From: an uncultured Acinetobacter sp.
GTDB lineage: Bacteria; Pseudomonadota; Gammaproteobacteria; Pseudomonadales; Moraxellaceae
Direction of reading: 5' to 3'
NCBI GenBank assembly: GCA_947627655.1
Contig: CANQWW010000004.1
Span: 1-46,485 of the forward strand
DNA: 46,485 nt
Shown: positions 1 through 46,485 of the stretch, piece by piece
Layout of the letters: each line of letters opens with the position of its first letter
Numbering within the stretch: position 1 is the first letter of the stretch
Notes under the pieces: generated by a model
Seen by the model: only the letters and a program-made list of their open reading frames with translations
Database searches by the model: none
What the model was told of the DNA's origin: nothing
Made by a program: the position numbers and the translations under genes

Positions 1-5
1 AATGA

Positions 6-21
6 GTTGCGGTAACGCAAC
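6..21. repeat. Perfect hairpin with GTAA loop beside dif
   Basis: The sequence reads GTTGCG, GTAA, CGCAAC, a 6-bp perfect inverted repeat around a GNRA-type tetraloop. No T-run follows on either strand, so it is not a standard intrinsic terminator. It lies about 30 bp from the dif-like site. It could belong to a gene that ends left of the window or act as a weak terminator; nothing in view decides this. Confidence 0.5.
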
Positions 22-49
22 TAAATTAGGGTGCTGTCGTAGAGATGTT

Positions 50-77
50 ATTTAACATAATATACATTATACGAAAT
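50..77 (-). other. dif: dif site (XerC/XerD chromosome dimer resolution)
   Basis: Read on the minus strand, the 28 bp consist of an 11-bp XerC arm ATTTCGTATAA, a 6-bp spacer TGTATA and an 11-bp XerD arm TTATGTTAAAT. The spacer and XerD arm match the E. coli dif sequence as I remember it, and the XerC arm matches the arm known from Acinetobacter pdif sites. The spacer is dif-like rather than the GGTGTA common in plasmid pdif modules. XerCD-FtsK would resolve chromosome dimers here, so the window should sit at the replication terminus. There is a single copy in view with no paired pdif or plasmid genes, which favours chromosomal dif. Confidence 0.92.
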
Positions 78-193
78 GTCATATTTTAAGTTTTTGATTT
101 AAATGGATTTTATTTGGTAAAATTTTAAAGCTAAAAACTTGCATCTGTGCACCGAACTTGGTTTGTTGCTCTGTAAATTCAATAAATTTTCAT

Positions 194-970
194 TTAAAGC
201 ACCTCAAACTCAATCCTACGATTTTTCTTTCTACCTTCAGCCGTTGTATTATCCGCTACAGGTTTGTTAGAACCCAGGCCTTCGGTATTCAATAAATGTG
301 CGGGAATATTTTTTGCTATTAAATATGTTTTGACTGCCTCTGCGCGCTGCTGACTCAATACAAGATTTTTATTGGCATCACCTGAACTATCCGTATGCCC
401 AATGATACGAACTTTTTTGCCTTCCAGCTTATTTAAAGCCATCACCATCTCATCCAGAATCTGTGTACCTGAAGCTGCTAATATCGCACTACCGGATTCA
501 AACTCAATAATCCGATTCTTTAATGCAGCATCAATAATCTGCTGTTCTGCCTGATTGACGGAAAGCTGTGTATCTAAATGATAATTCGCTGGAGTCAACC
601 CCTTGAATTTCAATGTAGTTTCCTGAATTTTCTCAGGTTTTGATACCCTACCTATCAGCTGAATATCTAAGCCGTTTATTGTTAATTTGCCCTGTTTAAC
701 TTGTTTCAGGTCTTCATTAATCACATTACTGACGGTATTTGACCAACCTGTTGGTGCGGTGACTTGACGGATCTGGATGCGATCTACCACATTTTCCTGA
801 CCATAATTTGCATATAATTTGCTTAATATTTCCTGCTTTGTGTTTTCATTGGGTACAGCACCTTCAATAATGATGGGTTGCGCATAGGCTGAAAAACTTA
901 ACAAAAAACATGGTAATACATTGATTTTAAATATATTTTCTAATTTTAAATATTTGATTTTATTGTTCAT
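194..970 (-). CDS. tagN: TagN, OmpA-domain peptidoglycan-binding T6SS accessory protein
   Basis: This 258-aa envelope protein has an N-terminal signal peptide ending near SAYAQ, a BON-like middle region (about residues 30-130) and a C-terminal OmpA/MotB peptidoglycan-binding domain (about 150-258). The OmpA domain shows IIGHTDSSGD, LSQQRAEAVKTYL and GRKKNRRIEFEV. There is no lipobox cysteine at the cleavage site, so it is probably periplasmic rather than a lipoprotein. It is the last gene of the minus-strand T6SS operon and starts one base after the tagF stop codon, which implies translational coupling. The likely role is anchoring the secretion apparatus to peptidoglycan. The OmpA domain is certain; the TagN name rests on domain and position. 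Confidence 0.85.
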   Translation of the reverse strand: MNNKIKYLKLENIFKINVLPCFLLSFSAYAQPIIIEGAVPNENTKQEILSKLYANYGQENVVDRIQIRQVTAPTGWSNTVSNVINEDLKQVKQGKLTINGLDIQLIGRVSKPEKIQETTLKFKGLTPANYHLDTQLSVNQAEQQIIDAALKNRIIEFESGSAILAASGTQILDEMVMALNKLEGKKVRIIGHTDSSGDANKNLVLSQQRAEAVKTYLIAKNIPAHLLNTEGLGSNKPVADNTTAEGRKKNRRIEFEVL

Positions 971-971
971 T

Positions 972-1934
972 TTATGCTTCTATAAATGTCTGTTTAAATA
1001 ATTTGATGCCTTGAGTCAGGCTCATCTGGCGTTCACTTAAAGATTGTTCCAACGCTGCTAAACCTGCATTATTTTCTAGATATTGGTCGATCCAGGCTGC
1101 ATTAATCAGTGACACCCAATGCTGACTATCCAGATTTTCGGTAAAAATATCGCTTAAGGCTTGGATATCTGCACCTTTAAAACCAAATAATAAAAGTGGC
1201 TGATCTTTGTGTAATATCCCAATCAACAGCTCGGTATGATGATGCTGTAAAAATTGGCTAATGAGACTGACCCAGAATGCAGCGATTTCATAACAATAAC
1301 TAATATTATGTATTGGTAAAATCAGTAGCTTATTCAAGCGGTTGGTGCCTTTTTGAAGAATTGGTTGCAGCAACAAACCCAATCCAATCAGGCTCTGTGC
1401 CAGTTGATAAGCACTCAGATTCATCAATTTGGCAAAGGAATGAATCGTATGGTGTTCATAAAATACTTGTGCCTCTTCATGGCTGGACACCATAATCTGG
1501 TTACTCAGCTTGCTCAACTTATCCAGTAAAATATCAGTATCACGAATGGAACGTATTACTCGGTTACGCTGATAAAGCTCGACCAAAGCCGATTTATAAC
1601 GTAAAGGTGAATACATCATATTTTCAAACGGCTGTTCATGTTCAATCAGATGACTCAACACCATCGGAAACTGCCGACCTGAGCTGTCTTCACTGGCAAT
1701 TAAATTCGCCACTAAAAACAGCTTCTCCTGTGGATTGGCAATAAAGAAATCCAGAGATGGCAATTGTGTATAGGCCTGCTTAAACTCTACCTTTTGCATG
1801 GCACATTCCAAAGCTTCGGTAATCCATTGATCAATCAGTTGAATCAGCTGGTATTGTCCACGTGATTTGAGAAAATCACCACGTGCTGGACATTTACCAT
1901 AATATAGCGGCGTAGTTTTTAATTCATACATCAC
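972..1934 (-). CDS. tagF: TagF, T6SS post-translational repressor (ImpM family)
   Basis: This 320-aa protein begins with the ImpM/TagF domain signature [15 protein letters not shown], followed by SLDFFIANP and [14 protein letters not shown]. In other bacteria TagF proteins hold the T6SS inactive by a phosphorylation-independent route, interacting with the baseplate-linked regulator Fha. No fha, ppkA or pppA gene is present in this cluster, so its partner here is unknown. The C-terminal half (about 160-320) is less conserved and I do not recognise it. It lies 39 bp downstream of tssM and abuts tagN, in one operon. Confidence 0.9.
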
Positions 1935-1973
1935 TACACCTCACCGCATGATCCCGTTTAAATAGGAAATCCG

Positions 1974-4900
1974 TCATGGTGCAGCTACTCCTGTATGGGC
2001 CAGTGCCTCAGCTGGGGCGGCTTGAATCTGATGCTGCTGTGCAGATACGGGTACACTTTGCGCCGCGACGACACGCACCGATTTATTGGAAACGACCTGA
2101 TCCACCAGTTGCAGATTGGCATAGTTTGGTTGTCCACTCATCGAATGGGTATGTTGACCACTGACCAGACGAAAGTTTACTTTGACATAAAGTTCCGGAT
2201 TTTCCGTGCTGTTCCAGAGCATTTCAAAATTATTGCCTTTCTGAGTACGTTGTGCGCGTTCAATTAAACGGTTAATGCCATACTCACCTGGCTCATCAAA
2301 AATGGTATGCGTCTTCCCTTCCAGATCTACCACGGTAATACGTGCGCCTGGAATTGTGCCTGGATTTGGCCAAACAAAATTTACCCATTGCTGTACACCA
2401 TTTTCAAACAGCATACGTTGTCCATCAATATCAAAGGTATAAGCTAAAAGCTGAGGATTTTCTAAAGGATAGAACTGGAAGTTGGACTGATTCGCGGCTG
2501 GGGCCGTAGGCTGCCCCTGATTCAGCTCACCAGTTGCTACACCATGACTCGGTGCTACATAGCTCTGGAAATTCGCCATAAAAGCCGGATTCAAACTGAT
2601 ACCGAGGTCCTGCCAAGTTTTGGAGGTTAAGGTATAACCACGACGAATCACCAATGGATCGAGATGTTCTTTCACAAAGCGTGCAATACTGCCACTTTCA
2701 CCAAAAATCTGGCTAATTTCAGGCGAAGTGGCCTGTAAAGTTGCTTGGCTGCTAAATGGATATTTCTGTGCCAGATTTTGAGTAAATGGCTGATGCGCCT
2801 GCATGATCCAGATTTTATTCATTTCATCTTGCGCCGGAATGATCAAACGCTCAAATGATTGAGTCAATGGCGCAACCAGCAATTTCTGTAGCAATTGTTG
2901 GTCTGAATCTGTAGTCCCCGCTGCCATTTTCTCGATGACAAACTTGTGAGTAGTATTGAAAATCGAGTCCTGTGCATGAATGGTCTGCTTAAGCAAAGCC
3001 ATACTTGCCGGACCAATATCGCCTGAACTCTTTAGGTCATTGAACTGACTACGAATTTTGGCCATAGATTGCATATAGCCATCTAGTAAGGATTGATTTT
3101 GCAGATCGTCACGCTGACGCACCATCTGGTAAAATACCTGAAATTCATGTGCAATCGGGCCATTCGCCAACTGGCGATTGGCTTGCTGTGACTCCTCCCG
3201 ATTGAGCACTTTGCGTTTAAACCAGCCAATAAAGCCTTTTTGTGGCACCGCCAGTTCAGCCTGAACCTGCGGGTTATCCCAACTGGTTTCTTTGGCCGCA
3301 CGCTGGATTAAGCGTCGGATTGGAGAGTTTTCAGGCTCACCCAAAATATCAATCTGCTTGATCTGCTGGTTGAAATCTTCAGCTTTGGCATAATGAACCG
3401 CATTCAGAAACTTACGCCATTCCGCAATATATTCCTGTTTATACAGTTCAGTTAGCTGTCGACGAATTTGTTCAGGACTGCCACTAAAGCTTAAGTCATC
3501 TGATTGTGTGGTATTTAATACCCAGTCTCGACTATCCGTGGAACGGGTTGCTGCCTGCTCAATCGCCTCCTGTACATAATCTTTCCAGGCCTGGTAACTA
3601 TAAACACCTGGCAAGGCATAGCTGCCCAACATGACATTCTGATGGGCTTCACCCAGAATCTGTTTTACCGTAATTGCCGGGAAACGTACCGCAGCTCGCA
3701 TTTTGATTTCGTTATAAACGCGATCACGGGCAGAAACGCCGGTGGTAATCGTTGTTAGGATCTGACGTGTCTGATCAACCAGTACAGCATCAGAATTCAG
3801 CTGAGGGAAACTATTATGTCCTGCCAATGTAATGGCATAGCTCAGAATCTGTTCAGCTTTTTGAATCATTTCTCCGCGCGGCATTTCGCCACGGCTTTGC
3901 TCCAGCCAGCCTCGCCAGAAACGTGTCACCTGATCACTCAAATGGCTAGAATCCATATACTGGCGATTGCTTAACATCAGATAGGTTTTTAGCGCATTAT
4001 AAGCATCTTGAGGATTTTGGTCTGAAGGTTCAGATGCAAGCTGGCGCGCTGGTGTCTGATGATTTATGGTCACCTGGCGATGATTTTCTTTTAGGATAGA
4101 TGCATTGGCTTTAACACGTTGCAGATATTGGCCGATCTGTTGCTGGGTCGGTTGTAGCACGAGTTGTTCAATCCCGTTCAGATATTCGCTTTTCAGAGTT
4201 TCGCGAATCTGATTACCCTGATACAAGCCAAAGCTGTATTTGAGTGGCCGATCTCTATCAAACTGATCCAGCTGCTGCAAATGACCCTGTAGAATCAGTA
4301 AGGCATCCAGCTGATGACTGAGTGAGCGGTTGGATTGTGCCTGCATCTGTACCACTTTATTTAGGTCAGCCTGAACTTCAGCAATCAGCTGCTGGTTATT
4401 ACGATAGGACCATAGCCATAAACTCAGCAAGATGGATACGCCAAGAATCGCAACCATAAAAGCCATAAACCGCTGACGTTTCTTTGTCGGGTTAATATGC
4501 TGACGGACCAGATGTTTATCTTTTAGAATCACGTTAGAAAATAGCCCTTTCAGGAAGTAACCATGATTCTGGGAAACCGATTGTTTCGGTAATCCGATTG
4601 CACTGTCATGACTACGAATCAGATGGAAATCATCCGCGATCTGTTCCGTCATCGGACTTTCAATCACGCCGTCCTGCAAAGCACTGCTAAAGTAAAATCC
4701 ACGGAAAACGGGCTTAAACTGGTAGGGATTTTCCTGGAATAATGTCGAAATAAAAGTCTTGAGAACCGGTTTCAGGCTTTTAAATTCCAGTGGAAATGTC
4801 ATGACACTTGGAGAAATATGCTGTGAATGGCGACGGCTCAGATGTGTGGTACTGACACTTTTCAGCCCATCGTACAAAATGTTGTAATGCTTCTCGAAGA

Positions 4901-5810
4901 GTTCTACTGCCTGCTCGCTAGAATTAGCGGCATACGGTAATGTAGCACCCCACACCTGATCGAATTCCTGCGCATCATAACAGTCAAAGAATTCGGTAAA
5001 TCCTGCAATCAGGTCCATTTTGGAAAAGACCAGATATACCGGAGCAAAGACTTCCAGACGTTCGGTCAGATCCTGAATACGCGCACGCAGATTTTTGGCC
5101 AGATGAATAGATTTTTCCGGACTTTGGCTGACCAGTTCGGCAATACTGACAATAACAATCAAGCCATTCACTGGCGCTTTTGAACGATGCTTCTTGAGAA
5201 TATTTAAAAAACTGAGCCATTCCGAATGGTCTTCGGCATAGACTGAATAGCGCCCTGCTGTATCCAGCAGCACGCCTTCCGTTGAAAAAAACCAGTCACA
5301 GTTACGGGTACCACTTAAACCTGAAGAGACCATTTTCTGGTGATGTTCCTCAAATGGAAAACGCAAGCCAGACTGGTAAATCGCTGAACTTTTTCCGGCC
5401 GCCGGGTTCCCAATCACCATATACCAAGGCAATTCATACAGCGCGGCATTGCCTTTACGATCTCCAAGCCTGGACTTACGAATCAGCTGAATCGACTCTT
5501 TCATCTGCTGCTGAATCAGCTGTAGTTCGTCCTTATTCTTATGTCTGTGCTGTTCAGCTTCAGTGGTACTGGCAATTGCCTCAGAAAGCTGCTCACCTTT
5601 TTGAGCATGGTGATAATGCTGAATCAGTGCATAAATCCCCCAAACCAACAGTATAAGGCTATATACAGTCACCAAAATCCAGAACACGCGGTCGGACACT
5701 GTATTTTTCATGGAAATAATCACCACAAAAAATGAGAGTGCCATAATCGCTTTTGGATTGGTGACATACTGCCAGACATATCCCAAGATCGTATAAAATA
5801 ATGTATTCAC
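1974..5810 (-). CDS. tssM: TssM, inner-membrane core protein of the T6SS (IcmF family)
   Basis: This 1278-aa IcmF-family protein is a usual length for the family. Two transmembrane helices lie within residues 1-65. A cytoplasmic GTPase-like domain follows, with Walker A GNPAAGKSS near residue 134, DTAGRY near 180 and a SKMDLIAG motif near 265. A third transmembrane helix, FMAFMVAILGVSILL, lies near 445, and a long periplasmic region runs to the C-terminus. TssM and TssL form the membrane complex that docks the baseplate. In A. baumannii, AsaA has been reported to bind TssM, which fits asaA heading this operon. It lies 48 bp downstream of the 476-aa membrane protein. Confidence 0.96.
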   Translation of the reverse strand: MNTLFYTILGYVWQYVTNPKAIMALSFFVVIISMKNTVSDRVFWILVTVYSLILLVWGIYALIQHYHHAQKGEQLSEAIASTTEAEQHRHKNKDELQLIQQQMKESIQLIRKSRLGDRKGNAALYELPWYMVIGNPAAGKSSAIYQSGLRFPFEEHHQKMVSSGLSGTRNCDWFFSTEGVLLDTAGRYSVYAEDHSEWLSFLNILKKHRSKAPVNGLIVIVSIAELVSQSPEKSIHLAKNLRARIQDLTERLEVFAPVYLVFSKMDLIAGFTEFFDCYDAQEFDQVWGATLPYAANSSEQAVELFEKHYNILYDGLKSVSTTHLSRRHSQHISPSVMTFPLEFKSLKPVLKTFISTLFQENPYQFKPVFRGFYFSSALQDGVIESPMTEQIADDFHLIRSHDSAIGLPKQSVSQNHGYFLKGLFSNVILKDKHLVRQHINPTKKRQRFMAFMVAILGVSILLSLWLWSYRNNQQLIAEVQADLNKVVQMQAQSNRSLSHQLDALLILQGHLQQLDQFDRDRPLKYSFGLYQGNQIRETLKSEYLNGIEQLVLQPTQQQIGQYLQRVKANASILKENHRQVTINHQTPARQLASEPSDQNPQDAYNALKTYLMLSNRQYMDSSHLSDQVTRFWRGWLEQSRGEMPRGEMIQKAEQILSYAITLAGHNSFPQLNSDAVLVDQTRQILTTITTGVSARDRVYNEIKMRAAVRFPAITVKQILGEAHQNVMLGSYALPGVYSYQAWKDYVQEAIEQAATRSTDSRDWVLNTTQSDDLSFSGSPEQIRRQLTELYKQEYIAEWRKFLNAVHYAKAEDFNQQIKQIDILGEPENSPIRRLIQRAAKETSWDNPQVQAELAVPQKGFIGWFKRKVLNREESQQANRQLANGPIAHEFQVFYQMVRQRDDLQNQSLLDGYMQSMAKIRSQFNDLKSSGDIGPASMALLKQTIHAQDSIFNTTHKFVIEKMAAGTTDSDQQLLQKLLVAPLTQSFERLIIPAQDEMNKIWIMQAHQPFTQNLAQKYPFSSQATLQATSPEISQIFGESGSIARFVKEHLDPLVIRRGYTLTSKTWQDLGISLNPAFMANFQSYVAPSHGVATGELNQGQPTAPAANQSNFQFYPLENPQLLAYTFDIDGQRMLFENGVQQWVNFVWPNPGTIPGARITVVDLEGKTHTIFDEPGEYGINRLIERAQRTQKGNNFEMLWNSTENPELYVKVNFRLVSGQHTHSMSGQPNYANLQLVDQVVSNKSVRVVAAQSVPVSAQQHQIQAAPAEALAHTGVAAP

Positions 5811-5858
5811 TGTAATCTCTTATATTTCTTCGTTTTCTTTTAATTTATTTAAAACTTT

Positions 5859-7289
5859 TCAAGCTGCGTCTGGTTCCAGTTCCTCAAGCCTATGTGCAGG
5901 TGCATAGATAAAAAATAGCTGAGGATGTTGCCCCGAGTATCCAAATGTAATGACATCTTCATTCATGTGTATACACATAAATATTCCAAACAATGCTTTT
6001 AGCTCTTCTGCACTGCCTAGATAAGCATGGCAATATAGACCATGATGCATTTCGATCCCTACTGGATCGAGATATTGCCGCATATTTTTGACTGTACTGA
6101 TCTGAAGCGGATCATCCAGCAACAGCACAAATGATGCTTCCTGCTGCAACTGGTCGGCAAAGCAGCTATGTTTTTTCTGTAAATATTCAGTAATATTTTT
6201 GACATGTTTTAGTGTTGTGAAGTGTCTTATTTCGATTAGATTTTCCATGATGAGCTGTGCTGAAGATAGACATAAGCTTGCTGCATATTCTCCCGGCAGA
6301 TAGCGTTCCGACTGCCAGAACTGTTCTTCCAGCCATTCCTGATCTATGTCGGAGTGCGCTGTAATCACCAGACTGACCTGTTCATTCTGGTGCTGTATAT
6401 CATTGAGCAGGCTCATCCAGAGTGGATAGGCATTGCTATGCTCCACATAATGGAACTCGACATGAATCTGGCTCTGCACAATTTCATATTGTTGTTCTAA
6501 CTGTTCAATCAATTCCTGTTGCCCTTCATCTGGCCAGAGATGAATCAATGTCGCCGGCAGTAGAATATGCAAATTGAGTTTATTGAGCCGTGCAACCTGT
6601 TCGATTGGATGCTCTGTTTCATTTTCTTCTTTAATCTGTTCATTGATCCAGCCTGGATGCATACGATATTCATAGGCGGTTTCAGCATCATAAAATAGTG
6701 CCGATTTGCGCAAATGGGCTGCAATCTGATGGAGACTTTCACTATGTTGTTGCAGTTGTTGCTGAATGAGTGCTTCAATCCGTTGCACCCGCATACTGTG
6801 CAAAACTTCATCCTCTTCTGGTTCAGGTAACCAGTCATCCAGGTTTTTAATTCGATAAGATAAAATTGGCAATCCATACTGATTGAGCAATGTTTCATCC
6901 AGCTCTGGGCTTTTGAAGGCTTGCATCGCTTCAATAATTTCCTGATTTTCACCAAAACTATGAATGGCTGCAGCCGAATAAACTTTTAGAATCAGTTCTT
7001 CGACCGGTTTGTCCTGATTCTTTTCCGATTCATTGTTCTGCTGGAGACGCTTTTCTTCATTTTCCGCTGCTGCTAACTTTTGGGTTTTACCTGCCTGATA
7101 AGCTTTCAGCGATTTATAAATCAACCAAGGTGAAAGTAATAACAGGGCTGCACAGATCGGTAGAATAATGAAGAATTGCAGCATATCCGCACCGGTCGGA
7201 TCGTATTGCACATCACGCCAGTAGTAGATGACCAGACCGCTTATCATCAGGATCAACGCCAGAATGGTAGAAACAATAATCTTGATCAT
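5859..7289 (-). CDS. T6SS-embedded two-helix membrane protein of unknown function
   Basis: This 476-aa protein has two N-terminal transmembrane helices (about residues 3-23 and 37-60), then a charged, Glu/Lys/Gln-rich linker (about 68-100) and a roughly 370-residue cytoplasmic part rich in Leu and Gln. I recognise no catalytic motif. Its ATG overlaps the tssG stop codon (ATGA), and tssM follows 48 bp later, so it is co-translated with structural T6SS genes. It is probably one of the Acinetobacter-specific 'asa' genes, but I cannot assign a letter. A role bridging the membrane complex and baseplate is an inference from position and topology only. Confidence 0.85.
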   Translation of the reverse strand: MIKIIVSTILALILMISGLVIYYWRDVQYDPTGADMLQFFIILPICAALLLLSPWLIYKSLKAYQAGKTQKLAAAENEEKRLQQNNESEKNQDKPVEELILKVYSAAAIHSFGENQEIIEAMQAFKSPELDETLLNQYGLPILSYRIKNLDDWLPEPEEDEVLHSMRVQRIEALIQQQLQQHSESLHQIAAHLRKSALFYDAETAYEYRMHPGWINEQIKEENETEHPIEQVARLNKLNLHILLPATLIHLWPDEGQQELIEQLEQQYEIVQSQIHVEFHYVEHSNAYPLWMSLLNDIQHQNEQVSLVITAHSDIDQEWLEEQFWQSERYLPGEYAASLCLSSAQLIMENLIEIRHFTTLKHVKNITEYLQKKHSCFADQLQQEASFVLLLDDPLQISTVKNMRQYLDPVGIEMHHGLYCHAYLGSAEELKALFGIFMCIHMNEDVITFGYSGQHPQLFFIYAPAHRLEELEPDAA

Positions 7290-8278
7290 GCTACATTTCC
7301 CATCAGGCTATAGCAGGTTTCCTGATTGTCCTCAGTCGCTTGTAGCATTAAGAAAGCCCCCTGTCCTAATCCTGCAGTTTCAGTACCGAGCCGGATTGGA
7401 TGAATGTCTGCTTTAGTTAAAATCAGCCGGAGATCGATCATCAAAGTTGGACTGCACCAAGTGGAAATCACCTGTTTGAGCTTTTCACTATGTTTTTGTT
7501 GGGGTAGAAAATTCAGATAGTCCTGACGATTTAAAGGTCCAATCACAATTTCAACTTTTTCATCAATCTGGGTCAGGAGCTCTCCACAAAAGGTATTCAC
7601 TCCTAATAAAGCTGGATTTGACCCACCCAAGGACGCTTTTTGTGCATCTTCTAACGTAAACTGTTCGGGTAAATATTCTTTAATCTGGATCTGATGTTTG
7701 AATATGCAACCCAGCATCGTTTTGAGTACATAGGCACTATTATTCTGGCCCTGCATTAAACCTGAAAATTCAGCAAAATAATCATCTAGATGCTGCTGAT
7801 GATGCTGTTCACGTACATAGCCATTCAGCGCATGTAAAATCTCAAGATACTGGTTGTCCTGTTCAATTTCATAACGCACCGGCAAATGATAGTTAATGCA
7901 GGCCTCAATATATTTTGCCGTCAATGTATGGTTAAACAGCCCGAGAAAGTGCAGCGTTTCCTCACGTTGCTGACGCGGACTTTGCTTGATGCGATAGGTA
8001 TAGGTATAAGGCAATACCCCCTGTGTCCCGGTCAAACCAATCATCGGGCTGGTGAGCTGGATTTTCTGATCGGTCCAGGCCAGATACTCAATTTCGGATT
8101 TTGGAAAATCCAGTTTCAATGAGCTGCTAAAATTAAAACTTTTGCTCCAGTCCTGTACATGTTTCTGCTCTGGATCATGACGCAACAAACGTGTTGCCTG
8201 CACCAGTTCAAATCGGGAGGGCTGCTGATACAGCAAATCAACTACAGAAGCCTTTTTCCACCAACGTTCTGCACGCAT
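7286..8278 (-). CDS. tssG: TssG, T6SS baseplate wedge protein (VasB/ImpH family)
   Basis: This 330-aa protein carries TssG features: an N-terminal FELVQATRLL, then a typical GLTGTQGVLPYTYT segment near residue 80 and FLGLFNHTL near 112. TssG joins TssE, TssF and TssK to form the baseplate wedge under the tail tube. The start lies 37 nt inside the end of tssF, and the stop overlaps the next start (ATGA), so translation of tssF, tssG and the 476-aa gene is tightly coupled. Length is normal for the family. Confidence 0.94.
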   Translation of the reverse strand: MRAERWWKKASVVDLLYQQPSRFELVQATRLLRHDPEQKHVQDWSKSFNFSSSLKLDFPKSEIEYLAWTDQKIQLTSPMIGLTGTQGVLPYTYTYRIKQSPRQQREETLHFLGLFNHTLTAKYIEACINYHLPVRYEIEQDNQYLEILHALNGYVREQHHQQHLDDYFAEFSGLMQGQNNSAYVLKTMLGCIFKHQIQIKEYLPEQFTLEDAQKASLGGSNPALLGVNTFCGELLTQIDEKVEIVIGPLNRQDYLNFLPQQKHSEKLKQVISTWCSPTLMIDLRLILTKADIHPIRLGTETAGLGQGAFLMLQATEDNQETCYSLMGNVA

Positions 8279-10056
8279 TGGTATACCTCCTGTTCTGTTC
8301 GCGTATCAATCACAATCATTTCCACATAACTGTTCATTTGTACTTTCAGGTTAAAAATATGATTCAGCAGCTGGGAAAATATATACAGACTCGTGCCTCT
8401 GAACGCCTCACGATCAATCTTGACCTGTGCCCGGACCCCCCGGACAAATAGCGGTAAGGGTTTGTGGTCCAGTAATTTTTGACTTAAAGAAAAATCAATC
8501 GATTGCATCGCCTCAATTATGAGCTGGTTTTCTTTGGAGCCTGGCAAGTTATACAGTTCCAGTAATTCCTTGAGATGAGTGACGGCATCTCCTTTCATGA
8601 AGGACAGATTATTCAGTGAAAGATGCGAAATGATGCGCCACTGTTCTTTCTGGCTTTGCTTAAATAAATAAGGCAAAGATGGCCGCTTTAATAACACTCC
8701 TCGTCGTGCCAGCTGACTGTCATTTAAAGTCAGTATATTGTGATCTTTGTTATAGCTTTCATAAGGCAGATCACGGTTACAACACAACAGTTGAGTGCTG
8801 ATAAAATCAGATGAAATCTGCTGCGGTTTCAGTGCTCTAGACACTAATGAAAATTTCAGATCATTTTTCTGTGTGCCAGCCGTATCTGGCTGTAAATGAT
8901 AGTAAAATTGTGCACCTTCATGCCGATAATGACTCATGGCAAAGAAAGGTAATACCGGATAGATGACCTGTTCCTGATCACTTTTTTCACGAATCAAGTC
9001 CATCTTAGAGATAGCATATACTTGATAATATTCAGGATGATGTACATCTGCAATCAGAGGATATTCCAGCCGCTGATGATTGATTTTTTGCGGTTCTGCC
9101 TGTTTCTCAAATAAATTAACCACTGGTGTGGCAAACAGTTTGAAATTGGCTAAATCCAGTTCTGAATAATTGCGAATGGCGGCCTGATCATTCAGGTTCA
9201 TTTTAAAGTGAATCTGCAACTCAAAATTGGAGCTATCCAACTCTGCCTGATGAAGAAAACCCAGATTCAGGTTCAGGAAGTTAAACTTTTCCGGAAAGCA
9301 GAAGTATTCCATTAACAACCGGTATGCCTGATGTGTATGCTGATCGACTGGTAGTACACTCTCCTCTTCGCTGAAACCCATCAACTCAAAAGGCTGCGCA
9401 ATCTTGATGTCATGGCCATTCACTTGAATTGTAAATTGAGTTTCAGGCTGAAAAATCTGGTCTAAAACCTGTAAAGGAAAGCTGGAAATCGCGTCCAGAT
9501 AAATCGGCAGCTGGTGCTGTTGTAATAATTTCAGCTGATGATTGAAGATTTCAAAACCCAAAACCAGTGTAGCATTCCGATTCAAATGAATATGAGCCGA
9601 AGGATGGGTCTTAAAATTAACCGATTTGAGTGCTATGGGCAGTAAGCTAACATTCCGCACAGTCCGATATTCACATTGCACCCCGCGGACACTTTTCGAC
9701 TTTAAAGACGTATACTGAGGAATCGAATGTGCATTACTTAGCTGTTTGATTTTATTAATATCTTCAAAGCTAACAATCGAACAGGCTGGAAACGGTTTTA
9801 AATACTGTGGAAACATCACCTCGAAAATAGAACGGGTAAAGGTTTCATAGCTGTCATCCAGCTTTTTATCAATCCGTGCCGAGATGAGTGAAAATGCCTG
9901 AATCAGACGCTCAATATGCGGATCATCAATCTGCTCCTGATTCAAAGACAGCCGCTGAGCAATTTTGGGATATTTACTGGAAAATTCACGGGACTGCTGG
10001 CTAAATTCCTGCAGCTGCTTTTCATAATAAGGTAATAACTCTTCAATCGCGCTCAT
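8242..10056 (-). CDS. tssF: TssF, T6SS baseplate protein (VasA/ImpG family)
   Basis: This 604-aa protein opens with the TssF signature LLPYYEKQLQEFSQQSREF and PHIERLIQAFSLISARIDKKLDD, followed by MFPQYLKPFPACSIV. It ends with a TssF-type C-terminus containing FRGTSLYIFSQLLNHIF. TssF is the major baseplate wedge scaffold and binds TssG (two TssF per TssG in known structures). Its 3' end overlaps tssG by 37 nt. Length and domain order look complete. Confidence 0.96.
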   Translation of the reverse strand: MSAIEELLPYYEKQLQEFSQQSREFSSKYPKIAQRLSLNQEQIDDPHIERLIQAFSLISARIDKKLDDSYETFTRSIFEVMFPQYLKPFPACSIVSFEDINKIKQLSNAHSIPQYTSLKSKSVRGVQCEYRTVRNVSLLPIALKSVNFKTHPSAHIHLNRNATLVLGFEIFNHQLKLLQQHQLPIYLDAISSFPLQVLDQIFQPETQFTIQVNGHDIKIAQPFELMGFSEEESVLPVDQHTHQAYRLLMEYFCFPEKFNFLNLNLGFLHQAELDSSNFELQIHFKMNLNDQAAIRNYSELDLANFKLFATPVVNLFEKQAEPQKINHQRLEYPLIADVHHPEYYQVYAISKMDLIREKSDQEQVIYPVLPFFAMSHYRHEGAQFYYHLQPDTAGTQKNDLKFSLVSRALKPQQISSDFISTQLLCCNRDLPYESYNKDHNILTLNDSQLARRGVLLKRPSLPYLFKQSQKEQWRIISHLSLNNLSFMKGDAVTHLKELLELYNLPGSKENQLIIEAMQSIDFSLSQKLLDHKPLPLFVRGVRAQVKIDREAFRGTSLYIFSQLLNHIFNLKVQMNSYVEMIVIDTRTEQEVYQCVQNVGGKRLL

Positions 10057-10077
10057 TCTAATTATAATCTTGTCTAA

Positions 10078-10566
10078 TTATGGTCTTGGCAAAATAAGGT
10101 ATTGTTGGGTGGTCGGCTTGAGTAAAGCATCAAAAACTACCGGCTCATATAAAGGATGGATATTCAAATAAGCCTGGATGCTCAAGTAAAGACTCCCCAT
10201 ATTGTTTTCATCCAGCAGCATTTCTACCCGGACATGCTTTAGTCTCGGTTCATGCGCTGAAATAGATGCTTCAATAGAACGACAAATTTTGTCGCGATCC
10301 ATCGGGTTTGCTGTTGATAATCCAACAAAATCCAGAATACCAAACTGCAAGATGGACTGCTTGACCAAAGCATAATCATCAATCATGTGATCCAGCTTGG
10401 CCATACGACTATTGAGCAGGTCTTCCAGATCTGCTGCGACTGCTTCTCGCAGTTGCTGAATTGACATGCCCTGTGTAATGGCTTCATCTGGTGGCAGTAG
10501 CCGGTCAAATAAGGTGGACCGGAATCCATAAGGATAAAGCTGATCCAGATTCATGTTCCCCATCAT
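10078..10566 (-). CDS. tssE: TssE, gp25-like T6SS baseplate protein
   Basis: This 162-aa gp25/lysozyme-like baseplate protein has FRSTLFDRLLPPDE near the N-terminus, QLREAVAADLEDLLNSR at about 40-56, and a C-terminal VRVEMLLDENNMGSLYLSIQAYL strand-rich segment. TssE links the baseplate to the sheath base. The track start gives MMGNMNLDQL. The internal ATG four codons later (10554) is preceded by GGGG and may be the true start, giving 158 aa. It follows hcp after a strong palindrome and precedes tssF by 21 nt. Confidence 0.93.
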   Translation of the reverse strand: MMGNMNLDQLYPYGFRSTLFDRLLPPDEAITQGMSIQQLREAVAADLEDLLNSRMAKLDHMIDDYALVKQSILQFGILDFVGLSTANPMDRDKICRSIEASISAHEPRLKHVRVEMLLDENNMGSLYLSIQAYLNIHPLYEPVVFDALLKPTTQQYLILPRP

Positions 10567-10591
10567 CCATTTGGAATAGTGAAAAAGTAGC

Positions 10592-10617
10592 TAGAGGCTT
10601 GTAGCTACAAGCCTCTA
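10592..10617 (-). terminator. Perfect palindrome between hcp and tssE, probable attenuator
   Basis: The arms TAGAGGCTTGTA and TACAAGCCTCTA flank a central GC, giving a 26-bp perfect palindrome. As RNA it folds into an 11-bp stem with an AGCT loop. On the minus strand it is followed by GCTACTTTTTC, a short T-run. It lies 11 nt after the hcp stop codon and 25 nt before tssE. A partial terminator or RNase-protecting hairpin here would raise hcp mRNA over the distal genes, which fits the far higher Hcp demand. Confidence 0.75.
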
Positions 10618-10628
10618 AACTCACAAAA

Positions 10629-11132
10629 TTAAGCTGCGTAAGACGCGGTATTATTTGATAATGACCATTTTTTGGTCACGGCACCTTTCTGTGAACCGTT
10701 GATATCCTGCTGATTATAAGTCCACTCCACTGCTGCATATTTCAGACCAAATGCTTCTGTTGGCACACCTTCGGCATTCACCGTTGGAGTCACTTGAGAA
10801 ACCAGTACATGTTTCAGTTTAATCTGCAAATACTTGATGCGCTTATCGCCATTTGCACGGTAGAAATCAATCTGCACTTCATCAAAGGTATAGCCGGCAG
10901 AACATGCTTCCCAAAGTTTCGGACTGGTTGCATCCAGATCTTTGACAAAGATCATGTCTGAATGCTCGACACGTTCAGCAGTATGTCCACCCACGCTGGA
11001 AGACGTCGCGGATTTTGGTTGGCGAATATTATGTGACCATGAATTGACTTCTAGCCAGCTCTTATGTTCAGAGTCACGTGATTCGCCATCTACTTTATAT
11101 TTGCCGCGAAATTGGACGTATATATCTTTCAT
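10629..11132 (-). CDS. hcp: Hcp (TssD), T6SS tube protein
   Basis: Hcp hexamers stack into the inner tube that is expelled by sheath contraction. The protein starts MKDIYVQFRGKY and contains SWSHNIRQPKSATSSSVGGHT and EHSDMIFVKDLDATSPKLWEACSAG, very close to the A. baumannii Hcp I remember. I chose the ATG at 11132 (167 aa, the usual Acinetobacter length) over the track start at 11144. AGGA sits about 11 nt upstream of the chosen ATG, whereas the upstream ATG is fused to that AGGA and has no separate ribosome-binding site. It is third after asaA in the operon and is followed by a strong palindrome. Confidence 0.96.
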   Translation of the reverse strand: MKDIYVQFRGKYKVDGESRDSEHKSWLEVNSWSHNIRQPKSATSSSVGGHTAERVEHSDMIFVKDLDATSPKLWEACSAGYTFDEVQIDFYRANGDKRIKYLQIKLKHVLVSQVTPTVNAEGVPTEAFGLKYAAVEWTYNQQDINGSQKGAVTKKWSLSNNTASYAA

Positions 11133-11180
11133 TTTTATTTTCATCCTGTTTTATAATAAATAATTAAAAATGCAACCGAC

Positions 11181-12662
11181 CTAGTGAGTCGATTGCGGCA
11201 ATTCAGTGACAAGTCTCAGGGATACTGACAGCTCATCAAGCTGAAAATGTGGTCGCAAGAAGACCACTGATTTGTAGTGTCCAGGTTCAGCTGGATTTTC
11301 TACAACCTTAATTGACGCTTCACGCAATGGATACTGAGCTTTGGCTTCCTGAGAAGCGCCGTCATCCAGCAATACGTACTGTGATAACCAGTCATTTAAG
11401 AAGGCTTCGACATTGCCTGCTGAAGCAAAACTGCCGACTTTGTCACGCATCATGGCTTTTAAATAATGTGCGATACGTGAAACGGCCATAATGTACTGAA
11501 TCTGACTGGATAGCGCTGAATTTGCATTCGCCGCGTCATTGTCATATTTTTTCGGCTTCTGGGTAGACTGTGCACCAAAGAACGCGGCGTAATCGGTGTT
11601 TTTACAATGCACCAGTGGAATAAAGCCCAGATCACTCAGTTCTTTTTCACGTCGATCAGTAATGGCTATTTCGGTTGGACATTTGAAGACCACATCACCA
11701 TCATTGGTTTTAAAGGTATGTACTGGAAGCCCTTCAACTAGACCACCTCCTTCTACACCCCGGATGGCTGCACACCAGCCATGCAGATCAAAGGCATTGG
11801 TGAGACGGGTAGCAAAAGCATACGCTGCATTCATCCACAGATATTCATTATGGTCCTCACCAGATACTTCTTCGACATAGTTAAAGCCTTCTGTCGCGGT
11901 ACCTTCTTTCGGATGATATGGCAAACGACCCAATACACGTGGCATGGTCAACGCAACATAACGTGCATCATCACTTTCACGGAATGAACGCCACTGCACA
12001 TATTCAGCGGTTTCAAAAATTTTGGATACATCGCGTGGACGATCAATATCAGTAAATGATTCCAGGCCAAGTATGTTTGGGCTGGCTGCGGAGATAAATG
12101 GTGCATGTGCCGCTGCCGCTACATGTGAAATCTGTTCCAATAGATACATGTCTGCAGGTGTGCGATCGAACTCAAAATCACCAATCAGGGTTGCATAAGG
12201 TGCACCACCAAAGGAACCATATTCTTCCTCGTAGATTTTTTTGAATAAAGTGCTTTGATCGAAATCAGTCGCGCTCTGGAAATCCTTGCTCAATTCCTTT
12301 TTGGTGGTATTCAACATCCGGATTTTGATTAAAGAATGCGATGGCGTTTCCTGACAGAAATAGTACAGGCCGCGCCAGGTCGATTCTATCTTCTGAAATG
12401 CTTCATGATGCATAATCTTGCTGAGCTGGGTTGAAATCAGGGCATCGATTTCAGCAATACGTTTGTCCAGTGCAAGTGTCATATTATCGGATACGGTGAT
12501 CGTCCCAGCCATGACTTCTCGCGCCAGTTCACCAATCAGACTTTTGGCACGATCATGTTCTTCATTGGTACGGGCAATACGGCTACGCTCGACAATGGAA
12601 TCCAGTAAAGAATACTCTGCGACATTTATATTTTCAGCAGTTGCAGCAGTTAAGTTATTCAT
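11181..12662 (-). CDS. tssC: TssC, T6SS large sheath subunit
   Basis: This 493-aa protein shows hallmark TssC/VipB segments: ESTWRGLYYFCQ, EEYGSFGGAPYATLIGDFEFD, FISAASPNILGLESF and DVSKIFETAEYVQWRSFRES. TssB and TssC heterodimers form the contractile sheath around the Hcp tube and are disassembled by ClpV. The start overlaps the end of tssB by 8 nt, as expected for subunits made in equal amounts. Length is typical and the frame is intact. Confidence 0.97.
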   Translation of the reverse strand: MNNLTAATAENINVAEYSLLDSIVERSRIARTNEEHDRAKSLIGELAREVMAGTITVSDNMTLALDKRIAEIDALISTQLSKIMHHEAFQKIESTWRGLYYFCQETPSHSLIKIRMLNTTKKELSKDFQSATDFDQSTLFKKIYEEEYGSFGGAPYATLIGDFEFDRTPADMYLLEQISHVAAAAHAPFISAASPNILGLESFTDIDRPRDVSKIFETAEYVQWRSFRESDDARYVALTMPRVLGRLPYHPKEGTATEGFNYVEEVSGEDHNEYLWMNAAYAFATRLTNAFDLHGWCAAIRGVEGGGLVEGLPVHTFKTNDGDVVFKCPTEIAITDRREKELSDLGFIPLVHCKNTDYAAFFGAQSTQKPKKYDNDAANANSALSSQIQYIMAVSRIAHYLKAMMRDKVGSFASAGNVEAFLNDWLSQYVLLDDGASQEAKAQYPLREASIKVVENPAEPGHYKSVVFLRPHFQLDELSVSLRLVTELPQSTH

Positions 12663-13158
12663 TTTCTGCCTCCACGCTCATCTTACGAATCTGATCGGTA
12701 TTTTTTAATACGTCATCGAGCAAATCTTCGAGACGTTCATTATTGGAAATCTTGTTACGCAAATCGGTTAAACGTTCACGTGCTTCGACCAGTCGGCGTA
12801 ACGGCTCAACCTGCTGTACCACCTGCTCTGGCTTAAAGTCATCCATCGCATTAAAGTTCAGTTCTACAGACATCTTGCCACCCGCTTCAGTCAGGGTGTT
12901 ATCCACCTGAAAACTAGCCCGTGGCGCAAGAGATTGCATAACTTCATCAATATTCTCCAGGTCAACATTGATAAACTTTTTGTCTTTGAGTTTGATTTTC
13001 TCTAGTTCGGAAGCCGCAGAAAAATCCCCCAATACCCCAACCACAAATGGCAATTCCTTGACTTCACGTGCATCACCGACTTCCACATCGTAAGTCAGCT
13101 GCACACGTGGGGGGCGAATCCGCTGCAATTTTTTCTGTACACTTTCACGTTTGGCCAT
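12655..13158 (-). CDS. tssB: TssB, T6SS small sheath subunit
   Basis: This 167-aa VipA/ImpB-family protein contains RIRPPRVQLTYDVEVGDAREVKELPFVVGVLGDFS near the N-terminus and RVVQQVEPLRRLVEARERL-type helices in the C-terminal half. It pairs with TssC, and together they form the sheath. It follows asaA by about 24 nt and overlaps tssC, so it is the second gene of the operon. Confidence 0.97.
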   Translation of the reverse strand: MAKRESVQKKLQRIRPPRVQLTYDVEVGDAREVKELPFVVGVLGDFSAASELEKIKLKDKKFINVDLENIDEVMQSLAPRASFQVDNTLTEAGGKMSVELNFNAMDDFKPEQVVQQVEPLRRLVEARERLTDLRNKISNNERLEDLLDDVLKNTDQIRKMSVEAENE

Positions 13159-13182
13159 AATACTGATTCCTGTTATTTTTTA

Positions 13183-13860
13183 TTAATTATTTCGAAGTGT
13201 GCCAAATGGATTGGAGCTAGACTGAACATTACGGCTGACCACTGGCCCCGTGTTTTTGGCTGTGACCGTGCTTGTCACTGTTGCTTTGGCCTTAGCCGAT
13301 GCCGGTGTACTCGTCCGGGTCTTGACTGAGCTGGTTTTTTTATTCGCCGCTGCAACAGTCTGTTTCTTTGTGGCTGAGTTATTCTCTGCACGCACTGGAG
13401 CCACTGTCACGGGCTGAGCAAGGCGCACATTGTCATTAAAAACCTGGGTAATTGCATAGGTTTCTTCAGTCAGTGGGCGGATTTCTGTGGTGCGCATATA
13501 ATTCACTGCATTATTGGAAATCGCCACACCAGCAAGGAAACTAATATCGGTGAGCTGACGGGTGGTATAATTTTCACGACGCAACTGATCTACGGCCTGA
13601 AGCGCCTTTAAATGCAGACCACGGTCCAGATAAAGCTGAGCAAGATTAGCCTTGATACCATACTGTAAATTGAGATCTTTCTGGGCTGATTTGGCACAAA
13701 GCTGCTCATATTGTTGCAGGATTTCCAGATCGGTATCTCCGTCAGCCAAAGGATAGGCTTTTAGGCATGATTTTTTCAGGCTTGCCGCATGTGTCTGCAT
13801 AACACTCATCGTGCAGACAGCCATCATCAACACAAGTATCAAACGTATATTATTTTTCAA
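13183..13860 (-). CDS. asaA: AsaA/TslA-like periplasmic T6SS assembly protein
   Basis: This small exported protein is the first gene of the operon, just upstream of tssB. It has a signal peptide (LILVLMMAVCTMSVMQTHAA), then a helical tetratricopeptide-like region (about residues 30-110, LAQLYLDRGLHLKALQAVDQL). The C-terminal third is low-complexity Thr/Ser/Ala/Lys-rich and probably disordered. AsaA in A. baumannii (apparently the same as TslA in A. baylyi) is reported to be periplasmic, to bind TssM and to direct assembly of the membrane complex. The start is uncertain: the TTG at 13860 has GAGG 6 nt upstream and gives 225 aa, while the track TTG at 13872 has no ribosome-binding site. The name rests on position, topology and length. 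Confidence 0.87.
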   Translation of the reverse strand: MKNNIRLILVLMMAVCTMSVMQTHAASLKKSCLKAYPLADGDTDLEILQQYEQLCAKSAQKDLNLQYGIKANLAQLYLDRGLHLKALQAVDQLRRENYTTRQLTDISFLAGVAISNNAVNYMRTTEIRPLTEETYAITQVFNDNVRLAQPVTVAPVRAENNSATKKQTVAAANKKTSSVKTRTSTPASAKAKATVTSTVTAKNTGPVVSRNVQSSSNPFGTLRNN

Positions 13861-13946
13861 AATAAGCCTCAATTTTTATTTTTAGTGGTCTACTTTTATA
13901 ATCAATATGATGTTTCTATATTTATATTTTGAAAATCATCTTGCGG

Positions 13947-13976
13947 ATTTAACAAAAAATGTTCACACTAAGTCAA
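13947..13976 (-). promoter_or_regulatory. Candidate sigma-70 promoter of the asaA-tagN operon
   Basis: On the minus strand TTGACT and TTAAAT are separated by 18 nt, ending about 85 nt before the asaA start. It lies in the AT-rich 342-bp space (13861-14202) between the two divergent T6SS operons, which must hold promoters for both. I could not pick a convincing promoter for tssH on the plus strand. The 61-aa ORF in this space is low complexity and probably not a gene. Confidence 0.4.
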
Positions 13977-14202
13977 CAACAAAAATGAAATTTTATTAAA
14001 TATTCTTTAACAATCTTTAAAAAATGTTGAAGACAACGATAATTTGGATCATTTTTTCTACGAAAAAAATATGTAACAATAGTATAAAAATGATCAGAAG
14101 AACTAATGAAATTGCAGTCATGCAAAAGATAAAAAAACAGCACAGTAATATTTTCAATTTTTCAAAATATTGTGCCTTGTAAAAATAAGTAATGAGAAAC
14201 AC

Positions 14203-16869
14203 ATGAATAATCTAAAAATTTTAATTACTAAATTATCTGATCACGCACGTTTATGTCTTGAGAAGTCTGCCAATACCTGCATCAACCAGCAAAATTATGA
14301 GATCGAAATTGAACATCTGTTTGTAGAATTGTTGTCGTATCCCGAGCGAAATGATGTGCAGTTATTGCTAAAAAAATATCAGCTGTCCAAAGATGCCCTG
14401 CTACAAGACCTGCAGGAAAGTATACTACAGCTTAACAAAGGCAATTCCCGAACCCCAATTTTTGCCAACTCGATTATTCGTTTACTGGAGCAAGCCTGGT
14501 TGCTGGCCTCTGCTGATCAAGAACCGGTAATTCGTAGCGCTCATCTTCTGATTGCTCTGCTGACCGCTTCTGATTTGTATCAGATTGCAATGCGTTCATC
14601 TGCCATTTTTGAGCTGCTTCCGATTGACACCATGAAGCATAAATTCCTGAATGTATGTCAGGATAGTATTGAAAATGTATCTGCCCAAACGGGTGCTGCT
14701 CAGCCAGTAACGCCTCAACACGCTGAAACGGCTGCAAAACAAACGCCAGCATTAGCACAATACACCATTAACCTGACGCAAAAAGCGCTTGATGGCAACA
14801 TTGACCCGGTGATTGGACGTGAATTTGAAATTCGTCTCATGCTAGATATTTTGATGCGCCGTCGTCAGAACAATCCGATTCTGACCGGAGAACCCGGTGT
14901 CGGTAAAACAGCTCTGGTTGAAGGTTTGGCGTTAAAAATTGCGCAACAACAGGTACCTGACGCGCTAAAAAATGTGCAATTACATATACTGGACATGGGG
15001 CTGTTGCAGGCAGGTGCCAGTGTGAAAGGTGAGTTTGAAAATCGCCTCAAGCACGTGATTCAGGAAGTACAACGTTCCACTTATCCAATCATCCTGTTTA
15101 TTGATGAAGCGCATACCCTAATTGGCGCCGGTGGCCAGGCGGGCCAGAATGATGCAGCAAATTTACTCAAGCCAGCACTGGCCCGTGGTGAGCTACGGAC
15201 CATTGCAGCAACGACTTGGGCAGAATATAAACAGTATTTTGAAAAAGATGCCGCCTTGAGCCGCCGTTTTCAGGTGGTGAAAGTTGAAGAGCCGACAGAA
15301 GCTGTGGCAATTGATATGTTACGTGGCATGATTCCTGTTATGACTCAGCATTTCAATTTGCAGATTGATGATGAAGCCATTGTGGCTGCCGTACATAGTT
15401 CACACCGTTATATCAGTGGACGCCAGTTACCAGACAAAGCGATTAGTGTACTCGATACTGCAGCGGCCCGTGTGGCACTGACCCAGAATGCCCAACCGGC
15501 TCAACTGGATCATTTGCAGGCCCAATTACATAATCTGGAATTGGAGCATCAGTTACTGACTCAGGAAAACCAGAATCTGCCTATTCACCATGAAAGATTG
15601 AATGATCTTTCAGCCAAAATCTCCAATCTGAAAAAGCATATTCAACATCTGGAAAAGCAGTGGCAACGTGAACTGCAGATTGTGCAGAAAATCCGGGAAA
15701 TTCAGACTCAAGCGCCAGACGAGACGACCACCGAAAGAATCTTAGCTTTACGTGCCGAACAGGTCGAAGTACAAGACAAAAATCCACTCGTTTTTGAACG
15801 TGTCAATGCCACTATTATTCATGAAATCATTTCTGACTGGACGGGTATTCCGGTTGGTAAAATGGTGAATGATGAAATTAAACAGGTATTGCAGCTTGAA
15901 GACCGACTGGCACAACGTGTGATGGGTCAGGATTATGCCCTGCAACAGCTAGCGCAAGGCATTAAAACCTCAAAGGCTAGACTGGAAGATCCAAATAAAC
16001 CCCAAGGTGTATTCCTGCTGATTGGCCCAAGTGGTGTAGGTAAAACTGAAACTGCCCTTGCCTTGGCGAATGAACTCTATGGCGGTGAATCACATCTGAT
16101 CACCATCAACATGTCTGAATATCAGGAAGCGCATACGGTTTCTGCCCTTAAAGGCGCGCCTCCCGGTTATGTCGGTTATGGTCAAGGCGGTGTATTGACT
16201 GAGGCCGTTCGCCGTAATCCATATAGCGTGGTGCTGCTAGATGAAATCGAAAAAGCACATAACGATGTGCAGGAACTTTTTTATCAGGTTTTTGATAAAG
16301 GCATGCTGGAAGATGGTGAAGGTCGTCTGATTGACTTTAAAAATACCACGATCCTGCTGACCTCAAATGTCGGCTCCTCTGCCATCATGCAGGCTTGCCT
16401 GAATCAGGCAGCTGAAAAGTGGCCACAACCGGATGAACTGATCGAACAACTCAAGCCAAGTTTATATAAACAGTTTAAACCCGCATTCTTGGGGCGTATG
16501 CAGCTTGTGCCGTATTTCCCTCTGCATGATGATCTGCTGATCAGAATTATTGAACACAAACTTGGAAAAATCATGCAGCGGGTGCAAGCGCAATATAAAA
16601 CTGAAGTCACTTATAGTACTGACCTGTTAGAACTGATTTTAAGCCGCTGTACCGAAGTCGATAGTGGTGCACGTAATGTCGATCATATTTTAAATGCCAG
16701 CGTGTTGCCTGCTTTGGCAACCAAGATGTTGATCGCGCTTAGTGAAGAAAAAATCCCTGAAAAAATTATTATTGATGTCCAAAATAATGAAATTATTTAT
16801 TTGGTAGATCCACCGCAGCCTAAAGCCAAAACCAAAGGCAGTCGGAATAAGAAAGCCGATGCAGCATAA
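14203..16869 (+). CDS. tssH: TssH (ClpV), sheath-recycling AAA+ ATPase
   Basis: This Hsp100-type ATPase extracts TssC from contracted sheaths so subunits can be reused. From the ATG at 14203 it is 888 aa: an N-terminal Clp repeat domain, AAA1 with Walker A GEPGVGKT near residue 229 and Walker B FIDEAH near 299, a coiled-coil middle domain (about 420-500), and AAA2 with GPSGVGKT near 607 and VLLDEIEKAH near 677. I preferred this ATG over the TTG at 14170 because the family begins near the LITKLSDHARLCLEKSA helix and ATG is the stronger codon. A short Lys-rich tail ends the protein. It is the first gene of the plus-strand operon. Confidence 0.96.
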   Translation: MNNLKILITKLSDHARLCLEKSANTCINQQNYEIEIEHLFVELLSYPERNDVQLLLKKYQLSKDALLQDLQESILQLNKGNSRTPIFANSIIRLLEQAWLLASADQEPVIRSAHLLIALLTASDLYQIAMRSSAIFELLPIDTMKHKFLNVCQDSIENVSAQTGAAQPVTPQHAETAAKQTPALAQYTINLTQKALDGNIDPVIGREFEIRLMLDILMRRRQNNPILTGEPGVGKTALVEGLALKIAQQQVPDALKNVQLHILDMGLLQAGASVKGEFENRLKHVIQEVQRSTYPIILFIDEAHTLIGAGGQAGQNDAANLLKPALARGELRTIAATTWAEYKQYFEKDAALSRRFQVVKVEEPTEAVAIDMLRGMIPVMTQHFNLQIDDEAIVAAVHSSHRYISGRQLPDKAISVLDTAAARVALTQNAQPAQLDHLQAQLHNLELEHQLLTQENQNLPIHHERLNDLSAKISNLKKHIQHLEKQWQRELQIVQKIREIQTQAPDETTTERILALRAEQVEVQDKNPLVFERVNATIIHEIISDWTGIPVGKMVNDEIKQVLQLEDRLAQRVMGQDYALQQLAQGIKTSKARLEDPNKPQGVFLLIGPSGVGKTETALALANELYGGESHLITINMSEYQEAHTVSALKGAPPGYVGYGQGGVLTEAVRRNPYSVVLLDEIEKAHNDVQELFYQVFDKGMLEDGEGRLIDFKNTTILLTSNVGSSAIMQACLNQAAEKWPQPDELIEQLKPSLYKQFKPAFLGRMQLVPYFPLHDDLLIRIIEHKLGKIMQRVQAQYKTEVTYSTDLLELILSRCTEVDSGARNVDHILNASVLPALATKMLIALSEEKIPEKIIIDVQNNEIIYLVDPPQPKAKTKGSRNKKADAA

Positions 16870-16920
16870 AATGAAAAACGATGAAAGATAAAAAGAAAAT
16901 AAATAAGTTTCAGGTGAAAA

Positions 16921-18024
16921 ATGACTTTAAATATTGAACAACTGTTAGCACCGATTTCCGATCAACAATCCTGCGGTGAAGATTGTTCTTTTTCCAATGA
17001 CTTTCATGCCATTAAAAAGGCCAAAACTCAGGATGATCCTCTGCTTGATCAAGGCGACTGGATTTCGGAGCCACGTCAGGCAGATTGGCAATTTGTGCTC
17101 AACAAATCAATTGAACTGTTAAGCAATAAAACTAAGGATTTACGTCTATACACATGGTTAACAGAAGCTTGGGCAAGAACCCACGGTTTTGCAGGGATCG
17201 CACATGGCTTGGAACTAAGTCATCGCAGCATTCAGCAATATTGGCAAAACTTGCACCCTTTAGTTGAGGATGATGATCTGGACCAGCGTCTGGGGTTATT
17301 GCAAGGTTTGATCAGCCAGATTCCAGCCTTAATGAAACAGGTTCCACTGGTCAGTCAGGCACCCTTTTATCATTTAGGCAATTATGAATCTTTGTTGCAT
17401 CAGCAAAATATGCGTCTGCGTCAGAATCAGCAGGATGAAGATGATGAGGCTTCTACTGGCAATGCTGAAATGCAGCATTTTGAACAATTGTTACAGGCAA
17501 CCTCCCGAGCTGTACAAATACAAAGCTATCAGCACGTTTTAGAGATTCATCAACACTGGCAGCAGCTTAAAACGACTCTGGATGCATTACTCGGTCTGGA
17601 TGCACCGAGTTTTTCCGCGATTGATGAACAGTTGGAATCGATTATCTCTCAGATTAGTCGCTTGTATAAAATAGAACAAGAAGCCAATCAACAGGTTGAA
17701 AGTTTTACAAAATCGGGAGCAGCAATTCAGCCAGTATATGCGGATACTCCTGCTGCGTTGGCTCAAAATCAATTCAGACTGGAGCCACAAAATCATCTGG
17801 CTAACCGGGAACAGGCACTGAAAGTATTAAATGAAATTGCTGATTATTTCCAGACTCATGAACCACATAGCCCAGTCAGTTATATGCTGCAAAAAACCAT
17901 TCGCTGGAGTCAGATGCCGCTACACGAATGGCTGGCTCAAGTGATTAAAAATGAAAATCCATTGCAGCAGGTCCAAGAGTTACTGGGTGTACACGATCTG
18001 AATAATTCTAATAATGAGTGGTAA
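16921..18024 (+). CDS. tssA: TssA, T6SS cap/assembly protein
   Basis: This 367-aa protein has the ImpA-N domain: ISDQQSCGEDCSFSNDFHAI near residue 12, then SEPRQADWQFVLNKSIELL and LRLYTWLTEAWARTHGFAGI to about 110. TssA proteins coordinate tube and sheath polymerisation at the baseplate or distal end. The C-terminal segment (about 290-367, with EQALKVLNEIADYFQTHEPHSPVSY) matches the short TssA class with a conserved C-terminal helical block. It lies 51 nt after tssH and 6 nt before tssK. Confidence 0.93.
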   Translation: MTLNIEQLLAPISDQQSCGEDCSFSNDFHAIKKAKTQDDPLLDQGDWISEPRQADWQFVLNKSIELLSNKTKDLRLYTWLTEAWARTHGFAGIAHGLELSHRSIQQYWQNLHPLVEDDDLDQRLGLLQGLISQIPALMKQVPLVSQAPFYHLGNYESLLHQQNMRLRQNQQDEDDEASTGNAEMQHFEQLLQATSRAVQIQSYQHVLEIHQHWQQLKTTLDALLGLDAPSFSAIDEQLESIISQISRLYKIEQEANQQVESFTKSGAAIQPVYADTPAALAQNQFRLEPQNHLANREQALKVLNEIADYFQTHEPHSPVSYMLQKTIRWSQMPLHEWLAQVIKNENPLQQVQELLGVHDLNNSNNEW

Positions 18025-18030
18025 GTCTGA

Positions 18031-19395
18031 ATGTTTAAAGCAGAAAAAGTTCTTTGGGGTGAAGGTTTATTTTTAAGACCTCAGCATTTTCAGTTACAGG
18101 ATGCCTATCATGAACAACGTCTGAATCATATGATGCAGGCCGCGTTCCCTTTTTCTTATGGGATTCAGTCGCTTGAATTTGATGAAACCCAGTTGAGCAT
18201 GAATATTCTGGCCCTGAGCCGAATTGAAATGGTTTGGCAAGATGGAGAAATTTATCGTGCACCTGCACAGGATTTATTACCTGAACCCGTGCAATTAGAT
18301 ACGCTTCATCTGCGTACAGAAATGTCGATCTATCTGGCTTTACCTATGGTTCAGGCCAGTAAGCAGAACCTGAATCAAGAAGCCAGCGCACAATCTAGCC
18401 GCTATCACTCGCATTTAAGCTCAACCCATGATCTATTTACCAATGCGGCCACGGCTGAGATTACCTTGTTACGCCGTCGTGCAGAATTTAAGGTATTTGA
18501 GGTAGATCAGGAACCAGAACATGCACTTGATGGATATTTTTATCTGCCAATTGGTAAAATAAAACGCCAAACGTCGGGTAGTTTTGAGCTGGACCATAAG
18601 TTTATTGCACCGCTTTTACATATCAAGTCATCCGACAACCTGCTGAATAATTTAAAACGCACCTTAAATATTATCCGGGCCAAGATTAAAACTATTCAAA
18701 ACAACAACCGGGAAAATGAACAGAAACTGATTGAGTTTCGTTCTGGAGATATCGTGTCTTTTTGGCTGGTGAATGTCTTGAATACAGCATATGCGACTTT
18801 GAATCATATTCTGCAATATCCCCGTATTCATCCGGAACGACTATATTCAGAATACTTACGACTGACGGGCGCCTTACTGACCTTCTCTACCGCCTATGAG
18901 GTCGATCATTTACCGCAATATCAGCACCATCATTTACAGGAAAGTTTTGGTCAATTGGATGTGATTTTACGTGAATTGCTCGATACGATTATTTCCAATC
19001 GCTATATCAGTATTGCCCTAAAAGAGACCCGGCCTTCTTACTGGGTAGGTAGTCTGGAAACTGACAAGATTTCCCGAGACACGCGGCTGTATCTCGCGGT
19101 ATCAAGCAGTGTCATGCCGGCACATGACCTGATTGCCTATGTCCCAATCCGCTTTAAGGTGGGAAGTACCATTGATGTGGAGCAACGAGTGATTGCAGCG
19201 CTGCCTGCTGTCCCAGTCCAGCACCTCATTCAGGTTCCGACTGCAATTCCAGTACGTTCAGGCGTGAGCTATTTTGAAATTGAACCGCATAATGACTTAT
19301 ATCAGCGCATGATCGAGTCGGAGACGATCTGTGTCTATATCCCGAGTGGATTTCAGGATATTTCAATTGAATTGATTGCTGTGGTGAATGGATAA
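18031..19395 (+). CDS. tssK: TssK, T6SS baseplate-membrane connector
   Basis: This 454-aa protein begins VLWGEGLFLRPQHFQLQD, the signature of the TssK/ImpJ family, and runs full length without interruption. TssK trimers attach the baseplate wedges to TssL and TssM; the family is related to phage receptor-binding proteins. It lies 6 nt downstream of tssA and 6 nt upstream of tssL, indicating one transcript and coupled translation. Confidence 0.96.
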   Translation: MFKAEKVLWGEGLFLRPQHFQLQDAYHEQRLNHMMQAAFPFSYGIQSLEFDETQLSMNILALSRIEMVWQDGEIYRAPAQDLLPEPVQLDTLHLRTEMSIYLALPMVQASKQNLNQEASAQSSRYHSHLSSTHDLFTNAATAEITLLRRRAEFKVFEVDQEPEHALDGYFYLPIGKIKRQTSGSFELDHKFIAPLLHIKSSDNLLNNLKRTLNIIRAKIKTIQNNNRENEQKLIEFRSGDIVSFWLVNVLNTAYATLNHILQYPRIHPERLYSEYLRLTGALLTFSTAYEVDHLPQYQHHHLQESFGQLDVILRELLDTIISNRYISIALKETRPSYWVGSLETDKISRDTRLYLAVSSSVMPAHDLIAYVPIRFKVGSTIDVEQRVIAALPAVPVQHLIQVPTAIPVRSGVSYFEIEPHNDLYQRMIESETICVYIPSGFQDISIELIAVVNG

Positions 19396-19401
19396 AAAAG
19401 A

Positions 19402-20211
19402 ATGAATAGTATAAACAATGCACCCTCGCTATTTGATGATGGACAAATTGGCACAGGTTTTACGGCCAGTTCAAATACCGATACTCATAAAATTGCAGCA
19501 ACGACCAGCCTGGTTGATCTTCTGCACGATGGATTTTATGTCGTGTTTCTGATTCGTAATCAGTATGTGCCATCTCATCCAGAATCCTTCCGCCAGGAAG
19601 TCCTGGACATGCTATCGCGGTTTGAAAATCAGGCGAGAAAATTACAGTTTTCTGCTGAAGATATGAATGATGCAAAATATGCCTATTGTGCATTATTAGA
19701 CGAAACCATTGTAACCCAGCAAGATGTACGATTTTTTGACCTGCAAAACTTCTGGATGATGAGCCCACTACAATTAAGTTTATTTGGTTCACAGCTGGCA
19801 GGTTATCGCTTTTTTGAACATCTAGAAGAAATCCGAAATAAGGACAAAGAACGTCTCGCCGTCCTTGAAGTTTATCACTACTGCCTATTATTAGGTTTTC
19901 ATGGTAAATACCGGATTGAATCGATGAGTCAACTGAACAGCCTGATTAGTCGTGTCGGGGAGCAAATTGATTATCTCAAAGGGAAAAAAGCCTTTTCACC
20001 TTTTGCGGCAATTCCAGATCAGATCAGACATATGATTCACCGTGAATTGCCATTTTTTTGGATTTTAATTTTCTGGCTGTTATTCGCATTGGCCAGTTTT
20101 TTTGGTCTGCACTATATATTGTCCAAAGACCGGAATACAGCATTTTCCCAGTATCAGAATGTGATTAGTGTTCCTGTAGAACAGGCCTATATCACGATTC
20201 ATTTACCCTAA
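19402..20211 (+). CDS. tssL: TssL, DotU-like inner-membrane T6SS protein
   Basis: This 269-aa protein has a cytoplasmic DotU/IcmH domain (about residues 30-210, with DAKYAYCALLDETIV and FFEHLEEIRN) and one C-terminal transmembrane helix FFWILIFWLLFALASFFGL near 225-245. A short periplasmic tail follows. It has no C-terminal peptidoglycan-binding extension, so anchoring may depend on TagN or TagX-linked factors. It binds TssM and TssK. Confidence 0.95.
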   Translation: MNSINNAPSLFDDGQIGTGFTASSNTDTHKIAATTSLVDLLHDGFYVVFLIRNQYVPSHPESFRQEVLDMLSRFENQARKLQFSAEDMNDAKYAYCALLDETIVTQQDVRFFDLQNFWMMSPLQLSLFGSQLAGYRFFEHLEEIRNKDKERLAVLEVYHYCLLLGFHGKYRIESMSQLNSLISRVGEQIDYLKGKKAFSPFAAIPDQIRHMIHRELPFFWILIFWLLFALASFFGLHYILSKDRNTAFSQYQNVISVPVEQAYITIHLP

Positions 20212-20225
20212 ATATTACATTTGCC

Positions 20226-20855
20226 ATGAGCTACGAAAACAATAAATACATTAGCATCTTGCAATCAGTTAAACCTGATACCCACTCTGCGCAGTTTTAT
20301 CTGCTGAGTGGATTTATACTTGGGGTGCTTTCTGTCGTTTTAATCTTACTCGGGTATTCCTATTACCAGCATCATAAAGGACAACCTACTGTACACGTAT
20401 TAGAAAAAAGCCATCACATTGAAGGACTCAGTGCAAATGAACCAGCTATGCATTTAGCTGGTACGCCGTCGGATCAAGAAAATAGAAATAATCCGGAAGA
20501 TGGCTTTGATCAAAATATTGAAAACATGTTTAAAGTGACCAAACCGGCGAAGATACTTGAATCCGAGAAGCGCACTTCACCTTTTGATTTAACATTTGAT
20601 ACTCAAAAAAATCAGGCTCCGGTCCCATTACATGACTCTAGCAAACTGGTTAAATCTAAAAATCAGATAATCTCTTCATCCGCTGAGGTATCCAGCCAAA
20701 CTCAAAAAAACGAAAAAAAATCTGTAAATATAAACATAGTCAATCAACCCATAGCACCTATAGCACAACCGGTAGAGCCTAAACCAGTAAATACATCATC
20801 TGAACAGCTTCTACCAGAGCCTCCGCAAGAAAGTCTTGGAACAGTGCAGACATAA
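20226..20855 (+). CDS. T6SS-cluster bitopic membrane protein with disordered tail
   Basis: This 209-aa protein has one transmembrane helix (about residues 24-46, FYLLSGFILGVLSVVLILLGYSYY) and then a long Pro/Ser/Gln/Lys-rich region with no visible fold. I recognise no domain. It sits 14 nt after tssL and 3 nt before tagX, so it is translated with both. It is probably another Acinetobacter-specific T6SS accessory gene. A role spacing or recruiting TagX to the membrane complex is inference from position alone. Length and frame look intact. Confidence 0.85.
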   Translation: MSYENNKYISILQSVKPDTHSAQFYLLSGFILGVLSVVLILLGYSYYQHHKGQPTVHVLEKSHHIEGLSANEPAMHLAGTPSDQENRNNPEDGFDQNIENMFKVTKPAKILESEKRTSPFDLTFDTQKNQAPVPLHDSSKLVKSKNQIISSSAEVSSQTQKNEKKSVNINIVNQPIAPIAQPVEPKPVNTSSEQLLPEPPQESLGTVQT

Positions 20856-20858
20856 AAA

Positions 20859-21812
20859 ATGATTTATCTCATTTTATCTAGTTTTGTGCTATTGAGCATC
20901 AGCATGGTGCTACTGGTTTCTTATGAGTTAAGAAGCCGAATAATTAGTTTGCTTACGCAAATTTTGCCTTATAGCAAAAATCGAATGCTGATGGCTAAAC
21001 AATTGGCTGGGGAATTTAATCAGGCCGCTTCAGCAGAAAAAATCCAGTCACATTGGCATATTCAACAATGGTGGATTCTTATTGCCGCTTTGGTACTATT
21101 TATGAGTATCATGATTTTTACTTTCACCCGCCCCATTACTGCCAGTAGTTTTGAAGCCGATTATTTACGTGAAGTTGATCCGCAGATTTATACCTTACTG
21201 GATGGCCAAGTGTTAGCGCCACCGCCAGAAGTGAATGAAGATTTAATTAAAGCTGCCATGCGGGATGAAGCAATTCACTATGCCAATGTTATTTCTGCAC
21301 AAGCAGTAAATCCCTTACCTGCTGAAAAACTATATTTTCCTGACAGCCACAGTCATAGCGATATCAGTAGCGCAGACCGCAAATGGGATAAGATTAATCC
21401 GCGCTATAAACAGCGTTTGCTGATGGTATTCAAGATTATGCGTGAACAGCATGGTTATGAGCTGGTGCTGTTAGAAGGCTATCGCAGTCCAGAACGTCAA
21501 AATTCACTTTCTGCTAATCCCAATACCACGCGAGCCAAAGGCTATCAAAGTTATCATCAGTTTGGTCTTGCTGCAGATGTTGCTTTTAAACGTAACGGTA
21601 AAATCGTGATTAGCGAACGTGATCCATGGGCAATGCGCGGTTATGAACTCTATGGCCAGGTCGCAGAATCAGTAGGACTGACTTGGGGCGGTCGCTGGAA
21701 ATCCATTAAAGATTATGGACATACAGAATATCGTATGCCAGGTCTGAAAAAAACTGCTGAAGTGGCAAATCAATTGATTCATGAAGCTCAGTTACAGGCC
21801 GCTGCATACTGA
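20859..21812 (+). CDS. tagX: TagX, membrane-anchored peptidoglycan endopeptidase of the T6SS
   Basis: This 317-aa protein has two hydrophobic segments (about residues 1-28 and 70-92) and a C-terminal M15/VanY-like metallopeptidase domain. The zinc motif is visible: LLEGYRSPERQ, then YHQFGLAAD (H-x6-D, near residues 232-239), and YGHTEYR (third His near 288). TagX in Acinetobacter is reported to be an L,D-endopeptidase that opens peptidoglycan for T6SS assembly. It ends the plus-strand operon and converges on a hydrolase gene 22 nt away; no clear terminator lies between them. Confidence 0.93.
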   Translation: MIYLILSSFVLLSISMVLLVSYELRSRIISLLTQILPYSKNRMLMAKQLAGEFNQAASAEKIQSHWHIQQWWILIAALVLFMSIMIFTFTRPITASSFEADYLREVDPQIYTLLDGQVLAPPPEVNEDLIKAAMRDEAIHYANVISAQAVNPLPAEKLYFPDSHSHSDISSADRKWDKINPRYKQRLLMVFKIMREQHGYELVLLEGYRSPERQNSLSANPNTTRAKGYQSYHQFGLAADVAFKRNGKIVISERDPWAMRGYELYGQVAESVGLTWGGRWKSIKDYGHTEYRMPGLKKTAEVANQLIHEAQLQAAAY

Positions 21813-21834
21813 CCTTTGTGGCCACCAGATTTTA

Positions 21835-22602
21835 CTATTGGGCATCAAGAAAGGCTTGCATCTGTTCCAGCACTTGGGCTGGTTGTTCACCATGCAACCA
21901 ATGCCCTGAATTTTCAATTTGTTCAATTTTTGCATGCGGAAATTGATGTTCAATAGCAGCAAAGTGCTCTGGTTTTGAAATATAGAAAGAATTGCTGCCT
22001 TTTAAGAAAAGCGTTGGTGTAGCCACGGGTGCAATATCATTCCAATACAGGATATCTGGATAATGTTTATATAAGGCCTGAACATTGAACAGCCACTGCC
22101 CTTTATTAAAGGATTTTAGTAAAAATTGAATCACCATTTCTTCATTTAAATATTCACGCATAATTTTGGCAGCTTCTGCGCGCGAGCTAATATTTGCCTG
22201 CTCTACAGCAAATAGTGCTTCAAAAATTTCTGCATGATGATTTTCGTGATATTGAATTGGCGTTATATCCAGAACTACAAGTTGTTCTACCCGATCACGT
22301 GCCATATCTGCCAATTGCATAGCAACTTTACCCCCCATAGAATGCCCCACCACAACAAATTTTGTGATGTTTAGACGGTCTAATGTCTCAAGTACATCTT
22401 GTGGCATCGAATCATAATCATGTTTATCCGCATGTTCAGATAAGCCATGATTGCGCAGATCTATTTGAATAACTGTTCGATGATTTGCAAAATGTCGGGT
22501 CAGCATACCTAAATTGCTCAAGCTGCCGAATAATCCATGAATAAAAATCATCGGGGTTAAGGTCGAATTATCGTGAGGCGTAATTTGATAGTTGAGGATC
22601 AT
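21835..22602 (-). CDS. Alpha/beta hydrolase, YbfF-like esterase
   Basis: This 255-aa alpha/beta-fold hydrolase has an oxyanion-region motif IFIHGLFGS at residues 19-27, a nucleophile elbow VVGHSMGG with Ser88, and a late NSGHWLHGE segment providing the catalytic His. This pattern fits the E. coli YbfF esterase group, which acts on short acyl esters. The natural substrate is unknown. It is a cytosolic single gene convergent with the T6SS operon, and I see no sign that it belongs to T6SS. Confidence 0.85.
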   Translation of the reverse strand: MILNYQITPHDNSTLTPMIFIHGLFGSLSNLGMLTRHFANHRTVIQIDLRNHGLSEHADKHDYDSMPQDVLETLDRLNITKFVVVGHSMGGKVAMQLADMARDRVEQLVVLDITPIQYHENHHAEIFEALFAVEQANISSRAEAAKIMREYLNEEMVIQFLLKSFNKGQWLFNVQALYKHYPDILYWNDIAPVATPTLFLKGSNSFYISKPEHFAAIEHQFPHAKIEQIENSGHWLHGEQPAQVLEQMQAFLDAQ

Positions 22603-22690
22603 TTTTGAGAATTCCGTGATTTCTTTGTTTAGTTGATGATATTGGAATTTTATTGGGAATTAATCAATTGCCAATTTTTAAAATTATAAT

Positions 22691-22707
22691 TTTGCTTAGG
22701 CTATTTT
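22691..22707 (+). repeat. CTTAGGCTATTT-type repeat, copy 1
   Basis: TTTGCTTAGGCTATTTT. It is identical over 17 bases to copy 4, 2.3 kb away, and 32 nt from the start of copy 2. Confidence 0.75.
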
Positions 22708-22722
22708 ATTAGGATATATCTA

Positions 22723-22738
22723 TTTGCTTAGGCTATTT
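22723..22738 (+). repeat. CTTAGGCTATTT-type repeat, copy 2
   Basis: TTTGCTTAGGCTATTT in direct orientation. The 32-nt period from copy 1 is about three helical turns, so both copies would face the same side of the DNA. Confidence 0.75.
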
Positions 22739-23124
22739 GTCAAGAGTATTTACAGTCAGGTGCTATCAAGTCACTAAACTCATGAAAAAATGAGGAATAA
22801 ATTTAAGAAGATAAATAAATGGATTAGCTGTCTTTTTATACAATTATATTTATGAAATAGAAATACTTAGGCCACTGTTGTCCCACAATTTTAACTAGGT
22901 TCGTATAAATCAATAAAAAAACGAAATATTAACTTAACTATATGGAATTTATTCATCTTTATAGTTAATCATTATACAGCCTCATCTTTTCTTTAAAAGT
23001 TTGAATGGGCTTGTGCAGGCAAAATCCTACTTTGGAAAGCCCCAGCAGTGCAAGGATGGGTAATGCGTGGCATCCCTGCCACATGTATGGTAGCTTCAAC
23101 TGAATCACTTTAACTAGGGAGTGA

Positions 23125-23139
23125 TACTTAGGCTATTTT
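23125..23139 (+). repeat. CTTAGGCTATTT-type repeat, copy 3
   Basis: TACTTAGGCTATTTT. It is preceded by TTTAACTAGG, a second short motif also found at about 22890 near a partial copy (TACTTAGGCC, 22864-22873). Confidence 0.7.
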
Positions 23140-23303
23140 GATTAAGTGAAGTATGAAATTCCTTCTACATTTAAATCTTTAGTTATTTTAATCAGTGATA
23201 GATTTTTTATTACTATATTCCCGGTAAAATTTCTACAAATCGCTTTTTTTATTTAGTTTTGATTCATATTTCAAAGTGAAAAATATCAGAGATTAAATGA
23301 TAT

Positions 23304-23708
23304 CTAGGGCTTTGTTTTTTCTGACTCAGCAAATTCCTCTGCCCTACTCTGACAAAATGTACTTATGGACATACCGGAACTATGCATACTCTGATTTTGA
23401 CGTTCCAGATAATTCTGTGCAATCGTCATCATCATCGCTGCCATATTTAATTGGTTATTGTCCCGGGAAGCTTGCAAAATATTCTGATAGGCTTGAATAC
23501 GGTTACAAAGTGCTTGACGTTCGTTGCTAAGACTAGGCTTGGTCTGCTCTATATGTGGTTCATCCAGAATAACTTTAGTCTCATTTACTCTAGCTGTTTG
23601 CTCAGTAATATACTGATCATATTGCTCTTGAGTCATAGTCTGAGCGACGGCGTAATTCATCACGAGTACACCGTTGACTGCAAGCAAAATAGCAAAAGCT
23701 AGCCTCAT
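23304..23708 (-). CDS. Small secreted protein of unknown function
   Basis: This 134-aa protein has a signal peptide (LAFAILLAVNGVLVMNYAVAQ), then a Gln/Glu/Asn-rich helical body. Two cysteines (in ALCNRIQAYQN and STFCQSRAEE) flank a helical stretch and could form a disulphide in the periplasm. I recognise no family. Its ATG overlaps the TGA of the upstream 122-aa gene (ATGA), so the two are translated together. The partner is cytosolic, so the pair may act across the inner membrane. Confidence 0.8.
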   Translation of the reverse strand: MRLAFAILLAVNGVLVMNYAVAQTMTQEQYDQYITEQTARVNETKVILDEPHIEQTKPSLSNERQALCNRIQAYQNILQASRDNNQLNMAAMMMTIAQNYLERQNQSMHSSGMSISTFCQSRAEEFAESEKTKP

Positions 23709-24073
23709 TCCTGCCCTTCTTTCCAGACATCTTCATAATCATCTGCATCGATCATAAAGCGAAAGCCTTGCTCCAGTGCCAGATAAGGAAGAACTTCCGG
23801 AGCAATATCCTGCAACTCACGTACAGGTAGGATTTCAAAGTCAGCATCGCTGGATACGTCTTCACCACCATAGATATACCAACTGACTTTGGTCGCTGTA
23901 TCCGCTGCTTTACGAATACCCACAATCGGGTCCTGATTCAGGGTGTGCACGGCCACTGCAATAACATCATCCCCACTCACCTCTACATATGCAGAGCCTA
24001 CTTCTTCGCATAACAATTTCTGTTCGGCTATCAGCTCTTGAAGGGGTGAAAGTTTTTGGGTGTTCTTTGACAT
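23705..24073 (-). CDS. Small cytosolic protein, possibly Imm33/DUF2185-like
   Basis: This 122-aa acidic protein has no signal peptide. The C-terminal pattern LALEQGFRFMIDADDYEDVWKE and the central VGIRKAADTATKVSWYIYGGED recall Imm33/DUF2185-type small proteins, some of which are immunity proteins in polymorphic toxin loci. That link is from memory of motif shape and is weak. It is translationally coupled to the 134-aa secreted protein. No toxin-like gene is adjacent, so a housekeeping role is equally possible. Confidence 0.75.
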   Translation of the reverse strand: MSKNTQKLSPLQELIAEQKLLCEEVGSAYVEVSGDDVIAVAVHTLNQDPIVGIRKAADTATKVSWYIYGGEDVSSDADFEILPVRELQDIAPEVLPYLALEQGFRFMIDADDYEDVWKEGQE

Positions 24074-24156
24074 GGTGCCATTTCTCTTCGATTTTATGCG
24101 CCCTAAGTGTAGCTTAATTTTTATAAATCTGAATGGGCTTTTATCATTTGTTGCAT

Positions 24157-24188
24157 GACATCTGTCTATAAGAATCTAGACAGATGTC
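24157..24188. terminator. Strong 11-bp hairpin downstream of the nitroreductase gene
   Basis: GACATCTGTCT and AGACAGATGTC pair perfectly around a 10-nt loop. GGTTTTT follows on the plus strand; no T-run follows on the minus strand. It sits between the nitroreductase stop and the next minus-strand gene, so it probably ends or separates these transcripts, or blocks antisense readthrough. Confidence 0.6.
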
Positions 24189-24207
24189 GGTTTTTCAAAT
24201 GAATAGA

Positions 24208-24810
24208 TTATTTGAATACTTTGAAACGCTCTTCATCCGCAATAAAGTCTTTGCCATTGGCTTCACCTTCAATTGAGCCAAATACCAGTTGAGCACGCAG
24301 TTTCCAGTTGGCCGGAACATCCCATTCTGCATGAACCTGTTCATCAACAATTGGATTGTAATGCTGTAAAGATGCACCTAAGCCTTCTGTATGCAGCGCT
24401 GTCCAGGTTGCAAACTGTGCGATTGCTGTAGAATGCTCTGCCCAGACCGGAAAGTTTTCTGCATAGGATGGGAATTGTTCTTGTAGGCCTTTTACCACAT
24501 TTTGATCTTCAAAAAATAAGATGGTCCCGAAGCCTGCTGCAAAGCTTGCCATTTTCGCAGCTGTCTTTGCGGCACCTACTTCATCTTTGGCATAGCTTTT
24601 TAGTTTATCTGCCACAAAACCCCAAAATTTTTCATGTTGTCCATTGAATAGAATCACTGCGCGAGAGGATTGTGAGTTAAATGAGGATGGACTTTGTTTA
24701 ATGGCATGTTGAATCAAATCAGTTAAAAACTCAGGCGATTGTGTGACATTCTTGCCAATCGCGTAGATTGTACGGCGTTTTGTAATTAAATCTAAAAAAT
24801 GATTCGACAT
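24208..24810 (-). CDS. Nitroreductase-family flavoprotein (Hbn1/YdgI-like)
   Basis: This 200-aa protein is compatible with the small FMN-dependent nitroreductases of the Frm2/Hbn1 type. It has an N-terminal LDLITKRRTIYAIG with the Arg-Arg FMN-phosphate contact pattern, SPSSFNSQSSRAVILF near residues 40-57, and GLGASLQHYNP near 150 where the family binds FMN. It would reduce nitroaromatics or quinones, or manage lipid and oxidative signals; the substrate is unknown. It appears monocistronic. The 327-bp space upstream (24811-25137) holds repeat copy 4 and no gene. Confidence 0.85.
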   Translation of the reverse strand: MSNHFLDLITKRRTIYAIGKNVTQSPEFLTDLIQHAIKQSPSSFNSQSSRAVILFNGQHEKFWGFVADKLKSYAKDEVGAAKTAAKMASFAAGFGTILFFEDQNVVKGLQEQFPSYAENFPVWAEHSTAIAQFATWTALHTEGLGASLQHYNPIVDEQVHAEWDVPANWKLRAQLVFGSIEGEANGKDFIADEERFKVFK

Positions 24811-25054
24811 TATTAAAAATCCTTGGATATATCTTCGAGAAAATTTGAACCTTCATGTAATTTTATTAAGTTTTTCTTACTAAATTAAAAAACTGGACAT
24901 AGATCACGAAAGGCCTGTATACCTTAAGAAAAAATAGCTTGAATTGCTATGTTATTTTATTGATAACCACATATTTTGTATGAATAAACCAGTTTTATCC
25001 CTTGTTTCATTTCAATGCAGCTGTATTTTTCTGGCTAATTCAAGACTATTATTT

Positions 25055-25071
25055 TTTGCTTAGGCTATTTT
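25055..25071 (+). repeat. CTTAGGCTATTT-type repeat, copy 4
   Basis: TTTGCTTAGGCTATTTT, identical to copy 1. It lies in the 327-bp spacer between the nitroreductase gene and the 163-aa gene. Confidence 0.75.
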
Positions 25072-25137
25072 CTAATGGTTAAAAATAATCCCCCATTGTG
25101 GAGGATCATATTAAAGCTTAGATATTGTGTTATTGAG

Positions 25138-25629
25138 TTAGAACTTAGCATTCAGCACAGTGTTAGAAACTTTGTTTTTCCACAAATCACGTAGAACTGG
25201 CAGATAGAACTTCTCACCAACTTCTACCAATTCTGCATCAATCAACCCGTGGATATCATGCATAAATAAATAGTCCAGCTCTACAGTCGATAGCTTCAGG
25301 TGCTTTTTCTGATATTCCTTACGCTTCTGCTGTGCTTGTTTCACCAGTTGATCTGCAAAGGCTTTGTCTTTGAACTGGGTAAGTGCATTTAAACGTAATT
25401 CAATGATCCCCCAGCCTGCCAAGAACATCTGGAAAGTTTCGAAGTCAGAGGTGGTAGATTCCCATGACATTTCTTCCAAATTTTCATTTTCGGGCAATAC
25501 AGGTAACAGCAACTCCATTACACTTGGAAAAATCCTCTTAAAGTTCAGAATAAATTTAACAGGATGCTCACCTGGATAGTCCTTGAATTGCACTTTTTTC
25601 TGAACATCTGTTAAATAAATATCGAGCAT
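25138..25629 (-). CDS. Hypothetical cytosolic protein, 163 aa
   Basis: I do not recognise the family. From the ATG at 25629 (GGA 8 nt upstream) the protein is 163 aa, without signal peptide or membrane segment. The track start at 25704 adds 25 residues encoded by AT-rich leader and has no ribosome-binding site. The body is helical and charged, with a Lys/Gln-rich stretch (KQAQQKRKEYQKKH) and aromatic patches (FQMFLAGWGIIELR). It is a single gene with no operon partners. Confidence 0.75.
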   Translation of the reverse strand: MLDIYLTDVQKKVQFKDYPGEHPVKFILNFKRIFPSVMELLLPVLPENENLEEMSWESTTSDFETFQMFLAGWGIIELRLNALTQFKDKAFADQLVKQAQQKRKEYQKKHLKLSTVELDYLFMHDIHGLIDAELVEVGEKFYLPVLRDLWKNKVSNTVLNAKF

Positions 25630-25948
25630 TGAAATTTTCCGTAGATAAAATATTGAATTACAATAATAAAAATTTTGCCTTGCAAAAATATTGCAAAACA
25701 GCATTTAAAAAAGTTGAATATCCTTATAATTATGACATTTTAATCAATGCCAAGCACGTTTTAAAAAATCCAGTTGTATTTAAATGCGACATATAAAAGT
25801 GAATACAGCGCCGAGTGCCTGCTGGATTGTACTTAAAGTAGTGTTAAACTCCTTTGTCTTCGTAATTGCATCATTAGCAATTGACCCATGTAGAAGATCA
25901 TTTCTGGTTGAGATATTGTTACTTTCTCTAAAATAACAATTCATTTAT

Positions 25949-26077
25949 TTAATTTAGAGTTCCTAGGAAGAGAATACCGTTATCTCGACCTTGATTTTCA
26001 GCTACGGCATAAAGTGATTTACTTTGAGCGTTATAATAAGCTCCCCCTAAATACAATGATAGATATAAGAATCGTGA
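25949..26077 (-). pseudogene. Remnant: C-terminal end of an unidentified protein
   Basis: On the minus strand a frame without stops ends in LYLGGAYYNAQSKSLYAVAE, then NQGRDNGILFLGTLN and TAA. The composition is protein-like, unlike the rest of the spacer, and the frame closes upstream with a stop before any start codon. This looks like the tail of a gene that has lost its 5' part. The whole 25630-26379 spacer is otherwise gene-free. A second possible fragment on the plus strand (about 26174-26263) reads TATEQDHWQFQSTFGVQLSE. Confidence 0.45.
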
Positions 26078-26379
26078 ACAACGTTAATGACTAGACTTTC
26101 AATGCACCCTGCAATAACTTCATCAATTTCCCAGGCAATCTATTCATGGTGCCAAAGGTAGAAAAAAGTTGCCAGCCCCCTCACGGCCACCGAACAGGAC
26201 CACTGGCAGTTTCAATCAACATTCGGTGTGCAATTAAGTGAAGGTTACAATACCAATGCTTAGTACTTTTAAAATAAAAGGATTTCTTTCAATCACCCGA
26301 ACACTTCTAAATATTTTTCACTGGCCTTAATTAATGACCTTATACATGATTTCTGTAAAGAAGAATTTAAATAATCTTC

Positions 26380-26664
26380 TTAAAGGGGTACACAATAAAA
26401 ATTATAATAATTTGTGTTATTAGGTAAGGTAAAAACTCGAGTTTGATATGGTGCAAATTCCCATGTACCTATCACATTAGAGAATTTGTATCCCCAGTAA
26501 CTAACACCTGTTTCCATTAGATTGCAACGCACGAATAAACCTGTCCGATTCACACCATGTGCTGTAGAGGCACTACCGTGGTTTGCTACCGGTTTCAGGT
26601 CCACATAAGCATGAGCAACATTTGCTCCAAAACCCAAAACAGCAGATAAAAATAAACGCTTCAT
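26380..26664 (-). CDS. Small secreted hypothetical protein, 94 aa
   Basis: A signal peptide (MKRLFLSAVLGFGANVAHA) is followed by a roughly 75-residue mature protein with two cysteines (VRCNLMETG and NFYCVPL) that could form one disulphide, and many aromatic residues (GVSYWGYKFSNV). GGGTGGG-like purines precede the ATG, giving a good ribosome-binding site. I recognise no family. Small Cys-paired exported proteins of this kind are common in Acinetobacter accessory regions. Confidence 0.75.
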   Translation of the reverse strand: MKRLFLSAVLGFGANVAHAYVDLKPVANHGSASTAHGVNRTGLFVRCNLMETGVSYWGYKFSNVIGTWEFAPYQTRVFTLPNNTNYYNFYCVPL

Positions 26665-26817
26665 AAACCCACCCTAACTTAAGACAACCTTCAAATTAGG
26701 CGACAATTCTACTAAATAATGTGATTAAAACAATAGTTATTCAAAAAAATGTGAAGTTTTTCTAAAATAAAATCCCCCCCTTAAGCTGTCACTCCATGAA
26801 AGCCCAATAAGCAAAAA

Positions 26818-26900
26818 ATGGTGCTTTATTTCAGATAACAAAAAAGCCTAACCTCTGGTGAACTTATAACATTGGCACGGCGCGCAGGATCTGAACCTGC
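26818..26900 (-). pseudogene. Decayed tRNA array remnant (3' end of one tRNA, 5' end of another)
   Basis: On the minus strand 26873-26900 reads as a tRNA 3' end: T-arm GCAGG-TTCAGAT-CCTGC, then GCGCCGT, a discriminator G and an encoded CCA. No matching 5' half precedes it. About 40 nt on, CTGAAATAAAGCACCAT (26818-26834) matches 16 of 17 bases of the leader and 5' acceptor strand of the tRNA-Arg-like gene at 45.1 kb. This is what two neighbouring broken tRNA genes of an array would look like. The T-loop has a G where A58 is expected, fitting decay. Confidence 0.45.
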
Positions 26901-26931
26901 TCCTGAATGCTGGGCTTCTCGCGAATGTCAA

Positions 26932-26966
26932 AAATAAAAAGCCCTCACTTAGAGGGCTTTTTATTT
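26932..26966. terminator. Bidirectional intrinsic terminator downstream of fumC
   Basis: AAATAAAAAGCCCTC and GAGGGCTTTTTATTT pair over 15 bp around a 5-nt loop. T-runs occur in both directions, so it ends fumC (minus strand) and insulates the region to the left. Confidence 0.92.
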
Positions 26967-26981
26967 CTAAAGATAAATCAG

Positions 26982-28376
26982 TTATTTCGCATTCGGAGAC
27001 ACCATGTTTTCAGGTCGCACCACTTCATCAAACTGTTCTGCGGTTACTAAACCAAGTTCAACTGCGACCTGTTTCAAGGTTTTACCTTCTTTATAAGCAG
27101 TTTTGGCAACTTTAGCTGCATTCTCATACCCAATCACCGGGTTCAGTGCAGTCACCAGCATTAATGAATCATGCAGGAAGTGCTCAATCTTGTCACGGTT
27201 CGGCTCAATACCGACGGCGCAATTATCATTAAAGCTATTACATGCATCCCCAAGTAACTGGATGGATTGCAACAGATTAAAGGCTATCACGGGCATAAAT
27301 ACGTTCAGCTCAAAATTACCAGAGGCACCTGCCACATTAATCGTGGTGTCATTACCCAAAACTTGCACCACCACCATGGTCATCGCTTCACTCTGAGTAG
27401 GATTGACCTTACCCGGCATGATACTTGAACCTGGCTCATTTTCAGGAATACGCAGCTCACCAAAACCACAACGTGGGCCACTGGCTAACCAGCGAATATC
27501 ATTAGCAATCTTGTTTAGGCTAACCGCTAAGGTTTTTAAAGCACCTGAAGCAAACACTGCCGCATCTCGTCCAGCCAAAGCTTCAAACTTATTGGGTGCG
27601 GTCACAAATGGCAAACCAGTCAGCTCTGCTAAAGTTTGGGCTGCTTTTACCGCATAGTCAGGGTGTGCGTTCAAGCCTGTACCTACCGCAGTACCGCCTA
27701 ATGGCAATTCATATAAACCATGTAATGCCTGTTCTAAACGCAATAAGCCATGATCAAGTTGCGATACATAAGCACTGAATTCCTGACCCAGTGTCAACGG
27801 CGTAGCATCCTGCAAATGGGTACGGCCAATTTTAACAATGCTTGAAAACTCCTGAGATTTGGTATGCAAGGTATCACGCAGTTTTTTGACAGCTGGAATG
27901 AGCAATTCACTAATTTGCAGACTGGCAGCCACATGGATTGCCGTTGGAAAAGAGTCATTCGTCGACTGAGCACGATTGACATGATCATTGGGATGGACAG
28001 GTTTTTGCGAACCTAAAGGATTCCCCAAATTCTGGTTGGCAATATTGGCAATCACTTCATTACAGTTCATATTGCTCTGTGTACCAGAACCGGTTTGCCA
28101 GACCACCAAAGGAAACTGATCATCCCATTGTCCTGCAATGACTTCTTCTGCTGCTGCAACGATATAGCCTGATAATTCATGAGGAATCTGATTGAGCTCA
28201 GCATTGGTCAATGCAGCTGCCTTTTTAACCAAGCCCATGGCACGAATCATGGGACGTGGCAGACGTTCATTACCAATTTTAAAGTTCTGCAAACTACGCT
28301 GTGTTTGTGCCCCCCATAATGCTTCGCTGGGTACAGCCACTTCGCCCATGGTGTCATGTTCAATACGTGTTTGCAT
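26982..28376 (-). CDS. fumC: FumC, class II fumarate hydratase
   Basis: This 464-aa cytosolic enzyme interconverts fumarate and L-malate in the TCA cycle without an iron-sulphur cluster. The family signature [11 protein letters not shown] lies near residue 316, with [12 protein letters not shown] near 98 and [17 protein letters not shown] near 185. Length is normal. An exact 7-1-7 Fur box lies about 70 nt upstream of the start, so expression probably rises when iron is scarce, replacing iron-dependent fumarases. A strong terminator follows. Confidence 0.97.
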
Positions 28377-28444
28377 ATCTAACCTCTTTATAAAGTTCTG
28401 CTATATCCTTGCTTCATTTTATGAAAAATGAAACAAAATGTAAA

Positions 28445-28459
28445 TGATAATTATTATCA
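28445..28459 (-). promoter_or_regulatory. Fur box upstream of fumC
   Basis: TGATAATTATTATCA is a perfect match to the Fur 7-1-7 inverted repeat (TGATAAT-N-ATTATCA). It lies between the galE-like stop and the fumC start, 68 nt before fumC, where repression of fumC is the natural reading. Confidence 0.8.
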
Positions 28460-28484
28460 ATAATTAAAATAATGTTCATTTGTA

Positions 28485-29492
28485 TTATTGCCCACGCAAA
28501 GTGTTCTGATAGAAACGCCATTCATCTTCAAGCATTTGTCGAATGGAACGCTGTGGTTGCCAGTTTAAAGTCTGCTTGGCCTTCTCTGAAAAAGCCCCAA
28601 TCTGATCCAGTTCGGCATGAGGATAATATAAGGCATCTTCCGTATTGATGGTAATTTGCGCTACTTCGCCAATTTCATCCAGCAGTTTTTGCATCGAGAT
28701 GAGTTCACCGGCAATATTAAACGCTTCACAGGCAAAATTCTGTGTACTTAACCATTGTAAACTCTGAAGCACCGCATCACAGCCATCCAGTACATGCAGA
28801 AAACTGCGCTCTACGGTTTTATCTACAGTATTGGCTTGTCTACGCAGCTCAATACTCTCACGCTGTAAAGCAGCAACCTGCATGGCCAAAGGAACAATAT
28901 TTTTCGGTAATGGTGGAACCGATTCCCCCAGTACGCCATGTTCAAAGGCACCAGCAATATTGGAAAGTCTGAGTATGGCAATTTTCCATTCATTATCAGT
29001 CAAAGAGGTATCACGGATGATTTCTTCAACCATCTGCTGAGACTTGATATAAGGATTTGGATAAGCATAATTAAACGGGATGTCTTCAGTCAGGTCGGTA
29101 CTTGACTGACCATACACGGCAAGACTGGATAAATGTACCAGTTGTCTCACACCGGTCCTTTGCATGGACCTGAGCAGGCTCATAATACAACTGACGTTAT
29201 CATTATAATATTCTAGCGGTTTAAGTACGGATTCTTCTAAAGATTTAAAGCTGGCCGTATGCACGACAGCAGTAATCGAATTTTGTTCAAAGACTTTATT
29301 TAAGGCAGGTGTATTACGTATATCAATTTTGATAAAAGGCACATACATGCCAGAAATAAACTCCAGACGTTCCAGCGTCTGCAAACTGGAATTGGCCAAA
29401 TTATCCACCACAATGACCTGTTGCCCTTGTGCAAGCAGACTTAAAGCAATATGAGAGCCTATAAAGCCTAAACCACCGGTCACTAAAATCAT
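28485..29492 (-). CDS. GalE-like NAD-dependent sugar epimerase with altered active site
   Basis: This 335-aa extended short-chain dehydrogenase has a Rossmann motif TGGLGFIG at residues 5-12 and closely follows the UDP-glucose 4-epimerase pattern (KSLEESVLKPLEYYNDNV, SSLAVYG). The catalytic Tyr-x3-Lys is changed: Tyr148 is followed by IKSQ, so Gln152 occupies the Lys position. In GalE that Lys orients the nicotinamide ribose and lowers the Tyr pKa. The frame is otherwise intact, so it may have weak, changed or purely binding activity. It is divergent from tusD. The family is clear; the exact substrate is not. Confidence 0.85.
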   Translation of the reverse strand: MILVTGGLGFIGSHIALSLLAQGQQVIVVDNLANSSLQTLERLEFISGMYVPFIKIDIRNTPALNKVFEQNSITAVVHTASFKSLEESVLKPLEYYNDNVSCIMSLLRSMQRTGVRQLVHLSSLAVYGQSSTDLTEDIPFNYAYPNPYIKSQQMVEEIIRDTSLTDNEWKIAILRLSNIAGAFEHGVLGESVPPLPKNIVPLAMQVAALQRESIELRRQANTVDKTVERSFLHVLDGCDAVLQSLQWLSTQNFACEAFNIAGELISMQKLLDEIGEVAQITINTEDALYYPHAELDQIGAFSEKAKQTLNWQPQRSIRQMLEDEWRFYQNTLRGQ

Positions 29493-29561
29493 TGTATACT
29501 ACCCTTTTATTATGTAGCCCAGATCAACCGCTTGCTGTTGATCAAGCCTGTAGTGAATTTC

Positions 29562-29930
29562 ATGAGCACCTTAATTCTTATTACCTCTGCACCGACGTCT
29601 ATACATGCGTGGCATGCTTTAGGGCTTGCTAAAGCCTTGCAGCAAAAACAGGAAAATTTCCGGGTTTTCTTTTATCAAGACGGTGTGTCGGTAGCGAATA
29701 CATTGCAATGGGTTCCGGATGACCAGCGTCATCTCACCTGTGAATGGCAGTCTTTGCAAATCCGCCTGCCGGTTTGTGTGAGTGCTGCGCTTACACGTGG
29801 CATTACCGATCAGGAAAATGCACAACGTCACAATATTCCACAACCTAACCTTGCAGATCGGTTTGAACTGGTCGGTTTGGGCGAACTTGCCGATGCAGTT
29901 GAAACTGCACATCGTCTAGTTCAATTCTAG
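29562..29930 (+). CDS. tusD: TusD, sulphur-relay protein for tRNA 2-thiolation
   Basis: This DsrE-family protein is 122 aa from the ATG at 29562. The track's upstream extension (29532) uses a poor start and is not conserved-looking. The active-site cysteine is in RLPVCVSAALTRGI (Cys72 here). TusD with TusB and TusC forms a hexamer that passes persulphide sulphur from TusA to TusE for mnm5s2U34 synthesis by MnmA. It is the first gene of tusD-tusC-tusB-tusE. TusA and MnmA are not in the window. Confidence 0.92.
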   Translation: MSTLILITSAPTSIHAWHALGLAKALQQKQENFRVFFYQDGVSVANTLQWVPDDQRHLTCEWQSLQIRLPVCVSAALTRGITDQENAQRHNIPQPNLADRFELVGLGELADAVETAHRLVQF

Positions 29931-29973
29931 TCGCTCAAAACTTTAGGTCTGTTGCATTTAAAAGGTATATTGT

Positions 29974-30324
29974 GTGAAATCTGTACTCGTTATATTAACC
30001 CAATCTAATCTGAATTCTTTGCAGGTTCATGAAAGCCTGTCTGCCACAATGGTCTTGGCCACCTTTGGCTCAGAAGTAAAAATTTTGCTCCAAGGTGCTG
30101 CGTTGAGCTTATTACGTTCAGAGCTACAATTTGACCAGCTCAAACACGCCTTCAAGATCGCATCTAATATGGTCGACAGTTTTGAGTTTTATGATCTGAC
30201 TCCGATTCTGGTAGAAAGCCAAAATCAGAACTCACCTTTTGTACAAAAGACTGAGCAAGAAGTTGAATTTGTGGAATTAAACCCAGCCTTTATTCAGGGC
30301 TTTGATCATGTGCTGTATTGGTAA
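29974..30324 (+). CDS. tusC: TusC, sulphur-relay complex subunit
   Basis: This 116-aa DsrF-like protein starts with GTG preceded by AAGG. It contains ALSLLRSELQFDQLKHAFKIA and a C-terminal FIQGFDHVLYW typical of TusC. No functional cysteine is required in TusC, and none is obvious here. It lies between tusD (43 nt away) and tusB (11 nt away) in the tus operon. Confidence 0.88.
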   Translation: MKSVLVILTQSNLNSLQVHESLSATMVLATFGSEVKILLQGAALSLLRSELQFDQLKHAFKIASNMVDSFEFYDLTPILVESQNQNSPFVQKTEQEVEFVELNPAFIQGFDHVLYW

Positions 30325-30335
30325 GGTTGCGCCTC

Positions 30336-30620
30336 ATGTCAAATAATACTCTTTATCTCATTCAAGCAGACTATGCAGCGACGGCGCAGGTACTGGAACA
30401 ACTTGCCAAAATCTATAGTGAAAACGACCAGGTTGTTCTCATGGGGGATGCGGTACTTGCCATTGAGCATCCTTTTTTAAGAAAACTGAAAGAGATTTAT
30501 ATTCTGGAAAATGAAGCTGAATTATTGCCTCAAACAGAAATTTCTAACCTAAAAATTATTCACTATCTCGAATTTGCAGAACTCTGCCTTGGCTTTAGCC
30601 GCTGTATTTCGATGAAGTAA
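30336..30620 (+). CDS. tusB: TusB, sulphur-relay complex subunit
   Basis: This 94-aa DsrH-family protein starts at the ATG at 30336 (MSNNTLYLIQADYAATAQVL). The track start at 30318 is a TTG inside tusC and is less likely. A VVLMGDAVLAIEHPFL segment follows the DsrH pattern. It is the third subunit of the TusBCD complex and is followed 23 nt later by tusE. Confidence 0.85.
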   Translation: MSNNTLYLIQADYAATAQVLEQLAKIYSENDQVVLMGDAVLAIEHPFLRKLKEIYILENEAELLPQTEISNLKIIHYLEFAELCLGFSRCISMK

Positions 30621-30643
30621 TACAGATCAATGATGGATCAATT

Positions 30644-30955
30644 ATGAATTTAGAACTAGACCAAGATGGTCATCTGGTCGATTACACCCTCTGGAATGAA
30701 GCAGTTGCCCAAGTCCTGGCTGACAGTCTGGAACTGCAACTCACACCGTGGCATTTTGAAGTACTGCAAGCGGTTCGTCAGTTTTATCAACAATTCGGCC
30801 ATTCCCCAGCAACACGGCCTTTAATCAAATTTTTGATGAAAACCGTAGGGCCAGAGATCAATAACGCTGTGCTACAGGAAAAATTTAATACCGGTCTTGT
30901 CGCGCGACATTTAAGCCGTCTGGCGGGCATTCCTAAGCCAGCAAACTGTCTTTGA
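30644..30955 (+). CDS. tusE: TusE/DsrC-family sulphur carrier
   Basis: This 103-aa protein has DQDGHLVDYTLWNEAVAQVLA near the start, the DsrC/TusE pattern SPATRPLIKFLMKTVGPEINN in the middle, and a penultimate cysteine at the C-terminus (KPANCL), the residue that carries the persulphide. It accepts sulphur from TusBCD and hands it to MnmA bound to tRNA. It is the last gene of the operon, followed by a bidirectional terminator. Confidence 0.92.
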   Translation: MNLELDQDGHLVDYTLWNEAVAQVLADSLELQLTPWHFEVLQAVRQFYQQFGHSPATRPLIKFLMKTVGPEINNAVLQEKFNTGLVARHLSRLAGIPKPANCL

Positions 30956-31037
30956 ATAATTCCCGATGTCATCCCCTACTAATCTCCCCCATACTCAAGC
31001 AGCTTAGCTGTCTGAGTAGAATAATTGAAATCGACCA

Positions 31038-31067
31038 ATAAAAAGCCCAATATTTTGGGCTTTTTAT
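31038..31067. terminator. Bidirectional terminator between tusE and the TonB receptor
   Basis: ATAAAAAGCCCAA and TTGGGCTTTTTAT pair over 13 bp around a 4-nt loop. T-runs follow on both strands, serving the two convergent genes. Confidence 0.92.
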
Positions 31068-31083
31068 GCGCTACATTAAATAC

Positions 31084-33849
31084 TTAGAAATTGACTTTCA
31101 GGTTTAAATAATACTGACGCAGGCGTGGATCAGAGTACTTGCTGATATACGTTTGTGACATATCCTCTTCATAGTCACTAAATAGGTTCTTGATCCCAAA
31201 GGTGAATTCTGGTGATCCAAACTTCGCCGCTTTCCCTCCATTCATACGATAACGGGCAAAGACATCATGGTACATCTGCGCATCTACCGTATCTTTGCCT
31301 TGTAGTTTGATTGCGGTTTCATTTTTCAGATCATACTTGCCATAGTACTGCATCCCCCAACCAAAGCCCCAGGCATCCGTTGCCTGTAAAAATGCCGAAG
31401 CATTAAAGCGATGTTTTAACGGACCATTGCTATCCGAGTTTGGATCATTGAGATAACTGGTTGCTGGACTGTCTAAACTTTCTTTTTGCAGGAATTTTTC
31501 GGTCCACGTATAACCTGCATTCAGGTTCAGATCCCCCATCAAGGTATCTATGGCATAGGAAATCTGTGTGTCAATCCCGCTGGTTTCCATCCATAAGGCA
31601 TTAAACGGCGTAACAATTACAGTATTCAGCGATCCATCTGCATTGCGAACCACACGGTCACCATATAGATCCTGCTGTGCATTCAAATCCAGAATGCGCT
31701 GCGCACCGAGTGAGGTAATATTATTATTTTTCTGGATATTAAAATAATCTACAGACATACGTAGATTAGGTACGGATTCTGGCGTAAAGACCAAACCTAC
31801 CCCAAAAGTTTTGGCTGTTTCCGGCTCCAAACTTGGATCACCACCACCGGTGGTATAAATATCCTGTGTTGCACCTGTCAGAGGATCCGTAACGGAGGTT
31901 AATGAAGAAGACAGTACCGGCTCGTCCAGTTGTGCTGCCGTTGGCACGATAAAACCTTCGCTATAGGAAGTCCGCAGCATCCAGCTGTCATTTGGAGCAA
32001 AACGCAAACCGACTGTCGGTGAAGTCTGGCTAAAGCTTGCACCATTGGTTTTAATATTAAAGTTTTCATAACGTGCAGCAAGCTGCAGGTCTAATAATTT
32101 TGCCCAAGCAAATTCCTGTTTTGGCGAAATAAATGGAATATTGAGTTCAGCATAAACAGCTTGAGTGGTGGTTTCTTTATGGGTAAACGGCGCATCTGGA
32201 TTATTAAATGAAGTCGTTTCCGAACGGCTACGGCTTTCCCAGTCAGAATGACCTACACCTGCGGCCAGCATAATATCGCCCGCGTACCAGTTATACACTG
32301 GGCCATGTGCACGTACGTTAAATTCTCGGGTGGTCTGATCTGTTAAGTTTTGTGCCACGCCCCAATAACCACGATTCAGATCAATACCATGAGTAGTGAC
32401 ATCATTTAGCGGATTTAAAGCACCAGAAGCCAGGTCTTCATTAAACTTGGTGGTCCCCACAGTGGGACGACGTTGATAAGTAATGGTCTTAAAGGTATTT
32501 GTCCAGGAATAATCCCCCAGAATTTGCCAGTCTTCTGTGGGCTTAAACTCGAAACCTCCAGCTAAACGGCGAGATTTAGCATACATTTCACGGTTACGTA
32601 ATGCCAAACCATCGGCATAGTCTGGAGAATAAGTCACCAGAATGTCCTTACCAAAGGGATTATTTGGATTATCCTTACTGAGGGTCACCGTACCAAAACC
32701 ATGATAGTTGCCGGCACTTTCCACAAACTGTTCTTCATAGCCACCTTCAGCATAGATATTCAGCTTATCGCTAAAATCACGGTTAATGCTGACACTAAAG
32801 GCTTCATTATCTTTGGCTCCCACCAGGTTCTGCGCTCCAGAATCGCCCCCAATGCCATTTGCCAGTCCTAAAGCATACTGACCTACAGTTTCATTAAATG
32901 GCTGAACACCATCACTGGTTTGATAGCCTTTGGGTACATAGGCATAACTTGGACCACTATTGCCAATGAGAGCAGAACCATCTACGGTACGGATATTGGT
33001 TAAATGTCCCATCGGTGGATTGACTGACTGAGTTTGTCCCTTAGAAACCGTAGTACCGTAATATTGGTCTGGATTATTTTCCAGAATGCGTTGCCGCTCT
33101 TTTAACTTAAATGGACGATCTTTCGCTTTCAGCCCATTGCCTTCCTGTTTTTGTGCGGTAAATAAGACTTGCGTACGTCCATCTTCCAAGGCAAAACCGG
33201 AAGTCAGATTGACCGTTTTTAATGCGGTATCTGAATTGACACTATTGTCATAACGCACATTCACTTCAGTACCGACATAATCTCGACGCAGAATCACATT
33301 AATCACGCCACCCAAGGCATTACTGCCATACAGTGCAGAAGCTGAACTTGGAAGAATCTCAATACGTTCAATCGCAGAAAGCGGGATACTGTTAAGATTC
33401 TGCTGGTCGGTCATTTCTGACACGCCACGGCCACCCACTCCAGCCCCCTTACGGCCATTAATCAGCACCAGTGTATGCGAAGCACCTAAACCGCGTAAAT
33501 TGATTTGACTGGTATTGCCAGTCCAGCCGCCTGCCGTTTCTGCCCCGACTGAAGTCGTTGCCGTCGATACTTTCTGCAATAACTCATCCACTGTGGTGGC
33601 ACCAGAATTCTCAATTTTTTCACGTGTGATGATCTGATAAGCTTGCGTGTCATTTTCACTACGAACCAGATCCATATTGCCTGAAAAAGCTTTCTGCTCA
33701 GCAGCTTGGACTGAAATAGTGGGCAATACGGTTGCCTCATCAGCATAGGCTGCTGCCACTCCTCCACTTAAAGCCAGTAAAATTGAATGTTTTAATAATT
33801 CTGCAAATCTATTCTTGTGAAAATGCACAGTGCAATCGATAGGAGGCAA
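31084..33849 (-). CDS. TonB-dependent outer-membrane receptor, probably iron-regulated
   Basis: This 921-aa receptor has a signal peptide (about residues 18-37, ending AAAYA), a TonB-box-like segment (TVLPTISVQA), a plug domain (about 60-190, with LRGLGASHTLVLINGRK and ALYGSNALGGVINVI), and a long beta-barrel ending in LRQYYLNLKVNF with a terminal Phe. It would import a TonB-driven substrate; the Fur box upstream suggests a ferric siderophore or other iron source. The start is uncertain: the TTG at 33849 has only a weak GAG upstream and there is no ATG before the plug domain. Substrate not deducible. Confidence 0.93.
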   Translation of the reverse strand: MPPIDCTVHFHKNRFAELLKHSILLALSGGVAAAYADEATVLPTISVQAAEQKAFSGNMDLVRSENDTQAYQIITREKIENSGATTVDELLQKVSTATTSVGAETAGGWTGNTSQINLRGLGASHTLVLINGRKGAGVGGRGVSEMTDQQNLNSIPLSAIERIEILPSSASALYGSNALGGVINVILRRDYVGTEVNVRYDNSVNSDTALKTVNLTSGFALEDGRTQVLFTAQKQEGNGLKAKDRPFKLKERQRILENNPDQYYGTTVSKGQTQSVNPPMGHLTNIRTVDGSALIGNSGPSYAYVPKGYQTSDGVQPFNETVGQYALGLANGIGGDSGAQNLVGAKDNEAFSVSINRDFSDKLNIYAEGGYEEQFVESAGNYHGFGTVTLSKDNPNNPFGKDILVTYSPDYADGLALRNREMYAKSRRLAGGFEFKPTEDWQILGDYSWTNTFKTITYQRRPTVGTTKFNEDLASGALNPLNDVTTHGIDLNRGYWGVAQNLTDQTTREFNVRAHGPVYNWYAGDIMLAAGVGHSDWESRSRSETTSFNNPDAPFTHKETTTQAVYAELNIPFISPKQEFAWAKLLDLQLAARYENFNIKTNGASFSQTSPTVGLRFAPNDSWMLRTSYSEGFIVPTAAQLDEPVLSSSLTSVTDPLTGATQDIYTTGGGDPSLEPETAKTFGVGLVFTPESVPNLRMSVDYFNIQKNNNITSLGAQRILDLNAQQDLYGDRVVRNADGSLNTVIVTPFNALWMETSGIDTQISYAIDTLMGDLNLNAGYTWTEKFLQKESLDSPATSYLNDPNSDSNGPLKHRFNASAFLQATDAWGFGWGMQYYGKYDLKNETAIKLQGKDTVDAQMYHDVFARYRMNGGKAAKFGSPEFTFGIKNLFSDYEEDMSQTYISKYSDPRLRQYYLNLKVNF

Positions 33850-33895
33850 TTTTTATTACTCAAGTTAACTAAAACCGCACACACCATAATATAAA

Positions 33896-33910
33896 TGATA
33901 ATTATTTTCA
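33896..33910 (-). promoter_or_regulatory. Fur box upstream of the TonB receptor
   Basis: TGATAATTATTTTCA matches the Fur 7-1-7 consensus at 13 of 14 informative positions, 47 nt before the receptor start. The following 33911-34260 stretch is AT-rich and without a gene I can support. Confidence 0.75.
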
Positions 33911-34260
33911 TTATTATTTAATAAATATATGTTATTAGCTCCAGTGATGAGCGGATCTAAAATGTTTATAATTTAACCAGAGATTGCCATCAATTCGGCT
34001 GAGAGATTCTGCTAAACATTATTCCTTTATGATTCAACGCGATGTATAAAGAGATGATCAGTGGTAACGGATTAAAGATCTATGATCCTGACCCGCAGCT
34101 ACTACGAGAATAAAAAATTAAATATAAACTTTTGTTTTTTAAAAAATATTGTATTTATCCCGCTTAGGTGTTTCATGGCGAGTCTGGCCAGAATGCTTTG
34201 GCAATTTTAGCGTTGTATATACCCACTTTAACCATTGGGCTAAAACAGGTATGTAGCATT

Positions 34261-34440
34261 ATGAATAGTCAAATCGTGCTGCCAGCCAAAAGCCATACCA
34301 TTCATCCACATCAAGAAGATGCCCCATATCTTGATCAAGCAAGACATCTAATTGACAACTTTTTGTTCAAATTCAAGCATTATCATGCTATTGCTACTAG
34401 TTCTAATCCATTGGCTCGGAACGCTTGTCAGCAAGCTACT
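34261..34440 (+). pseudogene. IS5-family transposase remnant (C-terminal fragment)
   Basis: The reading frame contains QIVLPAKSHTIHPHQEDAPY, then LDQARHLIDNFLFKFKHYHA and IATS. This is the C-terminal hallmark of IS5-type DDE transposases (RHxIENxFxxLKxxRxIAT, with the catalytic Glu region altered to Asp). After IAT the similarity leaves the frame; another frame reads LVSKLLYLYSVLA before a stop. No N-terminal part or terminal repeats are visible. It is a decayed fragment; the track ORF around it is not a gene. Confidence 0.65.
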
Positions 34441-34478
34441 TTACCTCTACTCAGTTCTGGCTTAATTGATGACACGCC

Positions 34479-34964
34479 TTATATTCCGGTATATCTTGCT
34501 TTTAGTTTGGCACTCGCCCGCTTCAGTTCGTATTGGTATTCAGGCAAATAGGCCTGTAACAGCCGAATATTTGCTTGTGCTTCATCCTGTTTCAAGTGGC
34601 TATTTTCCAGCATTTTTTGTTGTCTATTAAGCATACTGATCAGCTGTAGGTATTTGGGTTTCCTGCCATGCTGGATGGAACTTAACATATTGGAAAGATC
34701 GACAGAAAATTGATAGCGTTCATGAATAAAGGGCTGAAACTGCTCTAACGCATCCCCTTTACGCTGCATGACCTGACTGACGCTTTCACTGTCTTGCATT
34801 CGAACCAGGTCTGTCTGATAATGATGGAAAGATAATACTCCCTGCTGTATATAGTTAAGCTCTAGGTCTTCCCGGTAGATTTCACGATGCATCTGGTAGC
34901 CAATCAGCCACAATAATAAAAACAGACTGACGATACTCAATAGATAATTGCCCCTTTCAATCAT
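34479..34964 (-). CDS. Small inner-membrane protein with coiled-coil-like periplasmic or cytosolic part
   Basis: This 161-aa protein has one N-terminal transmembrane helix (YLLSIVSLFLLLWLIGYQM, about residues 7-25) followed by a helical, Gln/Leu-rich region with heptad-like character (MLNRQQKMLENSHLKQDEAQ). I recognise no family. Its ATG lies within the end of a 32-codon hydrophobic ORF, implying coupled translation. The 3' end overlaps the antisense IS5 remnant frame. The function is unknown. Confidence 0.75.
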   Translation of the reverse strand: MIERGNYLLSIVSLFLLLWLIGYQMHREIYREDLELNYIQQGVLSFHHYQTDLVRMQDSESVSQVMQRKGDALEQFQPFIHERYQFSVDLSNMLSSIQHGRKPKYLQLISMLNRQQKMLENSHLKQDEAQANIRLLQAYLPEYQYELKRASAKLKARYTGI

Positions 34965-35055
34965 GCTGTACCTCCAGAGAACTCACGTACAGGAAGTAGC
35001 GATTGAAAAAACACAGCAATAAACCAATCACACAATATGCCGTAACGATGTTCAT
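34957..35055 (-). CDS. Tiny membrane protein (32 aa) coupled to the next gene
   Basis: This ORF is too short for the track. On the minus strand ATG at 35055 has GGAG 8 nt upstream, a strong ribosome-binding site. It encodes MNIVTAYCVIGLLLCFFNRY and then FLYVSSLEVQHD, a single hydrophobic helix with a short polar tail. Its stop (TGA, 34957) lies inside the start of the 161-aa membrane protein gene (ATGATTGA), giving tight coupling. It resembles small regulatory membrane subunits (KdpF/CydX-like in size only). I infer a two-component membrane complex with the downstream protein. Confidence 0.6.
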   Translation of the reverse strand: MNIVTAYCVIGLLLCFFNRYFLYVSSLEVQHD

Positions 35056-35172
35056 GAGCAATGCTCCAATTTTTTTATTGTTATTTTTTTATTATTAAAG
35101 TCACTTCAAGTGTCTTTGCATAAAAACAATATACAAACACAAAAAATTGTGTAGTGCTTTCCGACCAAAAGA

Positions 35173-35211
35173 AAGTCCCAGAATTGCTACTGGTCGGTAA
35201 TTCCGGGACTT
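35173..35211 (-). terminator. Terminator of ybaK with an overlapping alternative stem
   Basis: AAGTCCCAGAATT and AATTCCGGGACTT pair with one mismatch around a 13-nt loop. On the minus strand TTTCTTTT follows, fitting an intrinsic terminator for ybaK. A second dyad, CCGACCA (35161-35167) with TGGTCGG (35191-35197), interlocks with the first, so the two stems are mutually exclusive. Confidence 0.7.
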
Positions 35212-35239
35212 ATTCAGGTCGTCTGAATTCCATTACTTT

Positions 35240-35707
35240 CTATGCATCAATGATGTCTACAAAAGCTGCGCCGAGTACACGTGCCAGATCTGTAGGTTTT
35301 AAGCCAATATCCAGACCACGCTTGCCCCCACTGACATACATTTTTTGCAAGTCTTCTGCAGAAGCATCAAGCACGGTTTTAAGACGTTTCTTTTGCCCAA
35401 CCGGACTAATCCCACCCACCAGATATCCGGTTAAACGCTCTGCCTGTTTCGGATCTGCCATTTGCAGTTTTTTACAGCCAAATGCCTGGGCAACCTTTTT
35501 CAAATTGAGCTGATGATGCACCGGAAGAACAGCGACATAATAATTTTTTTCGTCAGTCACCATTAAGGTCTTAAAGACTTCATGCCCATCCAGTCCCAGT
35601 TTTTCCGCAGCTTCAAGACCAAAACTTTTCGCATTGGCATCATGTTCATATTCGTGAATGCTGTATTCGATTTTATTGGCTTTCAAAAGTTTACATGCTG
35701 GGGTCAT
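35240..35707 (-). CDS. ybaK: YbaK/EbsC-family aminoacyl-tRNA deacylase
   Basis: This 155-aa trans-editing enzyme of the YbaK type removes misacylated Cys from tRNA-Pro. The family lysine is in EVFKTLMV (Lys46 from this start), with [28 protein letters not shown] near 105 and [11 protein letters not shown] near 135. I chose the ATG at 35707, which gives the family's usual length and start. The track start at 35809 adds 34 residues unlike the family. The overlapping 62-aa plus-strand ORF is a shadow. Confidence 0.9.
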
Positions 35708-35809
35708 GAGCTTGGCTCTTTTGTTTTCGATCGCTTCATTATAGGGAATTCTAACTTCATCCGAACTTGAAATTGAATAAAATTCCCACAAATAGAGCAC
35801 ACCCTGCAT

Positions 35810-36558
35810 ATTCCGGATGAGACGGTATCTACTGACAAGATCGATAAACCCTCAAAAGGGCACACTTTTGCCAATTTGGAATATTCTTCATTGTATATAA
35901 TCTAGCCTACTGCATACCAGATCATGAACATTTCAGTCAGTCCCTGCTTTAATCTGCATCTGCCCCATCTATAGCCTGATGAACGTGCTTTCCAACAGTA
36001 TTTCAATGCTTATTCTACTGACAAAATATAGAGGATTTCGACGAATGCAGCTCCTGAGCACCGCAGTATTGCAAACCCTAGAAAGCTTGAGAATCATAGA
36101 TAATATTTATTAAATTCAAATACTTAATAATTAAATATAGTTATATATACTCAGAGGGCTGAATTTCAAATATCTTCATGCATTTTTATAGGAGAAAATA
36201 AACCGGCCTGTTCGATAGTCCAATCATTAAAATCCCAGAACACTCCCACATTTATCGTCTTTTGATCAAAAAATAGTTGACTTCTTTGCCCTATCTAAGC
36301 AATGTTACATAAACATTCTTAACTCATTTCGCCAATCCGGCATACAATGTAAAAAATCGACATACTTTGCATAAATGTCATTTTTTAACATTGTCATTTC
36401 CTTGCAAAGTTCTCATTATAGAGCCCGCAATCAGGCACATGCTTTCTACACCAATTCAAACAAAATTTTTAAAATTTGTAGAATTTCATGCCATAATGAA
36501 TGAAGTTTGCTGAGATCTTGCAAACTTTTTTCGAAACTTTTGAATTGGAGCAAGCTGA
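35810..36558. other. 749-bp intergenic region upstream of aroQ
   Basis: No supported gene. It is AT-rich and must contain the aroQ-accB-accC promoter. One candidate is TTGTCA with CATTAT 17 nt downstream (about 36390-36420), which is weak. A 23-codon ORF at 36045-36116 (MQLLSTAVLQTLESLRIIDN) has AGAGGA upstream but no other support. The 35708-35809 stretch is the leader of ybaK. Confidence 0.5.
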
Positions 36559-37014
36559 ATGAGTTCGACCATTTTGGTCATTCATGGACCGAATCTAAAT
36601 TTGCTAGGACAGCGAGAGCCAGAAGTATATGGTTATTTAACTCTTGATGATATCAATCAACAGCTTATCGTCCAAGCGAAAAATGCTTCTGTAGAAATAG
36701 ACACTTTCCAAAGTAATTGGGAAGGTGCCATTGTCGACCGAATTCATCAAGCACAACAAGACGGCGTTAAATATATCATTATTAATCCTGCAGCACTTAC
36801 CCATACCTCTGTTGCGGTACGTGATGCTTTACTGGGTGTTGCAATTCCCTTTATTGAAGTCCATTTGTCCAACGTCCATGCACGTGAAGCATTCCGACAT
36901 CATTCGTATTTATCCGACAAAGCGATCGGTGTAATTTGTGGCTTGGGCGCAAAAGGCTATGCAGCTGCTCTCGACTACATTATTGAAAAAATTCAATCTT
37001 CTCAGCAATCTTAA
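36559..37014 (+). CDS. aroQ: AroQ, type II 3-dehydroquinate dehydratase
   Basis: This 151-aa dodecameric enzyme of the shikimate pathway converts 3-dehydroquinate to 3-dehydroshikimate. It has the type II signature [21 protein letters not shown] with the catalytic Tyr near residue 24, [18 protein letters not shown] near 76, and [17 protein letters not shown] near 100. GGAG precedes the ATG. It heads the aroQ-accB-accC operon; accB begins 16 nt after its stop. Confidence 0.97.
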
Positions 37015-37030
37015 TTAGGAATACTGTCTC

Positions 37031-37447
37031 ATGGATATCCGTAAAATCAAGAAACTCATCGATTTAATGATTGAGTCTGACTTACAGGCGATCGAAGTTA
37101 AGGAAGGTGATCAATCCATCGCTCTTACTCGTCGCAATCCAGTGGTTGCAGCAGCTGTTCCTGCAATGCCTGCCCCTGCAGCAGATGTACCTGCAGCTAA
37201 ATCACCACGTGGTGCGGTAGAAAAATCACCAATGGTTGGTGTGTTCTATGCAGCACCAAGTCCAGGTGAAGCGCCGTTTATCAAAGTCGGTCAAACGGTT
37301 TCTGCTGGTGAAACCTTGGGTATCATCGAAGCGATGAAAATCATGAACCCGATCGAAGCAACACAAAGCGGCGTAATCGAAGAAATTCTAGTGAAAAATG
37401 GCGAAGTGATTCAATTCGGTCAACCACTTTTCCGTTACCGCGCTTAA
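37031..37447 (+). CDS. accB: AccB, biotin carboxyl carrier protein of acetyl-CoA carboxylase
   Basis: This 138-aa protein has the AccB N-terminal helix DIRKIKKLIDLMIESDLQAIE, an Ala/Pro-rich hinge (about residues 38-62) and a C-terminal biotinyl domain with the biotin attachment motif EAMKIMN (Lys near 105). It carries CO2 between the AccC and AccAD half reactions of malonyl-CoA synthesis. It is co-transcribed with accC, which starts 18 nt later. Confidence 0.98.
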   Translation: MDIRKIKKLIDLMIESDLQAIEVKEGDQSIALTRRNPVVAAAVPAMPAPAADVPAAKSPRGAVEKSPMVGVFYAAPSPGEAPFIKVGQTVSAGETLGIIEAMKIMNPIEATQSGVIEEILVKNGEVIQFGQPLFRYRA

Positions 37448-37465
37448 TCACTTCGGGGATTCATC

Positions 37466-38836
37466 ATGTTGCAAAAAGTTTTAATTGCAAACCGCGGTGA
37501 GATTGCCCTGCGCATCACCCGAGCTTGCAGAACTTTAGGAATTAAAACCGTTGGTGTCTATTCTGATGCTGACACAGACCTGATGCATTTACGCTTCTGT
37601 GATGAAGCGGTATGCATCGGTCCGGGTGCGAGTAGCGATAGCTACCTCAATATCCCTGCCCTGATTACTGCGGCAGAAATCACGGGTGCAGATGCCATTC
37701 ACCCTGGCTATGGCTTCCTGTCAGAAAATGCTGAATTTGCTGAGATCGTTGAAAGCTCGGGCTTTATCTTTATCGGCCCACGCCCTGAACATATCCGTTT
37801 AATGGGCAATAAGGTTTCTGCGATTATTGCCATGAAAAAAGCCGGCGTACCAACCGTACCAGGCTGTGATCATGCAGTGACTATTCATAATGCACTGGCT
37901 GAAGCCAAAGAAATTGGCTTTCCACTGATCGTAAAAGCTGCTTCTGGTGGTGGTGGTCGTGGTATGCGGATTGTCGAGCGCGTGGATACCCTGCTCGAAT
38001 CTGTACAGGCCGCACAGCGTGATGCTGAAATGTGGTTCGGTGATGATACCGTTTACATGGAACGCTTCCTGCAAAAACCTCGTCACGTAGAAGTACAGGT
38101 TTTAGGTGATGGTAATGGTCATGCAGTGCATCTTTATGACCGTGACTGTTCTTTACAGCGCCGCCATCAAAAAGTTCTGGAAGAAGCGCCAGCACCAAAC
38201 TTACCTGAAAAAGCACGTGCTGACATTCTGGAAGCTTGTGTTAATGCCTGTAAGATGATGCAATACCGTGGTGCGGGTACTTTTGAGTTCCTGTTTGAAG
38301 ACGGCGAATTCTTCTTTATTGAAATGAATACGCGTGTTCAGGTTGAACACCCAGTTACTGAGATGGTGACGGGTATTGATATCATCGAACAGCAGCTCCG
38401 TATTGCAGCCGGTCTGGGTCTGGATATCCAGCAGGAAGATGTTCAAGTCCAAGGCCATGCCATTGAGTGCCGTATCAATGCCGAAGATCCATCGACCTTT
38501 ATGCCATCGCCCGGCAAGATCGAGAGTTTCTATGCGCCAGGTGGGGCCGGTATTCGTCTAGATTCGCATATCTATCCGGGCTATAGCATTCCGCCGTATT
38601 ATGATTCCATGATTGCTAAACTGATTGCGCATGGTAAAGATCGTGAAACCTCGATTGCCCGCATGAAAAATGCCTTAGAAGAAACCATCTTGACTGGTAT
38701 CAAGACCAATATTCCATTGCATAAAGATCTGATCTTACAGGATAAGAATTTCTGTGCTCAGGCCATGGATATTCACTATCTTGAAAAGCATTTGCTTAAA
38801 CAGTTAGAAGGTGCTGAAGAACAGGCTCAAGCTTAA
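37466..38836 (+). CDS. accC: AccC, biotin carboxylase subunit of acetyl-CoA carboxylase
   Basis: This 456-aa ATP-grasp enzyme carboxylates biotin on AccB. It has [19 protein letters not shown] at the start, the ATP-binding glycine loop [12 protein letters not shown] near 160, [20 protein letters not shown] near 290 and a biotin-carboxylase C-terminal domain. Length is normal. It is the last gene of the operon, followed by a strong terminator. Confidence 0.98.
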
Positions 38837-38854
38837 GCGTCTGGCTCAAGAAAT

Positions 38855-38886
38855 AAAAAACCGCTGTTTATACAGCGGTTTTTTAT
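38855..38886. terminator. Bidirectional terminator after accC
   Basis: AAAAAACCGCTG and CAGCGGTTTTTT pair over 12 bp around TTTATA. It serves accC (plus) and the convergent 162-aa gene (minus). Confidence 0.92.
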
Positions 38887-38908
38887 TGACAGTTATTTAA
38901 TCGACGCG

Positions 38909-39397
38909 TTAAGGCAAAACTCGTCTTAAAGTGGCAAAACACTGTTCTGCTTTTTCTCCAGCACAGAAGTTAATGGTGTTTGGATTCTGCCATTTTACAA
39001 AATACTGGGTGACCTCACCGGACTGGTCTTCCTTGTTACCCGAGCAATCAATCTGATTATTGTCATACTTGACCTGTAAAATTAATGCCGGTACTTGCGC
39101 CGTTATATCTTGAGGAATCTGGTAATCATAAATCCCGGATGACCATTCTTCACCACTTTTGATAATCACGTTGTTATTACTTTTAAAATTGTAATATTCA
39201 ATACATTTCTTATTATTTGGAATTTCCATCCCCCATAAACCGAGAATTTCTGGACGGGTTACCACACGATAGGTATTGGCAATTTCCACAACTGGGGTGT
39301 TCATCGCAGTTGCCTGCGGGCTATTTTTATTTACATCTGCTGCCATCGTCCAAGTGGACAAACTCAGCAGCATTAGACCTATACCGGTTGTCTTCAT
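38909..39397 (-). CDS. Secreted hypothetical protein, 162 aa
   Basis: A signal peptide (MKTTGIGLMLLSLSTWTMAA) precedes a roughly 140-residue mature protein with four cysteines (KKCIEYY, QIDCSGN, NFCAGE, QCFATL), which could form two disulphides in the periplasm. The beta-rich, lipocalin-like feel (LGLWGMEIPNNKKCIEYYNF) is an impression only. I do not recognise the family. It is convergent with accC. The 273-bp space to the next gene has no other feature. Confidence 0.8.
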   Translation of the reverse strand: MKTTGIGLMLLSLSTWTMAADVNKNSPQATAMNTPVVEIANTYRVVTRPEILGLWGMEIPNNKKCIEYYNFKSNNNVIIKSGEEWSSGIYDYQIPQDITAQVPALILQVKYDNNQIDCSGNKEDQSGEVTQYFVKWQNPNTINFCAGEKAEQCFATLRRVLP

Positions 39398-39670
39398 ATT
39401 TAAACATCATTCCTTCAATTGACTCTAACTTAACATATTTTTATTCAGTCAGCGTAGGGGGAAAATACTTTTCATCTACTGGTCTAAAAATAGCAGTCAA
39501 ACACATAATAGTTATTTCAATTCAATACGATTTTGTTTATATTTTGTTCTTATTAAAATTAAATGGTTTATCTCTAAAGATAGACGAACAACTACAAGAA
39601 AACTCACAAGCTCATCCACCCCATAACAGCACGTGATTTTTCATTATAAATTGATTAGGGTAATTTTATT

Positions 39671-41098
39671 TTGCGATTGGCTGCTTTTAAAGAAAAACAA
39701 CTGGATGCAGAAAGCTCTGCCTATATTATGAGTGCATTGCTGATACTGATTTGCAGTTTTATTGGTATTGCGACACGTCCAACAGAATATCTGGCCTTTT
39801 TATGGCCAGCGAATGCCGCACTGCTCGCCTTTTTCTTGCGCTTCCCGACATTAAATAATCGCGGTGGCTGGTTAGGTGCCTTTTGTGCCTATATGTTTGC
39901 TGACCTTTTGACCGGCACTCATTTTATGCAGAGCCTGTTTTTAACCCTTGCTAATCTGCTTAGTACCATTGTTTCCTTATTTTGCATCCGTTATTTCAAG
40001 ATCAATTATAAGTATTACAACAGTGGTTTTACCTTTATTCACCTGTTTGGTATTTTTGCCTTCGCAGGCTGCATGGTCAGTGCTGCTTTTGCGGTGCTGA
40101 CGCTGGTCAATCTGCCTGGCTCATTTATTACCCCAGACAATATGTGGATCGACTTTTTCCTGTGGTGGACAGGAGAAATGGTCAACTACATTATTATCCT
40201 ACCTTTAGTGCTGGCCTTTCCCCGGGCGAAGGATATTCGCAATTTCACTCAAAACCGTCGTAAAAAGACTTATACGTTCAGTTATTTTTTCCCCATGCTG
40301 GCCGTGATTATTTGTGTGGTACTCACCCATATTTTTGCTGGACCGGGTGCCCTGATTTATCCACTCGCCGCATTGATCTGGGCAGCGTTGACCTACCGGA
40401 TTTTTACCATTTCCATTATCAATATGCTGGTCCTGTTATTTACCTATAACAGCCTGACCCAGATCTATCTGGCTGATGACACCCTAACGAACTCTACCAC
40501 CTTTATTTCTTTACGTATTGGCCTGTTTATGCTGGCTTTAGCGCCGTTAATTCTGTGTATCATTAGTCAGAACCGTAATGAACTGTATAAGCACGTATTA
40601 TATCTGGCCAATTATGACAGCCTGACGCGTACCATGAATCGGCACTTTTTCTTTCAAGAGAGTGAAAGTTTATTAAAACAGACTCGCAAGTTGCCTTTTT
40701 CATTGATTATGCTGGATATTGACTATTTTAAGCGCCTGAATGATGAATATGGCCATCATGCGGGTGATGCCGTGTTAAAACAGTTTTCCGAGCTGGTACG
40801 GAGCAATTTACGCAGCTATGACCGATTCGCCCGGATTGGGGGTGAAGAGTTTGTCATATTGATGTGGGATACTGAACATGGCGAAGCACAATTGATTGCC
40901 GAGCGTATACGCGATATTGTTGAGCATACGCCGATTTACCTCGATTATGGAAAAAGCGTCAATATTACCGTGAGCTTGGGAATTACTCATCAGCAGATGC
41001 CACAGCATATGGACCTACAACAGTTAATTAATATTGCCGATCAGGCACTCTATCGTGCCAAGCATCTTGGCCGTAATCAGGTGGTTCTCGCCTCTTAA
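39671..41098 (+). CDS. Membrane diguanylate cyclase with MASE1 sensor
   Basis: This 475-aa protein has eight or so transmembrane helices in an N-terminal MASE1-type sensor (about residues 18-305, FLWPANAALLAFFLRFP) and a C-terminal GGDEF domain (about 320-475). The active site is ARIGGEEFVIL near 390. RSYD five residues before GGEEF is an inhibitory I-site, so c-di-GMP product feedback is expected. It probably makes c-di-GMP in response to an unknown signal. It starts with TTG (39671) after TTAGGG; an ATG at residue 20 is the alternative. The amidase gene follows after 26 nt. Confidence 0.92.
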   Translation: MRLAAFKEKQLDAESSAYIMSALLILICSFIGIATRPTEYLAFLWPANAALLAFFLRFPTLNNRGGWLGAFCAYMFADLLTGTHFMQSLFLTLANLLSTIVSLFCIRYFKINYKYYNSGFTFIHLFGIFAFAGCMVSAAFAVLTLVNLPGSFITPDNMWIDFFLWWTGEMVNYIIILPLVLAFPRAKDIRNFTQNRRKKTYTFSYFFPMLAVIICVVLTHIFAGPGALIYPLAALIWAALTYRIFTISIINMLVLLFTYNSLTQIYLADDTLTNSTTFISLRIGLFMLALAPLILCIISQNRNELYKHVLYLANYDSLTRTMNRHFFFQESESLLKQTRKLPFSLIMLDIDYFKRLNDEYGHHAGDAVLKQFSELVRSNLRSYDRFARIGGEEFVILMWDTEHGEAQLIAERIRDIVEHTPIYLDYGKSVNITVSLGITHQQMPQHMDLQQLINIADQALYRAKHLGRNQVVLAS

Positions 41099-41124
41099 AA
41101 TTCAAGTGAATCATAGGGAAAATA

Positions 41125-42615
41125 ATGCATTATCAGGAATACTTAGCTTACGATGGTTTAGGACTGGCAGAACTGGTTGCCAAAAAGGAAATTCATGCTT
41201 CGGAGTTGCTCAATACTGCCCTAGAACGCAGCCATCAAGTGAATCCTGAGCTGAATGCGATTATTATTCCCATGCATGACTATGCCATGAAGCGAACCCA
41301 GTCTCAGCTCAGCGGACCTTTTGCTGGTGTGCCTTTTCTGGTCAAAGACCTGTTTCAGGAATATGCCGGTTATCCTACCTCTTATGGTTGTGAAGGCTTT
41401 AAACGCATCGGTTATGTGGCAGATACCAATGCGGAAATTGTCAATCGCTGGGAAAAATCCGGGATTGTGACCTTTGGTCGTACCAATACCCCAGAATTTG
41501 GAATCAAAGGCATTACCGAGCCAGATGCTTGGGGGAGCTGTAAAAACCCGTGGAATTTAAGCCATAACAGTGGCGGCTCATCTGGCGGTTCTGCTTCTGC
41601 CGTGGCTGCTGGGATCGTACCGATTGCCGGCGCAGGTGATGGTGGAGGTTCGATTCGTATCCCGGCTTCTTATTGTGGCTTATTCGGTTTGAAACCAAGT
41701 CGTGGACGTACCCCTTGGGGGCCGCAAATGAGCGAGGCCATGCACGGCGCAGCCATTCAGCATGTGCTCACCAAAACGGTGCGTGACAGTGCTGCCATGC
41801 TGGATGCGACGCATGGGGAAGATCATCATTCGATGTTCAAAATTGAGCGTCCACAGGGTCATTATCTGGATGCGATTCAACAGCCGCCTAAAAAATTAAG
41901 AATTGCTTTGAATACCAAATCTCCAATTGGGACCAAAGTTTCACAGGATGCCATCAAAGCGGTTGAGCACACAGCCAAACTGCTGGAGTCCTTAGGTCAT
42001 GAAGTGGTTGAAGACCATCCAGCGATTGATGGCATGCAACTGGCCAAAGACTTTATCACCACCTGGTTTAGTCAGTTTTCGTATATGCTGGAAGAAATCC
42101 GCAGCCAATATAAAGCCAAATCGACTGACTTTGAGCTGGATTCACAGGTTTTATCTGCCTTTGGCGCCAAAACTACAGCAATTGAATATATTCAAAACCT
42201 GAATAACTGGGGGATTTACGTTGCCCAGATGAATCACTTCTTTGAAAAATATGATCTTTACCTCACCCCTGCAACGGCATCTGTAGCACCACGTAATGGA
42301 GAAGTAAAAACTCCCGCTTGGCAGAAGCCGATCCTGAAAGCTTTATTAGCCACAGGTAAAACGCATTTATTGGCACAAGGTAAACTGATAGATCAGATTG
42401 TGAAAGAAAACCTAAAATGGGTGCCATTCACTCAACTTTCCAATATTACCGGTTTACCCGCGATGTCAGTGCCGCTGTACTGGAATGACCAAAATCTACC
42501 TTTAGGCTCCCAGTTTATTGCCCCGTTTGCCCGTGAAGATCTGCTCTTGCAACTAGCGGCCCAATTAGAGCAAGCCCAACCTTGGTTTGACCGTTATCAG
42601 GAGATTCAAATCTAG
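41125..42615 (+). CDS. Amidase-signature hydrolase, NylA-like
   Basis: This 496-aa amidase-signature enzyme has a Ser-cisSer-Lys triad visible as Lys74 (VPFLVKDLF), Ser152 (NSGGSSGGSASAV) and Ser176 (GDGGGSIRIPAS). The spacing and surrounding residues parallel 6-aminohexanoate cyclic dimer hydrolase (NylA; Lys72, Ser150, Ser174 as I recall). This type hydrolyses amides or small cyclic peptides; the physiological substrate is unknown. It may share a transcript with the upstream diguanylate cyclase. It is not a GatA of the tRNA amidotransferase, because no gatB or gatC is nearby. Confidence 0.87.
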   Translation: MHYQEYLAYDGLGLAELVAKKEIHASELLNTALERSHQVNPELNAIIIPMHDYAMKRTQSQLSGPFAGVPFLVKDLFQEYAGYPTSYGCEGFKRIGYVADTNAEIVNRWEKSGIVTFGRTNTPEFGIKGITEPDAWGSCKNPWNLSHNSGGSSGGSASAVAAGIVPIAGAGDGGGSIRIPASYCGLFGLKPSRGRTPWGPQMSEAMHGAAIQHVLTKTVRDSAAMLDATHGEDHHSMFKIERPQGHYLDAIQQPPKKLRIALNTKSPIGTKVSQDAIKAVEHTAKLLESLGHEVVEDHPAIDGMQLAKDFITTWFSQFSYMLEEIRSQYKAKSTDFELDSQVLSAFGAKTTAIEYIQNLNNWGIYVAQMNHFFEKYDLYLTPATASVAPRNGEVKTPAWQKPILKALLATGKTHLLAQGKLIDQIVKENLKWVPFTQLSNITGLPAMSVPLYWNDQNLPLGSQFIAPFAREDLLLQLAAQLEQAQPWFDRYQEIQI

Positions 42616-42633
42616 ACTTGTCAGATCAATGCC

Positions 42634-42660
42634 ATCAGGTGGACTGTGCTTCCACCTGAT
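42634..42660. terminator. Convergent hairpin overlapping the MFS stop codon
   Basis: ATCAGGTGGA and TCCACCTGAT form a 10-bp perfect stem with a 7-nt loop. The left arm includes the MFS gene's stop codon, so the dyad is partly coding. There is no good T-run on either strand, so termination strength is doubtful. Confidence 0.45.
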
Positions 42661-43801
42661 TTGGCAAACCGGCTAAAAATGCCAATCCAAAAAGGGTTGA
42701 AGCCGCCGCAACGATAAAAATCGTGGCACCCCCGAACTCATCCCAGTATTGTCCAGCCAAAATACTCCCACCTGCAACGCCCAATCCCCACATGGTGCTA
42801 TACAAAGCCTGACCACGTCCCTGCAGACCTGCCGCGAAGTTCTGGAAGATCACTCGCATGGCAACCATATGAAACAGGCCGAAACTGAAGGCATGAATAC
42901 TTTGTGCAAGAAGTTGAGCACTAAAGGATGAAGGTAATAATCCAACCATCAGCCAGCGTACGCCAGTCAGCACCAAACAGATCATGACCAATGTCCGCCA
43001 CGACCAGCGCTGGAAAAATACAGTGGCATAGGCAAACATAATGATTTCTGCAAGCACGCCTACTGACCACAGAAAGCCAATTTGGCTGGTAGCAAAACCA
43101 TGTTGGCTCAGGAAGTTACTATAGAAGCTATAAAATGGTGCATGGGAAAACAGCATGATCAGCTCGATGAGGAAAAAACTATACACCACCGGCCGTTTAA
43201 GCACTGGACCTAAAGGTTGCAGCTGTTGTTGTGCCATGGGTGCAGCTGAAGGCTCTTTAATACTAAAAGACCAGATAAATGCCAGAAATGAAATACATAA
43301 CAATAATACCGGCAACATACTTAGCGGAATAATTTCAAAAATTGCCCCGATTGCAAATACACCGACAATAAAACCGACAGATCCCCATTTACGTACTTTG
43401 CCATATAATTCAGCGCGTTTCTCTCCCAGCCAAAACAGGGTCACGCCTTCGAATTGTGCCAGAATGGCATTTTGAAAAAAGCTGAAAATCAGCATTAGTA
43501 AGGCGACGGACTGAAAGCTATTAGGCACAATAAAAATTATGAACCAGATACAAGCTTCCATCCAGGTGGCAATCCGTACCAACAACATGCGTTTGCCAGA
43601 TTTGTCGGCAATCCAGCCCCAGATCATCGGTGCAAAGAAGCGGGTTATAATCGCAATTGAAGATAAAATGCCGATTTCGGCATAGCTAAAGCCTTGATCT
43701 TCTAGATATAAGCTCCAGAATGGCATGAATGCCCCAACGATGGCGTAATAAAAAAAGTAGAAACCGCCGAGTCGTGACTGAATGGGAAGGTTGAACATCA
43801 A
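42635..43801 (-). CDS. MFS transporter (HcaT-like, PF12832-type)
   Basis: This 388-aa major facilitator protein has about 12 transmembrane helices. It contains FYFFYYAIVGAFMPFWSLYL at the start, the loop IWGWIADKSGKRMLL between helices 2 and 3 (GxxxDxxGxR-type motif A), and a WGSVGFIVGVFAIG segment near 140. This pattern matches the HcaT/phenylpropionate-permease branch. It has no partner genes suggesting the substrate. It is convergent with the amidase. Confidence 0.87.
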   Translation of the reverse strand: MMFNLPIQSRLGGFYFFYYAIVGAFMPFWSLYLEDQGFSYAEIGILSSIAIITRFFAPMIWGWIADKSGKRMLLVRIATWMEACIWFIIFIVPNSFQSVALLMLIFSFFQNAILAQFEGVTLFWLGEKRAELYGKVRKWGSVGFIVGVFAIGAIFEIIPLSMLPVLLLCISFLAFIWSFSIKEPSAAPMAQQQLQPLGPVLKRPVVYSFFLIELIMLFSHAPFYSFYSNFLSQHGFATSQIGFLWSVGVLAEIIMFAYATVFFQRWSWRTLVMICLVLTGVRWLMVGLLPSSFSAQLLAQSIHAFSFGLFHMVAMRVIFQNFAAGLQGRGQALYSTMWGLGVAGGSILAGQYWDEFGGATIFIVAAASTLFGLAFLAGLPNQVEAQST

Positions 43802-44209
43802 AAGGTTTCGCCTGATTGGTCATGGTTGAGAATCACTTATCAGGGCATTGTATCGCATTCATTTATTTATCATTACACTTCGAGCATTTATACCTCTTGT
43901 GTTTTGGATGAGTTTTGATGATTGCTAAAAAAAATTAAGTATCAACCATTTATAGGCCCTTGGCATTTATATTTACGTCGCTTAGCCTGACTTACGCCAT
44001 TTGAGTTCTGATTTATACCGTGATGATTGAGTATATCGCATGGTGGTTGCTCATGAATTTAAGCTATCGGTAACACGACCCATTGAATCACTAAATACCC
44101 TTGATCCAAGTGAGGCTAATACCATCACGTGGCTTAATCGACTCAGAATCATATTGTAATCTCGAAAAATAAAACCTCGATATAAGCCCAGCTCTATTAC
44201 AAAGTGAGC
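43802..44209. other. 408-bp gene-free region upstream of the MFS gene
   Basis: It holds the MFS promoter region and a 39-codon ORF (44040-44159, starting MVVAHEFKLSVTRPIES) without a ribosome-binding site. That ORF reads like protein sequence but has no support as a gene; it may be a remnant. I see no repeats or RNA here. Confidence 0.4.
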
Positions 44210-44464
44210 TTAAATTTCATGCCTTATATACTTATTAATAACATTGTCTTTTAAGGAGGCTTTGTTATTCCAAATATAGAAATCAATCCTATCTGTTGTA
44301 TATAGATAGTACGCATCACAAGGCTTTTTTATAGCACTCAACTCTTTTGCAGTAAGCGAATAATAATCCCTATGATCTTCTGCGCTTATTGGTATGTAGG
44401 TTGTTGATCGAAACTCAACCTCCTTCCCACTTAAAAAACCACCAACACAATATATCCTGCTCAT
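44210..44464 (-). CDS. Hypothetical small protein, 84 aa
   Basis: This 84-aa cytosolic protein, rich in Tyr and Asp, has no signal peptide or membrane segment. AGG lies about 7 nt before the ATG. I recognise no family. It sits alone in AT-rich DNA next to gene-poor, mobile-element-flanked sequence, so it may be acquired. Base composition is more AT-rich than the core genes. Confidence 0.6.
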   Translation of the reverse strand: MSRIYCVGGFLSGKEVEFRSTTYIPISAEDHRDYYSLTAKELSAIKKPCDAYYLYTTDRIDFYIWNNKASLKDNVINKYIRHEI

Positions 44465-45025
44465 ACAAAACCTATAAGTCTAAAATTTAGTTTTTATCAT
44501 GCCACAATAAAAGTAAAAATCAATTTAACCTATTGATAATGCTATATTTATATCATTATAAAGCAGCAAACCAATGAATTATTTACTCATATTTTCTGAA
44601 ATAAAATTCAGTCAGTAGAAAAAATTTAAAACCGCTAATATTTAGTATGTAGCAGCGTCTCGTATGTCGTAATCCGTCCAGTGAATTATTTGTACTTTCC
44701 ACACTTTCAACATTCGATCTGAGCGAATAGATTAGACTCATAGTCGAAGTGGTGACGGCAGAATAATCATTTTAGGAATTAGAGCATGAATTTTCTCTTG
44801 ATAAAAAACCTGCTTAGCTGGAGGGCTAATCAGGCCGGGGGACGCTATCTTCTACTTGTTATTGTGAAGTTTTAGGAATGGGGACAAGATACCATTTGCT
44901 CACTACAACTAAGTATTAGAAATACATAGGGAATGTTTTAACATGTAATAATTAAGTTATATTTATTAATAACTTGATCATCAATTAACCCTTAAGATCA
45001 GTTAATAATCAACTTGTTTTTAGTC
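44465..45025. other. 561-bp gene-poor AT-rich region
   Basis: No gene in the track. One possible small ORF, 44786-44875 plus strand, begins MNFLLIKNLLSWRANQAGG and ends YLLLVIVKF after AGGA/GAG; it has a short hydrophobic tail but no other support. Its surroundings (about 44800-44870) are GC-richer than the flanks. The region right of it leads into the tRNA-Arg-like gene. Confidence 0.4.
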
Positions 45026-45102
45026 TGGCACGCCATACAGGATTCAAACCTATATTAGTCACACTAGAATTATGATGTCTTATCCAATTAGATGAATGGC
45101 GC
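45026..45102 (-). tRNA. Divergent tRNA-Arg (UCU)-like gene, 77 nt
   Basis: The minus strand starts GCGCCAT and ends ATGGCGT-G-CCA, giving a 7-bp acceptor stem (one G-U) with encoded CCA. The anticodon arm is TCATA-ATTCTAG-TGTGA (5 bp), anticodon TCT (Arg). The T-arm is ATAGG-TTTGAAT-CCTGT. The D-arm ATCT/AGAC has one mismatch; A14, G18 and G19 are kept and A15-U48 would pair. The layout aligns base for base with ordinary tRNA-Arg(TCT). Odd points are U56 in the T-loop (normally C), C9 and the weak D-stem. It may be a working divergent tRNA or one in early decay. Confidence 0.7.
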
Positions 45103-45159
45103 TTTATTTCAGGCAAAAAAAACCTTGTTAGAACCCATTTAAAGTGTCTATATCCTCAT

Positions 45160-46465
45160 CAATAAAAATGTCCGCTTTTAGAATATGCGCTTTTGCAATT
45201 TCCTTAGCGGACGGTTTGATATGTTGGTGTCTATGTCAGATAAAGAACTTAAACAATTGCCGGTCTTGCAAGAAATCTGTGATCAACGCATAACTCAATC
45301 CCAGGCCGCTCAGCTACTCCATCTTTCAGAACGTCAGATCAGACGCTTACTACAAAAATACAAAGCTCAAGGCCCAGCTGCATTAGCTCATGCTGCACGT
45401 GGCCAAACCAGCAATTCTAAAATTCCAGAAGAAATCAGACTCAAGTGCCTCAATCTTGTCGCCGAGCAATTCCATGGTTTCGGACTGACTTTAGCGCATG
45501 AAAAGCTCACCACTATTCATAAATTCGATATTTCAGTGGAAACACTGCGTTCCTGAATGATTGCAGCCGACCTATGGATTCCTCTTTCCAAACGCCTGAA
45601 ACGCCCGTATCAACCTCGATATAACCGGGATTGTTACGGTGAACTGATCCAAATTGATGGCTCTCACCATGACTGGTTCGAAGGACGTGCAGCTAAATGT
45701 TGTCTGTTGGTGTTTATTGATGATGCCACAGGAAAATTGCAGCACTTACGCTTCTGTGAATCAGAATCAACCTTTGATTATATGATTTCAACACGTCTGT
45801 ATGTTGAACAGCATGGTAAGTCCTTAGCATTCTACAGCGATAAACATTCAGTATTCAGGGTCAATCAAAGCAGCAAGAAAGACACCAAGATTACCCAGTT
45901 TGGACGTGTACTCAGCACCCTGAATATCGATATCATCTTCGCCAATTCACCACAGGCCAAAGGCCGTGTAGAATGCGCGAACAGGACTCTTCAGGACCGT
46001 CTAATAAAGGAAATGCGCCTTGAAGGTATAAGTTCGATTGCAGATGCAAATAAATGGTTGCCCTGCTTTATTGAGCAATTTAATCGTAAATTTGCCAAGA
46101 TGGCCTTGAATCCGAAGGATCTACACCGGACTGTCACTGAAACCGCTGATGAGTTAGATGATATTTTTACCTGGCGTGAACCCCGCAGAGTCACGAATAG
46201 TCTGACCATTACTTATGATAAATGTGTCTATCTGCTAGAGAATACAGAAGAAAATCAGAGGCTCATGGGTAAATATATTGAGTTTCTAGAATACCCGGAT
46301 GGTACGGTTGCAATTGAATATCAGGGTCAAAAAATCACTTACAGTATCTTCGATAAATTAAGTCAGCTGAACCAGCGAGAGATCGTTGAGAATAAGCGTT
46401 TAGGGGCTGGTAATCCCCCCTAAAAATAAAAGGATCTAAAAGTAGAATTTTCTCTTAAGATACAA
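45160..46465 (+). mobile_element. ISNCY (IS1202-group)-like insertion element
   Basis: The transposase (next entry) identifies the group. The left end shows TCCGCTTTTAGAATATGCGC and a GTCCGCT/AGCGGAC dyad (45170-45212). The right end holds TCTAAAAGTAGAATTTTCTC (46434 onward), so CTTTTAGA occurs near both ends in inverted orientation. I cannot fix the exact ends; the right one may lie at or past the window edge. Confidence 0.6.
45221..46423 (+). pseudogene. IS1202-type transposase split by an in-frame TGA
   Basis: Two in-frame ORFs, separated only by TGA at 45554-45556, together encode about 400 aa. The first half has helix-turn-helix DNA-binding sequence (ITQSQAAQLLHLSERQIRRLL). The second has an rve-type DDE core: IQIDGSHHDWFEG (first Asp), FYSDKHSVFR (second Asp) and GRVECANRTLQDRL (Glu). 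At the break the sequence reads ETLRS-stop-MIAADLW, where IS1202 relatives as I recall them have ETLR-x-W-MI. A single TGG to TGA change would explain it. Without readthrough the catalytic half lacks its DNA-binding domain. Confidence 0.8.
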
Positions 46466-46467
46466 GC

Positions 46468-46485
46468 AGGAGATTCTGCATGAAA
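46468..46485 (+). promoter_or_regulatory. Ribosome-binding site and start of a gene leaving the window
   Basis: AGGAG at 46468-46472 stands 7 nt before ATG at 46480, followed by AAA. This looks like the beginning of a plus-strand gene (MK...) cut by the window edge. If real, it bounds the insertion element on the right. Confidence 0.35.

Follow-up and report, generated by a model that had tools for sequence, protein, structure and literature searches.

We find that the arginine tRNA gene near the end of the analysed stretch of Acinetobacter DNA (46,485 nucleotides, here called the window) is one of a phage-borne family of tRNA-Arg(UCU) genes, lies in the relic of a prophage, and carries changes of its own at otherwise invariant sites. 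It is most probably a decaying copy of a phage tRNA gene that yields little or no functional tRNA. The kind is already known, a tRNA-Arg gene being carried by many Acinetobacter phages, and the window copy is in itself ordinary. The relevant features of the window are:

42635-43801, minus strand: chromosomal gene for an MFS transporter, at the edge of the relic (Pfam MFS_1_like, 4e-110)
43951-44105, minus strand: weakly similar end of the relic (62-75% identity to L254, L268 and L287)
44619-44808, minus strand: continuation of the relic (76-78% to phage-like DNA on C84, another contig of this genome)
44801-45017, minus strand: conserved phage flank, immediately 3' of the tRNA gene (about 80-83% to G193 and L287-L293)
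45026-45102, minus strand: phage-type tRNA-Arg(UCU) gene (Rfam; ARAGORN at relaxed threshold; identity to TRS1)
45118-46404, plus strand: ISAba32-like (ISNCY) insertion sequence (70% identical at the DNA level to the ISAba32 family element in NZ_CP051211)

A genuine but weak tRNA gene

The tRNA-Arg(UCU)-like gene reads from 45102 to 45026 and encodes its CCA end. It scores 38.3 bits with the Rfam tRNA model (RF00005; E=1.2e-4 for the whole window), above the curated cut-off of 29 bits, and covers model positions 1-71 of 71. ARAGORN did not detect it at default settings and called it tRNA-Arg(tct) at 70% of threshold; because ARAGORN finds it only at this relaxed setting, we conclude that the gene is real but weak. 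A first-pass annotation had described a divergent tRNA-Arg(UCU) here, and it is indeed divergent: a hand count on the alignment puts its differences from host-type tRNA-Arg(UCU) at about 29 in 77 positions, as against 6-8 from the closest phage relatives. As that annotation had said, the acceptor, anticodon and T stems are paired throughout; three of the pairs are G-U. What the annotation lacked was the broken D stem, where A10/C25 is the exception among 21 stem pairs, 20 of which form, leaving the gene short of four fully paired stems. This single mismatch weakens the claim of function and leaves homology untouched. A15 and U48 are both present, and U56, noted earlier as breaking the G19-C56 contact, is confirmed and reflects a C56T change private to this copy. 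The anticodon, A20, C35, U36, G73 and CCA are kept, and the computed cloverleaf energy is -13.0 kcal/mol, versus -17.7 to -20.0 kcal/mol for comparison tRNAs.

The usual host Pro-Arg-His-Pro cluster, which includes tRNA-Arg(UCU), was not found in the 80% complete assembly. The genome has a second tRNA-Arg(UCU) on contig C108 (G000:C108:7184-7260, L013), which scores 62.6 bits and departs from the usual host gene; its anticodon stem has a U/U mismatch, and position 32 is G. Its similarity to other Acinetobacter tRNAs reaches only 75-82%, so it too was possibly acquired. With the cluster not found and the C108 gene atypical, a clean comparison with the genome's canonical gene is impossible.

Membership of a phage-borne family

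Sequence comparison makes it close to certain that the window tRNA is a member of a phage-borne Acinetobacter tRNA-Arg(UCU) family and of phage origin. It carries the family signature, the body AAGACATCATAATTCTAGTGTGA together with acceptor GCGCCAT/ATGGCGT, and an exact 23-mer of the tRNA body recurs in at least 75 IMG/VR contigs. The tRNA and 20 nt upstream are 89.7% identical over 97 nt to phage TRS1; homologues in fEg-Aba01, fLi-Aba02/03, qsb1 and TaPaz are 84-88% identical, and among 176 genomes searched (its own included) three other Acinetobacter genomes hold homologues. Shared within the family are the AT richness of the D and anticodon arms and two pairs, A15-U48 and A49-U65; the TaPaz tRNA carries the family D and anticodon arms on an entirely different, compensated acceptor stem.

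The tRNA-Arg(TCT) of TRS1 (vB_AbaS_TRS1, KX268652; PMC5064099) resembles the window copy in its anticodon, D loop, whole anticodon arm and acceptor stem, and in most of the 20 nt upstream. It differs in having G10-C25 and C56, both missing from the window copy, and in scoring 45.9 bits; moreover, TRS1 is an inducible intact prophage, whereas the window copy stands in a relic. A literature search on the phage tRNA-Arg(UCU) family found nothing beyond the TRS1 genome note (PMC5064099).

These shared features alter two earlier claims. The A15-U48 pair described as re-made is present, but it occurs in other family members and was not re-made in the window copy. The compensated stems had likewise been read as this gene's own evolution; A49-U65 also occurs in other members, and the covariation belongs to the family.

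A prophage relic truncated by an insertion sequence

The tRNA gene lies in about 1.1 kb of prophage relic between the MFS gene and the ISAba32-like element. Its 217 bp flank (44801-45017) matches at 82-83% the sequence that follows a tRNA-Trp gene in the G193 prophage, in the company of repressor, O, DnaB, NinB, terminase, portal and head genes, and also matches the corresponding place in seven viral contigs. The C84 stretch similar to the next part of the relic precedes HNH-like and NinB-like ORFs, and in L254 and L287 the matches to the far end of the relic (43951-44105) run collinear with those on the tRNA side. The flank on one side of the tRNA is prophage sequence and the other side is insertion sequence; neither a DUF968 nor a NinB gene was recognised within the relic. 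The 1.2 kb of relic DNA had no match in phage and plasmid collections at E<=0.01 and 0.001; relatives showed up only among viral contigs and genomes of the genus.

The ISAba32-like element begins near 45118, perhaps not until 45130, some 15-28 bp upstream of the tRNA gene, and truncates the relic there; the contig terminates just beyond it. The first-pass annotation's AGA-reading tRNA near a mobile element thus adjoins one, and is itself of mobile (phage) origin. The element's transposase is split by an in-frame TGA (45554-45556) into two ORFs of one frame, 45185-45556 and 45557-46423. A simple minus-strand scan of the DNA preceding the tRNA found no sigma-70-like site, and we infer that the gene is not expressed, although an outward promoter of the insertion sequence, invisible to such a scan, may serve it.

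In A. schindleri and Acinetobacter sp. HR7 the MFS gene is conserved at 88-89% identity, and the sequence compared from these strains shows no trace of the relic upstream of it. Because the upstream neighbour of this gene in A. schindleri is transposase-like and matches dispersed repeats in the window's genome, the original insertion site cannot be mapped. Elsewhere, the first half of the window (194-21812) holds a type VI secretion cluster with TssM/IcmF, TssF, TssG, TssB, TssC, ClpV-like, TssK, DotU and ImpA genes.

A fixed tRNA slot in phage genomes

We conclude that the family tRNA occupies a fixed slot in phage genomes, because DUF968 and NinB neighbours recur across 82 tRNA-bearing loci: 73 of them have a DUF968 gene, at a median distance of 368 bp from the start of the tRNA, and 57 a NinB gene, without exception on the tRNA's strand. 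In relatives the tRNA sits in mid-prophage, upstream of the DUF968 and NinB genes, about 3-6 kb downstream of the dnaB start and before ninB.

Attachment sites are commonly the 3' ends of tRNA genes, and the window tRNA adjoins element-derived DNA, as it would if it were a phage integration site or had been left by one. We rejected this very improbable reading on the mid-prophage position in relatives; furthermore, the annotated attP of TRS1 lies elsewhere, beside the integrase (PMC5064099). A diverged paralogue of the host tRNA-Arg(UCU), reshaped by compensatory evolution, would suit an acceptor stem near host-type sequences; but the count of about 29 differences from host type against 6-8 from phage relatives, and a flank that likewise matches phage, leave it almost no credibility, and it was rejected because the phage copies are far closer in the alignment.

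Decay versus selection

Four changes are private to the window copy (G10A, T44C, G46A and C56T in tRNA numbering), all at columns invariant in the 11 other aligned rows, which span two phage types and host. G10A breaks the D stem (A10·C25) and C56T loses G19-C56. Relative to the nearest phage allele, L226, there are 6 changes, all transitions and 5 of them GC to AT; relative to the TRS1 tRNA there are 8. The earlier claim that the stems keep more than random decay would keep fails with phage relatives as reference: random transitions simulated with the same spectrum left at most one broken pair in 50% of cases for 6 changes (L226) and 39% for 8 (TRS1), so one broken pair alone does not speak for selection, and no excess of pairing over random decay was found. 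The private changes at invariant columns also count against that claim. Covariation in the alignment is strong (two-sided changes at 14 of 21 pairs, a level reached by 0 of 500 shuffles) and is characteristic of the family and of tRNAs at large; measured against a host gene, covariation can mimic selection when the proper comparison is the phage lineage.

The covariance-model score, proposed earlier as a check, lies above the Rfam cut-off and below the relatives: 38.3 bits for the window copy, 45.1-50 for phage relatives, 53-61 for other phage tRNA-Arg/Trp and 76.1 for host tRNA-Arg(UCU). Decay has gone further in sister phages, as three viral contigs with the same flank (L288, L290 and L293) hold a wrecked tRNA copy, with no tRNA match in the slot at E<=1. 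They share flank and tRNA body with the window but, unlike it, have lost the D-loop GG, anticodon C35, acceptor pairing (several pairs) and CCA; being nearly identical, they may record one decay event.

We propose that lambdoid Acinetobacter phages carry tRNA-Arg(UCU) in a slot between replication and nin-like genes, where it presumably supplements AGA decoding in lytic growth. In the present strain about 1.1 kb of prophage is visible, its upstream side severed by the ISAba32-like element; the tRNA, freed from selection, would have drifted mainly through GC-to-AT transitions. It has lost the G10-C25 pair and the G19-C56 contact, and probably gives little or no functional product. Judged from sequence, loss of function is likely but unproven. 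That the gene is instead a domesticated or residual prophage tRNA still reading AGA is unlikely, yet not without arguments. Three of four stems are intact, the anticodon, A20, C35, U36, G73 and CCA are kept and the score exceeds the cut-off, such that the tRNA may still be charged and used; the usual host cluster was not found in the incomplete assembly; and a mismatch at the end of the D stem or U56 alone need not abolish tRNA function. Against this stand the four private changes, a score below every relative scored, the relic context with an insertion sequence starting 15-28 bp upstream, and the other tRNA-Arg(UCU), with its higher score, on C108.

Codon use and possible roles

Among arginine codons, AGA accounts for 22% in sampled TRS1 genes, 17% in TaPaz and 11% in the G193 prophage, versus 4.6% in 23 chromosomal genes of the window. 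This fits codon compensation without proving it, and agrees with the earlier suggestion of an AGA reader for acquired genes. Roles described for phage tRNAs are codon compensation or anticodon-nuclease evasion (PMC10264068). The family anticodon loop has A32 and G38, versus host-type C32 and A38, and would fit the evasion idea as well; in the main text of that paper, a search by word turned up none of Arg, UCU or Acinetobacter. Like phage tRNAs in general (PMC10264068), the family supplies a phage-carried extra tRNA for a host-rare codon; unlike them, the window copy stands outside an intact phage. That the host retained the relic tRNA after phage loss, its A32/G38 loop making it an AGA reader resistant to tRNA-Arg-cutting nucleases, seems to us quite improbable.

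Other occupants and remnants of the slot

The slot holds differing tRNAs, since a phage tRNA-Trp(CCA) occurs in it with the same flank in G193 (L246:8366-8440), L291 and L287; the acceptor and 3' end of this tRNA are identical to those of the phage tRNA-Arg. Occupied by Arg of two types and by Trp, and repeatedly decaying, the Acinetobacter phage slot offers a natural series for when a phage tRNA is worth keeping.

Upstream of prophage tRNA-Arg or tRNA-Trp genes, at a distance of about 10-53 nt and in the same orientation, lies an RNA of the Rfam family RF03046 (Pseudomonadales-1 sRNA), which may be a marker of the slot; of 30 Acinetobacter RF03046 loci checked, 9 have a tRNA at that position (one of them, L320, by inferred offset).

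RF03046 beside tRNA: L246:8201-8356, L248:5076-5241, L249:5405-5557, L311, L312, L315, L322, L323, L330, L334, L335

A tRNA remnant at G079:C9:1744584-1744659 (L039), which has kept its acceptor and T arms and lost its anticodon arm, also has an RF03046 RNA directly upstream.
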